From Actinomycetota bacterium (lineage in GTDB: Bacteria > Actinomycetota > Thermoleophilia > Solirubrobacterales > Solirubrobacteraceae): DNA of 64,000 bases. The stretch covers positions 1-64,000 of the forward strand of contig JAFDWH010000014.1 of the NCBI GenBank assembly GCA_018268595.1, given 5' to 3'. The position numbers were made by a program, and so were the translations under genes. The notes beneath the pieces are model-generated. The model did not search any database and was not told the DNA's origin. It worked only from the letters and a program-made list of their open reading frames with translations. Shown here in pieces: positions 1 to 64,000 of the stretch; the stretch's first letter is position 1, and every line of letters begins with the position of its first letter.

Positions 1-537
1 GACGGTCGCGGGGCCCGGGGGCGCCGCAGCCGGCGGCGCAGGGGCGGGCGGCATCGCCGCAGGCGCCGAGGCCGCCGTCGCGGGGGCGGGCGCCGGCGGG
101 TGCTTCGGCAGCGGCACCACCATCGTCGCCGACCCGAGCGCGGCGCCGGCGACGCGCGCAGGCGCGGAGGGAAGCAGCGGCAGGCGGTTGGGCGAGCTGG
201 TGCTGGCGACCGCGACGGCCGGTCTGGCGGGCTGCGGCGCGCGCGCGACGGCGGCCGGGACGCCGACCCCGGCGGCCCGCTGCGGCGCGGCGGGCGGCAT
301 CGTGCGCTGCGGCGCGCTCGCGCGGCGCGCCAGCTCGAGCGCGGCGGCGAGCCGTCTCTCCAGCTCCCCGATGCGGTCGTGCGCGTTCGCGCCCCACTCG
401 CGCAGCCGCTTCAGCTCGCGCGCCTGCGCGAACAGCAGCAGCGAGAAGAGCGCGAGCCCCAGCGCGGCGGCGAAGCCGACGTACGCGCCGATCTTGTCGA
501 CGAAGGTGTGGACTGAGAGAGCGAAGGTCACGGCCAT
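1..537 (-). CDS. Membrane-anchored Ala/Pro-rich protein, partial (C-terminus outside window)
   Basis: The reading frame opens at an ATG (complement of 535-537) and runs off the left edge without a stop; about 179 residues are visible. Residues about 17-38 form one hydrophobic segment. A charged, probably coiled-coil stretch follows (about 39-65), then a long Ala/Pro/Val-rich tail of low complexity. This suggests an N-terminally anchored protein with an extended periplasmic or wall-spanning linker and a missing C-terminal domain. It lies 40 nt downstream of the sugar dehydratase gene on the same strand and may be co-transcribed. No family is recognised and the function is unknown. Confidence 0.6.
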   Translation of the reverse strand, partial: MAVTFALSVHTFVDKIGAYVGFAAALGLALFSLLLFAQARELKRLREWGANAHDRIGELERRLAAALELARRASAPQRTMPPAAPQRAAGVGVPAAVARAPQPARPAVAVASTSSPNRLPLLPSAPARVAGAALGSATMVVPLPKHPPAPAPATAASAPAAMPPAPAPPAAAPPGPATV

Positions 538-577
538 GGGGGAAGCCGGCGGACGCGCGAGACGGCTGCCTCGGCCA

Positions 578-2560
578 TCAGGTCCCGGAGGAGGGTACCC
601 GGGCGACCGGACCAGCGGTCCCACCGTCGGGCGATGCGGGCGCGCGCGCGGCGGCCAGCTCGCTCACCTTCGCGGCCAGCGCGGCGGCGTCGTCCTCCAG
701 CACGAACAGGTTGATCTCGCCGAACGTGCGCTCGACCCACTCGGCGTCGAGCCGCGGGCGCTCCGCGCGCAGGATCTTCTCGGCCGGCGTCGGCTGCGGG
801 CGCTCGAACGGGTTGAACAGCTCCTCGTGCAGCTTCTCGCCCGGCTTCGCGCCGACGACCTCGATCGCGATGTCCTTGTCGGGCTCGAAGCCGGTCAGGC
901 GGATCATCGCCTTCGCCAGGTCGACGATCTTCACCGGCTCGCCCATCTCCAGCACGAACACCTCGCCGGAGCGCTCCGACAGCGAGCCCGAGCGGATGAT
1001 CAGCTGGACCGCCTCCGGGATCGTCATGAAGTAGCGCTGCATGCGCGCGTCCGTGACGGTGACGGGGCCGCCGGCCGCGATCTGACGGCGGAAGATCGGG
1101 ACGACCGAGCCGGAGGAGCCCAGCACGTTGCCGAAGCGGACGGTCGCGTAGCGCGTGCCGGGGTGGCGTTCGGCGGCCGCTTCGACGGCCCACTCGGCGA
1201 GCGCCTTCGAGGCGCCCATCACGGTCGCGGGCGAGACGGCCTTGTCGGTCGAGACCAGCACGAACGTCTTGACGCCGAGCTCGCCCGCGATGCGCGCGAC
1301 GAGCCGCGTCGCAAGCGCGTTGTTGCGGACGGCCTCGACGGGGTTCAGCTCCATCATCCCGACGTGCTTGTAGGCGGCGGCGTGGAAGACGACCGCCGGG
1401 CGATGCTCGGCGAGCACCTCCCGCATGCGCTCCTCCTCCTTGCAGTCGGCCAGCACGGGGACGGCGGTGCGGACGTGGCGCTCGTCCTCCAGCTCGCGCA
1501 CGATCTCGAACAGGTTGTCCTCGGCGTGGTCGACGAGGATCAGGCGGCGCGGGCCGACGCGCGCGATCTGGCGGCACAGCTCGCCGCCGATCGAGCCGCC
1601 GGCGCCGGTGACGAGGACCACCTGGTTGGCGAGATACGCGCCGACGCGGTCGAGCTCCATGCGGACCGGCTCGCGGCCCAGCACGTCCTCGACCTGCAGC
1701 TCGCGCAGCTGGCGCATCACTCTGACGCCCCCGTTCGTGCCGTCCTGCAGCAGCTCGAAGACGGTCGGCAACGTGCGCACGGGGATCCCGCGCGCGCGGC
1801 AGGCGGCGACGACGCGCCCGCGCAGCGTGCCGGGCGCGGACGGGATCGCGACGATCACCTCGTCGGGCTCGGCGTTGTCGAGGACGCGTCTGAGGTCGGC
1901 GTCGGCGGTCGTGCCGAGGACTCTCAGGTGATGCTCGTCCTTCATGCCGCGCTTGCGCGGATCGTCGTCGAGGAAGCCGATCGGGCGCAGGCCGAGGTCG
2001 GGGTTGCGCACCAGCTCGCGCACGACGAGGCGGCCGCCGTCACCGCCGCCGACGATCAGGACGGTGCGCGCGCCCTTCGCCGCGCGGAAGCCGCCGCGGC
2101 CGACACGGCCCTCGAACGTGAGATGCGCGAGGAAGCGCACGCCGGCGGTCAGGAAGAGGGTGAGCAGGACCCACATCGCGGCGACGCCGACCGGCATGCC
2201 GACGGTCAGCTGGACGCCGTTGTGCGCTCTCACCTCGACCGGGTGGACGACCGCGATCCCGCCGACGACGAGGATCGCCGAGACGACGACGGCCCGCAGC
2301 AGCGCCTCGTAGTCGCGCTGGCCGACGTAGGTCCACAGCCGCTGGTAGAGGCCGAAGGCGGCGAACACGACGATGCACAGCGGGACGACCCACAGGATCG
2401 TCTCGTCGCGCAGCAGGTCGTAGCGGCGGGGGATGCCGTTGTCGAAGCGCAGCTCGAAGGCGAGCACGTACGCGAGGGCGACGAGCCCACCGTCCACGAT
2501 CAGCTGCACGAGGGAGTGGCGGTGAACCGGAAACGCCCCGGAGCGGTACCACCGGCGCAT
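578..2560 (-). CDS. FlaA1/CapD-type nucleoside-diphosphate-sugar dehydratase/epimerase
   Basis: 660-residue membrane-anchored polysaccharide biosynthesis protein. The N-terminus has about four hydrophobic segments. A first Rossmann domain follows (VLIVGGGDGGR), then a second extended SDR domain with the nucleotide motif VLVTGAGGSIGGELCRQI and the family motifs AAYKHV and STDKAVSP. The family makes UDP-4-keto-6-deoxy sugars or epimerises UDP-HexNAc for capsule, LPS-like or glycoprotein sugars. The start is the ATG at 2560, because residues upstream of it in the longer frame are low-complexity Arg-rich sequence; TAGACT lies 7 nt before it, so the mRNA may be leaderless. Neighbouring aminotransferase and glycosyltransferase genes fit the same pathway. 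Confidence 0.88.
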   Translation of the reverse strand: MRRWYRSGAFPVHRHSLVQLIVDGGLVALAYVLAFELRFDNGIPRRYDLLRDETILWVVPLCIVVFAAFGLYQRLWTYVGQRDYEALLRAVVVSAILVVGGIAVVHPVEVRAHNGVQLTVGMPVGVAAMWVLLTLFLTAGVRFLAHLTFEGRVGRGGFRAAKGARTVLIVGGGDGGRLVVRELVRNPDLGLRPIGFLDDDPRKRGMKDEHHLRVLGTTADADLRRVLDNAEPDEVIVAIPSAPGTLRGRVVAACRARGIPVRTLPTVFELLQDGTNGGVRVMRQLRELQVEDVLGREPVRMELDRVGAYLANQVVLVTGAGGSIGGELCRQIARVGPRRLILVDHAEDNLFEIVRELEDERHVRTAVPVLADCKEEERMREVLAEHRPAVVFHAAAYKHVGMMELNPVEAVRNNALATRLVARIAGELGVKTFVLVSTDKAVSPATVMGASKALAEWAVEAAAERHPGTRYATVRFGNVLGSSGSVVPIFRRQIAAGGPVTVTDARMQRYFMTIPEAVQLIIRSGSLSERSGEVFVLEMGEPVKIVDLAKAMIRLTGFEPDKDIAIEVVGAKPGEKLHEELFNPFERPQPTPAEKILRAERPRLDAEWVERTFGEINLFVLEDDAAALAAKVSELAAARAPASPDGGTAGPVARVPSSGT

Positions 2561-2567
2561 TGCGGAA

Positions 2568-2573
2568 AGTCTA
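2568..2573 (-). promoter_or_regulatory. TANNNT -10 hexamer of the capD-like gene (possible leaderless promoter)
   Basis: On the minus strand TAGACT is followed by 7 nt and then the ATG; no Shine-Dalgarno sequence lies between. A -10 box this close to the start codon implies a start of transcription at or next to the ATG. Confidence 0.4.
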
Positions 2574-2654
2574 CGGCGCGCGCCCGCTCTGCCGCCACTC
2601 TGCCGCTGATTCGAGGCGAATGCGCGTAGTGGCGTTGCAGGGGCTCGTCGCACG

Positions 2655-3041
2655 GTGCGGGCCATGTGGTGGCCACCCCGTCTCGGCGAGCCCCTTCCGC
2701 GCGGCGCGGAGGCGGTCGGCATCCGTCGGAAGCTGTCGACGTACTCGCTCGTGCTCGAGCACACGGACGGTGGGCCGAAGGCTTACCTCTTCAAGACGCT
2801 TCTCGGCATCACGCTCGCGGAGATCGAGCATCTCGCAGCTGAGATCCAGCGTGGACTTCCGCGTCGTCCTGTGGTGCGCGTGACCGAGAAGCCGAACGCG
2901 ACAGTCACCTGCGGAGTCCTCATCCCAGTGCGAGGTGTCGGCGTCCACGAAGGACGTGTGCTGCCCGTCACGACCGGCTGGGAGCTGCGCTACGTTGGGG
3001 ACCGGCCGCGCATGGTGACCGCATACATCAAAGGCCGTTGA
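2655..3041 (+). CDS. DUF6883-like small protein (toxin-module type)
   Basis: 128-residue protein. Its core (about residues 25-65: KLSTYSLVLEHTDGGPKAYLF, then an LGITLAEIEHLA helix) and its C-terminus (PRMVTAYIKGR) resemble the DUF6883 pattern KL..YLLN..HP.G..KA.FF and R.VTAYP. DUF6883 is usually found as a C-terminal or stand-alone module in polymorphic-toxin and toxin-antitoxin-like loci, often next to DUF4926 genes. Here a DUF4926-like gene follows after 9 nt, which supports the call. The start is uncertain; ATGs at 2655 and 2664 are both possible. The biochemical activity is unknown. The pair interrupts a polysaccharide gene cluster. Confidence 0.6.
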   Translation: MRAMWWPPRLGEPLPRGAEAVGIRRKLSTYSLVLEHTDGGPKAYLFKTLLGITLAEIEHLAAEIQRGLPRRPVVRVTEKPNATVTCGVLIPVRGVGVHEGRVLPVTTGWELRYVGDRPRMVTAYIKGR

Positions 3042-3050
3042 GGTGATCGC

Positions 3051-3272
3051 ATGCCGTACGCACACGGGATCGAGGAGAACGACGTCGTCCGGTTCACGAG
3101 ACCGGTGGGCGAGTGGCCCGCCGGGATGGGCGGAACCGTCGTGAACACGTGGCGCGACGAGGTGATGGTCGAGATCGTCGAGCATCCCTCGGGCTACACG
3201 CTCGACGTGATCGACGTTCCCGTCGACAGCGTCGTCGTCACTATCCCGCAGGGGATACCAGCAGTCGCGTGA
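3051..3272 (+). CDS. DUF4926-like small protein (probable partner or immunity protein)
   Basis: 73 residues. The sequence ENDVVRFTRPVGEWPAGMGG followed by TVVN...EVMVEIV matches the beta-rich DUF4926 core (DVV.L..D.P..GL..G..GTVV..Y.....EVEF). It starts 9 nt after the DUF6883-like gene and is likely co-transcribed. The 3' end overlaps the end of the convergent DUF354 gene by 32 nt (3241-3272). DUF4926 proteins are commonly the small partner of DUF6883 proteins; an antitoxin or immunity role is inferred, not shown. Confidence 0.65.
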   Translation: MPYAHGIEENDVVRFTRPVGEWPAGMGGTVVNTWRDEVMVEIVEHPSGYTLDVIDVPVDSVVVTIPQGIPAVA

Positions 3273-4260
3273 GCTCCCGCGGGTCGCGGCGGATGCGGTC
3301 GTTCACGGCGTCCGGCTGAGCGGCGCCCGTGCGCTTCGTCACGACGACGTCGGCGGGGTCGCGCAGCAGCTTCAGCCGGCCCTCGGCGATCAGGCGCTCG
3401 TCGACGGCGCCGAGTCTGCCCTCGAAGGAGCTGAAGACGGGCGTGCCGAGCGCGACCGCCTCGCGGTTCATCGTGCCGCCGGCGCTGATCACGAGGTCGG
3501 CGTAGGCGATCAGCGACTGCGCGTCGATCGCGCGCTCGGGAATCGTGAACCCGCCGGCGGCGCTCAGCTCGGCGCGCTGCTCCGGCGTGCGCGGCAGCAC
3601 GACCGCCTGCACCCCCTCGTCGCGCAGCCGCGCCAGGACCGCGCCGAACGTGTCGTGCTCGAAGCGGTGGTAGAGCGAGACGGCCGGCGGGGTGCGCACG
3701 ACGACGATCGGCGCGCTCGCGTCCAGCCCCAGCTCGTCGAGCACCGCCCGGTCCGGCTCGAAGTCGGCCAGGTAGTACTCCTCCTTCAGGCCCGGATACC
3801 GATGCAGCTTCCCGGGTCCGGCGCCGTAGCGCGCGAGCCGCTCCGGCGGGATCGCGTCCGGCACGACGACGGCGCGCGCGAGGCGGCAGTTGATCGTGTG
3901 CTGGACCGTCGCCCACTCGTAGTCGAACGTCGTGCTGCACGGGATCCGCAGCAGCGCGGCCGCGACCGTCACGTCGTTGGAGCCGTGGCCGAGCGCGAGG
4001 TCCAACGGGCCGTGGCGGCGCGCCCAGCGCACGAGCGCGCCCGAGCGCTGCACGAGCCCGAGGCCCTTCGCCGCGAGCCGGCCGCCGCGGTGGTGGCCGA
4101 TCGCCGTGTGCTCGATCCCGAAGCGCTCGCACAGCGCGAGCGTCTGCGCGAAGTCGCGCGCGGTCACGTGCACCTCGTGGCCGTCGGCACGCAGCACGTC
4201 GATCACGGGGCGCATGACGAGCACGTGGGGGGAGTTGGTGAGGTCGATCCAGATGCGCAT
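3241..4260 (-). CDS. DUF354 family glycosyltransferase-like protein
   Basis: 339 residues. It begins MRIWIDLTNSPHVLVMRPVI, the hallmark N-terminus of DUF354, a GT-B-fold family related to UDP-GlcNAc 2-epimerases and MurG-like transferases. Other family-like segments are DLALGHGSND, YPGLKEEYYLADFEPD, and the C-terminal DLVISAGGTMNREAVALGTPVFSSF, which resembles the nucleotide-sugar loop of GT-B enzymes. The family occurs in archaeal and bacterial surface-polysaccharide clusters. It starts 18 nt after the DegT aminotransferase stop and is probably in the same operon. The exact substrate is unknown. Confidence 0.8.
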   Translation of the reverse strand: MRIWIDLTNSPHVLVMRPVIDVLRADGHEVHVTARDFAQTLALCERFGIEHTAIGHHRGGRLAAKGLGLVQRSGALVRWARRHGPLDLALGHGSNDVTVAAALLRIPCSTTFDYEWATVQHTINCRLARAVVVPDAIPPERLARYGAGPGKLHRYPGLKEEYYLADFEPDRAVLDELGLDASAPIVVVRTPPAVSLYHRFEHDTFGAVLARLRDEGVQAVVLPRTPEQRAELSAAGGFTIPERAIDAQSLIAYADLVISAGGTMNREAVALGTPVFSSFEGRLGAVDERLIAEGRLKLLRDPADVVVTKRTGAAQPDAVNDRIRRDPRELTRLLVSPAG

Positions 4261-4278
4261 GAGTGGCGGTCGGCGGGG

Positions 4279-5370
4279 TCAGGCGGCGAGCGCCGCGCGC
4301 ACGGCCGCCGTCACCTCGTCGGCGGCGGCGCGGTCGAGCAGCGGACTGATCGGGAGCGCGAGGTGCGTGCGGGCCAGCTCGTCGGTGACGGGCAGCGACA
4401 GGCCGGCCGGAGCCCACGGGGCGAGCGCGGCCTGGCGGTGCAGCGGCGTGCGGTAGTAGCCGCGGGCGCCGACGGCGGCGGCGTTCAAGGCGGCCTCCAG
4501 CGCGACAGCCCGCGCATGGCGCACGACGTACAGGTGCCACGCCGGCAGCGCGCCGCCGCTCGGCACGGGCAGCGACGCGAGCGAGCCGAGGCCGGCCTCC
4601 GCGTAGTGCGCCGCCGCCGCGCGACGGCCCTCCGACCATGCCTCCAGCGACGGCAGCAGCACGCGCAGGATCGCCGCCTGCAGCTCGTCGAGCCGCGAGT
4701 TCCAGCCGATCCGCTCGTAGGTGACCTTGTCGCGCGAGCCGTGGAAGCGCAGCACGCGCGCGGCCTCCGCGAGCGCGTCGTCGTCGGTCGCGATCGCGCC
4801 GCCGTCGCCGAAGCAGCCGAGGTTCTTCGACGGGAAGAAGGAGAACGTCGCGACGTCGCCGAGCGAGCCGGCGGCCCGCGCGCCGAGCCGCGCACCCGCC
4901 GCCTGCGCCGCGTCCTCGACCACCGGCACGCCGAGCGCGCGCAGCTCCGGGATCGGCGCGACGTTGCCGAACAGGTCGACCGCGACGACCGCTCTCGTGC
5001 GCGGCGTCAGCGCCGCGCGCACCGTCTCCGCCGTGACGCACATCGTCTCGGGGTCGACGTCGCAGAAGACGGGCGTCGCGCCGGTCGGCGGGATCGCCTC
5101 GGCGCTCGCGTAGAAGGTGAAGGCCGGCACGACGACCTCGTCGCCCGGGCCCACCCCGAGCGCCTGCAGCGCGAGCGTGATCGCGTCGGTCCCGTTCGCG
5201 ACGCCGACGACGTGCCGCACTCCGAGATACGCCGCGAACTCCGCCTCGAACGCCGCGACCTCGGGGCCGAGGACGTAGACGCCGCCGTCGAGCACCCGTG
5301 CGATCGCCGCGTCGAGCGCGGCGCGCAGCGGCGCGACCGGGCCGGTCGTGTCGAACAGGGGGACGGCCAT
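4279..5370 (-). CDS. DegT/DnrJ/EryC1/StrS family sugar aminotransferase
   Basis: 363-residue PLP-dependent aminotransferase that converts a nucleotide-linked keto-sugar into an amino sugar. Visible motifs are VANGTDAITLALQALGVGPGDEVVV near the N-terminus, the PLP-contacting VVEDAAQAAGA, and the Schiff-base lysine in FFPSKNLGCFGDGG. The start is the ATG at 5370 (MAVPLFDTTG), the conserved N-terminus; 25 upstream in-frame residues are Ala/Arg-rich and unlike the family. The keto-sugar could come from the FlaA1/CapD-type dehydratase encoded downstream. Confidence 0.9.
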   Translation of the reverse strand: MAVPLFDTTGPVAPLRAALDAAIARVLDGGVYVLGPEVAAFEAEFAAYLGVRHVVGVANGTDAITLALQALGVGPGDEVVVPAFTFYASAEAIPPTGATPVFCDVDPETMCVTAETVRAALTPRTRAVVAVDLFGNVAPIPELRALGVPVVEDAAQAAGARLGARAAGSLGDVATFSFFPSKNLGCFGDGGAIATDDDALAEAARVLRFHGSRDKVTYERIGWNSRLDELQAAILRVLLPSLEAWSEGRRAAAAHYAEAGLGSLASLPVPSGGALPAWHLYVVRHARAVALEAALNAAAVGARGYYRTPLHRQAALAPWAPAGLSLPVTDELARTHLALPISPLLDRAAADEVTAAVRAALAA

Positions 5371-5464
5371 CGCAGCGGCGAACCCTAGCGCCGCCCCCGC
5401 CGGCCGCGGCCGGCCCGCCGCGGCCCGCGCGCGCCGGCCGGGCACGGCGAGGTCCGCCCGTCGT

Positions 5465-5470
5465 TACGCT
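5465..5470 (+). promoter_or_regulatory. TANNNT -10 hexamer of the dedA gene (possible leaderless promoter)
   Basis: TACGCT followed by TCGCCG and then the GTG start at 5477. The same hexamer-N6-start layout is seen before the lipoprotein gene ending at 11070 and before the restriction-modification gene at 41990. Confidence 0.4.
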
Positions 5471-5476
5471 TCGCCG

Positions 5477-6118
5477 GTGCTCCTGCTCGCCTCGATCACC
5501 GAGTCGCTCGCGAACTTCGCCACCGACCTCGTCGACAAGATCGGCCTCGCCGGCGTGTTCGTGCTGATGACGCTCGAGAGCGCGTGCATCCCGATCCCGT
5601 CCGAGGCGACGATGCTGTTCGCCGGCTTCAACGTCGCGAGAGGCCACTACTCGCTGGTCGCGGCGACGCTCGTCGGCACGAGCGCGAACCTCGTCGGCTC
5701 GTGGATCGCGTACGGCGTCGGCTACTTCGGCCGCATCGAGCTGGTCGAGCGCCACGGCGGCAAGCTGCACATCTCGCCGAAGCACCTCGCGACCGCCGAC
5801 CGCTGGTTCGCGCGCCACGGCGAGGCGACCGTCTTCTTCACGCGCATGATGCCGATCATCCGCACGTTCATCTCGCTGCCGGCCGGCGTCGCGCGGATGA
5901 ACTTCCTGCGCTTCTCGGTCTTCACCTTCCTCGGCTCGCTGCCGTGGGTCTTCGCGCTCACGTTCATCGGCAAGCAGGCGGGCGCGAACTGGGAGGACTG
6001 GAAGAACCGGCTGCACTACCTGGACTACGCGTTCGCGCTGCTGATCGTGGCGGCGATCGCGTACTACGGCGTGCGTTGGTGGCGGCGGCGCGGCAGCCGC
6101 GACCGCATCGCGGCGTGA
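5477..6118 (+). CDS. DedA family (SNARE-associated) membrane protein
   Basis: 213-residue polytopic protein. Family features are the re-entrant segment ending E-S-x-x-x-P-I-P-S-E (LESACIPIPSEATMLF, residues about 33-48), the GYFGR segment, and the second re-entrant motif FTRMMPIIRTFISLPAGVARM. DedA proteins are half-transporters implicated in flipping undecaprenyl phosphate or phospholipids and in envelope homeostasis. The GTG at 5477 is chosen because upstream in-frame codons give an Ala/Arg-rich sequence and a TACGCT box lies 6 nt upstream. The stop overlaps the start of uppP, so the two are translationally coupled and functionally linked through undecaprenyl phosphate. Confidence 0.9.
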   Translation: MLLLASITESLANFATDLVDKIGLAGVFVLMTLESACIPIPSEATMLFAGFNVARGHYSLVAATLVGTSANLVGSWIAYGVGYFGRIELVERHGGKLHISPKHLATADRWFARHGEATVFFTRMMPIIRTFISLPAGVARMNFLRFSVFTFLGSLPWVFALTFIGKQAGANWEDWKNRLHYLDYAFALLIVAAIAYYGVRWWRRRGSRDRIAA

Positions 6119-6921
6119 GCGCCCCGGCGCTGCCGCTGCGCGAGGCGCTCGCGCTCGGCGCGCTGCACGGACCGGCCGAGCTGCTGCCGATCTCGTCCTC
6201 GGGCCACGTCGCGCTCGTGCCGTGGCTGGCCGGCTGGCGCTACCGCGAGCTGGACGGAGAGTTGCGCAAGGCGTTCGAGGTCGCGCTGCACGCCGGCACC
6301 GCGGTCGCGCTGCTGATCGGGCTGCGCGACGAGGTCGGCGAGACGGCGCGCGGGCTCGACCGCCGGCGCCTCACGCTGCTGGTGCTGTCGTTCGCGCCGG
6401 CGGGCGCGCTCGCGTTCGCGTTCGAGCGGCCGATCGAGCGCCACCTCGGCACCCCCGCGACGACCGCCGCCGGGCTCGTGCTGGGCGCGCTCGCGATGGC
6501 GGCGGCCGACCGCATGCCGCAGCAGCGCGCGCGCGAGTCGGCCGGCTGGCGCGACGGGCTCGCGCTCGGGATCGGGCAGGCGTGCGCGCTCGTGCCGGGC
6601 GTCTCGCGCAACGGCGCGACGCTCGCGGCCGCGCGCTGGCGGCGCTTCACGCGCGCGGACGCGAACGTGCTCTCGCGCCACGCGGCGCTGCCGCTGATCC
6701 TCGCGGCGACCGGGTTGAAGGGCTGGCGGCTGTGGAGACGCGGGCTGCCGCGCGACGTGCACGCGGCGTTCGCGCTCGGCACGGCCGCCTCGTTCGCCTC
6801 GACGCTCGCCTCGACGTGGCTGATCAAGCAGGTCGAGCGGGACCGCTCGCTGGCGCCGTACGCGGCCTACCGGCTGGGGCTCGCGGCGCTCGTCGTGCGG
6901 CGGCTCAAGCGCGCGCGCTGA
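6115..6921 (+). CDS. uppP: Undecaprenyl-diphosphate phosphatase (BacA/UppP family)
   Basis: 268-residue polytopic membrane protein that dephosphorylates undecaprenyl pyrophosphate to recycle the lipid carrier. Both catalytic signatures are visible: GPAELLPISSSGHVALVPW (consensus G.TEFLPISSSGHL) near residues 19-37, and PGVSRNGATLAAAR (PG.SRSG) near residue 160. The GTG start overlaps the dedA stop as GTGA, so translation is coupled. The usual Thr-Glu in motif one is Pro-Ala-Glu here, keeping the glutamate. At 268 residues the length is ordinary for the family. Confidence 0.88.
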   Translation: MSAPALPLREALALGALHGPAELLPISSSGHVALVPWLAGWRYRELDGELRKAFEVALHAGTAVALLIGLRDEVGETARGLDRRRLTLLVLSFAPAGALAFAFERPIERHLGTPATTAAGLVLGALAMAAADRMPQQRARESAGWRDGLALGIGQACALVPGVSRNGATLAAARWRRFTRADANVLSRHAALPLILAATGLKGWRLWRRGLPRDVHAAFALGTAASFASTLASTWLIKQVERDRSLAPYAAYRLGLAALVVRRLKRAR

Positions 6922-6940
6922 CGGGCCGATCACCGGGGAC

Positions 6941-8509
6941 ATGACCCCCGGCGCCCCCTGGCCCGAGCTGATCCTGCGCGGCGAGCACGGCGGCGTGCAC
7001 TCGCTCGCGCACGTCAACGACGGGCTGGGCGCGGCGCTTGAGGCGCGCGGGCACGAGCTGGTGCGGAGCGCGCCGCGCAGCGGGCAGCTGCCGCTCGCCG
7101 GCCCGACGATCACGCACTGCTGGCCGCCCGACTTCGCGCCCGGCAGCGAGGGGCCGACGATCGCGATCCTGCCGTGGGAGGTCGCGGCACCGCCGCGCGC
7201 ATGGGTGCGCGCCGCGCGCGAGCGGGTCGACCGCGTATGGGTGCCGAGCGCGTACGTGCGCGACGGCTACGTCGCGAGCGGGATGCCGCCGGGGATCGTC
7301 GACGTCGTGCCCAACGGCGTCGACCTGGAGCGCTTCACGCCGGACGGACCGGCGCGTGAGCTGCACGCCGGCGCGCCCGAGCGGACGGGATCGGTCACGT
7401 TCCTGTTCGTCGGCGGGACGATCTGGCGCAAGGGCATCGACGTGCTGTTGACCGCGTGGGCGCGGGCCTTCGGGCCGGGCGACGACGTGCGCCTCGTCGT
7501 CAAGGACTTCGGCGTCGAGGGCCCCTACACGGGTCAGACCGCCGGCGATTCCGTGCGCACGCTCGCCGCGCGCGACGACGTCGCGCCGGTGACCTACCTG
7601 ACGGACGACCTTCCCCCGGCCGAGCTGCCGGCGCTCTACCGCGCCGCCGACGTCGTCGTGCTGCCCTACCGCGCCGAGGGCTTCTGCCTGCCGGCGCTCG
7701 AGGCGATGGCGTGCGGCGTGCCGGTGATCCACACCGCCGCCGGCCCGACCGGCGAGTTCTGCCCGCCCGACGCCGGCTGGCCGCTGCGCTCGCGCCGCGT
7801 CACGTTCGAGGCGCGCACGTACGCCGGCCCGACCGCGGGACCGGCGTGCGCGCTCGAGGTCGATCCCGACGTGCTGGCGAGCGCGCTGCGCGCCGCCGTC
7901 GCGGCCGGTCCGGGCGGGCGCGCGCAGCGGGGGGCGCACGCGCGCCGCGCGGCCGAGCGGATGAGCTGGGGCCACGCCGCCGAGGTCGCGGCGCAGCGGC
8001 TCGCGGAGCTGGCGCACGGCGCGCCGGCGCGCTGGGCGCGCGCGATCGTGCCGCCGCAGCTCGACGCGCGCGGCACGGCGGTGCTGTACGCCCCGGAGTG
8101 GCGCCGCCCGCAGACGTGGCAGCCGGTGCTGACGGCGTGGGCCGCGACCTTCTCGGCGGCCGACGACGTGACGCTCGTGCTGGTCGCCCCGCCTGGCGCG
8201 CAGGAGGCGCTCGCGCCCGCGGCGGTCGCGGCGCTGGAGGCGAGCGGCCGGCCGGCCGGCGCGCTGCCGGACGTGCTGCTCGACGACCCGCCGGCGGACC
8301 GCGTCGACGGGCTCGTCGCGCGCTGCGACGCGGTGCTGCTCGACGCGGCGGCGCGGGCGGGCGGGGCCGGGGTCCCGGGCGCGGCCGACGGCGCCCACGA
8401 GCCGCTGACGCGGCGCGCGCTGCGCACGCTCGCGGCCGAGCCGCCCGCGCTGGCGGCGTTAGCCGCCCAGCTGCAGCGACACCGGGCCGCGCAGCCGCTC
8501 GCGGCCTGA
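6941..8509 (+). CDS. GT4-like glycosyltransferase with C-terminal extension
   Basis: 522 residues. The GT-B C-terminal half is clear: SVTFLFVGGTIWRKGIDVLL (about 151-170) and the E-x7-E nucleotide-sugar motif with Glu246 and Glu254 (AEGFCLPALEAMACGVPVI). The N-terminal half (1-130) ends VVPNGVDLERF, typical of GT4 enzymes. Residues about 370-522 are an extra alpha/beta segment (VLYAPEWRRPQTWQPVLTAW...) that could be a degenerate second GT domain. The gene starts 19 nt after uppP. Substrate unknown; a role in surface polysaccharide assembly is inferred from its neighbours. Confidence 0.82.
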   Translation: MTPGAPWPELILRGEHGGVHSLAHVNDGLGAALEARGHELVRSAPRSGQLPLAGPTITHCWPPDFAPGSEGPTIAILPWEVAAPPRAWVRAARERVDRVWVPSAYVRDGYVASGMPPGIVDVVPNGVDLERFTPDGPARELHAGAPERTGSVTFLFVGGTIWRKGIDVLLTAWARAFGPGDDVRLVVKDFGVEGPYTGQTAGDSVRTLAARDDVAPVTYLTDDLPPAELPALYRAADVVVLPYRAEGFCLPALEAMACGVPVIHTAAGPTGEFCPPDAGWPLRSRRVTFEARTYAGPTAGPACALEVDPDVLASALRAAVAAGPGGRAQRGAHARRAAERMSWGHAAEVAAQRLAELAHGAPARWARAIVPPQLDARGTAVLYAPEWRRPQTWQPVLTAWAATFSAADDVTLVLVAPPGAQEALAPAAVAALEASGRPAGALPDVLLDDPPADRVDGLVARCDAVLLDAAARAGGAGVPGAADGAHEPLTRRALRTLAAEPPALAALAAQLQRHRAAQPLAA

Positions 8510-8686
8510 GCGGCGGTCGCGCGCGAGCGAGCGCTCCGACCGAGGGGGAACGGCCGGAGCGCCCTCGTCGCGCTCGTCGCGGGATTGGGGGATCGGCGGC
8601 GAGCGGACCGGAGACACGGCCGGCTCGAGGGGGTTCCCCTGCCGTACACCGTATCCGGGTCGCACCATAGCGCAAATCCCACTGAC

Positions 8687-8704
8687 TGGTGGGGTTTTCC
8701 ACCA
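8687..8704. promoter_or_regulatory. Inverted repeat upstream of the XRE regulator (candidate operator)
   Basis: A perfect 6-bp inverted repeat TGGTGG-N6-CCACCA lies about 50 nt before the XRE gene, within a 243-nt gene-free stretch (8510-8752) in which nothing else was recognised. It could be an autoregulatory operator; a weak hairpin is the alternative. Confidence 0.35.
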
Positions 8705-8752
8705 TGATCGTGGCTGGTACCGAGACGATCGGTTGGGCAGGGTCCCGACCTC

Positions 8753-9043
8753 ATGCCGGAGAGTGACCCCCGTCTCGTGGCACTCGGACGCGCCCTGCGC
8801 AAGGCCCGCCGGGCGCGGGACCTGTCGCAGGAGGCCGTCGGACAGCGCGCCGGCATGCACCCGAACCACGTCGGCACGATCGAGCGCGGCACGAAGGATC
8901 TGCGCGCGACGACGTTGCTGCGCCTGATCGAGGCGCTCGAGATGTCCCCCGCCGAGCTGTTCGCGGACTACGCGCAGGCAGGCGAGGAGCCGCCCGCAGA
9001 TGAGCCGGACACGCCCCCGCAGCGCTCCCGGCCGCCGGCCTGA
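8753..9043 (+). CDS. XRE/Cro-type helix-turn-helix regulator
   Basis: 96 residues. Residues about 8-66 form a standard HTH_3 domain: LGRALRKARRARDLSQEAVG, then GMHPNHVGTIERGTKDLRATTLLRLIEALEMSPAEL, with the recognition helix around HPNHVGTIERG. The C-terminal 25 residues are Pro/Glu-rich and disordered. It is a DNA-binding repressor or regulator of unknown target. The inverted repeat at 8687-8704 is a candidate self-operator. It lies between the surface-polysaccharide block and purM. Confidence 0.85.
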   Translation: MPESDPRLVALGRALRKARRARDLSQEAVGQRAGMHPNHVGTIERGTKDLRATTLLRLIEALEMSPAELFADYAQAGEEPPADEPDTPPQRSRPPA

Positions 9044-9079
9044 CGACGCCGGCGCCGCCGCGTCGGCGACAATCCGGCC

Positions 9080-10156
9080 GTGAGCGACTCCTACGCAGCG
9101 GCGGGCGTCGACATCGCGGAGGCGGACGCGGGCGTCCGCGCGCTCGTCGACGTGCTCAAGACGATCGACCCGGGCCGGCCGTCCGCCTCGGTGCTCGGCT
9201 CCGGCCACTACGCCAACGTCCTGCGCGTCGCGCCGAACCTCGGCATCGCCGTGTGTGCCGACGGCGTCGGCTCGAAGGTGATCGTCGCCGAGCAGACGGG
9301 CCGCTACGACACCGTCGGGATCGACTGCATCGCGATGAACGTCAACGACGTCATCTGCGTCGGCGCCGAGCCGCTCGCGGTGCTCGACTACCTCGCCGTC
9401 GAGCAGGCCGACCCCGGCGTGCTGCGCGACATCGCGCTCGGCCTCAAGCGCGGCGCCGAGGAGGCCGGCGTCGAGATCCCCGGCGGCGAGCTGGCGCAGC
9501 TCCCCGAGCTGATCAAGGGCCACCCGTCGCCGAACGGCTTCGACCTCACCGGCGCGTGCTTCGGCACCGTCGCGCTCGACGCGATCGTCACCGGCGACGC
9601 GATCGCGCCCGGCGACGCGCTGATCGGCCTGCCGTCGAGCGGCGTGCACTCGAACGGGCTCACGCTCGCGCGGCGCGCGCTGCTGGAGGACGGCGGCCTG
9701 CGCTTCGACGACCGGCCCGACGAGCTGGGCGGCGCGTCCGTCGCCGACGCGCTGCTGGAGCCGACCGTGCTGTACGTGCGCGCGGTGCTGGAGCTGCTGC
9801 GCTCCGAGGTCCCCGTGCACGGGCTCGCGCACATCACCGGCGGCGGCGTGCTGAACCTGTTGCGGCTGGGCAGCGGCGTCGGCTACGAGATCTCCGACCC
9901 GCTGCCGGTGAGCGGCGTGTTCGAGCTGATCGCGCGCTGCGGCGGCGTCGACCAGGCGGAGATGCAGAAGGTCTTCAACATGGGCTGCGGCTTCGTCGCG
10001 ACCGTCCCCGCCGAGGCGACCGACGCCGCGATCGCGCTGCTGAGCGCGCGTCACCCCGGCGCCGCACGCATCGGCTCGGTCACCGCCGCGGCCGGCCGCG
10101 TGACGCTGCCGTCGCTCGGACTAGCGGGCGACGCGAGCGGGCTGCGGCCCGCCTGA
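9080..10156 (+). CDS. purM: Phosphoribosylformylglycinamidine cyclo-ligase (AIR synthetase)
   Basis: 358 residues. It catalyses the ATP-dependent closure of FGAM to aminoimidazole ribotide, step five of purine synthesis. Motifs in order are YAAAGVDIAEAD at the N-terminus, the FGAM/ATP-binding VCADGVGSKVIVA, DCIAMNVNDVICVGAEPL, LPSSGVHSNGLTLAR, and HITGGGVLNLLRL. The length is normal for PurM. The start is the GTG at 9080, which opens directly on the conserved N-terminus; GACAAT lies 6 nt upstream with no Shine-Dalgarno, so initiation may be leaderless. No other purine genes are in the window. Confidence 0.95.
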   Translation: MSDSYAAAGVDIAEADAGVRALVDVLKTIDPGRPSASVLGSGHYANVLRVAPNLGIAVCADGVGSKVIVAEQTGRYDTVGIDCIAMNVNDVICVGAEPLAVLDYLAVEQADPGVLRDIALGLKRGAEEAGVEIPGGELAQLPELIKGHPSPNGFDLTGACFGTVALDAIVTGDAIAPGDALIGLPSSGVHSNGLTLARRALLEDGGLRFDDRPDELGGASVADALLEPTVLYVRAVLELLRSEVPVHGLAHITGGGVLNLLRLGSGVGYEISDPLPVSGVFELIARCGGVDQAEMQKVFNMGCGFVATVPAEATDAAIALLSARHPGAARIGSVTAAAGRVTLPSLGLAGDASGLRPA

Positions 10157-10313
10157 CCACCCGAACGGCGGGGCGAGACCTCGCGGACGGACGCGCCACT
10201 CGGCGGGTTGCGCGGCGCCGCCGCGCAGGAGAAGGTCCCTGGCCGTCGTACCCCGACAGCTGGAGAGACCCCGCCCGGCGTCTCCAAGACCGTCTTCGAG
10301 GAGGACCCGTTCG

Positions 10314-11069
10314 ATGAGCAGTGTGGAGGTAGTCGTCATAGAGGAGCCGGAGCCGCGCGGGCTGCCGGCGTTCGTCGCGGAGGCGATCGGCACGTTCCTG
10401 CTCGTCTTCTTCATCTGCGGCTTCATCTCGGTCGCCTCGGCCGGCGGCTTCGATCTCGCGGGCCTCGCGCTCGCGCACGCGTTCGTGCTGGCGGTGCTGA
10501 TCTACGCGCTCGGCGGCACGTCCGGGGCGCACTTCAACCCGGCCGTCACGTTCGCGCTGTGGTCGCTCAAGAAGATCTCGACGCCCAACGCGATCGTCTA
10601 CGTGATCTGCCAGCTCGTCGGCGGCATCCTCGGCGCGCTCGTCGTGCTGCTGTTGTTCAAGGACGTCGGCGACGCCGTCAACTACGGCGCGACGGCGATC
10701 AACGGCCAGATCCTGCAGCACGGCTCGGTCTGGCTCGCGCTGCTCGCCGAGGCGCTCGGCACGTTCATGCTGATGTGGGCGATCATGGGCCTGGCGGTCA
10801 ACCCGCGCGGCGAAGCGGCGCTCGCCGGCCTCGGCATTGGTGCCGCGCTCGGCGTCGCGGTGATGATCTTCGGCCCGGCGACGGGCGCGGGCCTCAACCC
10901 GGCCCGCTGGCTCGGCCCGGCCGTCGCGTCCGGCAGATTCGACGACGGCTGGCTGTACGTCGTCGGCCCGCTCGTCGGCGCGCTGGCCGCCGCGCTGGTG
11001 TATCGCACGTTCATGCTCGAGGAGCGCGGTCTCGTGCCGCAGCGCCCGAAGGACGAGCTGGCGGGCTGA
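10314..11069 (+). CDS. Aquaporin / MIP family channel
   Basis: 251 residues, six hydrophobic segments and both signature half-helices: GAHFNPAVTF with the first NPA at residues 75-77, and GAGLNPARWLG with the second NPA at 195-197 followed by the selectivity-filter Arg198. It conducts water or small neutral solutes such as glycerol. A good ribosome binding site (GAGGAGG) lies 9 nt before the ATG. The 157-nt upstream gap contains short GC-rich hairpin potential but no recognised riboswitch. The gene ends immediately before the convergent lipoprotein gene, with no base between the stops. Confidence 0.92.
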   Translation: MSSVEVVVIEEPEPRGLPAFVAEAIGTFLLVFFICGFISVASAGGFDLAGLALAHAFVLAVLIYALGGTSGAHFNPAVTFALWSLKKISTPNAIVYVICQLVGGILGALVVLLLFKDVGDAVNYGATAINGQILQHGSVWLALLAEALGTFMLMWAIMGLAVNPRGEAALAGLGIGAALGVAVMIFGPATGAGLNPARWLGPAVASGRFDDGWLYVVGPLVGALAAALVYRTFMLEERGLVPQRPKDELAG

Positions 11070-11783
11070 TCAGAGCCCGCTGACGGTTCCGGTGAGCCGG
11101 ACGCGAGCGCGGCTCGCGTCCGGTCTCGCCCGGCCGTTCACCTTCAGCCCGCGTCCGCGGACGTGGGCGAACCTGCCGGTCCCACCCGTCACGACGGCGG
11201 TGCCGCGCAGCGCCGGCCAGGTGGTGCTGTCGAGGATCGCGACGGCGACGCCGTGGCCCTCGATCGTGCCGCCCGGCAGCGTGGCGGTGAACCTGACGAG
11301 GACGCCCTGCGAGGTGATGCGCGCCTCGATCTCCATCGTCCCGTCGTAGGTGCCGGTGACGGTGCCCTGCTGGAAGTAGTGCGCCGGGCTGATGCGCCGC
11401 GTGAGCACGAGCTGCGCGCGCTCGTCGATCGGCGACGTCGTGGGCTTCGGCGTGCTCGCCGCGGGCTTCCTCACCGCGGGCCGGCCGGCGGCAGCCGAGG
11501 AGGAGCGGTGCGGCTGCTGTTCGGGCGGCGCCGCGCCGCCGGTCGGGCCGGCACGTCGCGAGGCGGCGGCCGGCGCCCTCGCGCGGACGGTCGCCGTCGT
11601 GCGCGGCGCGGCGGGCGGCCGCGCCGGCGGGGAGGCGGCCGCGGTGGACGCGGGCGCCGGAGCGACTGCCGTCGTCGTCGCGACGGGGGCGCCGATCGAG
11701 CCGCCGCCGCACGACGCGAGCATGGCGCTCAGCGCCGTCGCGAGCGCGGCGCGCACGAGAGCCGGCGGCGTCCTCCGAGCCAC
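11070..11783 (-). CDS. Secreted lipoprotein with dirigent/AOC-like beta-barrel domain
   Basis: 237 residues. Residues 1-24 are a signal peptide ending in the lipobox LASC with acylated Cys25. Residues about 30-115 are Ala/Pro/Thr-rich linker. The C-terminal about 105 residues (YFQQGTVTGTYDGTMEIEAR..., PGGTIEGHGVAV, RGTAVVTGGTGRFAHVRG) resemble the allene-oxide-cyclase/dirigent barrel seen in secreted actinobacterial proteins, with the typical GGTGRFAGARG-type turn. The start is a GTG; TACGCT lies 6 nt upstream, so the transcript may be leaderless. Function unknown; surface-exposed. Confidence 0.7.
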   Translation of the reverse strand: MARRTPPALVRAALATALSAMLASCGGGSIGAPVATTTAVAPAPASTAAASPPARPPAAPRTTATVRARAPAAASRRAGPTGGAAPPEQQPHRSSSAAAGRPAVRKPAASTPKPTTSPIDERAQLVLTRRISPAHYFQQGTVTGTYDGTMEIEARITSQGVLVRFTATLPGGTIEGHGVAVAILDSTTWPALRGTAVVTGGTGRFAHVRGRGLKVNGRARPDASRARVRLTGTVSGL

Positions 11784-11789
11784 CTGCCC

Positions 11790-11795
11790 AGCGTA
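11790..11795 (-). promoter_or_regulatory. TANNNT -10 hexamer of the lipoprotein gene
   Basis: Minus-strand TACGCT, then 6 nt, then the GTG start at 11783; no ribosome binding site between. Same layout as the dedA promoter at 5465-5470. Confidence 0.4.
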
Positions 11796-11867
11796 TACCG
11801 AGAAGGGGTGCGTCGCCGACGCTTCGGTCGGCGACGGCGACGGGACGGCGCGCGGCGGCCCCGCTCC

Positions 11868-12575
11868 TCAGATCTCGATCGCGGCCTCGCGGATCGCGAT
11901 CGCGACCGCGTGCGCGCGGCTGGAGGCCTCGAGCTTGCGCATCACGTTGCGCATGTGCGTGCGGACCGTGTGCGGGCTGAGCGACAGCGCCTCGGCGGTC
12001 GCCTCGGTCGAGCCGCCCTCGGCGACGAGCGCGAGCACGCGCAGCTCGGAGCTCGACAGCGTCGAGGTGCGCCGCTGCTGCGGCGGCAGCGGCAGCGGGG
12101 CCGCGGGCGCCGGCGGCGGCGCGAGCAGCTCGTCGTCGCGCTCCTCGAACCACAGGCCGCCGGTCGCGACCGAGCGCAGCGCCTCCGCCAGCTCGCCGAT
12201 CGAGCGGCGCTTGGCGACGAGGCCGGCGGCGCCGGCGTTCACGGCGGCGGCCGAGTCCTCGCAGTCGGCGTCGTCGGCGTACAGCACGACGGCGCTGCGC
12301 AGCCCGCGGTGCACGAGCCGGCGCACGAGCGCGATCCCGCCGACGTCCGGCAGGTCGGCGGCGACGAGCGCGACGTCGGGCTCGTGGCGCGCGATCAGCG
12401 CCTCGCCGCCGGCGCCGGTGGAGGCGCTGCCGAGCACCGCCATGCCTTCCGGCGGCAGCAGCAGCGCGAGCCCGTCGCGCATGCCCGGATGCGGGTCGAC
12501 GATCACGACGCTGGTCGTCGCGGACGGCGTGGCTGCGCCGCGCGCGGCGAGGAGGGCGTGATCGACTGTGGGCAC
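11868..12575 (-). CDS. NarL/LuxR-type regulator with degenerate receiver domain
   Basis: 235 residues: receiver-like domain (about 21-140), Pro-rich linker (150-167), LuxR HTH (about 172-232, with LSSSELRVLALVAEG and LSLSPHTVRTHMRNVMRKL). The receiver lacks phosphorylation chemistry. The acidic pair is D27-P28 instead of DD, the phospho-acceptor position in PDVALVAADLPDVGG is Ala72, and the switch Thr is Tyr99. Only Lys122 is kept. It probably acts without phosphorylation, through ligand, partner or expression level. It lies 27 nt downstream of the sigma-28-controlled CHAP gene in the same orientation, so co-expression with flagellin-region genes is likely. GTG start. Confidence 0.85.
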   Translation of the reverse strand: MPTVDHALLAARGAATPSATTSVVIVDPHPGMRDGLALLLPPEGMAVLGSASTGAGGEALIARHEPDVALVAADLPDVGGIALVRRLVHRGLRSAVVLYADDADCEDSAAAVNAGAAGLVAKRRSIGELAEALRSVATGGLWFEERDDELLAPPPAPAAPLPLPPQQRRTSTLSSSELRVLALVAEGGSTEATAEALSLSPHTVRTHMRNVMRKLEASSRAHAVAIAIREAAIEI

Positions 12576-12602
12576 CGGTTTTGGTTATTCGTCGTAGTTT
12601 GG

Positions 12603-13202
12603 TCAACTCATCCGAACGTAACCCAGTGCATCGGAAAAATCATGCACATTGCGGGAAACTCTGTCGGAGTAGTTGCCTTCGATCGTCTGAATCCTTCCGC
12701 CGGGAAGGACCTGCTCGACGATCCCGACGTGCTCGTGCAGGACGATCAGGTCGCCGGGGCGCGGCACGACACCCGGTCCGTTCGGGACCGCGCGGCCGGT
12801 GCGCTGGGCCCACGCGTAGAGCTGGTCGACGGAGCCGAAGCCCTCGCCGTGGTCGCCCAGTGGCGTGCCCGCCTGGCGCGCGACCCACGAGACGAAGTAG
12901 GCGCACCACGGGCCGACGCCGCTGCCGGCGGTCGCCGTGCGGTACTGCGCGATGCGCGGCGAGTCGTTCGAGCCGGGCGGCTGCTCGGCCTGCCCGACCT
13001 CGGCGCCGGCGATCGTCGTCATCGGCGAGCCGCTCGCGTTGCCCAGCAGGCTCGCGAACGAGGCGCTCGCGACGGGCGCGGAAGCGGCACTTGCGGTCGC
13101 GGTCGGAGCGGCGAGCGCGGAGGATGCGGGCGTCGCCGCCGGCTCGAGCACGAGCGCTCGCTCGATCTGCTCGATGCGGGCGAGTGCGAGCGGGAGCGAC
13201 AT
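12603..13202 (-). CDS. CHAP-domain peptidoglycan amidase/endopeptidase, flagellar-associated
   Basis: 199 residues. The C-terminal half is a CHAP domain with catalytic Cys100 (GPWCAYFVSWV), His158 (LHEHVGIVEQV) and Asn177 (EGNYSDRV). The N-terminus lacks a Sec signal peptide; instead it has an amphipathic helix (ALARIEQIERAL) and then SFASLLGNA at 48-56, a pattern also found in the flagellar transglycosylase at 36543-37274. Export through the flagellar apparatus is therefore inferred. A sigma-28-type promoter (13212-13239) sits 9 nt before the ATG. The gene follows the flagellin terminator. Likely role: opening the wall for the flagellar rod or filament. Confidence 0.8.
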   Translation of the reverse strand: MSLPLALARIEQIERALVLEPAATPASSALAAPTATASAASAPVASASFASLLGNASGSPMTTIAGAEVGQAEQPPGSNDSPRIAQYRTATAGSGVGPWCAYFVSWVARQAGTPLGDHGEGFGSVDQLYAWAQRTGRAVPNGPGVVPRPGDLIVLHEHVGIVEQVLPGGRIQTIEGNYSDRVSRNVHDFSDALGYVRMS

Positions 13203-13211
13203 CACTCCCGG

Positions 13212-13239
13212 TCATCGGCCGGAGCTGGCGCGACTTGAC
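13212..13239 (-). promoter_or_regulatory. Sigma-28-type promoter of the CHAP hydrolase gene
   Basis: Minus strand GTCAA-N15-GCCGATGA followed by CCGGGAGTG and the ATG at 13202. The -10 element ends 9 nt before the start codon, so the mRNA would have essentially no leader. Confidence 0.65.
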
Positions 13240-13257
13240 TCATTGGACGAAAGATGG

Positions 13258-13285
13258 ATGGGTGGGCGCCGAAACGCCCACCCAT
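13258..13285 (-). terminator. Flagellin gene terminator
   Basis: Perfect 11-bp stem ATGGGTGGGCG / CGCCCACCCAT with a 6-nt loop, placed 21 nt after the flagellin stop. The downstream U-run is short (CTTTC), as often in high-GC genomes. It separates flagellin from the CHAP hydrolase gene, which has its own promoter. Confidence 0.8.
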
Positions 13286-13306
13286 TCCACTTCGCGGTGC
13301 AGCGAT

Positions 13307-14101
13307 TTACCGAAGCAGGGAAAGGACCTGCTGCGGCGCCTGCTGCGCCTGGGCGAGCATCGAGGTGCCCGCCTGAACCAGGATCTGGTTCTTGGTGAAG
13401 TTGACCATCTCAGCGGCCATGTCCACGTCGCGGATGCGGCTCTCCGACGCGGTCAGGTTCTCCTGGTAGGTGGTCAGGTTGTTGTACGTGTGCTCGAGGC
13501 GGTTCTGCACCGCGCCGAACGTCGCGCGCTGCTGGGAGACGCTGTCGATCGCTCTGTCGACGTCCGCGAGGACGGTCGAGGAGGTGATGTCGATCGTGCC
13601 GACCGCCGACCCGAGGCTCACCGTCGAGACGGAGATGACCTCGCCGTCGTTGGCGCCGACCTGGAACGTGATCGTCTGCGCCGAGTCGAGCAGGTGGATG
13701 TTGTTGAACTGGGCGGTCGTGCCGATGCGCTCGATCTCCTGCGTGAGCTGGCCGACCTCGCTGTTGATCGCGCTTCTGTCCGTCGTCGAGAGCGTGCCGT
13801 TCTGGTACTGCACGGCCAGCTCGCGGACGCGCTGGAGCATCGAGTGGACCTCGGTCAGCGAGCCCTCAGCCGTCTGGACGAGCGAGATGCCGTCCTGGAC
13901 GTTGCGGCCGGCCTGGTCCAGACCACCGATCTGACCGCGCAGCTTCTCGCTGATCGCGAGGCCGGCGGCGTCGTCGGCAGCACGGTTGATGCGGAAGCCG
14001 GAGCTGAGGCGCTCCATCGATCTCGCGACCATGCTGCTCGTGTTCACCAGGTTGCGGTGAGCGTTGAACGCCTCGACGTTCGTGTTGATGCGAAGGGACA
14101 T
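13307..14101 (-). CDS. fliC: Flagellin
   Basis: 264 residues. The conserved D0/D1 N-terminus (MSLRINTNVEAFNAHRNL, then MERLSSGFRINRAADDAAGLAISEKLRGQI) and C-terminus (ESRIRDVDMAAEMVNFTKNQILVQAGTSMLAQAQQAPQQVLSLL) are complete. The central D2/D3 region is almost absent (about residues 145-180), giving a compact flagellin. AAGGAGA lies 7 nt before the ATG. The sigma-28 promoter at 14161-14188 lies within the 3' end of the upstream gene, and a strong terminator follows. Filament subunit, exported with FliS; possible target of the TPR-glycosyltransferase at 56419. Confidence 0.97.
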   Translation of the reverse strand: MSLRINTNVEAFNAHRNLVNTSSMVARSMERLSSGFRINRAADDAAGLAISEKLRGQIGGLDQAGRNVQDGISLVQTAEGSLTEVHSMLQRVRELAVQYQNGTLSTTDRSAINSEVGQLTQEIERIGTTAQFNNIHLLDSAQTITFQVGANDGEVISVSTVSLGSAVGTIDITSSTVLADVDRAIDSVSQQRATFGAVQNRLEHTYNNLTTYQENLTASESRIRDVDMAAEMVNFTKNQILVQAGTSMLAQAQQAPQQVLSLLR

Positions 14102-14150
14102 GGATGCATCTCCTTGATGTCGTCCCGGGGCGACTCCATGTCACCCGCTG

Positions 14151-14516
14151 TCATGCCGGTTCATCGGCACGGGCGCGCGAAGCTTGAGCGCGCTGCGCCT
14201 GCAGCGCGCGGACGGCGCGCAGCTCGGCGATCACGAGGTGGCGCCAGATCGTCACGGCGCACGCCCACGCGGCGAGGTAGACGACGACGCCGCCGGCGAT
14301 CGCGCGCAGCAGCGCGTCGGCCGCCGGGACGCCCGCGCGCCACGACAGGACGCCGACGAGCAGGAAGCCGCCGAGCCCGCCCCACGCTTTCGCGCGGGCG
14401 ACCTGGGCGGGGGCACGGGGATGGCTGGCGACGCTCGGAAGGGCCGCGTCGCCGGCGGTCGCTCTGCCGGCCGGCCTGGCGCCCTTCTTCGCGTCCTTGG
14501 CGCTCTTCTTCGCCAT
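14151..14516 (-). CDS. Small two-TM membrane protein in the flagellar operon, unknown
   Basis: 121 residues from the ATG at 14516; a GTG at 14522, overlapping the pilZ stop as GTGA, is an alternative start. The N-terminus is Lys/Ala-rich (MAKKSAKDAKKG). Two hydrophobic segments lie at about residues 44-62 and 68-92, followed by a basic amphipathic helix (IWRHLVIAELRAVRALQAQRAQ). No family is recognised. It sits between the PilZ gene and the flagellin gene, and its last codons carry the flagellin promoter. A role in motor tuning or membrane assembly of flagella is only a guess from position. Confidence 0.65.
   Translation of the reverse strand: MAKKSAKDAKKGARPAGRATAGDAALPSVASHPRAPAQVARAKAWGGLGGFLLVGVLSWRAGVPAADALLRAIAGGVVVYLAAWACAVTIWRHLVIAELRAVRALQAQRAQASRARADEPA
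14161..14188 (-). promoter_or_regulatory. Sigma-28-type promoter of flagellin
   Basis: Minus strand CTCAA-N15-GCCGATGA, then ACCGG; about 60 nt before the flagellin ATG, leaving a leader of about 50 nt with its own ribosome binding site. Best match to the classical TAAA-N15-GCCGATAA layout together with the fliO promoter. Confidence 0.75.
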
Positions 14517-14518
14517 CG

Positions 14519-15172
14519 TCACAGCTCCCCGTCGCGCGTGCGCTGGCGCGCGATCCGCTCCTGCTCGAACACGAAGCGCACGAGCTGGCGACGCGCGTCG
14601 CGGTCGATCTGCTCGATCGCGATGCCGCGCCGGCCGTCGTCGCCGACGCGCGCGACGCGGCCGCGGCCCTCGATCGGCGGCTCGCCGTCGACCGCGCGCA
14701 GCCGGAACGCGACGAGCGCGCCGACATCGAGCGCGTCGACGCTCGCCCAGCCGGCGGCGAGCAGTCCGTTGCCGCTGACGTTGACGGTCAGCGTGCCGTT
14801 CCAGTCGCCGGGCGCGTCGTCGGCGCCGACGCGCGCCAGCTCGAGCGGCCGCACCGTCCCCACGCGCACGAAGTCGCGCCGCTGGACGACGTCGACCGCG
14901 CCCTCGTGGTGGAAGTGGACGAGGTCGCGCGCGACGACGGTCCCGCGGCCTTCGAGCCGCACGAGCCCGCGCGGGGCCGGGAACTCGACCCACATCGGCG
15001 CGGCGTCGCCGAGCGCGAGCGCGCGGCGCGTGTCGAGCATCAGCACGACCGCGATCTTCGCGTCCGTCACCTGCCCGACGCGGCCGCGGTACTGCTCGCG
15101 GTCTGGAAGGGTGATGACGACGTCCTGCCGCAGGACGGGCAGGGGCGGCTTCGTCGGGGTCGCCGCGGTCAT
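14519..15172 (-). CDS. PilZ-domain c-di-GMP receptor (YcgR-like flagellar brake)
   Basis: 217 residues with an N-terminal YcgR/PilZN-like beta domain (about 12-95) and a C-terminal PilZ domain. The c-di-GMP-binding residues are present: the RxxxR motif at 99-103 (RRDFVR) and NxSxxG at 131-136 (NVSGNG). In flagellated bacteria such proteins bind c-di-GMP and slow or block the motor or rotor. The ATG overlaps the FlhF-like stop (ATGA), so it is translated as part of the export-gene operon, which fits a motility role. Confidence 0.85.
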   Translation of the reverse strand: MTAATPTKPPLPVLRQDVVITLPDREQYRGRVGQVTDAKIAVVLMLDTRRALALGDAAPMWVEFPAPRGLVRLEGRGTVVARDLVHFHHEGAVDVVQRRDFVRVGTVRPLELARVGADDAPGDWNGTLTVNVSGNGLLAAGWASVDALDVGALVAFRLRAVDGEPPIEGRGRVARVGDDGRRGIAIEQIDRDARRQLVRFVFEQERIARQRTRDGEL

Positions 15173-16119
15173 CGCAGGACGCGCTCCGCGAGCGTGGCCG
15201 GATCGGCGGGCGAGATGCCCTGGAAGTCCTGGACGTATGCGATCGGAAGACGCGTCGTGCACGCCAGCTCGACGGCCGCACCGACGTCGGCGTCCTGGGC
15301 ATCGAGGGAGAGGGCGAGCGCCGTGGGGCTCAGCGGTTGGAGGCGATCGAGCAGCGCGCGGGCGGTCGGAAGGTCGAGGTCGCCGGGCATCACGACGACC
15401 AGCTCGTCGAGCTCGAGCTGCGCGACGCGCGCGGCGAGCGCGTCGACCTCCGCGCGCTCGGCGGCGATCGGCGGCAGGTCGACGGCGAGGACCTGCTCGT
15501 CCGCGTCGGCGCGCTGCAGCAGCGCGCGCGCCTTGTCGAGCGAGGCGATCGCGCGGGCGTCGCGGCCCGCGCGCTTGTAGGCGCTCGCGAGCGCGTCGGC
15601 GCAGGCGGTCGAGCCGGGGCCGGCGAACGCGACGGCGAGGCCGCCGGCGCGGTGCGGCAGCGCGGTCGGGAGGCGGCGCGCGAGCGCGCGGCGGACGGCG
15701 GTCCGCAGGTCGGGCGCGAACGGCAGCTCGTGCGCCTCGGCGTCGGCGACGAGCCGCTCGGCGAACGCGTGGCTCATGCCGGCTTGCGTCAGCTCGGCGA
15801 CCGGGTCGCCGGAGGAGTGCGGATCTGTACATCTGTCGGCTGTAGAGACCCGCAGTGGTGCGTCGGCGGCCTCGGCGAGGAGCGCGGCGAACGTCTCGGG
15901 CTCCTCGTCGTATGTGTCGATCCGCGCGTGGCCGGCGGTCGCGTCGACCTCGACGAAGCGCTGCTGGAAGAAGCCGCCGATCCCGCCCATCAGCCCGTCG
16001 CGCTGTCTCAGCACGACGGCGTCGGGACCGAGCGCCTCGCGGATCTGGGGCAGCACCTCCTCCAACGTTCTGCCGCGGAACGTCTGGACGGCTTCGGCGG
16101 TCGGGGCGGTCGTGCTCAT
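15169..16119 (-). CDS. flhF: FlhF-like protein with degenerate SRP-GTPase domain
   Basis: 316 residues. The N-terminus matches FlhF (FRGRTLEEVLPQIREALGPDAVVLRQRDG... at 14-42), and the position between flhA and pilZ fits flhF. The G-domain fold is recognisable, but its nucleotide motifs are gone. The P-loop position reads GPGSTACA (167-174) instead of GPTGVGKT, the DTAG position reads DLPP (214-217), and TKLD reads LSLD (270-273). The C-terminal family signature LPIAYVQDFQGI is kept. The frame is open throughout, so this is not a frameshift. It probably serves as a GTP-independent scaffold for flagellar placement. Coupled by ATGA to flhA and pilZ. Confidence 0.8.
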   Translation of the reverse strand: MSTTAPTAEAVQTFRGRTLEEVLPQIREALGPDAVVLRQRDGLMGGIGGFFQQRFVEVDATAGHARIDTYDEEPETFAALLAEAADAPLRVSTADRCTDPHSSGDPVAELTQAGMSHAFAERLVADAEAHELPFAPDLRTAVRRALARRLPTALPHRAGGLAVAFAGPGSTACADALASAYKRAGRDARAIASLDKARALLQRADADEQVLAVDLPPIAAERAEVDALAARVAQLELDELVVVMPGDLDLPTARALLDRLQPLSPTALALSLDAQDADVGAAVELACTTRLPIAYVQDFQGISPADPATLAERVLR

Positions 16120-18212
16120 CCGTCGATCACTCCAATCGTCTCCACGCTGATGCCGGCCGCGATCTCGTTGTAGGAGCAGACCGCGAGCTGCGGGATCGCC
16201 TGCTCCACGAGCCGCCGCAGGTGGCGGCGCACGCGCGCCGAGCAGAGCAGCACCGGCCGGGTTCCACGCGCGACGCCATGCTCCATCTGAGTTCGGAGTG
16301 CGCTCACCAAAGCCTGCGCGCGGCTCGGCTCCAGCGCGAGGAACTCGCCGTCCGTCGTCGCCGTGATCGCAGCCGCGACCTCGGCCTCGACCGCCGGGTC
16401 GAGCGCGATCGCGCGCAGCCGCCGCTCGCCGTCCACGTGCGGCGCGACGATCGTGCGGCCGAGCGCCTGGCGCGCGTACTCGGCCAGCAGCGAGGGATCG
16501 CGGGTGACGCGCGCCTTGTCGCCGACCGCCTCGACGATCGCACCCAGGTCGCGGATCGAGACGCCCTCCGCCAGCAGCGCCTGGAGGACGCGCTGCAGCT
16601 CGCCGAGCGTCAGCACATCCGGCACGACCTCCTCGACGACCGCGGCGTTCGACTCCTTGAGCTGCTCCAAGAGCTGTCTGACGTCCTGGCGCGAGAGCAG
16701 GTCGGCGGCGTGCGCGCGGATCGTCTCGGTCAGGTGCGTGACGATCACCGACTCGCCGTCGACGACCGTGTAGCCGAGCGCCTCCGCCTCCGCGCGCTGC
16801 GCGTCGGCGACCCACGTGGCGGGCAGGCCGAACGCCGGCTCGGTCGTCGGCACGCCGCCGGCGAGCTGGCCGAGCGCGTCGCCGGGGTCCATCGCGAGCT
16901 GGTGGCCGGCCATCAGCCGGCCGCGCGCGACCTCGCTGCCGCGCACCTTCAAGACGTACTCGTGCGAGTCGAGCCCCAGCTCGTCGTGGATGCGCACCGG
17001 CGGGATCACCATGCCGAGGTCGGCGGCGATCTGGCGGCGGATCACCGACACGCGCGAGAGCAGCGTGCCGCCCGAGGCGGCGTCGACGAGCGGGACGAGC
17101 CCGAAGCCGATCGCCAGCTCGAGCGGGTCGAGCGGAAGCGCCTCCAGCGCCGCGTCGCGGACCGCCGGGACGGCAGTGCCCTCCGCGTCCGCGAGCGCCG
17201 CGGCCTCGTCGGCGACGGCGAGCGGACCGCCGTCGCGCATCGCCCAACCCAGCGCGAGGAAGCCGCCGCCGATCAGCAGGAACGGCAGCTTCGGCAGGCC
17301 CGGCACGAGCGCGAAGGTGCAGATCACGCCGCCGGCGACCATCGGCGCCTTGCGCTGGCCGAGGATCTGGCTGGCGACGTCCGAGCCGAGGTCTCTGTCG
17401 GAGGCGGCGCGCGTGACGATGATGCCGGTCGCGACCGAGATCAGCAGCGCCGGGATCTGCGCCGCGAGGCCGTCGCCGACGGTCAGCAGGCTGAAGTGCT
17501 GGATCGCCTCGCTGAACGGCAGCCCCTGCTGCATCACGCCGACGACGATGCCGCCGACGAGGTTGATCAGCGTGATCAGCACCGCCGCCATCGCGTCGCC
17601 CTTGACGAACTTCGAGGCGCCGTCCATCGCGCCGTAGAAGTCCGCCTCTCGGCTGATCTCGGCGCGCCGCTGGCGGGCCTCCTCGTCGGTGATCAGGCCC
17701 GCGTTGAGGTCGGCGTCGATCGCCATCTGCTTGCCCGGCATCGCGTCGAGCGTGAAGCGCGCGCCGACCTCCGCGACGCGCCCCGCGCCGTTCGTCACGA
17801 CGACGAACTGGATCACGATCAGGATCAGGAAGATCACGAGGCCGACGACGACGTTCCCGCCGACGACGAAGTGGCCGAAGGCGGCGACGACATGGCCGGC
17901 GTCGCCTCTCGTGAGGATCAGGCGCGTGACCGAGACGTTGATCGCGAGACGGAACATCGTCGTCAGCAGCAGCAGCGACGGGAACGACGCGAAGTCGAGC
18001 GCGCGGTTGAGGTAGAGCGTCGCGACGACGATCGCGAGGCCGCACGAGATGTTCAGCGTGATGAAGAGGTCGAGCAGCGCCGCCGGCAGCGGGATCACCA
18101 GCATCGTCACGATCAGGACGACGCCGACCGCGGCCAGCAGGTCGGTGTGGCGCAGCAGCCGCTGCAACGAGCCGGCGGCGCCGGCGCCTGGTCTCACGGC
18201 GAGCGCGCTCAT
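16116..18212 (-). CDS. flhA: Flagellar biosynthesis protein FlhA
   Basis: 698 residues. The N-terminal half has about eight membrane segments, with LLLLTTMFRLAINVSVTRLIL and the FHIPEP-family cytosolic loop (VVTNGAGRVAEVGARFTLDAMPGKQMAIDADLNAG). The C-terminal half is the nonameric cytosolic substrate-docking ring. Central energy-transducing component of the type III export gate. Starts with a TGATG overlap on flhB and ends with ATGA into flhF. Normal length for the family. Confidence 0.97.
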   Translation of the reverse strand: MSALAVRPGAGAAGSLQRLLRHTDLLAAVGVVLIVTMLVIPLPAALLDLFITLNISCGLAIVVATLYLNRALDFASFPSLLLLTTMFRLAINVSVTRLILTRGDAGHVVAAFGHFVVGGNVVVGLVIFLILIVIQFVVVTNGAGRVAEVGARFTLDAMPGKQMAIDADLNAGLITDEEARQRRAEISREADFYGAMDGASKFVKGDAMAAVLITLINLVGGIVVGVMQQGLPFSEAIQHFSLLTVGDGLAAQIPALLISVATGIIVTRAASDRDLGSDVASQILGQRKAPMVAGGVICTFALVPGLPKLPFLLIGGGFLALGWAMRDGGPLAVADEAAALADAEGTAVPAVRDAALEALPLDPLELAIGFGLVPLVDAASGGTLLSRVSVIRRQIAADLGMVIPPVRIHDELGLDSHEYVLKVRGSEVARGRLMAGHQLAMDPGDALGQLAGGVPTTEPAFGLPATWVADAQRAEAEALGYTVVDGESVIVTHLTETIRAHAADLLSRQDVRQLLEQLKESNAAVVEEVVPDVLTLGELQRVLQALLAEGVSIRDLGAIVEAVGDKARVTRDPSLLAEYARQALGRTIVAPHVDGERRLRAIALDPAVEAEVAAAITATTDGEFLALEPSRAQALVSALRTQMEHGVARGTRPVLLCSARVRRHLRRLVEQAIPQLAVCSYNEIAAGISVETIGVIDG

Positions 18213-19273
18213 CAGGCGCTCCGCCTACGGGCGACTCGGTAGACGTAGGCAAGCACCTGCGCGACCGCCTGGTAGAGCTCCTCGGGCACGAGCTGGCCGA
18301 TCTCGAGCGCCGCGTGCAGCGAGCGCGCGAGCGGTCTGTCCTCGATCACGGGCACGCCGTGCTCCTCCGCGAGTCTGCGGATCTGCAAGGCGATCAGGTC
18401 CTGCCCCTTCGCGACGCACTCGGGCGCCGGGCGCGTGCCGTCGTACTTCAAGGCGACGGCGAAGTGGGTCGGGTTGACGACCACGACGTCGGCCTGCGGC
18501 ACGGCGGCCATCATGCGCGCGCGGGCGGCCTGGAGCTGGCGGCGGCGCAGCGCGCCCTTGACCTCGGCCGGGAGCGAGTGCTGCTTCATCTCCTCCTTCA
18601 GCTCCTCCTTGCTCATGCGCAGGGAGCGCTCGTGGCGGAAGCGCTGGTAGCCGTAGTCGACCGCCGCGATCAGCAGGTAGGCGAGCGCCGCGCGCTGCGC
18701 GATCGCGAACACCATCTTGGAGAGCAGCGCGCCGAGCGCGGCCGGGTTCGAGCCGACGGTGGCGGAGACCTCGGTCAGTCGCGGGATCAGCGCCTGCGCG
18801 ACGATCGCGCCGACGACGGCGACCTTCGCGAGGTTCTTGGCCGTCTCGAACAGCAGTCTCGTGCCGAACACGTTTCTGAAGCCGGCCATCGGGTTGAGCC
18901 GCTTCGGGTCGGGCAGGAGCGCCTGCGTGGCGGGCTTGATCCCCGTCTGCGCGACGTTCACCAGCACGCCGGCGAGCAGGCAGACGCCGGCGACCGGCGC
19001 GACGCCGAGCAGGAACGCTTTGCCGGTTGCGACGAACAGCTCGTGCAGGCCGGCGCCGCTCATGAGCTGCTGCGGGCGCGCGACGTTCGCGAGCCCGTCG
19101 CGCAGCGCGCCCTCGGCGACGCCGACCGTGTGCGGGGCGAGCAGGCTGATCGCGAGCAGGCCGGCGATCATCACGACCGCGCCGTTGAGGTCGACCGACT
19201 TCGCGACCTGGCCTCTCTTGCGCGCCTCCTCGCGGCGCTTGGGCGTTGCCTTCTCGGTCTTGTCGTTCGCCAT
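18212..19273 (-). CDS. flhB: Flagellar biosynthesis protein FlhB
   Basis: 353 residues. N-terminal EKATPKRREEARKRGQVAKS signature, four membrane helices, and a cytosolic domain with the autocleavage motif NPTH in VVVVNPTHFAVALKYDG. Cleavage at Asn-Pro switches export from rod/hook to filament substrates. The gene overlaps flhA and fliR by one base at each end (TGATG). Complete and ordinary. Confidence 0.97.
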   Translation of the reverse strand: MANDKTEKATPKRREEARKRGQVAKSVDLNGAVVMIAGLLAISLLAPHTVGVAEGALRDGLANVARPQQLMSGAGLHELFVATGKAFLLGVAPVAGVCLLAGVLVNVAQTGIKPATQALLPDPKRLNPMAGFRNVFGTRLLFETAKNLAKVAVVGAIVAQALIPRLTEVSATVGSNPAALGALLSKMVFAIAQRAALAYLLIAAVDYGYQRFRHERSLRMSKEELKEEMKQHSLPAEVKGALRRRQLQAARARMMAAVPQADVVVVNPTHFAVALKYDGTRPAPECVAKGQDLIALQIRRLAEEHGVPVIEDRPLARSLHAALEIGQLVPEELYQAVAQVLAYVYRVARRRSA

Positions 19274-20067
19274 CAGCCGACCTTCAGCGTCTGGAGCGCC
19301 TGGGCGACGCTCAGCTGGAGCTGGTCCCCGATCCAGCCGGAGACGAACGGGAGCGAGGCGGCGACGACCAGCAGGCCGACGACGACCTTCACCGGGAAGC
19401 CGACGGCGAAGACGTTGAGCTGCGGCACGACGCGCGTCACGACGCCGAACGCCACGTCGGTGATGACGAGCGCGAGCAGCACCGGGGCGGCGACCTGGAG
19501 CGCGCTGGAGAAGATCGTCGTGAAGGTCGCGACGACGCCCGTCGCGAGCGATCTGACGTCGGGCGCGGCGGTCAGCGGGACGAGCGCGTACGTGCGCGCG
19601 AGCCCGCCGATCACCCAGCTCGTGCCGTCGATCGCGACGAAGATCGCGAGCGCGACGAGGCCGTAGAGCTGCGTGAGGACGGCCGACTGGTTGCCGGTGA
19701 GCGGGTCGACGATCGCGCCGAACGAGAAGCCGACGAGCATGTCGAGCAGCGCGCCGGCGCTCGAGACCGCCGCGAACAGCAGCGCGAGCGACATCGCGAA
19801 CGCGAGCCCCACGAGCAGCTCCTTCATGACGAGGCCGAAGAGGCTCAGGACGTCGTTGGGAACGTGCTGGCCGTGCATCGCGACCGGCGTCAGGCCGACC
19901 GCGAGCGCGCACGCGACGACGGTCCGCACGCGCGGCGGGACCTGTCTGGAGCTGAACAGCGGCGCGACGACGAAGAGGGGCGTGATGCGCGCCAGCACGA
20001 GGACGAAGCCGGCCGTCTGGAGGCCGCCGAGCTGCGCCAGCACCTGCGAGAGCGGCGTGGCGCTCAT
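19273..20067 (-). CDS. fliR: Flagellar export gate protein FliR
   Basis: 264 residues, about six membrane segments, typical N-terminus with VLARITPLFVVAPLFSSRQVPPRVRTVVACALAVGLTP and the C-terminal FPVKVVVGLLVVAASLPF. Start ATG at 20067 overlaps the fliQ stop (ATGA); 24 upstream in-frame codons are read-through of fliQ in another frame. Component of the FliPQR export gate. Confidence 0.95.
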   Translation of the reverse strand: MSATPLSQVLAQLGGLQTAGFVLVLARITPLFVVAPLFSSRQVPPRVRTVVACALAVGLTPVAMHGQHVPNDVLSLFGLVMKELLVGLAFAMSLALLFAAVSSAGALLDMLVGFSFGAIVDPLTGNQSAVLTQLYGLVALAIFVAIDGTSWVIGGLARTYALVPLTAAPDVRSLATGVVATFTTIFSSALQVAAPVLLALVITDVAFGVVTRVVPQLNVFAVGFPVKVVVGLLVVAASLPFVSGWIGDQLQLSVAQALQTLKVG

Positions 20068-20339
20068 CCGCCACCGACCAGGGCCGGGATCGAGCGGTAC
20101 AGCTCCTCCGTGTAGCCCAGCAGCTGGCCGAGCATCCACGGGCCGGCGACGACGATCACCGCGGCCACGCCGACGATCTTCGGGATGAACGAGAGCGACT
20201 GCTCCTGGATCTGCGTGACCGCCTGGAAGACCGACACGATCAGGCCGATCGCGAGGCCGACCAGCAGCAGCGGCCCGCCGACCTTCATCGCGAGCTCCAT
20301 CGCCTGTTGGGCGAGGTGGACGGCGGTGTCCTGGTCCAT
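20064..20339 (-). CDS. fliQ: Flagellar export gate protein FliQ
   Basis: 91 residues, two membrane helices; MDQDTAVHLAQQAMELAMKV and the conserved GLIVSVFQAVTQIQEQSLSFIPK between them are diagnostic. It forms the lower part of the FliPQR gate. It begins 2 nt after the fliP stop and overlaps fliR. Confidence 0.95.
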   Translation of the reverse strand: MDQDTAVHLAQQAMELAMKVGGPLLLVGLAIGLIVSVFQAVTQIQEQSLSFIPKIVGVAAVIVVAGPWMLGQLLGYTEELYRSIPALVGGG

Positions 20340-20341
20340 GG

Positions 20342-20980
20342 CTAGTGGAAGCTCCTGACGAGCGATTCCGTGACCAGGCCCCACCCGTCGACCAGGACGA
20401 ACAGCAGGATCTTGAACGGCAGCGAGATGAAGACGGGCGGCAGCATGATCATGCCCATCGACATCAGCGTGCTGGCGACGATCAGGTCGATCACGAAGAA
20501 CGGCAGGAAGATCAGGAAGCCGATCTGGAAGGCCGTCTTCAGCTCGCTGACGATGAAGGCGGGGATCAGCACGGTCGTTCTGATGTCGGCGTGCGTTCTC
20601 GGCTGCTCTCTCGTTCTCGCGAGGCGCACGAACAGCGCCAGGTCGGAGTCGCGCGTCTGGCGGAACATGAAGTCGCGCAGCGGCTCCTCGGCGCGCTTGA
20701 TCGCCTGCTGCGTGTCGATCTTGTGCGCCTGCAGCGGGTCCCAGGCGGTGTCCTTGATCGTGTTGAACGTCGGCGCCATCACGAACAGCGTCAGGAACAG
20801 GGCGATGCCGACGAGCACCTGGTTCGGCGGCGCCGTCGGCGTGCCGATCGCGGTGCGGATGAAGCCGAGGACGATCAGGATGCGGGTGAAGCCGGTGACG
20901 CAGAACAGCAGCGCGGGGACGAGCGTGAGCCCGCCGATCAGCAGCAGGATCTGAACCGCGTTGCCGCCGTCGCCTCTCAT
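20342..20980 (-). CDS. fliP: Flagellar export gate protein FliP
   Basis: 212 residues. Family segments include LLTLVPALLF, FTRILIVLGFIRTAIGTPTAPPNQVLVGIALFLTLFVMAPTF, DLALFVRLA, and FLPFFVIDLIVASTLMSMGMIMLPP. There is no cleavable signal peptide (starts MRGDGGNAVQILLLIGGLTL), which is shorter than in proteobacteria. The start ATG overlaps the fliO stop (ATGA). Confidence 0.96.
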   Translation of the reverse strand: MRGDGGNAVQILLLIGGLTLVPALLFCVTGFTRILIVLGFIRTAIGTPTAPPNQVLVGIALFLTLFVMAPTFNTIKDTAWDPLQAHKIDTQQAIKRAEEPLRDFMFRQTRDSDLALFVRLARTREQPRTHADIRTTVLIPAFIVSELKTAFQIGFLIFLPFFVIDLIVASTLMSMGMIMLPPVFISLPFKILLFVLVDGWGLVTESLVRSFH

Positions 20981-21621
20981 CCGCGGACCGTCCAGGCGCG
21001 CAGCGTGTCGATGGCGTTTCTCGGGGTCCGTTGTCCGCTCGGGGCCGGCAGCGCGAGCTGCCGGCGGGGGCGGGGCTGCGCGAGCTGGGCAAGCTGCGGC
21101 AGCGCGAGGCGCGGAAGTCTGCGCGCCGGGCGGCTCGGAGCGTCGTCGTCGGGCAGGATCGGCATGCCGTCCGCGTCGATCAGGCCGGCGGCGCGCGCCT
21201 CCTCCTCGCTGTAGGTGCGGATCGGGACGACGTTGTGCTCGGCGACGCCGAGCAGCACGAGGTCGCGGCCGGCGCGCACCAGGTGGACGGAGCGGTTGGG
21301 GCCGAGCGGGACGGAGGCGAGCGATGCGAGGCCGGCGCCGGTGGCGCGCGGCTGCTTGCTGGCCTTGACCTGTCTGAGGACCCACGCGACGCCGTAGATG
21401 ACGCCGATCACGATCGCCAGGCCGACGATCGTGCGGACCAGCGAGCCGCCGCCTCCGATGTGACTGCCCTGACCGCTCGCGCCGGTCAGGTCGACGGGCG
21501 TCGACTCGCCGGACGCGGCTCTGTCATGCGCGGCAGCGACCGCGCGGGCAGGCGTGACGAGCAGCAGCACGACGGCAGCGACCGTCGCGGCCACCCGTGA
21601 GTGCAGGGAAGCCTTGATCAT
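20977..21621 (-). CDS. fliO: Flagellar biosynthesis protein FliO
   Basis: 214 residues: signal-like hydrophobic N-terminus (about 9-30), a second membrane segment (about 62-84, LVRTIVGLAIVIGVIYGVAWVLRQ), then a beta-rich FliO domain (VPLGPNRSVHLVRAGRDLVLLGVAEHNVVPI) and a basic Pro/Leu-rich tail. FliO helps assemble FliP in the export gate. It is first in the export operon, behind a sigma-28-type promoter at 21657-21684, with a CAGGAG sequence 10-15 nt before the ATG. Confidence 0.88.
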   Translation of the reverse strand: MIKASLHSRVAATVAAVVLLLVTPARAVAAAHDRAASGESTPVDLTGASGQGSHIGGGGSLVRTIVGLAIVIGVIYGVAWVLRQVKASKQPRATGAGLASLASVPLGPNRSVHLVRAGRDLVLLGVAEHNVVPIRTYSEEEARAAGLIDADGMPILPDDDAPSRPARRLPRLALPQLAQLAQPRPRRQLALPAPSGQRTPRNAIDTLRAWTVRG

Positions 21622-21656
21622 CGAGGGATGACTCCTGAGGGAAGAGTCGTCCCGGG

Positions 21657-21684
21657 TAGTCGGCAGGGGTGCGGCGGGCTTTAG
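21657..21684 (-). promoter_or_regulatory. Sigma-28-type promoter of the fliO operon
   Basis: Minus strand CTAAA-N15-GCCGACTA, then CCCGGGAC. The -35 is a perfect TAAA and the spacing is exactly 15. It is placed 35 nt before the fliO ATG. It should drive export-apparatus genes and, by read-through, flhF and pilZ. Confidence 0.78.
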
Positions 21685-21720
21685 CCGGGTTCGGCGGACC
21701 CGCCGGCGGCCGGCCGCCTC

Positions 21721-21726
21721 TATGCT
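21721..21726 (+). promoter_or_regulatory. TANNNT -10 hexamer of the hypothetical gene at 21735
   Basis: TATGCT, then 8 nt, then ATG; no Shine-Dalgarno. It is divergent from the fliO promoter; the two elements are about 40 nt apart. Confidence 0.35.
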
Positions 21727-21734
21727 CGCGGGCG

Positions 21735-22196
21735 ATGACGTACACGAGCGACGAAGGGCGCAGAGAGCTGCTGGCGGCGACGGCCGAGGCGGCCGACACG
21801 ATCGCAGTGGTCCTCGCCGCGCTCGGGGAGGCGTACGAGCTGGTCGACGAGGACACGGCGGAGCGGCTCGAGGCCGAGCTGTTCGGGCCGGCGCAGGCTG
21901 CGTACGGGCGGATGAAGCGGGGGCACGTCGAATTCGCGGCGCGCAGCGGGCTGCCCACCGCGTCGTTCGCGGTGGCCCAGCCGCCGGCGCCGCCGTCGGC
22001 GGGCGCGCACGGCTACGTCGAGGCGGCGATCGAGGCGGCCGAGCATGCCGACGACATCCTCTCCGAGCTGCAGGACTCGCTGCTGCCCGTCGAGGTCGGC
22101 GACGCCGAGCTGCGCGCCGCGATCGCCGACGTCCGCACGCGCCTGAGCGCGGTGCCGGAGGCCGGGCACGCGCTGCTGCGCACGCTCGGGCGCTGA
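21735..22196 (+). CDS. Hypothetical all-alpha protein divergent from fliO
   Basis: 153 residues, no signal peptide or membrane segment. It looks like a helical bundle rich in Ala and Glu: residues about 5-60 (SDEGRRELLAATAEAADTIAVVLAALGEAYELVDEDTAERL) and about 80-150 (AAIEAAEHADDILSELQDSLL). No family is recognised. It shares its upstream region with the fliO operon but has no sigma-28 element on its own strand. The codon pattern matches the host. The start is the ATG at 21735; upstream in-frame codons are part of the promoter region. Confidence 0.65.
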   Translation: MTYTSDEGRRELLAATAEAADTIAVVLAALGEAYELVDEDTAERLEAELFGPAQAAYGRMKRGHVEFAARSGLPTASFAVAQPPAPPSAGAHGYVEAAIEAAEHADDILSELQDSLLPVEVGDAELRAAIADVRTRLSAVPEAGHALLRTLGR

Positions 22197-22249
22197 TTCA
22201 CAGCTACGTGCTGTAGACACCGCTGAGGCGGTCGTGGACCCTTGGTCGC

Positions 22250-22456
22250 ATGCCCACCGCTTTCCAGAATCAGGCGTTCGCACGGGGCTTTCGCGACGGC
22301 ATCCGCAGCATCGTGACGGGGAGGTGCGAACTGCCCCATCGTGTCGTCCGGCGCGAGATGGGCTCGCCTGCCACGGACCGCATCGCGCGACACCGTGACA
22401 TGGAGGCGTTCCGGGCAGATGTCGATCGGGGGCGGCGACGTGCCAGCCGCAGGTGA
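22250..22456 (+). CDS. Possible small basic protein, uncertain
   Basis: 68-residue frame (MPTAFQNQAFARGFRDGIRS...) that ends with an Arg-rich helix. It precedes and overlaps the start of the DUF2335 frame by 38 nt. Base use is less extreme than in the neighbours, as in the rest of 22.2-23.0 kb. No family recognised; it may be a real accessory gene or a remnant. Confidence 0.3.
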   Translation: MPTAFQNQAFARGFRDGIRSIVTGRCELPHRVVRREMGSPATDRIARHRDMEAFRADVDRGRRRASRR

Positions 22457-22913
22457 GAACGCGGGCGACAAGAGCCTCGAACGTCGTGAGCCGACCGTGA
22501 TCGAGCCGGGGAGGCGTAGCCGGCGGCATCCTGGAGCCAGGCTCGACGTCGGGCTCCGCCAGTCCACCTACACGTCGCCGCTGCCTTCTCCTGACGATCT
22601 CGACCGCTACGTCGCCCAGGTCCCCGACGCCGCCGAGCGTCTTATGGCCGCAGGAGAGCGGGAGCAGGCACATCGCCATCAAATCGAGCGTCGGCTCGTC
22701 GAGATCGACGCCGATGTCATGCCTCGCTACTTCGCCGGGCAGCGCCGTGCGCACTTCCTTGGCTTGGTTCTCGGGATCGCATACCTCGGCGCGATGGTGT
22801 TCGCGATGTGGCAGGGCTATCCGTTGGCCGGCGTCGGCGGAGCGACGTTCGGGATCGCCGCGGTCATCTGGGCGATCCGGCGCGAGCCCTCAGCATCCGA
22901 GCTGGACGCATGA
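22419..22913 (+). CDS. DUF2335-like two-TM membrane protein
   Basis: 164 residues from the ATG at 22419 (GGAGG lies about 12 nt upstream; a GTG at 22440 is an alternative). The family core is clear: YTSPLPSPDDLDRYVAQVPDAAERLMAAGEREQAHRHQIERR, then two hydrophobic segments (HFLGLVLGIAYLGAMVFAMW and LAGVGGATFGIAAVIWAI). DUF2335 proteins are common on phages and other mobile elements; their function is unknown. This one lies in a patch of less GC-rich sequence with an antitoxin remnant, which suggests acquired DNA. Confidence 0.7.
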   Translation: MSIGGGDVPAAGENAGDKSLERREPTVIEPGRRSRRHPGARLDVGLRQSTYTSPLPSPDDLDRYVAQVPDAAERLMAAGEREQAHRHQIERRLVEIDADVMPRYFAGQRRAHFLGLVLGIAYLGAMVFAMWQGYPLAGVGGATFGIAAVIWAIRREPSASELDA

Positions 22914-22922
22914 CGCCCGGGC

Positions 22923-23015
22923 GCTGAACCACAGCTCAGTGTGAATCTGGCTGACGAGGACGTCGCGTTTCTCGACCCCTACGCGAAGACGCGTGCGGCG
23001 GCACCGGGCTCCTAG
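22923..23015 (+). pseudogene. Truncated ribbon-helix-helix antitoxin remnant
   Basis: The frame reads ...PQLSVNLADEDVAFLDPYAKTRAAAPGS and then a stop (23013-23015). The segment strongly resembles the N-terminal half of CopG/VapB-type antitoxins (K.SVSL..EDVAFLDEYA...G..SRS). No start codon precedes it in frame except an internal GTG (22941), and the dimerisation and toxin-binding C-terminus is missing. Best read as a decayed antitoxin; no toxin gene is adjacent. Confidence 0.4.
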
Positions 23016-23023
23016 GCCGGCCG

Positions 23024-23593
23024 CTAGTCGAACTGCCCCGCGCGGATTCCGCGGCGCTTGGCGAGGCGGGCGAGCGGGGGCATCAGGAGGCGCTGGAGGG
23101 CGCGCGGCGGGGCCGGCGGGAAGCTCATCTCGACCATCTCGCCGTAGGTGTCCAGCATCACGGCGCCCTGCAGCCAGCCGGTGACGCCCTTGGGAATCCC
23201 GCGTCTCGTGATGCGGCCGTTGCGCGAGAGGACCGCGGCGTCGGTCAGGAAGCCCTCCAGCGCGGGGTCGGGCGGGGTCGCGATGCAGCGCGTGTAGGCG
23301 ACCGTGTCGCCGCTGTTGCGGTAGGCGTGGCGGGTGCCAGGCGGCACGACGACCGTCGCGCCGGCGTCGGCGCCGGACCATCTGCGACCGGCGAGGAACT
23401 CCATGCGGCCCTCCATGACCGTGAACCGCTCCTCCATGCGCGGGTGCACGTGCGGCGGCACGCCTCCGCCGGGGTCGACCCACATCTCGCACAGCACCGC
23501 CGGAGCGCCGCGCTCGTCGGTCGTCTCCGTGAAGCGCAGGCGGTGCCTGAAGACCGGGTCGTGGACGATCTGCGCATCTGCGCTGACGCTCAT
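23024..23593 (-). CDS. Cupin-domain protein, TetR-controlled
   Basis: 189 residues. A cupin barrel fills about residues 25-125: PPHVHPRMEERFTVMEGRMEFLAG is cupin motif 1 with the metal-type His-x-His and Glu, and GATVVVPPGTRHAYRNSGD is motif 2 with a His. The C-terminal about 60 residues are helical (YGEMVEMSFPPAPPRALQRLL), a layout also seen in small quercetinase-like or sugar-binding cupins. AGGAGG lies 5 nt before the ATG. Divergent from a tetR gene with tandem operators between them, so it is the probable regulated target. Substrate unknown. Confidence 0.82.
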   Translation of the reverse strand: MSVSADAQIVHDPVFRHRLRFTETTDERGAPAVLCEMWVDPGGGVPPHVHPRMEERFTVMEGRMEFLAGRRWSGADAGATVVVPPGTRHAYRNSGDTVAYTRCIATPPDPALEGFLTDAAVLSRNGRITRRGIPKGVTGWLQGAVMLDTYGEMVEMSFPPAPPRALQRLLMPPLARLAKRRGIRAGQFD

Positions 23594-23606
23594 GCCGACC
23601 TCCTGA

Positions 23607-23649
23607 CTAACCTAGTGAGCGTTAGGCAGGCTACCTAGGGAGCGTTAGG
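23607..23649. promoter_or_regulatory. Tandem TetR operators between cupin gene and tetR
   Basis: Two near-identical copies in direct orientation: CTAACCTAGTGAGCGTTAGG (23607-23626) and CTACCTAGGGAGCGTTAGG (23631-23649). The first copy has palindromic ends CTAAC...GTTAG, typical of TetR sites. They cover the whole 57-nt intergenic space and would block both promoters. Confidence 0.7.
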
Positions 23650-23650
23650 T

Positions 23651-24286
23651 TTGTCGAAGCAGGCGGTCCGCACGAGAACCGGCGGGCGCAGACGCATGCC
23701 AGCCGCGGAGCGCAGAGAGCTGATCGAGCGGGCGGCGACGCGGGTGTTCGCCGAGCGCGGCTACGCGGGCGCGTCGATCGACGAGATCGCGCGGCGCTCC
23801 GGCGTCTCCGCGCCGGTCGTGTACGACCACTTCGCCTCCAAGCTCGACCTGTTCGTGCGGCTGCTCGAGCGCACGCGCGACGAGCTGCTCGCGATGTGGG
23901 CCGAGACGCTCGCGGGCGCGGACCCGACGCAGCTTCGCATGGAGCGCGCCTTCGACGCCTGGGCCCGCTACGTCGAGGACAACCGCTTCGCCTCGCGCAT
24001 GTACTTCCTCGAGGCGACCGGCGATCCCGATGCACGCGCAGCCCACCGCGAGATCCAGGCGCAGGGGCGCGCGGCGCTGAGCGCGATCCTCGGGCAGCAG
24101 CCGGGCGCGCGCGAGATCGCGCGCGACGCGGACGGCCTCGAGATGGTCGCCGAGACGATCCGCGCCGGCCTCGCAGGGCTCGCGATCTGGTGGGACGAGC
24201 ACCCGCACGTCCCGCGCGAGCGGATCGTCGAGACCGCGATGAACGTGCTGTGGACCGGCTTCGAGCAGTTGCAGGGCGGCGGCTGA
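23651..24286 (+). CDS. TetR family transcriptional regulator
   Basis: 211 residues. N-terminal HTH: AERRELIERAATRVFAERGYAGASIDEIARRSGVSAPVVYDHFASKLDLF, with recognition helix SAPVVYDHFASK. The C-terminal helical ligand domain has a Trp-rich end (GLAGLAIWWDEHPHV). The TTG at 23651 gives a basic N-terminal arm typical of the family but lies 1 nt after the second operator; an ATG at 23696 is the alternative. It probably represses itself and the divergent cupin gene. Ligand unknown. Confidence 0.88.
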   Translation: MSKQAVRTRTGGRRRMPAAERRELIERAATRVFAERGYAGASIDEIARRSGVSAPVVYDHFASKLDLFVRLLERTRDELLAMWAETLAGADPTQLRMERAFDAWARYVEDNRFASRMYFLEATGDPDARAAHREIQAQGRAALSAILGQQPGAREIARDADGLEMVAETIRAGLAGLAIWWDEHPHVPRERIVETAMNVLWTGFEQLQGGG

Positions 24287-24288
24287 GC

Positions 24289-24337
24289 GAGGACCGCGGA
24301 TCAGACCCCCTGGGAGCGGGTCTGGTTCGCGGTCCTC
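24289..24337. terminator. Bidirectional terminator between tetR and the cheY end of the flagellar operon
   Basis: Long hairpin: GAGGACCGCG (24289-24298) pairs with CGCGGTCCTC (24328-24337), and CAGACCC (24302-24308) pairs with GGGTCTG (24318-24324), with a 3-nt internal mismatch and a 9-nt loop. It overlaps the cheY stop codon and would end both convergent transcripts. Confidence 0.75.
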
Positions 24338-24719
24338 AGGCGGCCGGCGTCGCGGAGCCCTGCCCCAGCGCCTTCTCGACGGCGCCCAGCAGCCTCTCGC
24401 GCTCGAACGGCTTGACGACGAAGTCCTTCGCGCCCGCCTTGATCGCGTCGAGCACCTTCGTCTCCTGCCCGAGCGCCGAGCAGATCACGACGCGCGCGGC
24501 GGGATCCAGCTCGATCAGCTCGCGCAGCGTCGCGAGGCCGTCCTTCTCGGGCATCGTGATGTCGAGCGTCACGAGCTCCGGCGCCAGCTCGCGGTAGGCC
24601 GCGAGCGCGGCCTCGCCGTCGCCCGCCTCGCCGACCACCTCGTGGCCGCCGGCGGCGAGCGCGTCGGTCAGCACCTTGCGCATGAACGCTGCGTCGTCCA
24701 CGACGAGCACGCGTGCCAT
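24336..24719 (-). CDS. cheY: Chemotaxis response regulator CheY
   Basis: 127 residues, single receiver domain with all active residues: D8-D9 (VLVVDDAAFMRK), phospho-acceptor Asp in LVTLDITMPEKDG, Thr/Ser position in VVICSALGQ, and Lys in FVVKPF. It binds FliM when phosphorylated by CheA and changes motor direction. Last gene of the fliJ-cheY operon; its ATG directly follows the fliY stop with no gap. C-terminus GQGSATPAA is unstructured. Confidence 0.95.
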   Translation of the reverse strand: MARVLVVDDAAFMRKVLTDALAAGGHEVVGEAGDGEAALAAYRELAPELVTLDITMPEKDGLATLRELIELDPAARVVICSALGQETKVLDAIKAGAKDFVVKPFERERLLGAVEKALGQGSATPAA

Positions 24720-25625
24720 CTAGATCAGGGCTCCTTCGGTCGATTGGGTCCGGCCGGCGACTTCCTCCAAGCGCAGCGCCCACTCGCCCTCCTCCGTGAG
24801 GACGAGCCGGCCGCTCGCGAAGCGCAGGCCGTTCACGTACAGGTCGACGGGGTCGTCGGCCTTGCGGTCCAGCTCCAGCACCGCGCCCGGCGGCAGCTCC
24901 GGCGCCGCGCCGAGCGAGACGCGCGTGCGGCCCAGCTCGGCCCACACGCGCACGCGGATGTCGCGCAGCGCGTCGTCCAGCGCACGCTCCTCGCCCGGCA
25001 CCGCGCGCCCCGCGATCCCGAGCGCCGACAGGCCGGCGTTCCCGCTGAGCTGCTCGGTGCCCTGCTCGTCGAGCGCACGCGTCATGCGCACGACGAACGC
25101 GTTCGGGACGAGCTGCACGAGCCGGCACGGCTCGCCGCACGCCTGGAACGTCGCGCTGACCGCGTGCGGCGTCGCGTCGAACGCCTCGACCGCGGCCGCC
25201 GGCCCGTCGAGCAGGCGCGTGTCGGGCGGGGCGATCTCGACGTCCTGGCCGAGCACGACGCCGGTCGCGCTCGCGGCCGCGGCGAACATCTGGTTGGCCG
25301 CCTCGGCGACGGCCGACAGCTCCAGCTCGGTCAGCGCGGCGTCCGCGTCGGCCGGCGGCGCCTCGCCGCCCATCGCGGCGGCGATCGCGCGCGCGCAGGC
25401 CGGCGTCATCAGCAGCACGTTGCCGCCGGTGACGCCGTCGACGTAGTGGACGCTGACGGCGACCGCGCCGCGCTCGAACGGGAAGCCGGCGAACGGACTC
25501 TCCTCGCCCGGCACGACGCCGACGTCGCCGCGCTGCACCGGCGCGGGGCAGATCGCGTCGAGCGCCTTCGCGACCGCCTCCGCGGTCGAGGCGCCAAGGC
25601 GCATGAGCGCTTCGGGGGCGTTCAC
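24720..25625 (-). CDS. fliY: FliY: CheC-like phosphatase fused to FliN (SpoA) C-ring domain
   Basis: 301 residues. The N-terminal two thirds is CheC-like, with one intact phosphatase motif S-x3-E-x2-N (Ser104, Glu108, Asn111 in ELSAVAEAANQMF); the first motif copy is degenerate. The C-terminal about 80 residues are a SpoA/FliN domain (DIRVRVWAELGRTRVSLGAAPELPPGAVLELDRKADDPVDLYVNG). In Bacillus, FliY is both part of the switch and the main CheY-P phosphatase. GTG start overlapping the fliM stop (GTGA). A separate FliN is encoded at 30724. Confidence 0.88.
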   Translation of the reverse strand: MNAPEALMRLGASTAEAVAKALDAICPAPVQRGDVGVVPGEESPFAGFPFERGAVAVSVHYVDGVTGGNVLLMTPACARAIAAAMGGEAPPADADAALTELELSAVAEAANQMFAAAASATGVVLGQDVEIAPPDTRLLDGPAAAVEAFDATPHAVSATFQACGEPCRLVQLVPNAFVVRMTRALDEQGTEQLSGNAGLSALGIAGRAVPGEERALDDALRDIRVRVWAELGRTRVSLGAAPELPPGAVLELDRKADDPVDLYVNGLRFASGRLVLTEEGEWALRLEEVAGRTQSTEGALI

Positions 25626-26593
25626 GGCTCCACCACCTGCACCGCGCGGCGCGTGCCGCTGCGGCCCGGCCGGGCGCGGTGGATCGGCACGTCCTCGGCG
25701 TAGATGCCGACGCCGGCGGCGGCCGGCGCGCCGAGGCGCACGAGGTCGCCCGGCGCGAGCGCGAGCACCTCGTCGATCGCCAGCTCGACGTGCGCGACCT
25801 CCGCCCGCAGCACGACCTCCGCGCCCGCGACGGCGCGGCGCACGGCGGCGGCGATGCGCGGGTCGGCGGCCTCGCTGCGCGTCTCGCGGCCGGCCAGCTC
25901 GTCGGCGACCGCGTCGATCGCCGACCACGGCACCAGCAGCGCGAGGGTCGAGGAGTGGCGGTCGACGCGCGCCTCGAACGTGAGCGTCAGCGTCGGGTCG
26001 GAGACGGCGGTGACCTGCAGGCCCTCCATGTGCGTGTCGACGTCCTTCGCCTCCAGCTCGAGGCCGGCGAGGTCCTGCCACACGAGCGACAGGTGGTGCG
26101 TGAGCATCTCGAACAGGCGCTTCGTCAGCGCCCAGTCGATCTCGCTCAGCTTGCGCGCCTTCGGCGGGCGCTCCGGCGCGCCGCCGAGCAGGTGCTCGAT
26201 CGTCAGCAGGACCAGCGGCAGCTCGGCCGTCAGCAGCATGCGCGTCCCGACCGGGGACACCGCCAGGGCGGCGCCGACGGAGTCCTGCGGGAGCGCCGAC
26301 TGCGCGCTCGACCACGGCAGCTGCGTCGTGTCGATCACCTCCAGCTCGAGCGGCACGCGCAGCTCGGCTGACAGGCGCGTCGCGGCGGTCGTGCAGAAGG
26401 CGTCGAGCGCGCGCACGATGCGGCGCTCGTGCTCGCTCGTGAACTTCGTCGGGCGCGCGAAGTCGACGCTGCGCAGGCGCCGCCCGCGCCGGTGCCCGGC
26501 GTGCTGGGCGCCGGCGGGCTCGTCCGGCAGCTCGCCCTGCTGCGCCGCCTCGACGAGCGCGGCGACCTGGTCGTTGCTCAACAGCTCGCTCAT
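25622..26593 (-). CDS. fliM: Flagellar motor switch protein FliM
   Basis: 323 residues. The CheY-P-binding peptide is at the N-terminus (LLSNDQVAALV, 4-14). The middle CheC-like domain (about 40-235; DFARPTKFTSEHERRIVRALDAF) and the C-terminal SpoA domain are complete. It links CheY-P to the FliG torque ring. Start ATG overlaps the cheD stop (ATGA). Confidence 0.94.
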   Translation of the reverse strand: MSELLSNDQVAALVEAAQQGELPDEPAGAQHAGHRRGRRLRSVDFARPTKFTSEHERRIVRALDAFCTTAATRLSAELRVPLELEVIDTTQLPWSSAQSALPQDSVGAALAVSPVGTRMLLTAELPLVLLTIEHLLGGAPERPPKARKLSEIDWALTKRLFEMLTHHLSLVWQDLAGLELEAKDVDTHMEGLQVTAVSDPTLTLTFEARVDRHSSTLALLVPWSAIDAVADELAGRETRSEAADPRIAAAVRRAVAGAEVVLRAEVAHVELAIDEVLALAPGDLVRLGAPAAAGVGIYAEDVPIHRARPGRSGTRRAVQVVEP

Positions 26594-27108
26594 GGGGTCT
26601 CGACCAGGTCATCGGCATGGAAGTGCGGATGCCACAACGGAACCTCGACGCCGCCGGCCTCCTTCACGCTCACGCGCGCCTCGCCGACGCGCACGCGCAC
26701 GGTGCGCCCGCGGTCGCCGCCGGTCGCGGCGGCGCGCACGGGCACGCCGGCGTCGGCGAGCGCCTCGCGCACCGCCGCCTCGTTGCGCGCGCCGAGGTCG
26801 AGGCCGGCGACGCTCGCTCTCGCGCCGGCGAACATCTGCGCGCCGCCGGCGAGGATCGCGACCATCCGCTCGCGCCGCGCGCCGAGCCGCTCGACGCATG
26901 CGAGCAAGGTCGGCACCGCGCGGTCGGCGAACTTCGCCGGCGCGCTGTAGGCGGCGTTGGCGGCCGGCAGCATCACGTGGGCGAGCCCCGCGACCGCGCG
27001 CTCGCGGTCGACCAGCGCGACGCCGACGCACGAGCCGAGCCCCATCGAGACGAGCTCGTCGTCGGGGGCGGCCGACACCGCCAGCTCTCCCATCCGCACG
27101 ACCTTCAC
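26590..27108 (-). CDS. cheD: Chemoreceptor glutamine deamidase CheD
   Basis: 172 residues. The CheD fold is marked by DDELVSMGLGSCVGVALVD with catalytic Cys27 and by GLAHVMLPAA with catalytic His44. It deamidates glutamines of chemoreceptors and, in Bacillus-type systems, activates CheC. GTG start, with a downstream in-frame ATG (MGELAV) possible. The chemoreceptors it should act on are not in this window. It lies 10 nt after cheC. Confidence 0.92.
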   Translation of the reverse strand: MKVVRMGELAVSAAPDDELVSMGLGSCVGVALVDRERAVAGLAHVMLPAANAAYSAPAKFADRAVPTLLACVERLGARRERMVAILAGGAQMFAGARASVAGLDLGARNEAAVREALADAGVPVRAAATGGDRGRTVRVRVGEARVSVKEAGGVEVPLWHPHFHADDLVETP

Positions 27109-27118
27109 CGCCGAGCGC

Positions 27119-27733
27119 TCACTTCTCGGCTCCGAGGCCCAGCCGGCCCAGCAGCTCGGCGACGCCGCCGACCGTCGGCAGCAGCAGGAACGACATCCCG
27201 CAGGACGCCTCCTCGACCGTTAGGCTCGCGTCGAGCACGAGCGCCACGTCCAGCTCCCCCACGGTCGCGGCGAGCACCGACGCGACGACGGCGCCGAGCA
27301 TGTCGTACAGCACGTGCGGCGGCTGCGGCTCGAGCGCGAGCCCGGTCATCTGCGCGAGCGCGCCGACGGCGGAGGCGCCGAGGATGTTCCCGATCTCGCC
27401 GAGCGCCGAGTCGCCCAGCTCGCTGCGCGGCTCGACGCCGAGCAGCTCGCACAGCGACGCGGCGCAGCGGTAGGAGAACAGCAGCAGCACGACGATCTCG
27501 GCGGCGGCGTCGCCGTCACCGACGCCGACGGGAAGGACGACGCTCGCGACCATCGCATCCGGCTCGCCGACCGCGTCGAGCGCGTCCGCCAGCGGCAGCG
27601 CGAGCGCGCGCGGGACGGCCAGGCCGACGGGGCGGCCGAGCATCTGCGACAGCGCCGTTGCGGCGGTGCCCGAGCCGATCGACGCCAGCTCGCGGAGGGC
27701 GTCGAGCTGCTGCTCGTCGTAGCGGGTGATCAT
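27119..27733 (-). CDS. cheC: CheY-P phosphatase CheC
   Basis: 204 residues with two CheC repeats. The second active-site motif is intact (S-x3-E-x2-N in SALGEIGNIL). The first copy reads D11-x3-E15-x2-S18 (DALRELASIG), with Ser in place of the usual Asn, so probably only one active centre works. CheC hydrolyses CheY-P and is regulated by CheD, whose gene follows. The ATG overlaps the cheA stop. Confidence 0.92.
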   Translation of the reverse strand: MITRYDEQQLDALRELASIGSGTAATALSQMLGRPVGLAVPRALALPLADALDAVGEPDAMVASVVLPVGVGDGDAAAEIVVLLLFSYRCAASLCELLGVEPRSELGDSALGEIGNILGASAVGALAQMTGLALEPQPPHVLYDMLGAVVASVLAATVGELDVALVLDASLTVEEASCGMSFLLLPTVGGVAELLGRLGLGAEK

Positions 27734-29742
27734 GCCGAAGCTCCTTCTTGGCCGGGGTTTCGCCCGCAGCGGGCGATGTCACAGAGGGCGTCGCAGTCGA
27801 CGACGAGCGCGACGCTGCCGTCGGGCAGCACAGCGCCCGCCGCCGCGCCGGCGCGGTGGCTGACGCTGCGCGGGAGGCGACGGGTGACGAGCTCGCGCTG
27901 CCCTTCGAGCGACGCGACGGCGAGCGCAACGCGGCGGCCGGAGGCCGCGTTGACGACGACGGCGAAGGCGCGGTCGGCGAGCCCGGCGTCAGACGGCGTT
28001 CGCCGTCCGGCGACCTCACAGAGGGGCAGCAGCTCGCCACCGAGCGGCAGCAGCGGCGCGCCGCGGACGCTGCGGACCTCGACCGCGTCGAGCCGCACGG
28101 TGCGCACGACGCGGTCGAGCGGGATCGCGTACGGCAGCTCGTCGACCGTCACGAGCAGCGCGGCGATCGAGGCGAGCGTCAGCGGCAGGCGCAGCGTCGC
28201 GGTCGTGCCCTGTGACGTCGCCGGAAGGTCGCCGCTTGCGGTGACCGGACGGCGAAACTCCGATACGAGCGACACCTCGCCGCCGAGCGCGCGCACGCTC
28301 TCGCGCACGGCGTCCATCCCGACGCCGCGGCCGGACACGTCGGTCGTTGCGGCGGCGGTCGAGAAGCCGGGCGCGAACAGGAGCTCGGCGGCGCCGGCCG
28401 CGTCGAGCGCGGCGGCGTCGTCCGCGTCGAGCAGGCCGCGCTCCACCGCCACGCGCGCGACGGCCGCCGGGTCGATTCCGCGGCCGTCGTCGCGCACGGA
28501 CACGACGACGTGACCGCCGGCGTGGCGCGCCGACAGCTCCAGCACGCCGGTCGGCGGCTTGCCGGCGGCGGCGCGCTCGTCCGGCGTCTCCAGCCCGTGG
28601 TCGAGCGCGTTGCGCACGAGGTGCACGAGCGGGTCGCCGAGCGCGTCGACGACCGTGCGGTCCAGCTCCGTGTCCGCCCCCTCGAGCCGCAGCTCGACCT
28701 GCTTGCCGAGGCGCGCGGCGAGGTCGCGCACGAGCCGCGGGAAGCGCAGGAAGACCGACTCGACGGGGACCATCCGCACCCGCGTGACCGTCTCCTGCAG
28801 CGCCTGCGAGGTGCGCGCGAGGCGCTGGACCGCCTGCGGAAGGCCGGGCACGGACGCCTCGGCCGCGAGCGCCTCGACGGTCGTGCGGTGCTGGACCAGC
28901 TCGCCCATCAGGTGCAGCAGCTCGTCGAGCCGCTCCGCGTCGACGCGCACGGTCGCGGCGGCGCGCGGCGGCGCGCCGCGCCCGCCCGGCGCGTGCGCCG
29001 GCTCGCCCGCCGCGGCCGCGGCCGGGCTCGGCAGCGCCTCCTCGCGCACGCGCACGTCGGCCAGCTCGCCGACCGCGCGGGCGCTGTCCGCCAGCGCCGA
29101 CGCGTCCGCGCGGGTCGCGACCCACACCTCGACGCGGCGGCCGGCGAAGCGCTCGACCATGTCGGGCGCGGGCACGCCGCCGAGCAGCTCGCCGTGCGCG
29201 CGCAGCGCCTCGTGCAGCATGAACGCGCGCACCGCCGGCATCTGGCAGGCGTCGGCGAGCTCGGCGACGAGGTGCACGAGCGTCTCGCCGGGGGCGAGCG
29301 CGCGCGTCAGGTCCGGCAGCGCGGCGCCGCCGTCGCGCGCCAGCTCCTGCTCGGGGGAGCGGTCGCGCGCGAGCCGGCGCAGCCGTTCGACGAGCGGCGC
29401 GGGGTCGAGCCGCTCGTCGCCGCCAGCGCCGATCTCCTCCACCGTCGTCTCGAGCGCGTCGAGGCACGCCGAGAGCACGTCGATCGCGTCGGGCGGCAGA
29501 CCGCCGGCGCGCTGGCGCAGCAGCTCGAAGACGTCCTCCATCGCGTGGGTCAGCGCGACGATCGCGTCGAAGCCCATCGTCGCGCTCATGCCCTTGAGCG
29601 AGTGCGCGACGCGGAAGACGTTGTCGGCCGCGCACCGGTCGCCGGGCGCCGCCTCGATCCGCACGATCGCGAGACCGAGGTCCTGCAGGTGCTCGCGCGC
29701 CTCCGCGAGGAAGCTCGGCAGGTACTCGTGCTGCTCGATCAC
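27730..29742 (-). CDS. cheA: Chemotaxis histidine kinase CheA
   Basis: 670 residues. P1 Hpt domain with phospho-His47 (VAHSLKGMSATMG), a P2-like region (about 170-240), P3 dimerisation helices (VDAERLDELLHLMGELVQHRTT), P4 kinase with N box (LVHLVRNALDHGLE), G1 (VRDDGRGIDP) and G2 (GRGVGMDAVRE), and a P5 CheW-like domain (ALLVTVDELPYAIPLDRVVRTV). It phosphorylates CheY and possibly other receivers. GTG start overlapping the cheB stop (GTGA). Confidence 0.96.
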   Translation of the reverse strand: MIEQHEYLPSFLAEAREHLQDLGLAIVRIEAAPGDRCAADNVFRVAHSLKGMSATMGFDAIVALTHAMEDVFELLRQRAGGLPPDAIDVLSACLDALETTVEEIGAGGDERLDPAPLVERLRRLARDRSPEQELARDGGAALPDLTRALAPGETLVHLVAELADACQMPAVRAFMLHEALRAHGELLGGVPAPDMVERFAGRRVEVWVATRADASALADSARAVGELADVRVREEALPSPAAAAAGEPAHAPGGRGAPPRAAATVRVDAERLDELLHLMGELVQHRTTVEALAAEASVPGLPQAVQRLARTSQALQETVTRVRMVPVESVFLRFPRLVRDLAARLGKQVELRLEGADTELDRTVVDALGDPLVHLVRNALDHGLETPDERAAAGKPPTGVLELSARHAGGHVVVSVRDDGRGIDPAAVARVAVERGLLDADDAAALDAAGAAELLFAPGFSTAAATTDVSGRGVGMDAVRESVRALGGEVSLVSEFRRPVTASGDLPATSQGTTATLRLPLTLASIAALLVTVDELPYAIPLDRVVRTVRLDAVEVRSVRGAPLLPLGGELLPLCEVAGRRTPSDAGLADRAFAVVVNAASGRRVALAVASLEGQRELVTRRLPRSVSHRAGAAAGAVLPDGSVALVVDCDALCDIARCGRNPGQEGASA

Positions 29743-30314
29743 GGCGCCGCCTCCGCCTCGATCGCCGCCGGCAGCTCGCCGAGCGGCAGCACGACGTCGG
29801 CCAGCTGCGCCTCCGCGACGGCGCGCGGCATCCCGTAGACGGTGCAGGTCGAGGCGGCCTCGACGAGCACGCGTCCGCCGCGCCGGCGCACCTCGCCGGC
29901 GCCCTCCAGCCCGTCGTTGCCCATCCCCGTCAGCACGACGAGCACCGTGCGCTCGCCGAACGCGCGTGCCGCGTCCGCGATCGTCAGGTCGGCGCGCGGG
30001 CGCAGGCCGCCGACCTCCGGCGCGTCGCTGAGCGTGGCGGTGCCGGCGGCGCTCAGCCGCAGGTGCGAGCCGCCCGGCGCGATCAGCGCGACGCGCGGGT
30101 CGAGCACGTCGCCGTCGCCGGCCTCGCGCACGCGCAGGCGCGCGGCCTGGTCGAGCCGGCGTGCGAGCGGGCCCGTGAAGCCGGACGGCAGGTGCTGCAC
30201 GATCACGGTGCCGGCGCCGAGCGGCGCGGGCAGCCGCGGGATCAGCTCACCGAGGGCGCGCGGGCCGCCGGTCGAGGCGGCGATCACGACGATGCGGGAG
30301 GTGCCTCCGGCCAC
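29739..30314 (-). CDS. cheB: CheB methylesterase catalytic domain without receiver
   Basis: 191 residues, only the C-terminal esterase domain of CheB. Catalytic Ser14 (IAASTGGPRAL), His41 (VQHLPSGFT) and Asp134 (LTGMGNDG) are present. The usual N-terminal receiver and linker are absent, so activity cannot be switched by CheA phosphorylation in cis. It removes methyl groups from chemoreceptor glutamates. No cheR gene is in the window. GTG start; coupled to cheA. Confidence 0.9.
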   Translation of the reverse strand: MAGGTSRIVVIAASTGGPRALGELIPRLPAPLGAGTVIVQHLPSGFTGPLARRLDQAARLRVREAGDGDVLDPRVALIAPGGSHLRLSAAGTATLSDAPEVGGLRPRADLTIADAARAFGERTVLVVLTGMGNDGLEGAGEVRRRGGRVLVEAASTCTVYGMPRAVAEAQLADVVLPLGELPAAIEAEAAP

Positions 30315-30318
30315 GTCG

Positions 30319-30711
30319 TCACGTCCCCAGCTCGTCCCCGTCGAGCAGCAGCACGAGCCGCTCGCCGACGCGCGCGATCCGGCCGGAGCCGGACGGCACC
30401 GGCTCGACCTGCGCCTGGTCGAGACTCAGCACCTCGACCACGTCATCGACGACCAGCCCGACCGGCTCGTCCCCCTCGACGATCACGAGCTTCGCGCTCG
30501 CGCCCCCGGCTGCTGTCACGCCGAGCCGCGCGGCCAGGTCGTGGACCGGCACGAGCCGCCCGCGCAGGCTGACGACGCCGCGCATCCACGGCACGTCGCT
30601 CGCGACGGGGCGCGGCGCGCTGTAGCGCACGATCTCGCGCACCTGCCCGACCGGCAGGCCGTACTCCTCGCCGCCGAGCGCGCACACGACGACCTGATCG
30701 ACGGCCGGCAT
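30319..30711 (-). CDS. cheW: Chemotaxis coupling protein CheW
   Basis: 130 residues, one CheW domain: VVVCALGGEEYGLPVGQVREIVRY, VPWMRGVVSLRGRLVPVHDLAARLG, VGLVVDDVVEVLSL. It couples chemoreceptors to CheA. It sits 4 nt before cheB and 12 nt after fliN in the fliJ-cheY operon. Confidence 0.94.
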   Translation of the reverse strand: MPAVDQVVVCALGGEEYGLPVGQVREIVRYSAPRPVASDVPWMRGVVSLRGRLVPVHDLAARLGVTAAGGASAKLVIVEGDEPVGLVVDDVVEVLSLDQAQVEPVPSGSGRIARVGERLVLLLDGDELGT

Positions 30712-30723
30712 CGCAGCACTCCC

Positions 30724-31080
30724 TCAGGCCGCCTCGGCCGAGTCGGACTCGCCGGGCGCGGGCGCCCCGGCCCGCTCGCCCAGCACCTCGGTGACGCGCA
30801 GCGCGAACTCCTCGTCGATCACGACGACCTCGCCGCGCGCGATCGGCGTGCCGTTGACGAGCAGGTCGACCGGCTCGCCGGCGACGCGGTCGAGCACGAC
30901 GATCGAGCCGGGACGCAGCTCGAGCGTCGCGCCGACGGTCATGCGCGTGCGGCCGATCTCGACCGCCAGCTCGACCGGCACGTCGGACAGGCGGCCGAGG
31001 TCGGCGCCGGCGCCGTACCCGGCCGCGGGGTCGCCCGTCGGCCGCTCGAACGCCGGCAGCTCCACGTGCTCTTGGCTCAT
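30724..31080 (-). CDS. fliN: Flagellar motor switch protein FliN
   Basis: 118 residues. SpoA domain at about 28-100: LSDVPVELAVEIGRTRMTVGATLELRPGSIVVLDRVAGEPVDLLVNGTPIARGEVVVIDEEFALRVTEV. N- and C-terminal tails are Pro/Ala/Glu-rich. It forms the C-ring base with FliM. It is the second FliN-type protein of this locus besides the FliY C-terminus. Good ATG start; 15 nt after fliL. Confidence 0.92.
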   Translation of the reverse strand: MSQEHVELPAFERPTGDPAAGYGAGADLGRLSDVPVELAVEIGRTRMTVGATLELRPGSIVVLDRVAGEPVDLLVNGTPIARGEVVVIDEEFALRVTEVLGERAGAPAPGESDSAEAA

Positions 31081-31095
31081 CTCGCTCAGCGCTCC

Positions 31096-31542
31096 TTACT
31101 GGACGGCGACGTCGGGAAGCAGGACCTCGTTGACTCTCACGTCCGTGCGCCCGCGGATCTCTCTCAGCAGCTCCGCCTTGACCTGCTCGCGGCCTCTGCG
31201 GTCGATCAGCTCGTCGCCGCTCTGGCCGGTCAGCACGTCGGTCACGACGTCGCGCACGGCGGCCTCCTGCTCGAGCGTGCCGAAGCCCTCCGGCGGCTCG
31301 GCCGCGCCCCCCTCGCCCCCGCCGGCGGCGGCGGTCGGCTGCGATCTGTCGAGCACGAGCGCGACGTTCACCTTCGCGTAGCGGCCGTCGCTGAGGTTCA
31401 CGAGGAACTCTCTCGGCAGCACGTAGACGGTGCCGTCGATCTTGTGGTGGACCTCCGGCGCCGGCTTCGCCAGCACGAACTTGGCCGCGAGCCCGGCGAC
31501 GAGCACCACGAGCAGCGGGATCAGGAGCTTCTTTCTCTTCAT
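31096..31542 (-). CDS. fliL: Flagellar basal body-associated protein FliL
   Basis: 148 residues: short basic cytosolic N-terminus, one membrane helix (LLIPLLVVLVAGLAAKFVLA) and a periplasmic FliL domain (YVLPREFLVNLSDGRYAKVNVALVLD; C-terminal RTDVRVNEVLLPDVAVQ). It supports stator function at the motor. A Gly/Glu-rich insertion (about 72-85) lies between strands. The ATG overlaps the motB stop (ATGA). Confidence 0.92.
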   Translation of the reverse strand: MKRKKLLIPLLVVLVAGLAAKFVLAKPAPEVHHKIDGTVYVLPREFLVNLSDGRYAKVNVALVLDRSQPTAAAGGGEGGAAEPPEGFGTLEQEAAVRDVVTDVLTGQSGDELIDRRGREQVKAELLREIRGRTDVRVNEVLLPDVAVQ

Positions 31543-32378
31543 GGGGCGACGCTTTCGGGCGTGTGGTGGATGCGCTGCAAGACGACCTCGACGCGGCGGT
31601 TGCGCGCGCGGCCGGCGGCGGTGCCGTTCGAGGCGAGCGGGTGCAGGTCGGCGTAGCCGGCGGCGGAGAAGCGCCTCGCCGGCAGGTGGCGGGCGATCAG
31701 CCAGCGCACGACCGCGGACGCGCGCGCTGTCGACAGCTCCCAGTTGGAGGCGTACTGCGAGGTCGCGATCGGCACGTCGTCGGTGTGACCCTCGACGACG
31801 ATCGGATGGACGTGGTCGACGCCCAGCAGCGTGCCGACCTCGCTCAGCAGCGGCAGCCCCTGCGCCTTGATCTGTGCGAGGCCGGAGTCGAACAGGACGT
31901 TGTCGGTCAGCAGGCGCACGACGAGTCCGCGGCGCGTGACGACCGTCTCGACCTGCGCTCTGAAGCCGTGCGCGAGGGCGAACGCGTCGAGCATGTGCTT
32001 GAGCCGCTGCAGCTCGTCCTGCTCGCGCCGGGCGGCGAGCGCCGCGCGCGCGGCGGCGTTGTCGGGCGTGCCGATCGTGGGCGTGCTCGGCACGACTCTC
32101 GGCTGCGTGTCGAGCGTTCTGACGGCGACGCTGTTGGACGTCTGCATGATCGCCTCGCCGCCGTTCATGACCTTGCCGGAGAAGGCGTCGCGCAGCGACT
32201 GCTGGAGCATCTTGACCTTCGAGACGTTCACCGAGCTGATCGCGAACAGCACGACGAACAGCGCCAGCAGCAGCGTGATCATGTCGGCGTACGTGAGCAG
32301 CCAGCGCTCCTCGTTCTCGTGCCCGGCGCCGTCGGTGTGACGGCGGCGGCGACCGCGTGCGGGGGCGTGAGCCGACAT
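31539..32378 (-). CDS. motB: Stator protein MotB
   Basis: 279 residues. The single membrane helix carries the proton-binding Asp32 (LLTYADMITLLLALFVVLFA). A plug/linker follows and then the OmpA-like peptidoglycan-binding domain (VEGHTDDVPI...NWELSTARASAVVRWLIA; GRARNRRVEVVL). It anchors the MotA/B stator to the wall. No cheR or cheV genes intervene. It lies 4 nt after motA. Confidence 0.95.
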   Translation of the reverse strand: MSAHAPARGRRRRHTDGAGHENEERWLLTYADMITLLLALFVVLFAISSVNVSKVKMLQQSLRDAFSGKVMNGGEAIMQTSNSVAVRTLDTQPRVVPSTPTIGTPDNAAARAALAARREQDELQRLKHMLDAFALAHGFRAQVETVVTRRGLVVRLLTDNVLFDSGLAQIKAQGLPLLSEVGTLLGVDHVHPIVVEGHTDDVPIATSQYASNWELSTARASAVVRWLIARHLPARRFSAAGYADLHPLASNGTAAGRARNRRVEVVLQRIHHTPESVAP

Positions 32379-32382
32379 GGCG

Positions 32383-33207
32383 TTACGCCGCCTCCGCGAC
32401 GGGCTCGGCCGCGGCCGGGGCGCCCTTCGCGGCCGGCGCCTCGGCCTCGCCGTCGCCGCGCTCGGCGGGCGCGACGAACGAGCGCAGCTTGTCGCCGACG
32501 ACGCGCGGGTTGTCGCCCGCCTGCACGGACAGGATCCCCTCCAGGGTGAGGATGCGCAGCTCCGCCTCGGCGGAGGAGAGCGCGCGCAGGCGCGCGCCGA
32601 CCGGCAGGAAGATCACGTTGGCGGCGCCGACGCCGAGCAGCGTCGCGATGAACGCCGTCGAGATCGCCGGGCCGAGCATCGACGGGTTCGACAGGTTCTG
32701 GAGCACGTGGACGAGCCCCATCACGGTGCCGATGATCCCCATCGTCGGCGCGAAGCCGCCGGCCTTCTCGAACGCGGTCGCGCCCGCCGCGTGGCGGGTG
32801 CTCATGCCGTCGATCTCGGCCTCGAGGATCTCGCGCACCAGCTCCGGGTCGGTCCCGTCGACGACGAGCTGCAGGCCCTTGCGGGTGAAGTCGTCGTCGA
32901 TCTCGGCGAGTTGCGCGTCGAGCGCGAGCAGGCCCTCCCGGCGCGCCTGCTCGGCGAGCGAGACGATCAGCTCCACGCGCCCGCGCATGTCGAGCTCGGG
33001 CGGGCCGAACGCGAGCTTGTAGAGCGATGGGATCTTCTTCATCGTCTCCATCCCGACGGAGGAGAGCGTCGCGGCGCCCGTGCCGGCGAGCACGATGATC
33101 AGCGCCGGGATGTTGAAGAACGCCATCGGCTGCGTCCCCTCCATCATGGAGGCGAACAGCAGCGCGAACACGCCGACGCCGATGCCGATGGCGGTTGCAG
33201 CCTTCAT
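32383..33207 (-). CDS. motA: Stator protein MotA
   Basis: 274 residues with four membrane helices, MotA/TolQ/ExbB channel signature PTMGIIGTVMGLVHVLQNLSNPSMLGPAISTAFIATLLGVGAAN and a large cytosolic loop with conserved charged residues that contact FliG. The C-terminus is an Ala/Pro/Glu-rich tail. The start ATG overlaps flbD by one base (TGATG). Sequence is closer to the proton-driven MotA type, but ion type cannot be proved from sequence alone. Confidence 0.94.
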   Translation of the reverse strand: MKAATAIGIGVGVFALLFASMMEGTQPMAFFNIPALIIVLAGTGAATLSSVGMETMKKIPSLYKLAFGPPELDMRGRVELIVSLAEQARREGLLALDAQLAEIDDDFTRKGLQLVVDGTDPELVREILEAEIDGMSTRHAAGATAFEKAGGFAPTMGIIGTVMGLVHVLQNLSNPSMLGPAISTAFIATLLGVGAANVIFLPVGARLRALSSAEAELRILTLEGILSVQAGDNPRVVGDKLRSFVAPAERGDGEAEAPAAKGAPAAAEPVAEAA

Positions 33208-33470
33208 CAGCCTGGGTGATCGGCGGGCGGCGGCGAACCTTCAATCGCCCGCATCGCCGAGCGCCGGCTGCTGCTGAGCGCGTCCGACAGGATGTCGGCG
33301 CGCCAGTGTCTGATCTCGTCGACGACGCGGTCGGGCGCCTCCAGCACGACGATCTTCGACCCGCTCGCGAGCGTGACGACGGTGTCGGGCGTGGCCTCGA
33401 CGGTCAGGATCATGTCGGGGTTGAGGTGGAACGGCTCGGCGTCGTGGCCGAGGCGGTGCAGGACGATCAC
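33207..33470 (-). CDS. flbD: FlbD family flagellar protein (swarming motility protein SwrD-like)
   Basis: 87 residues: IVLHRLGHDAEPFHLNPDMILTVEATPDTVVTLASGSKIVVLE matches the FlbD/SwrD family (I.LTRLNG..F.LN...IE.IE..PDT.I.L..G.K.VV.E), which raises stator torque in Bacillus. The GTG start at 33470 is chosen because AAGGAAGGAG lies 5 nt upstream; the N-terminal residues then begin exactly at the family start. It is located just before motA, as expected for a stator-related role. The C-terminal about 25 residues are an extension. Confidence 0.88.
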   Translation of the reverse strand: MIVLHRLGHDAEPFHLNPDMILTVEATPDTVVTLASGSKIVVLEAPDRVVDEIRHWRADILSDALSSSRRSAMRAIEGSPPPADHPG

Positions 33471-33503
33471 GTCTGCTCCTTCCTTGGAGGGCGCGGCGTG
33501 AGC

Positions 33504-33538
33504 GGGCCGGCCGGAGTCCCTCAACCGCCGGCCGGCCC
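33504..33538 (-). other. GC-rich intra-operon hairpin between flgE and flbD
   Basis: Perfect 11-bp inverted repeat GGGCCGGCCGG / CCGGCCGGCCC with a 13-nt loop, in the only long gap (88 nt) of the otherwise overlapping operon. No U-run follows. It could partly terminate transcription or protect upstream hook mRNA from 3' decay, giving more flgE than motA. Confidence 0.5.
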
Positions 33539-33558
33539 AAGCTCAGCGCCTGCGGAGA

Positions 33559-34440
33559 TCACCGCTTCAGGTTCACCAGGTCCTGGAGCATCTCGTCCGC
33601 AGTCGAGATGACCCGGGAGTTCGCCTGGAACCCGCGCTGCGCGGTGATCATGGTCGTGAACTGGGTCGCGAGGTCGACGTTCGACATCTCCACCATGCCG
33701 GCGTTCGTCTGTCCGAAGCCGTTGCTGTTGGGGGTGCCGACCGTCGCCGCGCCGGAGCTGGCCGACTGCAGCCACAGCGAGCCGCCGCTGCGCTGCAGGC
33801 CGCCCTCGTTCGAGAACTTCGCGAGCGCGAGGTAGCCGGCCGTGACGCGCTGGCCGAACGTTCTCGACGCTCTGTCCTGGTCGATGTAGGAGACGCCGCC
33901 GTCCTGGCCGATCGTCACGTCGGTCGAGCCGGGCGGGATCGTGATGTACGAGTCGGTCGCGTTGGGCGCGTAGGTGAAGCCGCCGGAGCCGTCGGGCGTG
34001 GCGGTCGCGCCAAGGCCGACGAGGTAGTGGCCGTCCTGCGTCGTGAGCTGGCCCGACGCGTTCACGGTCAGGTTGCCCGCGCGCGTGTACTGGAAGTCGG
34101 TCGGGACGGCTCTGCCGTCGCCGAGGCCGACGCGCAGCCAGCCGGCGCCCTGGATGTAGACGTCGAGCGGGTTGCCCGTCGTCTGCGGCGCGCCGCCCGT
34201 CATCAGGTTGTCGACCGAGCCGAGCTGCACGCCGAGGCCGACCTGCAGCGCGTTCGAGCCGCCGGAGGACTGGTTCGCCCCGGCCGCGCCCCGCTGGAGC
34301 TGCGCGAGCGAGTCCTGGAACGTCGTGCGCGCCGACTTGTAGCCGATCGTGTTGACGTTCGCGAGGTCGTTCGCGGTCACGTCGAGCATCGTCTGGTTGA
34401 CCTTCAGTCCGCTGATCGCGGAGAACATGCCTCGCATCAT
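33559..34440 (-). CDS. flgE: Flagellar hook protein FlgE (FlgE/FlgG family)
   Basis: 293 residues. N-terminal rod/hook signature SAISGLKVNQTMLDVTANDLANVNTIGYKSARTTFQ and C-terminal signature ATQFTTMITAQRGFQANSRVISTADEMLQDLVNL. The central D1 region is short, as in Gram-positive hooks. Its place after flgD and before flbD matches the Bacillus hook gene. No separate flgG/flgF gene is in the window, so whether it also serves as distal rod is unclear. Two ATGs stand in tandem at the start. Confidence 0.9.
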   Translation of the reverse strand: MMRGMFSAISGLKVNQTMLDVTANDLANVNTIGYKSARTTFQDSLAQLQRGAAGANQSSGGSNALQVGLGVQLGSVDNLMTGGAPQTTGNPLDVYIQGAGWLRVGLGDGRAVPTDFQYTRAGNLTVNASGQLTTQDGHYLVGLGATATPDGSGGFTYAPNATDSYITIPPGSTDVTIGQDGGVSYIDQDRASRTFGQRVTAGYLALAKFSNEGGLQRSGGSLWLQSASSGAATVGTPNSNGFGQTNAGMVEMSNVDLATQFTTMITAQRGFQANSRVISTADEMLQDLVNLKR

Positions 34441-34464
34441 CGGGGCATCACGTCCTTTCGCTCG

Positions 34465-34845
34465 TCATGCGATGACGGCGCTGTCGATGTTCGTGAACAC
34501 CTGCTCGCGCATGTGCTCGGGGTCCACCGCCGTGAGGACGGTGCGCTTGGGAACTGCGACGACGAAGGCGGTGCCGTCGACGAACACGACCGACGCGCGC
34601 GAGCCCTTGCCGGCGGCGCGGTCGACGCCGTCGCCGAGCCGGTGGAGCTGCTGCTCGCCGAGGTCGATGCCGCGCCGCTGGAGCCGCTCCAGCGCGTGGC
34701 GGGAGAAGAGGACGTTGGGCGTGCGCGCGAGCAGCTCGGCGAACGCCGGGCCGTTGATCGCTTGCACGCCCTGCGGCGCGCGCGCCGCGACGATGTCGCC
34801 GACACCCGGCGGCAGCAGCGCGGGGTTGACGAGCGGCTGGCTCAT
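34465..34845 (-). CDS. TIGR02530 family flagellar operon protein
   Basis: 126 residues. The core FSRHALERLQRRGIDLGEQQLHRLGDGVDRAAGKGSRASVVFVDGTAFVVAVPKRTVLTAV matches the TIGR02530 flagellar protein (FS.HA..RL..R.I.L......L..A...A..KG...SLVL.D..A.IV.V.N.TVIT). It occurs between flgD and flgE in many Firmicutes and actinobacterial flagellar operons. Function unknown. The ATG overlaps the flgD stop (ATGA). Confidence 0.88.
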   Translation of the reverse strand: MSQPLVNPALLPPGVGDIVAARAPQGVQAINGPAFAELLARTPNVLFSRHALERLQRRGIDLGEQQLHRLGDGVDRAAGKGSRASVVFVDGTAFVVAVPKRTVLTAVDPEHMREQVFTNIDSAVIA

Positions 34846-35246
34846 CTGACCTCGCTGACGACGACGGGCGGGATGCCCGACTCGCCGCCGATCGTGAGCG
34901 TCGGCCCTCTGCTCGTGAAGGTGACCTGCTCGACGACGCCGGTGGCGCTCGAGCCGTCTCTTCTGGCGTAGGTGACGGTTCTGCCGATCAGCGCGACGGC
35001 CTGCTGGTCGTAGTCGTTCGACGCGGCGGCCTGCTGCGACTGCGCGAGGTTCGTGATCTGCTCGAGGATCGAGAACTGCGTCATCTGGCCCATCTGCTGG
35101 GACGGGTCGCTCGGGCTGAGCGGGTCCTGGTTCTGCAGCTGGCCGATCAGCAGCTTGAGGAAGTCGTCCTTGCCGAGGATCCCCTGCTGTCTGGCCTGGG
35201 TCGCCGCGCTCGGCTGCGTCGCGGCGTCGATCGGATTGATGGGCAT
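34842..35246 (-). CDS. flgD: Hook assembly scaffold FlgD
   Basis: 134 residues. N-terminal FlgD core: LGKDDFLKLLIGQLQNQDPLSPSDPSQQMGQMTQFSILEQITNL. The C-terminus forms a short beta region (LIGRTVTYARRDGSSATGVVEQVTFTSRGPTLTIGG) rather than the full Tudor/Fn3 hybrid domain of enteric FlgD, as in other short Gram-positive FlgDs. It caps the growing hook. The start is the ATG at 35246; upstream in-frame residues are out-of-frame fliK sequence. Confidence 0.92.
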   Translation of the reverse strand: MPINPIDAATQPSAATQARQQGILGKDDFLKLLIGQLQNQDPLSPSDPSQQMGQMTQFSILEQITNLAQSQQAAASNDYDQQAVALIGRTVTYARRDGSSATGVVEQVTFTSRGPTLTIGGESGIPPVVVSEVR

Positions 35247-35259
35247 CGGAGCGGTCCTC

Positions 35260-36546
35260 CTAGGCGAGCACGTCGACGAGCGCGCCGTTCGGGAGCGCGA
35301 GCGTCGTGGTGGAAGTGGTCTCGGTGGCGGCGAGCGCGTCCGGCGTGCCGTCGTCGGCCCCACCGGCCCGGCGGGGGGCGCCGGCGCGCTCGGACGCGGC
35401 CCGGCGACCGGCGGCGCGGCCGCCCTGCTCGCCGGAGGCGCCGATGTCGAGCCGCAGGAGCGTCAGGCCCTGGTCCTCGAGCGAGCGGCGCAGCTCGGCG
35501 CCGGCCTGCTGGAGCTGCTGCGCGGCGGCGCCGTGCTCGGCGACGACGCGCGCGACGAGCCCGTCGGCGGTGTGGCGCAGGTGCACCTCGATCGTGCCCA
35601 GCTCGCGCGGGGTGAGGCTGATGCGCGCGTGCGTGACGCCGCGCTCGGCGCCGGCGCGGAGCGCGAGCCGGACGGTCTCGACGGCGTGCTCGAGCCCGAC
35701 GGCGCGGCCCGGCACGGCGGCCGTGTCGGGCGCCGCCGCGGTCGCGGGCGTCGCGGCGGACGGGGTCACGGGCGTCGCGGGAGCGGGCGCGGGCGGCGCC
35801 GGGGTGGCGGACGTCGCGGCCTGCGCGGACGCGTGGCCGTTCGCCGCGCCCTGCGCGCGGCCGGCGACGGTTGCGGGGGACGAGGTCGCGGGCGGCTGCG
35901 CGGGAGCGGCGGGCGTCGCGGTCCGCAGCACGTCGGCGAGGCGGGTCGCTCTGGCGGCGACGGCGCCGACGCCCTCCATGCCCTCGCCTCTGCCCTCGGC
36001 GGCGGCGACGCCCTGGCCGATGGCCAACGAAGCGGCGACGGGTGCAGGCGCAGCAGCGGAGACCGGCCGCAGCGGCAACGCGGTCGCGTCGGCCGGCACG
36101 CCGATCGGGCGGGTGGCGGGGGTCACGACGATTCCGCGAGCTTGCTCGCGGAACGCCTCACCCGTCGACAGGACACGTCCGCCACCCGGCTCGGGCTCGG
36201 CTCCGGCGCCCTGCGGCGCGGCAACCACTCTGGCGCCGGCCGGCAGCGGCGCCCCACCGAGCAGCGCGGCGAGCGCAGCGGCGTCAGGCGATCTCGGCGT
36301 GGCCGGCGCCGCGTCGTCGTCGGTGCGCTCGGCACCGCCGTCCGGATCGCTGCCGGGTCTTGCTTGGCCTTCCGCAACGGCGGTCCGGGCCTCGTGGTCG
36401 TCGAGCATCGCCGCGAACGGCGTGTCGGGCGGTCCGGGCGGCTGCTTGCCGCCCGCCGCCGGCGGGGGCGCCGGTTCGAGCAAAGCGGTGCTTCGCCCTC
36501 CGGCGACCGCGAGCCGGCCGCCTCCCGGCGACGTCACTGGGTTCAT
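35260..36546 (-). CDS. fliK: Hook-length control protein FliK
   Basis: 428 residues, mostly Ala/Pro/Gly-rich and low complexity, as expected for a molecular ruler. The globular C-terminal Flg_hook domain is clear at about 290-370: [60 protein letters not shown], with the conserved L.P..LG.IEV. It interacts with FlhB to switch export specificity. The ATG overlaps the transglycosylase stop (ATGA). Confidence 0.88.
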
Positions 36547-37274
36547 GGGTGCGTGCTCCGGTAGGCGTTCGCGTAGCCCAGGACCTTCTGGACGTACGCC
36601 TGCGTCTCGGCGTAGGGCGGCACGCCGCCGTAGCGGTGCACCGCGCCGGGGCCGGCGTTGTAGGCGGCGAGCGCGAGCGACGGGTCGCCGCCGAACGCGT
36701 CGAGCTGCGCCTTCAGGTAGCGGGCGCCGCCGTCGATCGACTGCGCCGGGTCGAGCGGGTTCGTCACGCCGAGCGACGCGGCCGTGCCGGGCATCAGCTG
36801 GCAGAGGCCCTGCGCGCCGGCGGGACTGCCCGCGTTCGGGTCGAACCCCGACTCCTGCTGGATCAGGCCGTGCAGCAGCGCGGGGTCGAGCCCGTAGCGC
36901 TGCGCGGCCGACTGCACCAGGCCGTCGTACTGCGACGACCCGCCGTCGCCGGCCACCCCGACGGGAGCCGCGTTCGCGCCCAAGCCGGCCGCGCCGAACG
37001 CGCCCGGGGTGTCGTACGCCCCCGCGACGCCGGCGGCGGCCGGTCCGCCGTAGGCCGCAGCGCTCGCCGCCGGCTGTCCGGCGCCCGCGCCCGCGAGCGC
37101 GTCGGCGAAGCTCGCGCCGCCGTTGCCGGCGGGCGTCCCGCAGCGCGTCTGCGCGATCAGCTGCTGCAGCTCGGCGACGCGCGCGGCGGCGGCCTGCGGT
37201 CCAAGCGGCGCGGACGGCCCGCTCGCGCTGCCCGCCGCGCCCGCGGCGACCGGGTCGATCGCGGTGAAGCTCAC
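36543..37274 (-). CDS. Flagellar lytic transglycosylase (SLT domain)
   Basis: 243 residues. The SLT/lysozyme-like domain occupies about 118-235: catalytic Glu in [34 protein letters not shown] and [18 protein letters not shown]. No Sec signal; the N-terminus carries an amphipathic helix ([12 protein letters not shown], 31-42) and SFADALAGA (55-63), the same pattern as in the CHAP hydrolase at 12603. It replaces FlgJ-type muramidase function by cleaving peptidoglycan for rod passage; flagellar export is inferred. GTG start coupled to fliJ (GTGA). Confidence 0.88.
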
Positions 37275-37720
37275 GACGCGCTCCGGCGGTGCTGGGTCAG
37301 CGCGATCTCGTCGAGCACCGCGCCCTCGACGCGCGCGACGGCGCGCTCGTGGTCGGCGCGACGGCGCTCCTTCAGCCGCTCGAGCGCCTGGCGCTGCCGA
37401 GCGGCCTCGCGAAGCGCGTCACGTCGCGCGCCGACCTCGGCGTCGTGGCGGTCCAGGTCGAGCTGGCCGGCTTCGCGCGCCTGCTCCATCCGCTCCAGGT
37501 AGGCCTGTGCGGCGAGCAGGTCGGCGGCGCTGGAGCTGCCGCCCGCAGCCGCCGCGCGCTGCGCGGCGAACGCCCCGGCGACCTCCTCGCCCATCGCGCA
37601 CAGCCGCTCGGCGCAGCGCGCCTGGCGATGCAGCGCCCCGGCGAGCTCCTGCTTGGCGAGATCCTCGCCACGCTCACGCAGCGCCCGCAGGCGCTCCAGG
37701 GGAAAGCGGAACGACGTCAC
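37271..37720 (-). CDS. fliJ: Flagellar export chaperone-escort FliJ
   Basis: 149 residues, almost entirely coiled coil, with the family start [23 protein letters not shown] and many Arg/Glu/Ala heptads. It works with the FliI ATPase ring and FlhA. First gene of the long operon that runs to cheY. The GTG start is set by the family N-terminus; a sigma-28-type -10 box ends only 8 nt upstream and there is no ribosome binding site, so the mRNA is probably leaderless. It is separated from fliI by about 8 kb of unrelated genes. Confidence 0.85.
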
Positions 37721-37728
37721 GGCCCGGG

Positions 37729-37756
37729 TAGTCGGCCCGACGAGCGCGAACTGGAG
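37729..37756 (-). promoter_or_regulatory. Sigma-28-type promoter of the fliJ-cheY operon
   Basis: Minus strand CTCCA-N15-GCCGACTA, then CCCGGGCC and the GTG start at 37720. The -35 is weaker than in the other copies; the -10 and following CCCGGG are identical to those of fliO. Confidence 0.65.
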
Positions 37757-37810
37757 AGGATGGACGCCTGTTCGATGCCGAACGAGGTACGCGCGCTCAG
37801 TCCGCCGTCG

Positions 37811-37838
37811 TTGCGGTCGCGACGACCGCCGTTATAGT
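37811..37838 (+). promoter_or_regulatory. Candidate housekeeping promoter of the membrane protein gene
   Basis: TTGCGG (37811-37816), 16-nt spacer, TATAGT (37833-37838), about 40 nt before the start. TATAGTCC is also found directly before mntA (53492). Confidence 0.4.
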
Positions 37839-37880
37839 CCTCTTTTCGGGGCAACGGAGAGGTTCGGGGGAGCCACCGTG

Positions 37881-39923
37881 ATGCACGCAGTGTCCGCACC
37901 GGAGCAGGGCGTCCGGCGACGTGCTGCCGCACTGGGCGCGGCTGACGCGGCGTGGCTGGCGGTCGTGCCGACGGTCGCGATCATGCTTGCCGCGATCGTC
38001 CTGCTCGGGCCGTGGGTCGGAACGCTGCGACCGACCGGGAATGCGCGCTTCCTCTCCGGCGTCCAAGCCGGGGTCCACCCCGAGCCGACTGAGCAGGGGC
38101 GCTACCTCGTCGCGCTGCTCGCTCCGCTGCTGCTGGCCGCGCTGACGCTGCTGCTCGTGCGTCGGCCCCCCTCGTGGGCGGCGGAGCGTAGCCGGCGGCT
38201 CGCGCGAGCCGCCGAAGCGCTCGCCGTCGCGGTGCTCGCCGGCTGCTTCGTCGCGCAGCGGCTTCAGCTGCCGCAGGGCGGCCCCACGGAGCGCCGCATC
38301 GTCTACTTCACGATGCCGTCAGTGCTGTTCGCCGTCGCGGTCGCAGCCGCGCTCGCGGTGGCCGCCCGCTCGACGACCGTGCGCGAAGCATGGGCCGCTT
38401 GGAGCGCCCCTTCACGAAGCCGCCTGGTGCTCGCATTCCTTCTCGCGCTCGGCGCGACCGCGGTGACGTTGCTGCCGGCGATCAGCGCCGACGGCTCACT
38501 CGCACATGAGTACGAAGCGGTCATCTACCACATGCAGTTCACATACGACGAGTCGGTCTCGGTGCTCGCCGGCCGCTCACCGCTCGGCGACTTCGCAACC
38601 CAGTACGCCGCCCTGTGGCCCTACGCGATCGCTGCGGTGATGTCGCTGCTGGGAACGTCCGTTGCGGTCTTCACGGGCGTGCTCGCAACGATCACTGGCC
38701 TCGCACTGCTCGCGCTCTACGACGTGCTGCGGCGCGTTGCGCGCAGCCCGCTGACGGCGCTGCTGCTGTATGTACCGCTGCTGGCGACGTCCGCGCTGAA
38801 GCTGCACGGACCGTGGCACGGGCGCTTCTCGCTCGTCACGTACTACGGCGTCATGCCGCTGCGCTACGCAGGACCGTTCTTCCTCGCGTGGCTGCTCGTG
38901 CGCCACCTCGACGGCGTGCGCGGCCGGCGCGACCCGCACATCTGGCCGCTGTTTCTGGTGGGCGGCATGGTCGCGCTCAACAACACCGACTTTGGAATCG
39001 CCGCCGTCGGCGCGACGATTGCCGCGCTGCTGTGGACGTCGCGTCGTCCCAACGGCCCGCGCGCCCGCCGGCTCGCGCTCGAAGCGGCCGGCGGCATGGC
39101 CACGGCGTTCGCGCTCGTGACGCTCCTGTTGGTGTGGCGGACCGGCGGACCGCCACACTTCGAGCTGCTGCTGCGCTACGCGCGCATCTTCGTCGTCGAA
39201 GGCTTCGCGAACCTGCCGATGAAGCCGGTGATCGGCTTCCACCTCGTCGTCTACCTGACGTACGTCGCGGCGATCGGCGTCGCCACCGTGCGCGCGATCC
39301 GGCGTGACCCGGACCGGCTCATGACCGGCATGCTCGTGTGGAGCGGCGTGTTCGGCCTCGGCGCCGGCTCCTACTACGTCGGGCACTCGCTGTCCGAGGT
39401 ATTAATGTACACGTTTCCGGTGTGGGCGCTGACGGTCGTGCTGCTCACGCTGCTGAGCATGCGCGCCCTCGCGGCAAGCACCCGCCGCTGGCCGGCGCCG
39501 GCGATGCTCGCCTGCCTGTTCGCCTTCGGCCTGCTGGTCTGCTCGCTCGCGCAGACCCCGTCCCCGTGGGACGAAGTGAGGCGGATCGGAAGCGAGGGGC
39601 CAAAGGTGTTCGCCCGCCCGATCGGCGAGGCGTTCGTCGCGCAATACGCGCAGCCGGGCGAAGCCGTCCTGGTGATGAGCGGGCTCGGGCAAAAGATCGC
39701 GCTCAACCTCGGCCTCGACGACGTCGAACGCTTCACCGGCGCACGCTCGATGTTCACGCTCGAACAACTGGAAGAGTCGGTCGCCGCGCTGAGAGCGGCG
39801 CGCGGGACGAAGATCTTCGTGCTTACGATCGAAGCGTTCGGCGGCTTGACCGAGGCGCTCGAACGCGCCTACGAGCTGCGCGCGCAGGAACCGCAGGGCA
39901 TGACGTATTGGGTGCAGCGGTGA
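37881..39923 (+). CDS. Large polytopic membrane protein, GT-C-like, unknown
   Basis: 680 residues with about 13 hydrophobic segments and a C-terminal soluble region of about 120 residues (GEAVLVMSGLGQKIALNLGLDDVERFTG..., then KIFVLTIEAFGGLTEALERAYELR). The layout resembles bacterial GT-C membrane glycosyltransferases, but no DXD/EXD motif could be placed with confidence. GGGGGAG precedes a GTG (37878) and ATG (37881) in tandem. Codon use includes more A-ending codons than the neighbours, and TATTAATG occurs at about 39402, hinting at a different origin. It is inserted between fliJ and bioA. Function unknown; a surface-glycan role is a guess. Confidence 0.6.
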   Translation: MHAVSAPEQGVRRRAAALGAADAAWLAVVPTVAIMLAAIVLLGPWVGTLRPTGNARFLSGVQAGVHPEPTEQGRYLVALLAPLLLAALTLLLVRRPPSWAAERSRRLARAAEALAVAVLAGCFVAQRLQLPQGGPTERRIVYFTMPSVLFAVAVAAALAVAARSTTVREAWAAWSAPSRSRLVLAFLLALGATAVTLLPAISADGSLAHEYEAVIYHMQFTYDESVSVLAGRSPLGDFATQYAALWPYAIAAVMSLLGTSVAVFTGVLATITGLALLALYDVLRRVARSPLTALLLYVPLLATSALKLHGPWHGRFSLVTYYGVMPLRYAGPFFLAWLLVRHLDGVRGRRDPHIWPLFLVGGMVALNNTDFGIAAVGATIAALLWTSRRPNGPRARRLALEAAGGMATAFALVTLLLVWRTGGPPHFELLLRYARIFVVEGFANLPMKPVIGFHLVVYLTYVAAIGVATVRAIRRDPDRLMTGMLVWSGVFGLGAGSYYVGHSLSEVLMYTFPVWALTVVLLTLLSMRALAASTRRWPAPAMLACLFAFGLLVCSLAQTPSPWDEVRRIGSEGPKVFARPIGEAFVAQYAQPGEAVLVMSGLGQKIALNLGLDDVERFTGARSMFTLEQLEESVAALRAARGTKIFVLTIEAFGGLTEALERAYELRAQEPQGMTYWVQR

Positions 39924-39930
39924 GGTGCGC

Positions 39931-41229
39931 TCACGCCGCCTTGGCCGCCGCGCACATCGCCGCGGCGACGGCCGCGAGGTCCTCGTCGCCGATCGCGTAC
40001 GGCGGCATCGCGTAGACGAGGTCGCGGAACGGGCGCAGCCAGACGCCGTGCTCGACGGCGGCCGCGGTTGCGGCGGCGACGTCGACGGGGCGGTCGAGCT
40101 GCACGACCCCGATCGCCCCCTGCACGCGCACGTCGGCAACGCCCGGCTGCGCTGCCGCCGGCGCCAGCCCGGCGCGCAGGCCGGCCTCGACCCGCGCGAC
40201 GTCGGCGCGCCAGTCGCGCTCCTCCAGCAGCCCGAGCGAGGCGAGCGCGACCGCGCAGGCGAGCGGATTCGCCATGAACGTCGGACCGTGCATCAGCACG
40301 CCCGCCTCGCCAGCGCCGATCCCGCGCGCGACCCACGCGCTGCAGAGCGTCGCCGCGAGCGTCATGTAGCCGCCGGTCAGCGCCTTGCCGACGCACATCA
40401 CGTCCGGCGCGACGCCCGCGTGCGCGGCCGCGAACAGCTCCCCGCCCGTGCGGCCGAAGCCGGTCGCGATCTCGTCGAGGATCAGCAGCACGTCGTGCGC
40501 GTCGCACAGCTCGCGCAGCCGTCGCACGTACGCGGGCGCGTAGACGTGCATGCCGCCGGCGCCCTGCACGACCGGCTCGGCGATCGCGGCCGCCAGCTCG
40601 CCGGCGTGCGCCTCGAACAGCGCCGTCGTCTCCACGTCCCATGCCGGGTCGACCTCCGCCGCGCCGAAGCCGGCCGGCGGGCACGGCGCGAACAGCTGCC
40701 GCGGCAGCGTGCCCGTCCACAGCTCGTGCATCCCGCCGACCGGGTCGCAGGCGGACATCGCGCCGAACGTGTCGCCGTGATAGCCGCCGCGCAGCGCGAG
40801 CAGCCGCTGCCGTTCGGGCCGCCCGCGCGCACGTTGGAACTGCAGCGCCATCTTGATCGCGACCTCGACGGAGACCGATCCGGAGTCGGCGAAGAAGACG
40901 TGCTCGAGCCCGTCCGGCGTCAGCTCCACCAGCCGCCGCGCCAGCTCGACCGCCGGCGCGTGCGTGAGCCCGCCGAACATCACGTGCGCCATGCGGTCCA
41001 GCTGGTCGCGCACGGCCGCGTCGAGCGCCGGCACGCGGTAGCCGTGGATCGCGCACCACCACGACGCCATCCCGTCGATCAGCTCGCGCCCGTCGGCGAG
41101 CCGCAGGCGCACGCCGGCCGCCGACTCGACGGGGAGCGGCGGCAGCGCGGCGGGCAGCGGCGCGTACGGGTGCCATACGTGCTCGCGGTCGTACGCGAGC
41201 AGCGCGTCCGTCGAGCCGAGTGCGCTCAC
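39931..41229 (-). CDS. bioA: Adenosylmethionine-8-amino-7-oxononanoate aminotransferase
   Basis: 432 residues, class III aminotransferase that makes 7,8-diaminopelargonate in biotin synthesis. Motifs: [37 protein letters not shown] (BioA-type substrate pocket), [57 protein letters not shown], and the PLP lysine in [21 protein letters not shown] start overlapping the stop of the upstream kinase-like gene (GTGA). No other biotin genes are visible. Ends 7 nt from the convergent membrane protein gene. Confidence 0.94.
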
Positions 41230-41864
41230 TCGTCGCGCGGCGGTGGGCGGAAGACGATCTTCTTGACCTCGGCGACGGTCCCGCCGCTGAGCCGCAGCGC
41301 CGTCTGGATGCCCTCGTCGCCCAGCTCGCCGGCGACGAGCGCCCTGCGCAGCTCGTCGAGCTGGGCGCGCGCCTCCTCGTCGGCGTCGTCGCGGCCCGCC
41401 TCCAGCAGGATCAGGTGGCGCGGGCGGCGCGCCGCGTGCGCCATCCGCACGTACGGCTCGCGCGCGTCGGCGGCGAGCCCGTCGACGCCCAGCGCCACCG
41501 TCTCGCCGCTCTCCAGCCGTCTGCCGATCGCGGTGTCGAGCAGCTCGCGCGCCCGCTCCTCCAGCTGCGCGGCCGACACGCGGCCGGCCAGGAGCGCACG
41601 CACCTTGTCGAGCGACAGGTAGGCGTTTCTGTCCTCGAGCACGCGCGCGGCGAAGCGGTCTCGCTCCGCGGCGCTCGGGGAGACGATCAACAGCAGGCTG
41701 CCGGGGGAGTAGCGCAGCCGGTCGGACGGCGTGAGGATGCGGCAGCGCGTGGAGACGTCGACCGGGCGTCTGACGGCGCCTTCGCGGCGCGGCCGGTCGG
41801 ACGACCACGCGCCCCGCTCGTCGTCGGAGAACTTGACGCTGCGGGTGGAGGGATTGGTCGACAT
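41226..41864 (-). CDS. Polynucleotide-kinase-like (AAA_33) protein with degenerate P-loop
   Basis: 212 residues. Residues about 55-160 follow the small PNK/AAA_33 kinase layout (GSLLLIV..., [56 protein letters not shown]). The Walker A site reads SPSAAERD (62-69) instead of GPSGSGKS, so the catalytic lysine is missing. It is probably inactive as a kinase and may be a regulator or adaptor. ATGGAGGG directly precedes the ATG. Translation is coupled to bioA. A GCCGATCA element (41879-41886) upstream resembles a flagellar -10, but its -35 is poor. Confidence 0.65.
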
Positions 41865-41878
41865 CCCTCCATCTTGCC

Positions 41879-41906
41879 TGATCGGCTACGCAGAGTGTCC
41901 ACGGAT
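41879..41906 (-). promoter_or_regulatory. Weak sigma-28-like element upstream of the kinase-like gene
   Basis: Minus strand ATCCG-N15-GCCGATCA. The -10 fits the flagellar set; the -35 does not (expected CTCAA) and no CCCGGG follows. Kept as a candidate only. Confidence 0.25.
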
Positions 41907-41977
41907 AAGTACGAGAGAGCGCTTCGGACTCATCAAAGGGTCCCGAGAACTGTGACGGCAACCGCCGCATCAGCCAG

Positions 41978-41983
41978 TACGGT
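41978..41983 (+). promoter_or_regulatory. TANNNT -10 hexamer of the restriction-modification operon
   Basis: TACGGT followed by TCGCCG and ATG at 41990: the same hexamer-N6-start layout, and even the same 6-nt spacer, as the dedA promoter. It suggests leaderless expression adapted to the host. Confidence 0.4.
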
Positions 41984-41989
41984 TCGCCG

Positions 41990-44137
41990 ATGCCCAGCTT
42001 CTCGGACGCTATCCAGGCTTACGACGAGAGTCACCGCGGCCTGGAGCACCTCCCTCGCTCACTCGTCCCTGTCCACGGCGAGTACAAAGAGAACGTGCGG
42101 CTGCTCAGCGCTCGGCGCAGACCGCTGGAGGAGTACTACCGGTGGCAGTTCATCTACGGGCTGATCAACGCCGGTCTGTGTCCGCGCGACCACCTCGGTG
42201 CCGAGGTCCATTTCCCGAAGGGCAATGCCAACGCAGCTGCGCTGCAGATCGATGCGGCAATCTTCGACGATCCTTCGTGGATCGATCGCTACCGCGCCTT
42301 TTGGCAGAACCGCAGGAACGAGGACCTCCAATGGCTCAACGATCATTTGCTCGCAGTTATCGAGTTCAAACGTGGCGAAAAGCGGATCGCCGACGCGTTC
42401 CAGCGCCAGGTGAAGCCCGCAATGCGGGAGAAAGATCCGAGCGACGCCTACGTCGTCGGCATTTATTACGACGAAGGGCGCCTGTATCTGTTTGACCGCC
42501 GCAACGGGCGCTATTTGCGTCTCGACGACAGCAAGAACCAGAAGGGCGAGCAGAGCGCTGCCGGAGACCTGTCGCTTCATCTTCCGGACCCGTACCTACA
42601 TCTCCCCTCGCTGGATGATCTCCGGAACCGCGTGAACCGACCATCGCTGGTCGACCGCGCGACGCGCTCGATCACGGACCTCGACGTGATCACCTCGATC
42701 GACACGATGCAGGTGCGCGACGCGCTGTCGGCGGTGCTGCGCACGATGGACCGCGTCGGACTCGTGAATCAGCGCGGTTATGAGATCCTCGTCCAGACGT
42801 TCGCGCTGAAGATCTCCGACGAGAAGCGTAACCAAGGGCGTCCCCAGGAACCGCTGCGCTTCTTTATCACTGACGAGGAGGCCAACTTCTCAACGCTGCG
42901 CGAGCGGGGCATCCAGTCGTTCATCGGTCGCATGCAGCAGATTCGCGACCAGGCCCTTGCAGAGTATCCCCGCATCTTGGAAACGCTGGTGATCGACTGG
43001 AAAGAGTCGGACCACGTGCGTGTGTTGGCGAGCGCATGCGAGCGGTTCCAGGACTTCTCCTTCATCCGCTCATCCAAGAGCGACCTCTACCAGCTTGTCT
43101 TTTACAACTTCGCCAGCCGGTTCCAGCTCCAGGAGCAGGCGCAGTTCCTGACGCCTATCGCAGTGATTGACTTCCTCGTGCGGATCGTCAACCCGCGAGG
43201 AGACGAAAAGGTGATTGATCCCTGCTGTGGCATCGCCGACTTCCTCTCGCTCTCCTACGTGCATGCGCAGGAGAAGCCACCGGCGTGGCAACTCGATGAC
43301 GCGAACATCGTCGGTCTCGATGTCTCACGCGACATGATCACGCTGGCTTCCCTGAACATGCTGCTGAACGGAGACGGCAACGCTCGCCTGTTTCGCGTGC
43401 CGGACAAGGGCTCAATTCTTCACAAGGTGAAAGCGGGGTCACCGCCGGAGACTGTTGCGCTGGATCTCGGGCGGCACACGGGCGGCAACTGGGACGACTG
43501 GCCAGACCACACCCGGCTGTTGAAGTTTGACGTCGTGCTCACCAACCCGCCGTTCGGCGAGGACCGCGCGTACCGGCCGGAGAGTGACTTCGACCAACAG
43601 GTGATCGAGCTGTACGAGACGTGGGGCCTCGTGGGCGGCGACAGCATCGACCTGGGCGTCGTGTTTCTGGAGAACGCGGTTCGGATGCTCGCCGACGAGG
43701 GACGGCTGGGAATCGTGCTGTCGAATTCGATCGCTTCGACGGACCGCTGGGCGTCCGTGCGCGAATGGCTGTTGAGCAAGGTCCGGCTGACCGCGGTGTT
43801 CGACCTGCCCGCGAACGTGTTCGCCGAGACAGGCGTCAACACGACGCTGCTCGTTGCCTACAAGCCGAAGCCTGCCGACCTCTCGCGGCTGCGGCGTGAC
43901 GGTTACGCGGTCTTCGCGCGCGACATCAAGAACGTCGGCTACATGCGACGCACGAGCAAGCGCAATATCTTCTTCCAACCAAGATACGTGCTCGACCCCA
44001 GAACGTTCGATGTCGCGCTCGACGCCGAGGGCGCGCTGATCCTGGACGAGGAGTTCACCGAGACGGTGGACGACTTTCGCACGTGGACGCGCTCACAGGA
44101 GGGCGCCCTCGCACGGATCTTCGTCGAGGAGCCCTAG
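41990..44137 (+). CDS. Fused restriction endonuclease-N6-adenine methyltransferase (BcgI-like A subunit)
   Basis: 715 residues. N-terminal HsdR_N/PD-(D/E)xK nuclease (about 40-185) with catalytic Asp88 ([11 protein letters not shown]) and Glu125-x-Lys127 ([12 protein letters not shown]). A helical linker follows. The type I-like N6-adenine methylase (about 360-690) has AdoMet motif [12 protein letters not shown] (408-419) and catalytic NPPF (519-522). With the separate specificity protein downstream (0 nt gap) this matches type IIB/BcgI-type systems, in which one fused subunit cuts and methylates. Codons with A/T third bases are more frequent than in flagellar genes, which suggests transfer. 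Complete and probably functional. Confidence 0.82.
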
Positions 44138-45673
44138 ATGCAGGCGGTCACCGAGCTGCAGTTGGCGCAGATCCAGGCGAATGGCTACTCGTTCTCGCCG
44201 GCGCACTACACCGACGTCGCGATCACAAGTCCCACGACCACGACGGTGCGCGGATTGCTCGACCCCACGACGCCCTACGAGCGCGGCTTCGAACCCGGCT
44301 CGAGCGCGTATTTGCCGCATTCTTCGCACCACATGATCCGCACGAAGGCGCTACAGCGCCACAGCTGGCTGGTCGACCCGCGCGGCGACGCGATCGTCCC
44401 AATCAGCCCGCGCGCATTCGTCGACGGCAACCTCGCGATCAACGACATCCTGCTGAGCAAGGACTCGAACGTCGGTGAGGTCGCGCTCGTCGATGAGCCA
44501 CGCTCGATCCAGCACATGCGCAGCGGAGGCGTGCTCAAGCTCCGGCCAGCATCGGACTCCTTCTACCTGTTCGCGTTCCTGAAGCACCCGAGCTTCGTCG
44601 CCCAACTCGAGGCGGTCACCCCACGCGGCTCGACGATCCGCCACGCAGGCGAGCGCTGGCTGGACTGTGTGATCCCGTTGCCGAATCAGCGGGATTCTGG
44701 CGACGTGGTCGCGTATGTCTCGGCGATGACGGAGGCGATCGCCGACAAGGAGCGACTGATCCGGGAACGCACGCGCGAGATCCACCGCACGATCGGCGAT
44801 GAGCTTAGGCGCGGTCGTCGCTGGCGCAGCAGACCGCACACGATGCCGTCAATCCACGAGATTGCGGCGCGGGGGCGCTTTGACGCCGCGATCTACGACC
44901 GCGAGTACAAGGGCATCATCGATCTTGTCGACGCCTACGAGCATGGTGCGCGAACGCCCGATGAAGCCGGCTTCGATGTGAATCCTGGCCCCACGCTGGA
45001 GCTGAAGGTGATCAAGACGCGGATCGACTCAGACGAGCCGCGGCCTGGCTACTACGCGCTGCTGCTGCCAAAGAATCTGTCGGAGTACGGCACGATCAAC
45101 CGCCTCCAATACCTCGGCACTGCGGCTCAACTCCCACTGCTGCAAGATGGGGATGTGCTGTTCGGGGAGGCCGGATTCCACAAGGGTCGGTCCGTCGTGC
45201 TCGTGCAGGCCCCCGCACACTGCACGACGAACGCGCACGGAATCTACGCGCGTCACCGCGAACGGGACTTGGACGCGGCGATCATGTTCCGCTGCATCTT
45301 CGACTGGTATCGCGAGATGGGCGTCGTCGATTTGGTAGCAGTCGGCGGATCGGGCGGTCACCTCTCGCCGTCGTATTTCGACGAGTACATCCGCGTTCCG
45401 AACTTCTCGCGCGAGATCCGCGAGCGTATCGTCCCGCTTTACCACACGGGCGACCGTGTCGGGAGGGCGTTGCCGCTGGCCCCGGGCGAACTGGCCAGAC
45501 GGCACCGCGAGCGCAACGCGCAACTGGGCATTTGGGAGCTGAGCGCCGACCGGGCTCTGCTGATCCGGATTCTGCGCGAACTCCAGGCCGCGATCGTGCG
45601 TGGAGAGCCTGTTGACCTCGCAGGATTCGCAGACGTCGACGACCTTTCGCGCTCGCCCGAGTCAATCTTCTAG
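44138..45673 (+). CDS. Specificity subunit of the BcgI-like restriction-modification system
   Basis: 511 residues with HsdS-like two-half organisation. A first target-recognition region spans about 1-185 (HMRSGGVLKLRPASDSFYLFAFLKHPSF... resembles TRD ends). A coiled-coil spacer lies at about 188-222 (YVSAMTEAIADKERLIRERTREIHRTI). A second TRD-like half follows (about 230-450) and then a C-terminal conserved helix (LIRILRELQAAIVRGEPVDL). It determines the DNA sequence recognised by the fused nuclease-methylase encoded immediately upstream. The recognition sequence cannot be predicted. It ends 16 nt from the convergent fliI gene. Confidence 0.78.
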   Translation: MQAVTELQLAQIQANGYSFSPAHYTDVAITSPTTTTVRGLLDPTTPYERGFEPGSSAYLPHSSHHMIRTKALQRHSWLVDPRGDAIVPISPRAFVDGNLAINDILLSKDSNVGEVALVDEPRSIQHMRSGGVLKLRPASDSFYLFAFLKHPSFVAQLEAVTPRGSTIRHAGERWLDCVIPLPNQRDSGDVVAYVSAMTEAIADKERLIRERTREIHRTIGDELRRGRRWRSRPHTMPSIHEIAARGRFDAAIYDREYKGIIDLVDAYEHGARTPDEAGFDVNPGPTLELKVIKTRIDSDEPRPGYYALLLPKNLSEYGTINRLQYLGTAAQLPLLQDGDVLFGEAGFHKGRSVVLVQAPAHCTTNAHGIYARHRERDLDAAIMFRCIFDWYREMGVVDLVAVGGSGGHLSPSYFDEYIRVPNFSREIRERIVPLYHTGDRVGRALPLAPGELARRHRERNAQLGIWELSADRALLIRILRELQAAIVRGEPVDLAGFADVDDLSRSPESIF

Positions 45674-45689
45674 CGGCGCGCCACCGTCC

Positions 45690-47192
45690 TCACACCCGCA
45701 GGTTCAGCGGCGGGAGCGCGGTGGCAGCGACCGGCGTGACGAGGCCCTCCGGCGCAGCGCCGGGCGGGACGAACGCCGGCGCGGCGGCGGCGACCGGCTC
45801 GGCGTCGACCGGCTCGCCGAAGCCGCCATGCTCCGCGACCGCGGCGGCGATGTCGAGCAGGGCGCGGTCGGCGTCGGCGGCGCTCGTGCGCTCGTCGACC
45901 GCTTGGCGCAGGAAGCGCTCGACCGCCGGGCGCAGCGCGATCGCCGCGTCCACCAGCGGATCGGTCCCGCGCTGGTAGGCGCCGATCGCGATCAGGTCCT
46001 CCTTCTCGCGGTACGCCGCCAGCAGCTGGCGGACCGCCTGGCCGGCGGCGCGCACCTCCGGCGAGACGACCTCGCCGACCAGGCGCGAGACGCTCTGCAG
46101 CACGTCCACCGCCGGGTAGTGCGAGGCGTGCGCCAGCGCGCGCGTCAGCACGACGTGGCCGTCGAGGATCGAGCGCACGGCGTCGGCGATCGGCTCGTTC
46201 ATGTCGTCGCCGTCGACCAGCACCGTGTAGAGCGCGGTGATCGAGCCGACCGCGGCGGTCCCGGACCGCTCCAGCAGGCGCGGGAGCTGCGCGAACACGC
46301 TCGGCGTGTAGCCGCGCGTCGCCGGCGGCTCGCCGATCGCGAGGCCGACCTCGCGCTGCGCCATCGCGAAGCGCGTGACCGAGTCCATCATCAGCATCAC
46401 GTCGTGGCCCTGGTCGCGGAAGTGCTCAGCGATCGCGGTCGCCGTGAACGCCGCCTTGATGCGCACGAGCGCCGGCTGGTCGGAGGTCGCGACGACCACG
46501 ACCGAGCGCTCGAGCGCGTCGCCGAGGTCGCGCTCGACGAACTCGCGCACCTCGCGCCCGCGCTCGCCGACCAATGCGATCACGTTCACATCCGCGGTCG
46601 TCGAGCGGGCGATCATGCCGAGCAGCGAGGACTTGCCGACGCCCGAGCCGGCGAAGATGCCGAGGCGCTGCCCGCGCCCGCACGGCACCAGGGCATCCAA
46701 AGCGCGAACGCCCAGGTCGACCCGCTCCTCGATCCGCGGGCGGGACAAAGCGTCCGGCGGCGCGGCGGCGGTCGAGCGCGGCCGCCCGCCGTCGGCGCGC
46801 GGCATGCCGTCGAGCGGTCGGCCGAGCCCGTCGATCACGCGTCCGAGCAGGTCGTCGCCGACGCGGATCCGGAACGGCGAGCCGGTCGCGCGGGCGGTCG
46901 TGCCCGGCCCGATCCCCTCCATCTCGCCGAGCGGCATCAAGAGCGTGCGCTGGCCGCGGAAGCCGACGACCTCGGCGGGCACCGGGGCGTGCCCGCGGTC
47001 GCCGTTGACGAGGCACACCTCGCCGACCTCCGCCTGCAGCCCGGTCGCCTCGATCACCAGGCCGATCAGGTCGGACACCCGCCCCGACCGGCGCGCCAGA
47101 TCCGAGCCGCGCAAGAGCGCGGCCGCCCGCGCAAAGCGAGGAGCGCGGATCTGCCCGTCTGTCAGACAGGCGGACTCGCGGTCCTCCGTCAT
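45690..47192 (-). CDS. fliI: Flagellar export ATPase FliI
   Basis: 500 residues. Walker A GIFAGSGVGKSSLLGMIARS, Walker B VMLMMDSVTRFAMAQREVGLAIGEPPATRGYTPSVFAQLPRLLERSG, and a C-terminal export-specific region. It drives dissociation of chaperone-substrate complexes at the export gate. The C-terminus is extended by about 40 Pro/Ala-rich residues. Last gene of the flgB operon; the ATG overlaps the fliH stop (ATGA). The expected next gene, fliJ, lies about 8 kb away beyond inserted genes. Confidence 0.96.
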   Translation of the reverse strand: MTEDRESACLTDGQIRAPRFARAAALLRGSDLARRSGRVSDLIGLVIEATGLQAEVGEVCLVNGDRGHAPVPAEVVGFRGQRTLLMPLGEMEGIGPGTTARATGSPFRIRVGDDLLGRVIDGLGRPLDGMPRADGGRPRSTAAAPPDALSRPRIEERVDLGVRALDALVPCGRGQRLGIFAGSGVGKSSLLGMIARSTTADVNVIALVGERGREVREFVERDLGDALERSVVVVATSDQPALVRIKAAFTATAIAEHFRDQGHDVMLMMDSVTRFAMAQREVGLAIGEPPATRGYTPSVFAQLPRLLERSGTAAVGSITALYTVLVDGDDMNEPIADAVRSILDGHVVLTRALAHASHYPAVDVLQSVSRLVGEVVSPEVRAAGQAVRQLLAAYREKEDLIAIGAYQRGTDPLVDAAIALRPAVERFLRQAVDERTSAADADRALLDIAAAVAEHGGFGEPVDAEPVAAAAPAFVPPGAAPEGLVTPVAATALPPLNLRV

Positions 47193-47800
47193 CCGCCCAG
47201 CTCCGCCGCCACCAGCTCGCGGGCGCGCGCGAGCTGGGTCTCGATCGAGGCGTCGACCTGGCCCTCGTCGGTGCGCACGACGGCGCCCCCGCGCGACAGG
47301 CGCCGCTCGGCCTGCACCTCGCAGTGCTCGATCCCGCCCAGCTCGCCCGCGAAGCCGCCAGCGGCGGCGCGCACCAGCTCGAGGTCGTCGGGGTGGACCA
47401 GCACCGTCACGCGCCGGCGCTCGCCGAGCCGCCGCAGCGCGCCGCGCACGACGTCGAGCACGCGCTCGGGCTCAACCGCCAACGCCCCGGCGACGACCTT
47501 CTCCGCCAGCGACACCGCGAGCGACACCGCGTCGCGCTCGACCGCATCGGCGGTCGCGTCGCGCAACGCGTCGAGCTCCAGGCGGGCCGCCTCCAGCGCG
47601 GCCAGCGCGGACGCGACCTGCGCGCGCCCCTCCTCCAAACCCGCCGACAGCCCGTCGGCGTGGCCCTCCGCGCGCGCCTGGGCGCGGATCGCGGCGGCCT
47701 CCGCCTGCGCCGCCGCCAGCGGCGACTCCAAGTCGCGCAGCGTCACGGCGGGCGCCGGCTCGAGCGGCTCGAACGCGTAGGGCTCCGGATCGGCGGCCAT
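47189..47800 (-). CDS. fliH: Flagellar export regulator FliH
   Basis: 203 residues. N-terminal Ala/Glu-rich coiled coil (ARAEGHADGLSAGLEEGRAQVASALAALEAARLELDALRDA) and a C-terminal globular domain (SLAEKVVAGALAVEPERVLDVVRGALRRL, VHPDDLELVRAA, and GGAVVRTDEGQVDASIETQLARAREL, a V-ATPase E-like ending). It binds and inhibits FliI. Overlaps fliG and fliI. Confidence 0.9.
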   Translation of the reverse strand: MAADPEPYAFEPLEPAPAVTLRDLESPLAAAQAEAAAIRAQARAEGHADGLSAGLEEGRAQVASALAALEAARLELDALRDATADAVERDAVSLAVSLAEKVVAGALAVEPERVLDVVRGALRRLGERRRVTVLVHPDDLELVRAAAGGFAGELGGIEHCEVQAERRLSRGGAVVRTDEGQVDASIETQLARARELVAAELGG

Positions 47801-48876
47801 CAGACGACCGCGTCCCCGGCGCCGCGCCCGATCACGAGCGTGCCGGCGTCCTCCAGGCGGCGCACGACGCCGACGATGCGGCCCTGCGCCTCCTCCACCA
47901 CGCGCTTCTTCTGCGGCGGCTGGAACTCCATCTCCTCGCGCAGCATCTGCGCGCCGCGCTCGGACATGTTCGACAACAGCCGCTCCTTGACGGTCTCCTC
48001 GACGCCACGCAGCGCGAGCGCGAGGTCTCTCTGGTCGACCTCGCGCAGCACGAGCTGGATCGAGCGGTCGTCGAGTCTCGCGATGTCCTCGAAGACGAAC
48101 AGCAGCCGCCGCACCTCGTCGCCCAGCTCGGCGTCCTGCTCGGCGATCGTGTCGAGCACGTTGCGCTCGGTCGGGCGGTCGGTGTGGTTGAGGATCTCGG
48201 CGAGCGACTTGACGCCGCCGGCCGCCTGGAAGTCCTGCTGGACGACCGTCTCCAGCTTGCGCCGCATCACGTTCTCGATCTCGCGCACGACGTCAGGCGG
48301 CGTCTCGCCCATGCGCGCGATCCGCAGCGCGATGTCGGCCTGCTGCTCCTCCGGCAGGCACGACAGCACCTGCGCCGCGAGGGTCGTGTGCAGGTTCGCG
48401 ACGACCAGCGCGATCGTCTGCGGCGACTCGGAGCGCAGGAACGTGACGATGTGGTCCGCCGGCGTGCGGCGCAGGAACTCGAACGGGCGGCGCTCGATCA
48501 CCGTCGCGAGGCGGCCGATGATCTCCGCCGCGCGGTCCGAGCCCAACGACCGCTCCAGCACCTCGCGCGCGTAGTCGACGCCGCCGGTCGCGAGCGAGTC
48601 GTACGCCTGCACGACCGCGGCCAGCTCCTCGAACACGTAGGCGGAGGTGTCGGGCGAGATCTGGCCCGACTTCGCCATCTCCAGCGAGAGCGTCTCGATC
48701 TCGTCGTCGCGCAGGTGCCGGAAGACCTCGGCCGCCTTCTCCGGCCCGAGCGCGATCAGCAGCACCGCCGCCTTCTGGCGGCCGGCGAGGCGCGGAACGA
48801 CTCTGGCGGGGAGCCGCGGGAGCGCGTCGCGCTCGGCCAGCTCCTCGACGGCGTCGGCGATGTCAACGGCAGGCAT
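47800..48876 (-). CDS. fliG: Flagellar motor switch protein FliG
   Basis: 358 residues. N-terminal FliF-binding domain (GRQKAAVLLIALGPEKAAEVFRHLRDDEIETLSLEMAKSG), middle EHPQR-like region (ESPQTIALVVANLHTTLAAQVLSCLPEEQQADIALRIARM), and C-terminal torque domain with charged residues (LLFVFEDIARLDDRSIQLVLREVDQRDLALALRG). The start ATG at 48876 is chosen because CGGGAG lies 8 nt upstream; a TTG 42 nt earlier is less likely. Overlaps fliH by one base. Confidence 0.95.
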   Translation of the reverse strand: MPAVDIADAVEELAERDALPRLPARVVPRLAGRQKAAVLLIALGPEKAAEVFRHLRDDEIETLSLEMAKSGQISPDTSAYVFEELAAVVQAYDSLATGGVDYAREVLERSLGSDRAAEIIGRLATVIERRPFEFLRRTPADHIVTFLRSESPQTIALVVANLHTTLAAQVLSCLPEEQQADIALRIARMGETPPDVVREIENVMRRKLETVVQQDFQAAGGVKSLAEILNHTDRPTERNVLDTIAEQDAELGDEVRRLLFVFEDIARLDDRSIQLVLREVDQRDLALALRGVEETVKERLLSNMSERGAQMLREEMEFQPPQKKRVVEEAQGRIVGVVRRLEDAGTLVIGRGAGDAVV

Positions 48877-48939
48877 CCGCGACTCCCGGAATCGGCTTTC
48901 GCTCTCCCGCGCCCGCAAGCGGGTCGCGTCCGAGCGACG

Positions 48940-50478
48940 TCACCCTTCGTCCTCCGCCATCCACGCGCGCACCTGCTGCGCGACGCGGTCGGGGTCGCGC
49001 TCGACGAGGTCCTCGACCTGCAGCCGGGCGGGCTGCTCGGGCGTGCGCAGCGGGCGCACCTGCGTCGGGTGGTCGTCGGCCTCCAGCCGCTCCAGCTCGG
49101 CGAGCGTGCGCGGCGCCTGGATCTCGGACAGCCACGTCGGCGTGCCGGCGAGCGTCTCGGACTCGCGCCGCTTCAGCTGGCGCGTCACGAACAGCAGGAA
49201 GCCGAGCGTCGCGAGGCCGACGAAGACGTACTTGAGATAGCCGCCGTAGGTCGCGACCGGCGAGGGCGCCGCCGCGGTCGGCAGTCTCGCGAACGCGACC
49301 TGGCCGACCGTCAGCACGTCGCCGCGTCTCGCGACGATGCCCGCCGCGCTCGCGACCGCCGCTCTGATCTGCGGGATCGCCGACGCCGGCACCGATCTGT
49401 CGAGCAGCACGGAGACCTGCTGGGCGTTGATCGCGCCGGGCGCGATTCTCGTGCGCGTGACGGTCTTGTCGACGCCGAACACGTCGTTGGAGCTGTCGCG
49501 TCTGTAGTCGGATCTGCCGCCCGCGCCGGTCTGCGCGTACGCGGGCGCGTTGCCGCCCACGCCGGCGGTGCCGCCGGCGCCCGCGCCGCCGCCTCTGAGC
49601 GTCTCTCTCTCGGTCTGCGCCTGCAGCGCGACGCCTCTTCTGCCGTAGGTGAGCTGCTCCTGCGTCGCCTCGTTGGCGTCGAGGTCGGCGTGCACCTGCA
49701 CCTGCGCCTTGTCGGGCCCGAGCGTGCGCGCCAGCATCGCGTTCAGCGAGGAGGCCATCGCGGCGTCGTAGCGCGCCTCGGCCGCCTGCTTCGCGAGCAG
49801 GCCGCCGTCGCCGCCGGAGGCCCCGTCGCCGCTGCCGGTCGGCCACAGCATCTCGCCGGTCCCGTCGGTGATCGTGACCTTGTCGGTCTGCAGGCCGGGG
49901 ACGCTGTTGGCGACCAGCTGCGCGATGCCGCGGACGGCGCCCGGGTCGAGCGTGCCCCCGCTCGACAGCAGCACGGCGGCGGTCGCCGGCGAGCTGTTGT
50001 CGGAGAACAGCTGCGCCTCTCTGTCGGGCAGCACGAGCTGCACCTGCGCGCCGTTGACGCCGTCGACCTGCTCGACCGTCTTGGCGATCTCGCCCTCGAG
50101 CGCGCGCTGGTAGTTGATGTTCTGCTGGAAGTTCGAGGTGCCGAGCTTCTGTCTGTCGAGCAGCTCGTAGCCGGGCTGCGCGGTCGCGCCGCTCAGCCCC
50201 GCGCTCGCGAGCGCGATCCGCGCGTCGGCCGTCTTGCCCTTCTCGACGGCGAGCGCGGTGCCGTTGTTCTGCAGCTCGTAGCCGATGCCCTTCGTGTCGA
50301 GCGCGGCAGTGACCTTGCCCGTCTGCGCCGGGTCGAGGCCCGTCATCAGCGTCGTGTACGAGGGCGCCGACGCCATTCTCATCAGCAGGATCAGCACGAC
50401 GACCGTGCCGAGCGCGACGGCGCCGAGCACGATGCGGCCGCGCGGCGTGACGTTGGCGAGGAGGGCGCGAAGGGGCAT
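48940..50478 (-). CDS. fliF: Flagellar MS-ring protein FliF
   Basis: 512 residues with an N-terminal membrane helix (about 16-36), YscJ-like ring-building motifs (LQNNGTALAVEKGKTADARIALASAGL, RALEGEIAKTVEQVDGVNGAQVQLVLP), a Gly-rich loop (about 300-325), a second membrane helix (about 405-425), and an acidic FliG-binding C-terminus (DPDRVAQQVRAWMAEDEG). Base of the rotor and housing for the export gate. Confidence 0.95.
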   Translation of the reverse strand: MPLRALLANVTPRGRIVLGAVALGTVVVLILLMRMASAPSYTTLMTGLDPAQTGKVTAALDTKGIGYELQNNGTALAVEKGKTADARIALASAGLSGATAQPGYELLDRQKLGTSNFQQNINYQRALEGEIAKTVEQVDGVNGAQVQLVLPDREAQLFSDNSSPATAAVLLSSGGTLDPGAVRGIAQLVANSVPGLQTDKVTITDGTGEMLWPTGSGDGASGGDGGLLAKQAAEARYDAAMASSLNAMLARTLGPDKAQVQVHADLDANEATQEQLTYGRRGVALQAQTERETLRGGGAGAGGTAGVGGNAPAYAQTGAGGRSDYRRDSSNDVFGVDKTVTRTRIAPGAINAQQVSVLLDRSVPASAIPQIRAAVASAAGIVARRGDVLTVGQVAFARLPTAAAPSPVATYGGYLKYVFVGLATLGFLLFVTRQLKRRESETLAGTPTWLSEIQAPRTLAELERLEADDHPTQVRPLRTPEQPARLQVEDLVERDPDRVAQQVRAWMAEDEG

Positions 50479-50506
50479 GAGGGAGTGCTCCTAGGGGGTC
50501 GGCGCG

Positions 50507-50818
50507 TCAGATCTGCGTGTGGAAGATGTCGTTGATCGCCTCGGATCCCTTGGTGCGGATCTGGCCGGCGAGCTGCATCGCGAGCTGGGCCTTCTCGACC
50601 GCGGTCACGACGGACGAGACGTCGGTCGCGCTGCCGTTCGCGAGCGACTGGGAGGCGGAGGCGGCGTTCTCCTGCAGCGCGGTGAGGTTGGAGATCTGCT
50701 GCGTGAGCACGTCGCCGAAGGAGCCGCCGGTGCCGCTCGCGCCGGCGACCGGGTCGGGCGCGGTGACGCCGGGGATCTGGAAGTCGGCGCCGAGCGGCGC
50801 GATCGGCGGGAGCGTCAT
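50507..50818 (-). CDS. fliE: Hook-basal body protein FliE
   Basis: 103 residues. Short rod adaptor between FliF and FlgB: SFGDVLTQQISNLTALQENAASASQSLANGSATDVSSVVTAVEKAQLAMQLAGQIRTKGSEAINDIFHTQI contains the family pattern (D...V..A...A...LQ....IRNK...AY.EI...Q.). The ATG overlaps the flgC stop. 28 nt gap to fliF. Confidence 0.93.
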   Translation of the reverse strand: MTLPPIAPLGADFQIPGVTAPDPVAGASGTGGSFGDVLTQQISNLTALQENAASASQSLANGSATDVSSVVTAVEKAQLAMQLAGQIRTKGSEAINDIFHTQI

Positions 50819-51255
50819 CTGAGCAGCTCCAGCGTCTTCGAGAAGAGCGTCTTGGCGGTCTGCATCGAGGTCACGTTCGCCTCGTAGCTGCGCGACGCGG
50901 AGATCAGGTCGACCATCTCGGTGACCGGGTTGACGTTCGGCAGCGTCACGTAGCCCTGCGCGTCGGCGTCCGGGTGGCCGGGGTCGTAGACGCGGCGGCC
51001 GGGCGACGGGTCATCGACGATGCCGGCGACCTGCACGCCGCTGACCGGGCCGGCGCTCGCGCTGGCGAGGATCGCGCCGAAGCTCGGCCCGCCCGCCTGC
51101 GCCTCCTGCAAGACGACCTCGCGGCGGCGGTACGGCTGCCCGTTCGCGCCCTGCGTCGTCTGCGCGTTCGCGAGGTTGCCGGCCGTCACGTCCATCCGCA
51201 GGCGCTCGGCCGCGAGGCCGCTGCCGGCGACGTCGATCGCGTCGAACAGGCCCAT
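50815..51255 (-). CDS. flgC: Proximal rod protein FlgC
   Basis: 146 residues: N-terminal GLFDAIDVAGSGLAAERLRMDVTAGNLANAQTT, central PYRRREVVLQE, and C-terminal PNVNPVTEMVDLISASRSYEANVTSMQTAKTLFSKTLELL. Rod subunit. One-base overlap with flgB (TGATG) and overlap with fliE. Confidence 0.95.
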   Translation of the reverse strand: MGLFDAIDVAGSGLAAERLRMDVTAGNLANAQTTQGANGQPYRRREVVLQEAQAGGPSFGAILASASAGPVSGVQVAGIVDDPSPGRRVYDPGHPDADAQGYVTLPNVNPVTEMVDLISASRSYEANVTSMQTAKTLFSKTLELLR

Positions 51256-51608
51256 CAGCGCACGCCCATCGCGATCTGGAGGATCTGCGTGCGCGCGCCC
51301 GCGACCTGCACGAGCGACTCGTACTCGAGCGCGTTCTTCGCCAGCTCGGCCGACTCCTGGTCGGGGTCGACGCCGCTGCCGTCGGGCCGCACGACACGCG
51401 AGCTGTCGACGGTCGGGCCGAAGGCGAGCGTGTCGAGCGGCCGGCCCGTCTGCATCGCGTCCGCGAGCGCGGCGTGGAAGTCGACGTCCTTGCGCTGGTA
51501 GCCGGGCGTGTTGACGTTCGCGAGGTTGTCCGTCAGCAGCGTCTGGCGCATGGAAGAGCCGCGCAGCGCGGCTTCGAGCGAGAGCTGGGTGGTGTCGAAC
51601 AGGCTCAT
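51255..51608 (-). CDS. flgB: Proximal rod protein FlgB
   Basis: 117 residues: MSLFDTTQLSLEAALRGSSMRQTLLTDNLANVNTPGYQRKDVDFHAAL and C-terminal ELAKNALEYESLVQVAGARTQILQIAMGVR. First gene of the flgB-fliI operon, behind a sigma-28-type promoter (51686-51713) with a leader of about 70 nt. The start is the ATG at 51608; the longer frame upstream is non-coding antisense of the esterase gene. Confidence 0.95.
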   Translation of the reverse strand: MSLFDTTQLSLEAALRGSSMRQTLLTDNLANVNTPGYQRKDVDFHAALADAMQTGRPLDTLAFGPTVDSSRVVRPDGSGVDPDQESAELAKNALEYESLVQVAGARTQILQIAMGVR

Positions 51609-51685
51609 GCAGAGGGGAAGCGGTTCCTGCGTGGGCCTCCGTGGCGAACTGGTCCGGCGACCCCCTCCTTGGGGATCACGCGGGT

Positions 51686-51713
51686 GGATCGGCTGGGAGA
51701 TGCGTTTCTTGAG
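51686..51713 (-). promoter_or_regulatory. Sigma-28-type promoter of the flgB-fliI operon
   Basis: Minus strand CTCAA-N15-GCCGATCC, then ACCCGCG. It drives the rod, MS-ring and ATPase genes. Confidence 0.7.
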
Positions 51714-51758
51714 CGGGGCGGCGCAGGTGCGGGCCGTCCGCCGCCGAAGGGATGCGCC

Positions 51759-52577
51759 ATGCCGCGCTCCCTGCTCGCCGTCGCCGTGCTGCTCGCGCTG
51801 GTGGCGGCCGGCTGCGGCGGCGCCGACGCGCCCGCCGACCCGCAGGGCGCGCACGTGACGCGCCTGTCGTTCGACAGCGCGGCGGTCGGGCGCACCGAGC
51901 ACGTCACGGTCGTGGTGCCACCGGGGCGCGCGCCGCACGGGCCGCGTCCGCTGCTCGTGTTCCTGCACGGCCGCGGCGCCGACGACCGCTCCTACCTCGA
52001 CGCGCCGATGTTCGCGGCGCTGCGCCGGCTCGGCGCGCGGGCGCCGATCGTCGCGTTCCCGGACGGCGGCGACCACTCCTACTGGCACGACCGCGCGGAC
52101 GGCGCGTGGAGCCGCTACGTGACGGACGAGGTGATCCCGCGCGTGACGCGCCGCTTCCACGGCGACCCGCGGCGCGTCGCGATCGGCGGCATCTCGATGG
52201 GCGGCTTCGGCGCGCTCGACCTCGCCGAGCGGCGGGCGCGGCGCTGGTGCGCGGTCGGCGCGCACTCGCCGGCGCTGTGGCGGACGGCCGGCGAGACGGC
52301 CGACGGGGCGTTCGACGACGCCGCCGACTTCGCGGCGCACGACGTGGTCGCGGTCGCCGGCACGGCGGCGGGCGCGGCGGCGCTGCGCGCGCAGCCGCTG
52401 TGGATCGACGCTGGCGACGGCGACCCGTTCCTGCCGGGCGACCGCGCCTTCGTGGACGCGCTGCATGGCACGGCACGGCTCGACACGGCGCCCGGCGGCC
52501 ACGACGACGGCTACTGGTCGAGCCGCTGGAAGGACTACCTGCCGTTCTACGCGGCGGCGCTCGCGCGCTGCCGCTGA
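51759..52577 (+). CDS. Secreted lipoprotein alpha/beta hydrolase (esterase)
   Basis: 272 residues. Signal peptide with lipobox LVAAGC (Cys19). An esterase-D-like alpha/beta hydrolase fold follows: oxyanion region LLVFLHGRGADDRSY, nucleophile in GGISMGGFGALDLA (GxSxG), Asp in DAGDGDPF and His in PGGHDDGYW. It resembles the tannase/feruloyl-esterase or mycolyltransferase-like family of actinobacteria. Substrate unknown. Start ATG at 51759. Not obviously flagellar, although it sits inside the locus, divergent from flgB. Confidence 0.8.
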   Translation: MPRSLLAVAVLLALVAAGCGGADAPADPQGAHVTRLSFDSAAVGRTEHVTVVVPPGRAPHGPRPLLVFLHGRGADDRSYLDAPMFAALRRLGARAPIVAFPDGGDHSYWHDRADGAWSRYVTDEVIPRVTRRFHGDPRRVAIGGISMGGFGALDLAERRARRWCAVGAHSPALWRTAGETADGAFDDAADFAAHDVVAVAGTAAGAAALRAQPLWIDAGDGDPFLPGDRAFVDALHGTARLDTAPGGHDDGYWSSRWKDYLPFYAAALARCR

Positions 52578-52581
52578 GCGC

Positions 52582-52914
52582 TCAGCCGCGCGCGTCCAGC
52601 ACCGAGCGCGCCGTCGGGCCAGCGCCGTAGCCGCGCGCCGCCTGGCGGCCGCGGTCGATCCCGTGCAGGTCGCGGCCGAGCTGGTCGCACAGGACGGTCA
52701 GCGCCGCGCTGACGCGCTGCTGCAACTCGTGCGCGCGCAGCAGCGCCGGGCGCGCCGTCGCGGGCGGGCGCGCGGGCAGCGACGCGACGAGCGTCGTGCG
52801 CGTCTGCTGGAGCGCGACCAGCTCGCCGATGCGCGCCGGCTCGAACGCGGTCACGAGCGCGAGCTCGCGCTCGGCCAGCTCGGCGAGCCGTTCGTACGGG
52901 GCCGTCTCGGTCAC
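52582..52914 (-). CDS. FliT/FlgN-like small helical protein downstream of fliS
   Basis: 110 residues, predicted all-helical (YERLAELAERELALVTAFEPARIGELVALQQTRTTLVASL...). Its position directly after fliS matches fliT-type export chaperones (fliS-fliT pairs in Firmicutes), and the size fits. Sequence similarity is too weak to be sure by eye; FlgN is the alternative. GTG start at 52914, 32 nt after fliS. Likely a cytosolic chaperone for FliD or hook-associated proteins. Confidence 0.6.
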   Translation of the reverse strand: MTETAPYERLAELAERELALVTAFEPARIGELVALQQTRTTLVASLPARPPATARPALLRAHELQQRVSAALTVLCDQLGRDLHGIDRGRQAARGYGAGPTARSVLDARG

Positions 52915-52946
52915 GTCGTCCGGCTCGCTCCCGGGACCGGCGCGAC

Positions 52947-53348
52947 TCAGGCCGAGGCCGCGACGGGCTGCGGCTGCGCCGCCAGCTCCGCCCACGCCTC
53001 GCGCAGCTCGCCGAGCAGCTCGCCGACCTTGTCGAGCTTCGCCGCGTCCTGGCTCATGCGGCCCTCCGCCAGCAACTGGAGGCAGAAGACGTAGATCGCC
53101 TCGAGCTTGCCGGCGATCTCGCCCTGGCTCATGTCGAGCGTCGCGAGCAGGTGCTCGACGATCCGCTCGGCACGGCGCAGTCTGTCGTGCGCGGTCGGCA
53201 CGTCGCCCTCGCGCATCGCCGTCGCGGCCTGGAGCAGGAAGCGCCCGGCGCCGTCGTACAGCATCACGACGAGCCGCTCCGGCGGGGCGGTCAGCACCGC
53301 GCTCTCTCGATACGCCTGCGGCGAGGCCGCGAAGTTCATGCTGCTCAT
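52947..53348 (-). CDS. fliS: Flagellin export chaperone FliS
   Basis: 133 residues: YRESAVLTAPPERLVVMLYDGAGRFLLQAATAM and DRLRRAERIVEHLLATLDMSQGEIAGKLEAIYVFCLQLLAEG are the FliS four-helix core. It binds the C-terminus of flagellin and prevents cytosolic polymerisation. GGGAAGGG lies upstream of the ATG at 53348, and a sigma-28 promoter at 53429-53456. Separated from fliD by an inserted HEPN/MNT pair. Confidence 0.94.
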   Translation of the reverse strand: MSSMNFAASPQAYRESAVLTAPPERLVVMLYDGAGRFLLQAATAMREGDVPTAHDRLRRAERIVEHLLATLDMSQGEIAGKLEAIYVFCLQLLAEGRMSQDAAKLDKVGELLGELREAWAELAAQPQPVAASA

Positions 53349-53428
53349 GGCCCTTCCCAGATCGGGGACGTCGGTCTCGCCCTCCGCTCGCCGCGAGCGG
53401 CGATCTGGGGGCGACGTGTCACCCCGGG

Positions 53429-53456
53429 TGATCGGACCGAGCGGCCGGGAGTTGAG
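53429..53456 (-). promoter_or_regulatory. Sigma-28-type promoter of fliS
   Basis: Minus strand CTCAA-N15-TCCGATCA, then CCCGGGG; about 80 nt before the fliS ATG. Confidence 0.7.
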
Positions 53457-53491
53457 CGGGTTGCCGGCCCCGTATCGGTCACACGAAGGGC

Positions 53492-53497
53492 TATAGT
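53492..53497 (+). promoter_or_regulatory. TATAGT -10 hexamer of the mntA-like gene
   Basis: TATAGT, then 10 nt, then ATG at 53508; very short or no leader, no ribosome binding site. Confidence 0.4.
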
Positions 53498-53507
53498 CCC
53501 CTGCGCG

Positions 53508-54068
53508 ATGGTCGCCCTCACCGAGGCTGCCCACCGGCTCGGCGCCGACGAGCGCACGTTCCGTCGCGCCGTCGCGACGGGGACGGTCCGCTGCCACGAG
53601 CGCAGTCCGCGCCGGCGTCAGTTGGACGACGAGGAGCTGGCGTACCTGTCCGGGCACTGGGAGCTGCTGTCGAAGCTGCGCGCCGCGCTGCGCACCGAGC
53701 CGAACGTCCGCCTCGCCGTCCTCTACGGCTCCGCCGCGCGCGGCGACGACCGCGACGACTCGGACGCTGACGTGCTCGTGTCCTTCGCGGAGGATCGTCC
53801 CCTCGCACGCATCCGCCTCGCGGGGCGACTCATGCAGGCGCTGGATCGCCACGTGGATGTCGCTCAGCTCGATCGCGTCGACGAGACGGCTCCTCTTCTG
53901 TTGCTGCAGGTCGTCGACGAGGGGCGCGTCATCGTCGACCGCGACGGCGTGTGGCCCGGGATGGGGAGCCGCCGAACGGAGATCGAGCGGCGTGCGTTCC
54001 GCGCGCACGCCGAGAACCTGCGGCAGGCACGGCGGGCGATCCGCGAGCTGCTCGCGGAAGATGAGTGA
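53508..54068 (+). CDS. MNT-type nucleotidyltransferase antitoxin with N-terminal HTH
   Basis: 186 residues. Residues about 1-50 look like a MerR/excisionase-type HTH (LTEAAHRLGADERTFRRAVATGTV). The minimal nucleotidyltransferase motif GSx10DxD is exact: GS at 74-75, then D86-A-D88 (YGSAARGDDRDDSDADVLV). It is the antitoxin half of a HEPN/MNT pair; known MntA proteins AMPylate and inactivate their HEPN toxin. The stop overlaps the HEPN gene by 8 nt. Inserted between fliS and fliD. Confidence 0.82.
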   Translation: MVALTEAAHRLGADERTFRRAVATGTVRCHERSPRRRQLDDEELAYLSGHWELLSKLRAALRTEPNVRLAVLYGSAARGDDRDDSDADVLVSFAEDRPLARIRLAGRLMQALDRHVDVAQLDRVDETAPLLLLQVVDEGRVIVDRDGVWPGMGSRRTEIERRAFRAHAENLRQARRAIRELLAEDE

Positions 54069-54573
54069 CGCACGCGCTGCGGCGCGGGCGGCCGAGATCG
54101 ATCGCATCGCGACGAAGCTGAAGCGACTGCCCGTTCAGCGCCGGGCGCTCAATGCCGCGATCCGCGCGTTCGGTGACGAGTTCGACGGCGCCGAATGGAC
54201 CGCCGCGTTCGAGTCGGAGGAGACCGTCGACATCAATCGGGTGCTCCAGGTCACCGGCGGTTACCTCATCCTCGTGAACAACACGATCGAAGCCGTGAAG
54301 ATCGGAGCCGGACTGGCAGACCTGACGCCCGCCGATGGCAGACGCGGCGCGTCCGGGTTGATCGATGCCGTCCGGCGGGACGGTGGGTTCTCGCGCGAGC
54401 AGGCGGAGACCTTCATCAGCCTGTATGCGACGCGCAATCTGCTCCAGCACGCGTCCACGGATGTCCAAGCCCGCGACGTCCACCGGCAGGTGAAGCTCTT
54501 GCTGCGTAGCCTCCCGGGCTTCGTCGCGAGCTTCACGAGCTGGCTCGCACGCCACGGCGTCGAGCTTCCCTGA
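54061..54573 (+). CDS. HEPN-type RNase toxin (HepT-like)
   Basis: 170 residues, all helical, with the HEPN catalytic motif R-x4-H at Arg125-His130 (YATRNLLQHAS). HepT toxins normally carry RX4HXY, whose Tyr is AMPylated by MntA. Here the position is Ser132, so the neutralising target residue differs. Starts inside the end of the MNT gene (8-nt overlap), so the pair is co-translated. Probable tRNA- or mRNA-cleaving toxin or defence effector. Convergent with fliD, 9 nt apart. Confidence 0.75.
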   Translation: MSDARAAARAAEIDRIATKLKRLPVQRRALNAAIRAFGDEFDGAEWTAAFESEETVDINRVLQVTGGYLILVNNTIEAVKIGAGLADLTPADGRRGASGLIDAVRRDGGFSREQAETFISLYATRNLLQHASTDVQARDVHRQVKLLLRSLPGFVASFTSWLARHGVELP

Positions 54574-54582
54574 CGGCGCCGC

Positions 54583-55992
54583 TCAGTTGCCGAGCGCCGC
54601 GAGCTGACCGGAGAGCCAGTCGCCCTGCGTCTTGCTCTGCTGCAGCGCGGTCTCCATCGCAGTGAACTGCGCGCGCAGCGAGGTCTCCTTGAGCGACAGG
54701 CGGTCGTCCATGTCGGCCATCGCCTGCTGCAGGCGCTTGAGCTCGGCGTCGGCGCCGGTGATCTGCGCGTCGAGCGTGCCGCTGGTCGTGTCGGCGTCGT
54801 GGACGATTCTCTCGAACGCGCGTGTCCAGCCGCCGACGTTCGCGGGCCCGGCGAGCAGGTCGCGCACGCCGGAGGGGTCGTTCGCGAGCGCGTCGCCGAG
54901 CTTCGTCGTGTCGATCGTCAGCTTGCCGGCGAGCGCGTCTCTGGAGATCGTCGAGGAGGCGGAGCCGGTCGAGACGCCGAGGTCGGCGAGGCTGCTCATG
55001 CCGTCCGGCAGCCCTCTGACGGGCGTGTAGATCGCCTGGCGCATCTGCGACAGGATCGCCGTCAGCGTCGTGTCGCCGTTGAGCATGCCGGCCTGCTGGT
55101 CGGCGACCGTCTGCGGGTTCGGGACGCTTCTCTCGTCGAGTCTCGCGCGGATCGCGTCGACGGTCGAGTTGTAGACGTCGACGAACGCCTGCAGCTTCTG
55201 CTTGACCGCGTCGGTGTCGACGCTCGGCGCGCCGACCGTGACGGTCAGCGGCCCGCTCGTCGTCGTGACGCCTCTGAGCGTCAGTCTCACGCCCGCGATC
55301 GCGTTCGTGACGTCGTTCGTGGAGGCTCTGCCGGCGACGCCGTCGACCGTGAACAGCGCGTCACGGCCCTGCTTCGCCTTCGACGTGTCCTCCGTCAGCG
55401 AGCCGGTCCCGTCGGTCACGGCGATGAAGCCGCTGCCGGTGTCGCCGGTCGCGCGCGAGGACAGCACGAGCGTGCCGCTGTCGGTCGCGGCCGCGTAGAC
55501 GGTCGCTCTCGGATCGGAGTTGATCGCGCTCACGAGGTCCGAGATCGACGCGCCGGCGGCGACCGCCGTGTCGTGCCCGTCGATCGTGATCGTGCCGGCG
55601 CTCGCCGGCGAGCCGAAGGCGTACGTGCGCTGGGCGGCGTTCGCGAGCTGGGAGACCTCGACCTGATAGCCGCCGACGCCCGCGCCGGAGCCGGCGACGA
55701 TCGCCGCCGACAGGCGCGTCGGGTCGCTCGTGGCGACGCTCTGCTGCTGCGACCACAACGTGACCGAGCGCAGGTCCTGCGCGGCCGCCTCGACCGCGCG
55801 CAGGCGCGACTGGAAGTCCGCGAGCACCGACTGTCTGGCGCCGATGAGGGACGCCTGCGTGTTGAGCTTCGTGCGCGGCTGGCGCTCGACCGCCATCAGC
55901 TGGTCGATGATCGAGTTCGTGTCGAGGCCGGACGCGAGCCCGCCGATGTTCAGCAGCGGCGTGGTCGCGGTGGACGAGGACGTCGTCGCCAT
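54583..55992 (-). CDS. fliD: Filament cap protein FliD
   Basis: 469 residues. N-terminal signature NIGGLASGLDTNSIIDQLMAVERQPRTKLNTQASLIGARQSVLADF and C-terminal D0 helices (LKRLQQAMADMDDRLSLKETSLRAQFTAMETALQQSKTQGDWLSGQL). The middle has flagellin-hook-IN-like beta domains. It caps the filament and is exported by a FliT-type chaperone. Co-transcribed with flaG, 8 nt apart. Confidence 0.94.
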   Translation of the reverse strand: MATTSSSTATTPLLNIGGLASGLDTNSIIDQLMAVERQPRTKLNTQASLIGARQSVLADFQSRLRAVEAAAQDLRSVTLWSQQQSVATSDPTRLSAAIVAGSGAGVGGYQVEVSQLANAAQRTYAFGSPASAGTITIDGHDTAVAAGASISDLVSAINSDPRATVYAAATDSGTLVLSSRATGDTGSGFIAVTDGTGSLTEDTSKAKQGRDALFTVDGVAGRASTNDVTNAIAGVRLTLRGVTTTSGPLTVTVGAPSVDTDAVKQKLQAFVDVYNSTVDAIRARLDERSVPNPQTVADQQAGMLNGDTTLTAILSQMRQAIYTPVRGLPDGMSSLADLGVSTGSASSTISRDALAGKLTIDTTKLGDALANDPSGVRDLLAGPANVGGWTRAFERIVHDADTTSGTLDAQITGADAELKRLQQAMADMDDRLSLKETSLRAQFTAMETALQQSKTQGDWLSGQLAALGN

Positions 55993-56000
55993 GGCCGCGC

Positions 56001-56339
56001 TCAGCTCAGCGGGCCGCCGGTGGCGACGTCGAGCAGCTCGCTCGGCGGGATCGTGCGCAGCACGTTGCCGTCGAGGTCGCGCAGCTCGATCGTGACGCTG
56101 CCGTCCTCGCCGGGGGCCGGCGGCGTGAAGCGCAGCTCGCGCCCGCTGTCGTGCAGCTCGCGCGCGACGCGGCCGGCCGTGCTCATCGCGTCGAGCACCT
56201 CGGGCGGCGGGCTGTCGGGGATCTCGCCGTGCGTGAGGGTCACGGAGTCCTCGGGCGCAGCGGCGCGCGATCTGCGCGGCGCGCGCTCAGGCGCCGCGCT
56301 GAAGCCGACTGCGCCGATCGGTGCGATCTCGGTCCCCAT
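56001..56339 (-). CDS. flaG: FlaG family protein
   Basis: 112 residues. The C-terminal half matches FlaG: GRELRFTPPAPGEDGSVTIELRDLDGNVLRTIPPSELLDVATG (family pattern L.F..D......V.V.D..TGEVIRQIP.EE.L). FlaG influences filament length. The first in-frame ATG, 56339, is chosen. A sigma-28-type -10 ends 8 nt upstream and no ribosome binding site is visible, so the flaG-fliD mRNA is probably leaderless. Confidence 0.82.
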   Translation of the reverse strand: MGTEIAPIGAVGFSAAPERAPRRSRAAAPEDSVTLTHGEIPDSPPPEVLDAMSTAGRVARELHDSGRELRFTPPAPGEDGSVTIELRDLDGNVLRTIPPSELLDVATGGPLS

Positions 56340-56347
56340 GTCCGGCT

Positions 56348-56375
56348 CTATCGGTCGATCGCGGTGGAACTTGAG
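56348..56375 (-). promoter_or_regulatory. Sigma-28-type promoter of flaG-fliD
   Basis: Minus strand CTCAA-N15-ACCGATAG, then AGCCGGAC and the ATG. Located in the 79-nt gap after the TPR-glycosyltransferase gene. Confidence 0.68.
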
Positions 56376-56418
56376 GCGCGGGAACAGAGGGCTCAGCCGG
56401 CCGGCCGGCCCCCCGGGC

Positions 56419-58881
56419 CTACGCCGCCAGCGGCTCGAGCCGCGCGAGCAGTCGCGTCGCACGTCGGTCCCCCGCGTCCACCGCGCACGCCTCGCGCGCG
56501 AATTCGATCGCGTCCTCGGTCATTCCCTGCGCCGCGGCGACCTGCGCCAGCCCGACGAGGCCGCGCACGTCGCGCGGGTCGGCCTGGCAGACGCGCAGCC
56601 ACTCCTCCGCGGCGGAGGCGAGGAAGCCGCGCCGCAGGTACATGCCGGCCAGCAGCTCGCGGCGCTCGCGCTGCGGCAGCGGGCAGCCGTCGAGCAGTCC
56701 GACGAGCTGGCCGAAGACGTCGACCTCGCGCACGCGCAGCAGCGCCTCCAGCGCGGTCGCGAGCGCGGGGACGGACTCCAGCGGCAGCGCCGCGGTGACG
56801 TCGCCCGCAGGCGTCCGCTCGCGGTCGCCGCGCCCTTCGACCAGGTCGGCCCAGGCGCCGAAGCACGCCAGCTCGCCGGCCGGCATCCCGCTCGCCGCGG
56901 CACGCGCGAGCACCGTGCGGGCGGGCTCGAGGTCGCGCTCGACGAGCAGCGCGAACAGCTCGCTGCGGCGCGCGGCCGGGCCGTGCGGGTCCTCGTCGGC
57001 GAGCTGCGCCGCCTCGGCGACCGCGTCCGCCCAGCGCCGCTGCGACAGCAGTGCCTCAGCCAGCGCGACGCGCGCCATCCCGCTGCCCGGCTGGTCCACC
57101 AGCAGCAGGCGGTACTGCGCCTCGGCCGCCTCCGTGCGGCCCGCCTCGTAGAGCGCGGTGCCGAGCATGAAGCGGACGGTCGGGGTCAGCGCGGCGACGC
57201 GCGCCTCGACGCGCGCGACGACCTCCTCCGGCGCGCAGCCGTCGGCCAGCAGCGCGGCCGCGAACGGCAGCACGAGCCCGAAGAAGCCGGGGAACTCGCC
57301 GAGGCATGCGTCGAGCAGCGCGACCGCCTCCGCCGTCTCCCCACGCGCGTGGTGGATCTCCGCGATCGCGATCGTCGGCAGGAACGTGCCCATCCCGACG
57401 GTCGCCGTGTATCTGCTCGGCGCGTCGCCCATCGCGATGCACTCGTGGTAGAGGCGCAGCGCGCCGTCGACGTCGCCGAGCGCGAGCGTCGCGGCAGCCT
57501 GCTCGAAGACGACGTCGGTGAAGCCGGGGTAGCGCGCGAGCCCCTCGGCGCCGCGCGCGATGCAGTCCTCGTGGCGACCGACGATCCGCAGCCCGCGCAC
57601 GAGCCGCGAGACGAGCGCCGGCATGAAGCCCCACGTGCGGCCCTGCGGGTCGTTGACGATCAGCTCCCACGCGCGCTCGAACTCCTCCAGCGCGGCCTGC
57701 GGGTTGCCGACGGCGCCGTACTCGGAGCCGAGGTTGAAGTGCAGGAACGGGTTCGACTGGCCGTCCTCGCGCTGCTTGAGCAGCAGCTCGATGTTGCGGC
57801 GCGACTTCTCCTTCGCGTCGCGCACCGCGCCGAGGTAGCCGAAGTGCTCGATGCGGATGTCGGTCGCCTCGACCCGCTCGGGCAGGTGCAGCGGCAGCGT
57901 CTCGGCGATCTGCTCGTGCAGCGAGCCGCTGAAGCGGTAGCCGGGGCGCGCACGGAACACGCGCAGCGCGGTGTGCGTGGCGGCGGTGCCATCGCCCAGC
58001 TCGCCGGTGTAGGAGATCTCGGTCAGGTAGAAGGCCTCGCGCCACGTCTTGCCGCGCAACGCGCGCAGCCGCTCGACGTCCTCCTCGACCAGCACCTCGT
58101 CGGCGTCGAGGAACATCAGCCAGTCGCCGGTGGCGGCGCCGAAGGAGACGTTGCGCGCGTCGGAGAAGGAGCCGGTCCACGCGCGCTCGATCACGGTCGC
58201 GCCGAACTCGCGCGCGATCTCGATCGTGCGGTCGGAGGAGCCGGTGTCGACGATCACGATCTCGTCCACGGCCGGCGCCGCGGCGGCGAGGCAGCGCGGC
58301 AGCATCTCCTCCTCGTCCTTGACGATCATGCAGAGGCTGAGGCGCAGGCCCTCGGCCGGGCGGGCGCGGTCGGCGACACGGCGGGCGCGCTTGGCGAGCT
58401 CCGTGAGCGCGACCGCGAGCGAGCGCGGGAAGGCCGGCGAGACGCCGCCGCGGCGCCGGCGCGCGACCTCGTCCAGGTTGCGCCCGACGTTCGCCAGCTC
58501 GGGGTCGAGCCGGTGCGCGGCGGCGAACAGCGCGGCCGCGGCGTCGAGCGACCACAGCTCGTACAGCAGCACGCCCGCGTAGTTGAGCAGCACCGGCTCA
58601 CGCGGCTCCTCCTCCAGCAGCGCGACGGTCGCGCGGGCGGCGGCGACGTAGATCGCCGGCACGCGGGCGCGGTCGGCCGACTGCCCGGCGCGCAGGGCCG
58701 CCTCCACGAGCTTGACACGGGCCGCGTAGCGCGCGTGCACGTCCTCGAACGCGGCCGCCTCGGCGAACAGCGCGGCGTAGCCGTCGAGGTCGTGGCGGTC
58801 GAGGCACGCGGCGGCCTGCGCCGACGGGTCGAGCGTGGCGGGCGAGGCGGTCGTGGGTGAGCCGGTGAGGCGGAGCGCCAT
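56419..58881 (-). CDS. GT2 glycosyltransferase with TPR arrays, probable flagellin glycosyltransferase
   Basis: 820 residues. N-terminal TPR-like helices (about 15-135). A GT-A family 2 domain follows (about 165-390): LSLCMIVKDEEEMLPRCLAA, VDEIVIVDTGSSDRTIEIAREFGATVIE, and the DXD-type MFLDADEVL. C-terminal TPR repeats (about 395-815) include FNLGSEYGAVGNPQAALEEFERAWEL. SunS/TPR-GT2 enzymes of this type glycosylate peptides or flagellins, using the TPR part to hold the substrate. It has a sigma-28 promoter (58918-58945), which ties it to the flagellum. Start ATG 58881, GGAGG 9 nt upstream. Confidence 0.82.
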   Translation of the reverse strand: MALRLTGSPTTASPATLDPSAQAAACLDRHDLDGYAALFAEAAAFEDVHARYAARVKLVEAALRAGQSADRARVPAIYVAAARATVALLEEEPREPVLLNYAGVLLYELWSLDAAAALFAAAHRLDPELANVGRNLDEVARRRRGGVSPAFPRSLAVALTELAKRARRVADRARPAEGLRLSLCMIVKDEEEMLPRCLAAAAPAVDEIVIVDTGSSDRTIEIAREFGATVIERAWTGSFSDARNVSFGAATGDWLMFLDADEVLVEEDVERLRALRGKTWREAFYLTEISYTGELGDGTAATHTALRVFRARPGYRFSGSLHEQIAETLPLHLPERVEATDIRIEHFGYLGAVRDAKEKSRRNIELLLKQREDGQSNPFLHFNLGSEYGAVGNPQAALEEFERAWELIVNDPQGRTWGFMPALVSRLVRGLRIVGRHEDCIARGAEGLARYPGFTDVVFEQAAATLALGDVDGALRLYHECIAMGDAPSRYTATVGMGTFLPTIAIAEIHHARGETAEAVALLDACLGEFPGFFGLVLPFAAALLADGCAPEEVVARVEARVAALTPTVRFMLGTALYEAGRTEAAEAQYRLLLVDQPGSGMARVALAEALLSQRRWADAVAEAAQLADEDPHGPAARRSELFALLVERDLEPARTVLARAAASGMPAGELACFGAWADLVEGRGDRERTPAGDVTAALPLESVPALATALEALLRVREVDVFGQLVGLLDGCPLPQRERRELLAGMYLRRGFLASAAEEWLRVCQADPRDVRGLVGLAQVAAAQGMTEDAIEFAREACAVDAGDRRATRLLARLEPLAA

Positions 58882-58917
58882 GGAAGGGAACCTCCGACGG
58901 GGGACGGACAACCGGGG

Positions 58918-58945
58918 TAGTCGGCCGGCCGCGCGCAGTCCTGAG
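58918..58945 (-). promoter_or_regulatory. Sigma-28-type promoter of the TPR-glycosyltransferase gene
   Basis: Minus strand CTCAG-N15-GCCGACTA, then CCCCGG; 36 nt before the ATG, leaving a short leader with GGAGG. Confidence 0.7.
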
Positions 58946-59134
58946 CCGGTGGCGCGCTCGCGCTGCCGCGCCGGCTGCGCAGCGGGTGACGATGTCCCTG
59001 CTCACCCCAGGAATTGGCACCTGGCTCCCCTGGTACTCGCACGGCTCTGAAGCGCGTACGGCCAGATGAAAGTTATGTCCCCTTGTCCCTCAGCCTGGAC
59101 GTATGTCCTGGGTTCGTTACCCCATTGCGGCGAT

Positions 59135-59162
59135 CTAGGCGCGTTCGCCCCCGTGCCGATAC
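59135..59162 (+). promoter_or_regulatory. Candidate autoregulatory sigma-28-type promoter of fliA
   Basis: CTAGG-N15-GCCGATAC, 42 nt before the fliA ATG. The -10 is good (GCCGATA), the -35 is weaker and no CCCGGG follows. If real, the sigma factor activates its own gene. Confidence 0.45.
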
Positions 59163-59204
59163 CTGCCCCGATCCTGGGGACCACTGACGGAGGGAAGCGG
59201 AGCG

Positions 59205-60020
59205 ATGCACGTCGAGACGAAACGCACGGGGGGCCGGATATCGGCAGACGAGGCGCTCGCGCTGTGGCAGCGGTACCGCGCGTCCGGCGACCGCGCGGTG
59301 CGCGATCGGCTCGTCCTGACGTTCGCGCCGATGGTCAAGTACATCGTCTACAAGAAGGTGCGCGAGATCCCCGCGCGCTGCGAGGTCGAGGACTTCATCT
59401 CGTGCGGGCTGGAGGCGCTGATCCAGTCGATCGAGCGCTACGACCCGGAGAAGGGCGCGACGCTCGAGCAGTTCGCGTGGACGCGCATCCACGGCGCCGT
59501 GCTCGACGAGCTGCGCCGGCAGGACTGGGCGCCGCGCTCGCTGCGCCGCTGGGAGCGCGACATCAACCAGGCGCGCGAGCAGTTCGTCGGCGTGCACGGC
59601 CGCAAGCCGACGCGCGAGGAGCTGGCGCACGCGCTCGACTGCAGCGTCGCGGAGCTGCGCACCCGCGAGGACGAGATCCTCGCCTCCGACGTCACCTCGC
59701 TGAACACGCTCGTGCTGAGCGACGACGAGACCGCGATCGAGCGGATCGACACGCTCGTCAGCAACGACCGCTTCTCCGACCCCGAGCACCACACTGCGCG
59801 CGACCAGGCGAAGCTGCGCTTCCGCGCCGCGTTCGAGCGCCTGCCCCAGCGCGAGCGGCAGGTCGCCGTGCTGCTGTACGTCAAGAACCTCACGCTGCGC
59901 GAGATCGGCGAGATCCTCGGCGTGTCCGAGAGCCGCGTCTGCCAGATCCACGGCCAGCTGAAGAAGCTGCTGCGCGCCGAGCTGGACGCCGACGCGCTGC
60001 TGTTCAGCGAGGTCGCCTGA
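59205..60020 (+). CDS. fliA: RNA polymerase sigma factor FliA/WhiG family (sigma-28)
   Basis: 271 residues. Region 2 (YRASGDRAVRDRLVLTFAPMVKYIVYKKVREIP, DFISCGLEALIQSIERYDPEKGATLEQFAWTRIHGAVLDELRRQDW) has the FliA/WhiG pattern. Region 3 includes GRKPTREELAHALDCS. Region 4 is LPQRERQVAVLLYVKNLTLREIGEILGVSESRVCQIHGQ. It should recognise the CTCAA-N15-GCCGA promoters found across this window. GGAGGGAAGCGGAG precedes the ATG. No flgM anti-sigma gene is seen in the window. The stop region overlaps the end of the convergent frameshifted gene. Confidence 0.95.
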   Translation: MHVETKRTGGRISADEALALWQRYRASGDRAVRDRLVLTFAPMVKYIVYKKVREIPARCEVEDFISCGLEALIQSIERYDPEKGATLEQFAWTRIHGAVLDELRRQDWAPRSLRRWERDINQAREQFVGVHGRKPTREELAHALDCSVAELRTREDEILASDVTSLNTLVLSDDETAIERIDTLVSNDRFSDPEHHTARDQAKLRFRAAFERLPQRERQVAVLLYVKNLTLREIGEILGVSESRVCQIHGQLKKLLRAELDADALLFSEVA

Positions 60021-60456
60021 CGCTCTCCGCGGCCTCGCGGTCGAGCGCGTGGACGAGCTGCTCGTCGAGCGCGACGCGCAGCTCGACGGTCCCGATCGCC
60101 GCGCCCTCGAAGCGCAGCGCCACCACGCAGGAGGCGCGCGGCGACCGTGCCGTGCTCGCGCTCGCGCAGGATCAGCCGCCGCCGCTCGCGGAGCCGCCCC
60201 GCGCCCCGCGCGAGCCCGTCGCCGCCGCCGCGCGCGATCCCGGGGAGGAGGGCGAGCAGGGGCGGCCGCAGACGACGAGCCGCAGGCTGTCGCCGGGCTG
60301 GAGCTCCTCGGGCAGCTCGGCCGTCAGGTAGGCGCCCGCGATCCCGCGCTGTCCGTGGCGCTCGACGACGCGGGCCGCGAGCACGCGCCCGACGACGAGC
60401 GGCAGGTCGGGCGCGGTCGCGCGCAGCAGCACGAGGTCGACCGCGAGCGGTCGCAT
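60004..60456 (-). pseudogene. Frameshifted hypothetical gene (two compensating shifts)
   Basis: A 150-codon frame would run from the ATG at 60456 to the stop at 60004 but is broken by a TGA at about 60172. Coding-like sequence (third positions nearly all G/C) lies in this frame at both ends (MRPLAVDLVLLRATAPDLPLVVGRVLAARV... and VVALRFEGAAIGTVELRVALDEQLVHALDREAAESV). The middle third is coding-like in another frame (PLLALLPGIARGGGDGLARGAGRLRERRRLILRE...). Two opposite one-base shifts would restore one protein of about 150 residues. It is either a decaying gene or two sequence errors. No family recognised. Overlaps the fliA 3' end by 17 nt. Confidence 0.5.
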
Positions 60457-60469
60457 GGCGCGCAGCCTG

Positions 60470-61672
60470 TCAGAGCTGCCAGACGCCGCCGCGCAGCACC
60501 GGCGTGCGCGCGCCGTCGGCGGCGAGGCCGGTCACGTCCACGTCCACGCCGCCGATCATGAAGTCGACGTGGATCATGCTCGTGTTGATGCGCTCGCGAT
60601 CCGCGTCGTCGCCGACCGCGAACGCGAACGCCTGCCCGAGCGCGACGTGGCTGGCGGCGTTCTCGTCGAGCAGCGTGTCGTAGAAGACCGTCTCGAGCGG
60701 CCCGATGCGGCCGCTGCCGTCGACCAGCGCGACCTCGCCGAGGCGGCAGGCGCCGTCGTCGTGCGCGCTCATCTGGCGCAGCACGTCGGCGCCCTTGTCC
60801 GCGTCGATCCGCACCGCGCGCCCGCACTCGAAGCGCACCCGCAGGCCCTCGATCGTCGCGCCCGCGAGCTGCAGCGGCTTCGTCGCGCGCACGACGCCCT
60901 CGACGCGCTCCGGGTCGGGCGTCGTGAAGACCTCCTCAGACGGCAGGTTGGGCACGTGGGGGATGCCGTCCGCGGTCTCGAAGCTCGCGCTCAGCCACTG
61001 CGAGCTGGGCAGCAGGCCGACGGTCAGGTCGGTCCCCGGCCCCTCGAAGCGGAGCGCGTCGAAGCGCGCGGCGGTGAGCCGCTCGGCGGCGCCGCTGAGC
61101 GTCGCCATGCGCTCGCGCCAGGCGGCGACGGGGTCGTCCTCGTCGAGCCGGCAGACGTGCACGATCTGCTCCCACAGCTTCGCGAGCGCCGCGTCCGGCG
61201 GCAGGCCGGGGTGGACCTGCGCGGCCCAGCCCGGCGTCGGGCAGGGGCCGATCGTCCAGTTCGTCGTGCGGTCGTTGAGCACCTTGCCGGCCTCGCGCAG
61301 CGTGGTCGATCTGTCGGCGCCGACGCGGGCGGGGTCGAGGTCCTCCAGCAGCGTGGGGGCGGTCGCGCCGGTCAACGCGATGCGCGCGCAGCGCTGGTCG
61401 CCGAGCGCGAGGATCCGCTCGCCGATCCAGCTCGGGACGGTCTCCAGCGCGGCGTCGCTGCCGTGCTCGATGCGCGCGCGGCGGACCCACGGGTCGCTGT
61501 AGGCGACGTCGACGTAGGTGGCGCCGCGCGCGTACGCGCATGCGGCGATCGCGCGCGTGAGCGGCTCCTTGCCGATCTCGGAGGAGACGGCGACGAGCTG
61601 GCCGGGCTGGACGTTGGCGGCGAAGCCGACGAGCAGCTCGGCGAAGCGCTCCAGCGTCCCGTCGTCTGCCAT
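60470..61672 (-). CDS. M29 family metallo-aminopeptidase
   Basis: 400 residues. Thermophilic metalloprotease (AmpS/AmpT/PepS) family: N-terminal ERFAELLVGFAANVQPGQLVAVSSEIGKEPLTRAIAACAYARGATYVDVAYSDPWVRRAR, FEGPGTDLTVGLLPSSQWLSA, IPHVPNLPSEEVFTTPD, GRIGPLETVFYDTLLDENAASHVALGQAF and the metal-binding C-terminus INTSMIHVDFMIGGVDVDVTG. Cytosolic cobalt/zinc aminopeptidase for peptide turnover. The start ATG overlaps the stop of the upstream small lipoprotein gene (TGATG). Confidence 0.93.
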   Translation of the reverse strand: MADDGTLERFAELLVGFAANVQPGQLVAVSSEIGKEPLTRAIAACAYARGATYVDVAYSDPWVRRARIEHGSDAALETVPSWIGERILALGDQRCARIALTGATAPTLLEDLDPARVGADRSTTLREAGKVLNDRTTNWTIGPCPTPGWAAQVHPGLPPDAALAKLWEQIVHVCRLDEDDPVAAWRERMATLSGAAERLTAARFDALRFEGPGTDLTVGLLPSSQWLSASFETADGIPHVPNLPSEEVFTTPDPERVEGVVRATKPLQLAGATIEGLRVRFECGRAVRIDADKGADVLRQMSAHDDGACRLGEVALVDGSGRIGPLETVFYDTLLDENAASHVALGQAFAFAVGDDADRERINTSMIHVDFMIGGVDVDVTGLAADGARTPVLRGGVWQL

Positions 61673-61989
61673 CAACCGGGGAAGACGTCGCACGCGGCGG
61701 CTCTCAGGTCCGCCGCCTGTCTCGTGCGCGCGGCCGCGATCGCGCTGGCCGAGCGGTCGCCCGATCTGGCCTCGCCGGCGCGCCAGTGCTTCGTGTTCGT
61801 GAGGAAGTCTCTCGGGTAGAGGCCCGGGCACAGGCGCGCGAGGTCGCGGTCGCTGTAGCCGCGGTGCGCCTTGATGAAGGCGACGCGCGCCTGCCGCTGC
61901 GCGGGCGTGAGTCTCGCCGGCGTGCCGTACGCGCAGCCGCCGACGACGAGCGCGGCGATCAGGGCGAGGGGGGCGAGCCGGCGGACCAT
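61672..61989 (-). CDS. Small lipoprotein, unknown
   Basis: 105 residues. Signal peptide with lipobox VVGGC (Cys19), then a charged helical domain (TPAQRQARVAFIKAHRGYSDRDLARLCPGLYPRDFLTNTKHWRAG...) with two further Cys residues (RLCPGLYP and AAACDVFPG) that could form a disulfide. No family recognised. Translationally coupled to the M29 aminopeptidase. TAGCGT (62000-62005) lies 10 nt before the ATG, so the transcript may be leaderless. Confidence 0.7.
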   Translation of the reverse strand: MVRRLAPLALIAALVVGGCAYGTPARLTPAQRQARVAFIKAHRGYSDRDLARLCPGLYPRDFLTNTKHWRAGEARSGDRSASAIAAARTRQAADLRAAACDVFPG

Positions 61990-61999
61990 CGGGCCGGAA

Positions 62000-62005
62000 A
62001 CGCTA
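62000..62005 (-). promoter_or_regulatory. TANNNT -10 hexamer of the small lipoprotein gene
   Basis: Minus strand TAGCGT followed by 10 nt and ATG; no ribosome binding site. Confidence 0.35.
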
Positions 62006-62034
62006 CCGCGCGCGCCGGGCGTGCGCGGCTGTCG

Positions 62035-62040
62035 TAGCCT
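62035..62040 (+). promoter_or_regulatory. TANNNT -10 hexamer of yceH
   Basis: TAGCCT, 9 nt, ATG at 62050; no ribosome binding site. Back to back with the lipoprotein promoter. Confidence 0.35.
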
Positions 62041-62049
62041 TTCCGGCGC

Positions 62050-62727
62050 ATGGAACCCGACGCCGTCGAGATCCGCGTGCTGGGCTGCCTGATCGAGAAG
62101 CAGCGCACGACGCCGGACGCGTATCCGCTGTCGCTCAACGCGCTGCGGCTCGCGTGCAACCAGTCGACGAACCGCAACCCGGTCGTCGACTACGGCGAGG
62201 ACGTCATCCGCGACGCGCTCCAGCGCACGTACCGGCGCGGCTGGACGCGGCTGACGAGCGGCCACGGCTCGCGCGCCGCGAAGTACCGCCACCTGCTCGA
62301 CGAGGCGCTCGGCCTCGCGCCCGACGAGCTGGCGCTGCTCGGCGTGCTGATGCTGCGCGGCGCGCAGACGCCGGGCGAGCTGAAGCAGCGCAGCGAGCGG
62401 CTGCAGCGCTTCGACGACCTCGACGCGGTCGAGGCGACGCTCGAGCGGCTGATCGCACGCGGCCACGTCGAGCGGCTCCCGCGCCAGCCGGGGCAGAAGG
62501 AGGAGCGCTACGCGCAGCTGCTCGGCGGCGGCGACGACGACGCCCCTGCCGTCCCGCTGGCGGCGGACGCGCCGGAGCAGTCGCGCCCACCTGTCGAGCC
62601 GGCGCCGGGACCGGCCCTCGGGAGCGCCGCCACCGGACAGCTCGAGCGCCGCGTCGAGCAGCTCGAGCGCGAGGTCGCCGAGCTGCGCGCCCAGCTCGCC
62701 GAGCTGCGCGGCGAGCTGGGCGCCTGA
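62050..62727 (+). CDS. YceH family (DUF480) winged-helix protein
   Basis: 225 residues. DUF480 core at about 5-160: RVLGCLIEKQRTTPDAYPLSLNALRLACNQSTNRNPVVDYGEDVIRDAL and LMLRGAQTPGELKQRSERLQRFDDLDAVEATLERLIARGHVERLPRQPGQKEERYAQLL. The conserved CNQ.TNR.PV motif is intact. The C-terminal about 40 residues form a coiled coil (LERRVEQLEREVAELRAQLAELRGEL). Function of the family is poorly known. Confidence 0.93.
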   Translation: MEPDAVEIRVLGCLIEKQRTTPDAYPLSLNALRLACNQSTNRNPVVDYGEDVIRDALQRTYRRGWTRLTSGHGSRAAKYRHLLDEALGLAPDELALLGVLMLRGAQTPGELKQRSERLQRFDDLDAVEATLERLIARGHVERLPRQPGQKEERYAQLLGGGDDDAPAVPLAADAPEQSRPPVEPAPGPALGSAATGQLERRVEQLEREVAELRAQLAELRGELGA

Positions 62728-62807
62728 CGCGTCCGTAGAAACAGCGCCGAGCTTCACGTCGTTTTCCCGGATGGAAGCGCGCCGGCGGACGCATAGCGTG
62801 CCCGTTC

Positions 62808-62981
62808 GTGTTCATCCCAACCGTGCTCGGCGCCGCCTTTGATCTGAGCAGGCGGCCGCATTACGTCCACTGGCACTTCTTCCAGATGTCGGTCACGAAC
62901 CTGCTCGTGATCGTGCTGATGATCGTCGTCTTCCTTGCGGCGATCCTGTTGCCGTTCCCGCACCGGAGAGCCGCGCCGTGA
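62808..62981 (+). CDS. Small single-TM protein preceding cytochrome b
   Basis: 57 residues from the GTG at 62808 (VFIPTVLGAAFDLSRRPHYV...). A His-rich segment (HYVHWHFFQ) is followed by one membrane helix (SVTNLLVIVLMIVVFLAAILLPF) and a short basic tail. The stop overlaps the GTG of the cytochrome b gene, so the two are translationally coupled. Probably a small accessory or anchoring subunit of the bc-type complex; not a family I can name. Confidence 0.6.
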   Translation: MFIPTVLGAAFDLSRRPHYVHWHFFQMSVTNLLVIVLMIVVFLAAILLPFPHRRAAP

Positions 62982-63625
62982 GCGTCCACGACGCATCCCG
63001 CGAGCGCTCGTGGACCGCGCGCCTGCGCGCACGCGCCGAACGCGCGCTGCCGCCCGAGCAGCTGCTGCCCGACCGCCAGCCGGCCTACGTCGCGTCGTGG
63101 ATCTACGTGTTCGGCGCGCTGACGATCGCGGCGCTGGTCGCGATCGTCGCCTCGGGCCTGATCCTCGGCCTCAAGGGCCCGGCGTGGTGGCACGTGACGG
63201 CGATCGGGCGCTTCTTCAACGGCATCCACCTGTGGAGCGTCGAGATCTTCTTCTTCACGATGGTCGTGCACCTGTGGGGCAAGTTCTTCATGGGCGCGTG
63301 GCGCGGCGGGCGCTCGCTCACGTGGGTCGCCGGCGCGGTCACGTTCCTGATCGCGATCGCGGCCGCGTTCACCGGCTACCTCTCGCAGCAGAACTTCGAC
63401 GCGCAGTGGATCTCCACGCAGGCGAAGGACGGCCTCAACTCGGTCGGGATCGGCGCCTTCTTCAACGTCACGAACTTCGGCCAGATGTACACGTTCCACG
63501 TCATCCTGCTGCCGCTCGCCGTGGTCCTGCTGACGGCGTGGCACGTGCTGCTGGTGCGCCGCCACGGCGTCGTGCCGCCGTACGTGCGGAGCGCGGCGGC
63601 CGCCCGGGGCGAGGAGCACGCCTGA
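62978..63625 (+). CDS. Cytochrome b (N-terminal, b6-type) of a menaquinol:cytochrome c reductase
   Basis: 215 residues with four membrane helices. The four haem-ligand histidines are present: helix B HLWSVEIFFFTMVVHLWGKFF (His-x13-His) and helix D FHVILLPLAVVLLTAWHVLLVRRHG (His-x13-His). TGYLSQQNFDAQW fits the Q-site loop of b6-type proteins. The length indicates a split cytochrome b, with the C-terminal part expected downstream. GTG start, coupled to the preceding small gene and to the next gene (TGATG). Confidence 0.9.
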   Translation: MSVHDASRERSWTARLRARAERALPPEQLLPDRQPAYVASWIYVFGALTIAALVAIVASGLILGLKGPAWWHVTAIGRFFNGIHLWSVEIFFFTMVVHLWGKFFMGAWRGGRSLTWVAGAVTFLIAIAAAFTGYLSQQNFDAQWISTQAKDGLNSVGIGAFFNVTNFGQMYTFHVILLPLAVVLLTAWHVLLVRRHGVVPPYVRSAAAARGEEHA

Positions 63626-64000
63626 TGGCCTCCCCGCGCGACGCGGCGCCGCCCTGGACCGGCCCGTACCGCTCCTACGACCTCGTCAAGGAGCTGGCGA
63701 TCTGCATCGCCGTCGTCGCGGCGCTGGCGACGCTGCTGACGATCCTCTTCTCCTCGCCCGACGAGAAGCCCTCGACGATCGCGAGTTGGGCCCGCACGCA
63801 GCCGAACGACTTCCTCACGACCGCGACCGCCGAGCTGGACGGCTCCAGCGACACGGCCGGCTACGGACCTCCGTACAACCACGCGGCGACCGGCCAGGTG
63901 ATCGGGCCGATTCACCTGCAGAGCTGGCTCGGCGTGAGCCACCCGGTGAACACCGCGGTCGACTACGTGCTCGCGCCGCTCGCGACGATCCCGAACGATC
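63625..64000 (+). CDS. Membrane protein of the cytochrome bc operon, partial (3' end outside window)
   Basis: 125 codons are visible. Residues about 20-45 form a membrane helix (LVKELAICIAVVAALATLLTILF), followed by SSPDEKPSTIASWARTQPNDFLTTATAELDGSSDTAGYGPPYN and a second region starting about 100. It follows cytochrome b with a TGATG overlap and should be the next respiratory-complex subunit, possibly the C-terminal cytochrome b part or a fused subunit. It cannot be decided from the visible part. Confidence 0.6.
   Translation, partial: MASPRDAAPPWTGPYRSYDLVKELAICIAVVAALATLLTILFSSPDEKPSTIASWARTQPNDFLTTATAELDGSSDTAGYGPPYNHAATGQVIGPIHLQSWLGVSHPVNTAVDYVLAPLATIPND

What the first reader, a model, noticed from the sequence alone, without database searches (positions are those of the whole stretch)
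15169..16119. FlhF-like protein that has lost every GTP-binding motif, without FlhG
FlhF controls flagellar position and number by GTP-driven dimerisation and is reset by FlhG. Here P-loop, DTAG and TKLD positions read GPGSTACA, DLPP and LSLD, yet the frame is intact, the N-terminus and C-terminal signature are kept and the gene is coupled to flhA. No flhG follows; a PilZ protein takes its place. This suggests a constitutive, nucleotide-free placement factor, possibly controlled by c-di-GMP.
Basis: partly seen in the sequence, partly recalled or inferred. Interest (0 to 1): 0.75.

Follow-up and report, generated by a model that had tools for sequence, protein, structure and literature searches.

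The report
FlhF stripped of its GTP-binding site
A flagellar placement protein that normally works as a GTP-driven switch has lost its GTP-binding site in this soil bacterium, as the last step of a loss that runs through its whole class after the switch's partner protein disappeared, while its flagellum-binding end and overall fold are kept.

Summary
Window 15169-16119 (-) is an intact 316-codon gene whose start and stop overlap flhA and a PilZ gene. It is an FlhF ortholog: its N-terminus folds like the solved FliG-interaction domain (FID) of FlhF, residues 103-316 like FlhF and other SRP-GTPase NG domains. The P-loop is deleted (GxGGxGKT to GP---GST), the switch-I/IBD segment is deleted, DTAG reads DLPP and TKLD reads SLDA. 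The genome has no second FlhF (only Ffh and FtsY) and no FlhG/MinD-type ATPase.

This is not an isolated oddity. Early-branching actinobacterial lineages have canonical FlhF beside FlhG. Thermoleophilia lack FlhG (0 of 17 genomes) and the switch-I DTYR; DTAG then became DTPx and TKLD became THAD; the P-loop lysine was replaced in about three other lineages. All five congeners keep GxGGxGKT, so the window gene is the extreme.

PilZ follows flhF even where FlhF is canonical, so it did not replace the lost GTP site; c-di-GMP control of FlhF is unsupported. Best reading: a nucleotide-free FlhF adaptor keeping FliG binding in a peritrichous lineage. Main rival: an NG domain under relaxed constraint (dN/dS near 1).

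The parts
15169..16119 (-). flhF-like gene, 316 codons plus stop: FlhF ortholog without GTP-binding motifs
15937..16086 (-). residues 12-61: N-terminal strand-helix-strand-strand domain matching the FliG-interaction domain (FID) of FlhF; 81-85% identical to congeners
15607..15630 (-). residues 164-171 AFAGPGST: remnant of the P-loop (G1), three residues deleted, Lys absent
15481..15579 (-). residues 181-213: stretch from which the switch-I/IBD segment (G2) is missing relative to congeners
15469..15483 (-). residues 213-217 VDLPP at the G3 (DTAG) position
15298..15309 (-). residues 271-274 SLDA at the G4 (TKLD) position
15172..15216 (-). residues 302-316 ISPADPATLAERVLR: conserved C-terminal signature
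16116..18212 (-). flhA, upstream, overlapping by ATGA
14519..15172 (-). PilZ gene with both c-di-GMP motifs (RRDFVR 14864-14881, NVSGNG 14765-14782); occupies flhG's usual slot
47800..48918 (-). fliG, the expected partner of the FID

Best explanation
A true FlhF ortholog that has become a pseudo-GTPase. Shown: the FliG-binding-type N-terminal domain and the NG fold persist while the nucleotide site is gone, and no FlhG exists in the genome. Inferred: it acts as a nucleotide-free adaptor. The FID holds FliG (with FliF) during early basal-body assembly and the NG fold is a passive docking surface. No GTP-driven homodimer forms and nothing resets it, so it gives little or no control of position or number, which fits the peritrichous flagella of Conexibacter. 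Evolutionary order read from current sequences: FlhG and switch-I DTYR lost at or near the base of Thermoleophilia, then DTAG to DTPx, then TKLD to THAD, then the P-loop (Lys to Arg in several lineages, deletion here).
For: FID fold match to 9en1, probability 1.00, TM 0.76 by target, and 81-85% identity to congeners. NG fold Z 19.4 to FlhF 8r9r and 17.7 to 2px3; family profile finds FlhF 8r9r first, E 7e-25. P-loop reduced to three residues at pLDDT above 90. No FlhG in 17 Thermoleophilia versus 3 of 3 outgroup genomes. DTYR in 12 of 12 FlhFs of those early-branching lineages, in none of the class. Repeated loss of the P-loop Lys elsewhere. Retained residues lie away from the nucleotide site. 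Literature: the FID alone binds FliG and NG binds HubP independently of nucleotide (PMC11236974); P. aeruginosa FlhF without its G domain still supports non-polar flagella (PMC12713375); C. woesei is peritrichous (PMC3035278).
Against: NG dN/dS of the window lineage is about 0.9-1.05, so the NG fold may be under weak selection. No binding data. In several other species GTP binding by FlhF is needed for function (reviewed in PMC12713375). Flagellation of the window species is unknown.
Confidence: 0.6

Rival explanations
1. The gene is decaying: only the FID still has a function and the NG domain is drifting toward loss.
For: NG identity to congeners 41-46% while FlhA is 80-82% and the FID 81-85%; NG dN close to dS; long linker and IBD deleted; genome smaller than those of congeners.
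Against: No stop or frameshift, GC3 0.95, 45% identity kept, retained residues non-random (N domain 20/29, central helix 7/8, C-terminus 17/27), confident fold. NG86 underestimates dS at such GC3.
Confidence: 0.22
2. The downstream PilZ protein replaces FlhG and controls this FlhF by c-di-GMP.
For: Overlapping genes, c-di-GMP motifs intact, 13 GGDEF matches in the genome, adjacency conserved over much of the class.
Against: Adjacency also occurs beside FlhF with intact P-loop, DTAG and TKLD, and is missing in G072 and G078, which lost the P-loop Lys. YcgR/MotI-type PilZ proteins are known motor brakes (own knowledge). No direct evidence of interaction.
Confidence: 0.08
3. The protein still binds a nucleotide in a non-canonical way, or an assembly or sequencing error hides a normal site.
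For: Relatives with DTPx/THAD keep GxGGxGKT and may still bind nucleotide.
Against: The loop after the first G-domain strand has three residues, too short for a P-loop; in-frame changes spread over G1 to G4 with about 45% identity elsewhere are not error-like; other lineages show the same trend.
Confidence: 0.06

Closest known systems
FlhF of Shewanella putrefaciens, Bacillus subtilis, Pseudomonas
   Same: FID-linker-NG architecture, gene directly after flhA, NG fold, C-terminal signature
   Different: G1, switch I, G3 and G4 absent; no FlhG; IBD deleted; linker nearly gone
FlhF of Conexibacter arvalis and C. woesei (L035, L036)
   Same: Orthologous, same operon with PilZ, FID nearly identical, no FlhG
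   Different: They keep GxGGxGKT, DTPA and THAD, an IBD and a roughly 300-residue linker
Pseudo-GTPases in general (e.g. the pseudoGTPase domains of p190RhoGAP)
   Same: GTPase fold kept without nucleotide-binding motifs
   Different: Those are eukaryotic; no SRP-type FlhF example was found in the papers searched

Membership tests
FlhF | N-terminal FliG-interaction domain | tested here: met
   TIGR03499 match to residues 11-75; best fold match 9en1
FlhF | NG domain of SRP-GTPase fold | tested here: met
   Z 19.4 to 8r9r, 17.7 to 2px3; profile E 7e-25 to 8r9r
FlhF | Gene in the flagellar operon next to flhA | tested here: met
   ATGA overlap with flhA, conserved in relatives
FlhF | GTP-binding motifs G1, G3 and G4 | tested here: not met
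   so it is an FlhF ortholog by descent, not an FlhF GTPase
FlhF | GTP binding, dimerisation, binding of FliG | not testable with these tools
   needs biochemistry
FlhF/FlhG two-component switch | FlhG present, with DQAxxLR | tested here: not met
   no FlhG/MinD-type protein in the genome
PilZ c-di-GMP effector (neighbouring gene) | PilZ domain with RxxxR and [DN]xSxxG | tested here: met

The most novel reading that the evidence does not exclude
A whole bacterial class has dismantled the FlhF/FlhG switch: once FlhG was lost, FlhF turned into a nucleotide-independent FliG holder, and in several lineages, this one furthest, its GTP site was abolished while the NG fold stayed under selection for a new docking role.
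Probability: 0.4. Interest if true: 0.75.

Novelty: new variant of a known kind. Interest (0 to 1): 0.6.

Why it matters
FlhF is treated as a GTP switch whose reset by FlhG sets flagellar place and number. A natural series, from canonical FlhF with FlhG, through no FlhG and altered motifs, to no P-loop at all, separates the GTP-independent job of FlhF (holding FliG) from the switch, and predicts that the switch is dispensable for building peritrichous flagella. It can be tested in cultured Conexibacter species.

Tried and rejected
A protein scan of genome contigs found only C. arvalis. A single-sequence PDB search gave only spurious hits; the profile search solved this. TPR hits in Pfam (E 0.06 or worse) rejected as chance. 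The weak PF00448 match on contig 31 is an ArsA-like ATPase, not a second FlhF. L041 (G030) was labelled Lys-kept in the tree, but its G domain is masked and unreadable, so the 4 changes the tree counts for Lys loss reduce to about 3 among those rows. Hypothesis that PilZ is gained where the GTP site is lost: rejected, PilZ also stands next to FlhF with DTAG/TKLD. dN/dS by NG86 is only a rough guide at GC3 of 0.95.

Full report
OBSERVATION. The gene lies on the minus strand, 15169-16119, 316 codons, starting inside the flhA stop (ATGA) and ending inside the start of a PilZ gene. Pfam finds no GTPase domain; NCBIfam FlhF matches only residues 11-75. In alignment with congeners the P-loop GAGGGGKT is GP---GST, the switch-I/IBD segment is deleted, the DTAG position (DTPA in congeners) is DLPP, and the TKLD position (THAD in congeners) is SLDA.

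STRUCTURE. An AlphaFold2 model from 20 aligned homologues has mean pLDDT 87, with most of the NG domain above 95. Foldseek and VIA-align place residues 94-316 on SRP-GTPase NG domains, including FlhF of S. putrefaciens (8r9r, Z 19.4, 209 residues, 3.2 A) and B. subtilis (2px3, Z 17.7). The loop after the first G-domain strand has only three residues (167-169), so no P-loop can form there. The family profile hits FlhF 8r9r first, E 7e-25. The N-terminal domain modelled alone (strand-helix-strand-strand) has the solved FliG-interaction domain of FlhF (9en1) as its best fold match, probability 1.00, TM 0.76 by target length, although the E-value is 0.13 for so small a domain.

GENOME. Other SRP GTPases in the genome are only Ffh and FtsY. 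ParA-like ATPases are three Soj-type proteins, Mrp and an ArsA-like pair; none is of the MinD/FlhG type. FliG is in the window at 47800-48918. There are 13 GGDEF matches.

RELATIVES. Homologues were collected from the order, phylum, family and class; 80 NG domains were aligned, four of them Ffh-type by their motifs. FlhF with DTYR, DTAG and TKLD occurs in early-branching actinobacterial families (f12, f14, f26); in the three genomes read in detail it sits beside an FlhG, with KDQAKKLR visible in two and KDQAEGLR in the third. A query with one of these FlhGs finds it in those three genomes and in none of 17 Thermoleophilia, where only weak ParA/Mrp-type matches appear. The switch-I DTYR motif (DFFR in one) is present in all 12 such FlhFs and in no Thermoleophilia FlhF whose segment could be read. 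Within the class, family f5 keeps DTAG and TKLD in part of its members (DTPG in others), f9 and others have DTPG and altered G4, and the window's order has DTPx and THAD almost throughout. All five congeners keep GxGGxGKT or GAAGSGKT; one is C. arvalis (L004), another is C. woesei by exact genome length 6,359,369 bp (against PMC3035278). The P-loop Lys is Arg in G072 and G078 (genus g9), in G002, G085 and G006 (g16) and in G578 (f8), and lost in G487 (g9; GTSGSDRQ). The FlhA tree separates the window, g9 and g16. One g9 row in that tree (G030) has an unreadable G domain.

RATES. Identity of the window protein to congeners is 81-85% in the FID and 80-82% in FlhA, but 41-46% in NG, where congeners share 71-82% among themselves. 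Simple NG86 dN/dS for NG is 0.9-1.1 against 0.4-0.8 among congeners. The loss is not uniform: 16 of 63 congener-invariant residues are kept in G1, switch I/IBD, G3 and G4, against 51 of 80 in the N domain, central elements and C-terminus (Fisher p 5e-6; 0.004 if the deleted IBD is left out). The frame is open and GC3 is 0.95.

PILZ. The PilZ gene has both c-di-GMP motifs. It overlaps flhF in most Solirubrobacterales read and in f5 members with DTAG/TKLD FlhF, and is not seen after flhF in G072 and G078, which lost the Lys. It therefore predates the loss of the GTP site and is not its consequence; a motor-brake role is at least as likely.

MECHANISM. Published work shows that the FID binds FliG and that NG binds the pole marker HubP with or without nucleotide (PMC11236974), and that P. 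aeruginosa FlhF lacking its G domain supports flagella at non-polar sites (PMC12713375). C. woesei is peritrichous (PMC3035278). I infer a nucleotide-free FliG adaptor. A survey of actinobacterial flagella used FlhF and FlhG as queries and says that later classes lack FlhF; the passages I read do not mention motif loss (PMC10746217). I found no report of a pseudo-GTPase FlhF.

LIMITS. No binding or genetic data; the window species' flagellation is unknown; the class-wide order of losses is read from extant states without formal ancestral reconstruction; the library of papers is partial.

Noticed in passing
L035, L036, L139, L140 (Conexibacter congeners): Congeners carry a roughly 300-residue or longer Ala/Pro/Arg-rich linker between FID and NG that is nearly absent in the window protein; the window genome is also the smallest of the genus sample (3.57 Mb against 3.9-6.4 Mb).
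   Followed up: partly
L160/L187 (G578, another family of the class): FlhF with P-loop GTARSGRTH, a further apparently independent Lys-to-Arg change.
   Followed up: partly
L154 (G487, contig of 3.5 kb): FlhF NG domain with GTSGSDRQ at the P-loop, DLPI and TAMD: a second near-complete loss; its N-terminal part is not on the contig.
   Followed up: partly
L048, L051 (genus g9): These lineages with Arg in the P-loop show no PilZ-motif ORF directly after flhF.
   Followed up: partly
window 12603-13205 (-): ORF reading like a CHAP-type cell-wall hydrolase next to the flagellin gene; a candidate wall-opening enzyme for the flagellar rod.
   Followed up: no
window 14151-14540 approx. (-): Small putative membrane protein between PilZ and flagellin, not identified.
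   Followed up: no

Follow-up and report, generated by a model that had tools for sequence, protein, structure and literature searches.

A putative type IIB-like restriction-modification gene pair, related to BsaXI and BcgI, between fliI and fliJ in a Solirubrobacteraceae genome

Two adjacent genes lying between fliI and fliJ raise the question of which kind of restriction-modification system they encode, and how it came to sit within a flagellar locus. A sequence-only reading of the 64,000-nucleotide stretch analysed here (the window) had proposed a two-subunit, type IIB-like system, in which one chain (RM) carries a PD-(D/E)xK nuclease and an N6-adenine methylase, and a separate HsdS-like protein (S) provides specificity. 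Judging from sequence and predicted structure, the pair very probably works like a type IIB enzyme of the RM + S plan (BsaXI/BcgI-like), as a stand-alone, two-subunit system. Characterised type IIB enzymes are few: in the available text of PMC11997821, 28 are counted as identified in REBASE, 16 of them with a sequence.

The gene pair and the nuclease domain of RM

The fused nuclease and methylase were found at the coordinates listed in Table 1, with D88, E125, K127, DPCCG and NPPF all present. The HsdS-like gene was indeed found to follow RM without a gap, as the RM stop codon TAG (44135-44137) directly abuts the ATG start codon of S (44138). Because the stop and the start abut, the translation of S is probably coupled to that of RM. 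Both reading frames are intact, with no frameshift and no stop. The lower GC content that had been noticed was also evident: the values were 0.62 for RM and 0.65 for S, whereas the eight measured neighbours had 0.70-0.79 and the window as a whole 0.73. Third-position GC was 0.82 for RM and S versus 0.88-0.97 in those eight genes.

Table 1. Genes, predicted domains and motifs of the RM-S pair and its surroundings (positions in the window)
Feature	Position	Strand	Basis
RM gene, 715-aa fused nuclease-methylase	41990-44137	+	ORF; full-length profile match to BsaXI
N-terminal PD-(D/E)xK nuclease domain, HsdR_N-like (about residues 1-215)	41990-42634	+	model secondary structure; conserved residues
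Nuclease catalytic residues D88 (42251-42253), E125 (42362-42364), K127 (42368-42370)	42251-42370	+	aligned with BsaXI D90, E105, K107
Helical connector (about residues 216-360)	42635-43069	+	model helices 236-255, 261-280, 306-322, 340-353
Gamma-type N6-adenine methylase domain (about residues 361-650)	43070-43939	+	Pfam N6_Mtase; fold matches to type I M subunits
Methylase motifs DPCCG (from D410), NPPF (from N519)	43217-43231, 43544-43555	+	
C-terminal helical tail (residues 689-712)	44054-44125	+	model helices 689-703, 705-712
S gene, 511-aa specificity subunit	44138-45673	+	ORF; PADLOC Specificity_I E 5.7e-06; abuts RM
S first half, TRD1-CR1 (residues 1-234)	44138-44839	+	hhalign vs second half
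S second half, TRD2-CR2 (residues 235-511)	44840-45670	+	hhalign vs first half
Insert of ~7.9 kb between fliJ and fliI, RM-S at its fliI end	37742-45689	.	fliI/fliJ spacing in related loci
fliI, fliH, fliG, fliF	45690-50478	-	
fliJ	37277-37741	-	
bioA	39931-41172		
212-aa kinase-like gene beside bioA	41226-41864	-	weak resemblance to bacterial Pnkp in its kinase part (E 3.8e-05, well under the cut-off)

Pfam recognised the C-terminal half of RM (N6_Mtase, E 5.5e-27; Eco57I, E 3.5e-11). In the nuclease domain no Pfam family scored above its cut-off, HSDR_N being sub-threshold (E 0.063), so other evidence was needed for the N-terminal 215 residues. When viral contigs were scanned with an alignment of nine sequences, 80 loci were retained, 35 of which had a profile match starting in the N-terminal domain. 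Thirty-two of these were taken into a 34-row RM alignment; the near-copies L070 and L093 (of L069 and L092, respectively) and the 1049-aa L090 were left out. E47, D88 and K127 were kept in all 34 rows, the E125 position held 32 E and two D, and Q140 and E72 were kept in 32 and 28 rows, respectively. In the methylase, D410 and N519-F522 (NPPF) were present in 34 of 34. The motif names used for the nuclease and the methylase are the customary ones. E47, D88, E125, K127 and Q140 were all kept in the relative from a Gemmatimonadota metagenome-assembled genome (MAG) and in that of the viral locus L006.

The structural statements are based on a second AlphaFold model, built from 34 sequences (pLDDT 78.5, pTM 0.67); the first model, built from two sequences (pLDDT 30.1), was discarded. 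In the second model, the nuclease domain comprised a helix (47-60), strands 69-75, 85-92 and 120-127, a helix (133-146) and a strand (156-161). The order at the N-terminus, i.e., helix, strand, strand, a helical insert, strand, helix and strand, is that of PD-(D/E)xK nucleases, for which this strand order is typical. D88 was located on the second strand, and E125 and K127 on the third. An intact gene pair could in principle encode a methylation-only remnant with an inactive nuclease; according to the available part of PMC6158711, HsdM engineered to carry the nuclease domain of an HsdR methylated and did not restrict. The nuclease residues, however, were kept across 34 diverged rows and the genes carry neither frameshift nor stop, which makes such a remnant very improbable.

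Comparison of RM with BsaXI, BcgI and type I subunits

With an E of 2.8e-104, the profile of the 34 nuclease-fused RM rows matched BsaXI across 1-604 of its 641 positions. Type I M subunits ranked next among the solved chains; their matches began at about position 180 or later and lacked the nuclease part. D88, E125 and K127 fell on BsaXI D90, E105 and K107, as counted along the printed profile alignment, and E72 came within two residues of BsaXI E73, in an uncertain register. In the available text of PMC11997821, alanine at BsaXI E73, D90, E105 or K107 is described as abolishing cleavage. In the Foldseek search against the PDB, the three best matches of the model were the three BsaXI entries (8w0p, 8w2p and 8w2q; E 6.8e-20 to 7.3e-19), with modest TM-scores of 0.40-0.42 by query length. 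In VIA-align, the top Z score (27.5) belonged to a methylase-only protein, 2f8l, and BsaXI came next (25.9, 25.3 and 25.1). The VIA-align superposition on BsaXI covered model residues 6-710 with a large rmsd of 8.8-19.5 A; the domains are therefore placed differently or poorly predicted. Among the VIA-align rows shown, the nuclease part was covered only by BsaXI and the type IIG enzyme DrdV. Type I M subunits aligned from about residue 230 or later, and the type IIG enzymes DrdV and BpuSI aligned along much of the model in both Foldseek and VIA-align.

BsaXI and the window RM thus have the same nuclease-connector-methylase order in one chain, a separate S and the equivalents of D90, E105 and K107 in common. 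This comparison covers the RM chain. BsaXI RM is longer (916 aa versus 715), the D88-E125 spacing in the window RM exceeds that of BsaXI D90-E105 by ~22 residues, and the shorter chain leaves no room for the BsaXI paddle. As far as the available text of PMC11997821 goes, cutting by BsaXI also depends on the paddle residues D816 and E823, the paddle belongs to BsaXI alone among the identified type IIB enzymes, and the RM + S plan occurs in eight of the 16 modelled ones. The same text provides an analogy by which the C-terminal tail of the window RM is a possible S-docking helix.

The pair had previously been called BcgI-like. This holds for the two-subunit plan: BcgI, the type IIB archetype, is described in the available part of PMC3874165 as having cleavage and methylation in one chain and a separate S with two target-recognition domains (TRDs). 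The closest relative found among solved structures is BsaXI, however, and the comparison with BcgI is one of published descriptions. In the portion of PMC11997821 available, the nuclease part of BcgI is said to fail to superpose with the remaining type IIB models in its group. We regard the pair as an intact, fairly ordinary member of the BsaXI/BcgI group.

The methylase fold and the S-like subunit are also common to type I M + S systems (EcoKI, StySJI and PacII), and RM could accordingly act as an M subunit, with a distant HsdR doing the cutting. Type I M subunits lack a nuclease domain, however, unlike the window RM with its own intact nuclease site. The earlier proposal had named an hsdR gene elsewhere in the genome as the finding that would speak for a type I system. 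Both HSDR_N (PF04313) and SWI2_SNF2 (PF18766) were absent from the window genome (98.9% complete, 31 contigs), whereas nine and ten of 14 control genomes, respectively, were positive. It is unlikely that an hsdR gene was missed in the assembly, and we consider a type I system extremely unlikely.

The specificity subunit and the type IIB-like reading

Recognition of S by known families was weak and was limited to the PADLOC profile given in Table 1; Pfam yielded nothing above cut-off for this protein. S had no match among plasmids, and no relatives of it were found in viral contigs with a two-sequence alignment. A gene of at least 250 aa lay closely downstream of RM in 26 of the 32 viral loci. 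Twenty-four of these genes were judged to encode S, nine by profiles and the rest by reading, while two (L097 and L124) were dropped as not S. No next gene was found in the remaining six loci, two of which lie at contig ends. Ten of the 25 further S proteins in the family were compared with specificity-subunit profiles, and each gave a match. When the alignment of the 26 S proteins was split, the two halves proved homologous (hhalign probability 99.85%, E 1.5e-30); the same test with three proteins was not significant (probability 0.2%). Two homologous halves are what would be expected for a bipartite target. The 23 complete S proteins of the viral loci, with starts placed at the leftmost codon, ranged from 324 to 527 aa. 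S had been noted as much longer than BcgI S (341 aa, the figure of the sequence-only reading), but 511 aa is ordinary for the family, since 22 of these 23 relatives measure 451-527 aa.

The type IIB-like reading is supported because the domain plan, the motifs, the BsaXI match, the two-half S and the absence of the two HsdR families searched for all fit. The nuclease and the gamma-type adenine methylase are joined in one chain, with the nuclease N-terminal. The PD-(D/E)xK site is intact and matches that of a proven member, BsaXI. S is separate and has two TRD-CR halves, and no separate translocating R subunit was found. The points that weigh against this reading are the modest TM-scores, the missing room for a paddle, the long branch of the clade (see below), a nuclease that Pfam does not recognise and the MADS protein MAD2 as the nearest NCBIfam family. 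An enzyme with the same parts might also be type IIG-like, cutting on one side only or with another geometry. Cutting geometry is not fixed by domain content alone, and the alignments with DrdV and BpuSI would suit such an enzyme. The one-sided type IIG enzymes described in the available part of PMC3874165, on the other hand, carry the specificity part in the same chain, and a separate S with two target-recognition halves is the plan of two-sided cutters. A type IIG-like mode of action is therefore improbable, though less so than a type I system.

As a type IIB-like enzyme, the pair would use one S, with its two target-recognition domains, to read a bipartite site and to hold two RM subunits, which suggests an (RM)2S complex. 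When the adenines of the site are unmethylated on both strands, the N-terminal nuclease domains would cut on both sides at fixed distances. At a site with one methylated strand, these RM subunits would methylate the other strand, presumably to m6A. No ATP-driven translocase would be used. The system may serve against phages. A new two-sided cutter could also be of use in tag-based genotyping.

Acquisition of the pair and its relation to phages and MADS

The insertion in the flagellar locus proved real and is located between fliI and fliJ; the insert, however, is larger than the two genes, as it also contains bioA, the 212-aa kinase-like gene and a membrane protein gene. In the congeners L017, L019 and L020, and in L021 from a different genus, the gap from fliI to the following fliJ is about 0.5 kb at most. 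The two genes are ~2.8 kb apart, with other genes in the gap, in a fourth same-genus genome (L018); with 7.9 kb here, insertion at this junction seems to have recurred in the genus. The insert showed no flanking repeat of the att type, and neither a tRNA nor a sigma-70-type promoter was detected for it. RM was absent from all six same-genus genomes, of which one has a completeness of only 77%. Two of the 54 further relatives had a match of just 27-28% identity, in the methylase part. At 1e-30, the search of 396 genomes of the phylum returned an RM match in the window's own genome only. The pair looks like an isolated acquisition, because it is absent from congeners, rare in the phylum and low in GC. 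It was probably acquired horizontally and settled between fliI and fliJ. The 7.9 kb may have arrived in more than one step; the other genes of the insert have native GC.

The nearest relatives came from further afield. The Gemmatimonadota MAG contained an RM with 63% identity, split over two contigs, and an S with 52% identity on the second of these. Downstream of that S, a 417-aa gene without a Pfam match (L003:95-1348, minus strand) was observed, which has no counterpart beside the window pair. On the viral contig of L006, a relative with 45% identity to RM lies beside head protease, decoration and major head genes. A 10 kb stretch (L057) of a 38 kb viral contig encodes a terminase large subunit (PHROG E 1.5e-09) and, downstream of the terminase gene, a complete RM (47% identical) and S (501 aa, 35%) at L057:3998-7668; this pair is a candidate phage-borne type IIB-like system. 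In the methylase tree, the window protein, L002, L057 and L058 (same contig as L006) formed a single, fully supported clade whose branch is long (2.45). RM followed by S is the order common to the Gemmatimonadota MAG, a viral contig and about 24 of the 32 viral loci, S having been identified partly by reading. Together with its relatives, the pair forms an additional, separate clade whose nuclease site is intact. Two of its copies are on viral contigs that also carry phage head or packaging genes, and the order of nuclease-methylase and then S recurs in viral contigs.

The nearest NCBIfam models were MAD2 for RM (114.8 bits, cut-off 720) and MAD5 for S (19.7 bits, cut-off 400), and the window pair missed both cut-offs. 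MAD2 and MAD5 (NF047738 and NF047740) are co-linear with the window pair, comprising an N-terminal nuclease-like domain, a methylase and a separate S. Two proteins (L028 and L029) scored above the MAD2 cut-off among the 396 genomes of the phylum, and one of their genes is accompanied by a downstream MAD5 gene (575.6 bits). Both have V at the E125 place, no E at the E47 place and no Q at the Q140 place, a degenerate nuclease site in two of two, in contrast to the window RM, which keeps E125, and to most other relatives, which keep the nuclease site. The window pair might be taken for a stripped-down MADS relative (MAD2 + MAD5) working through other, unlinked parts, as these are the best families of its two proteins and MAD2 falls inside the nuclease-fused family in the methylase tree (99/93 support). 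The scores so far below cut-off, the E kept in RM where both MAD2 proteins have V, and neighbours that are fliI and the kinase-like gene, not MADS genes, leave this as little probable as a type I system.

In a sample of two MAD2 proteins, the degenerate site and the position in the tree point to recruitment of an RM + S pair of this kind by MADS, with loss of its nuclease. Tentatively, and with no great confidence, the pair could be placed in a clade carried by phages, within a broad RM + S family of the BsaXI type in which the MAD2/MAD5 core arose by loss of the nuclease site. If so, the window enzyme would represent an earlier state, still able to cut by itself, of a component that now serves MADS for marking only. 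The family also provides a connection of type IIB enzymes with MADS that can be tested.
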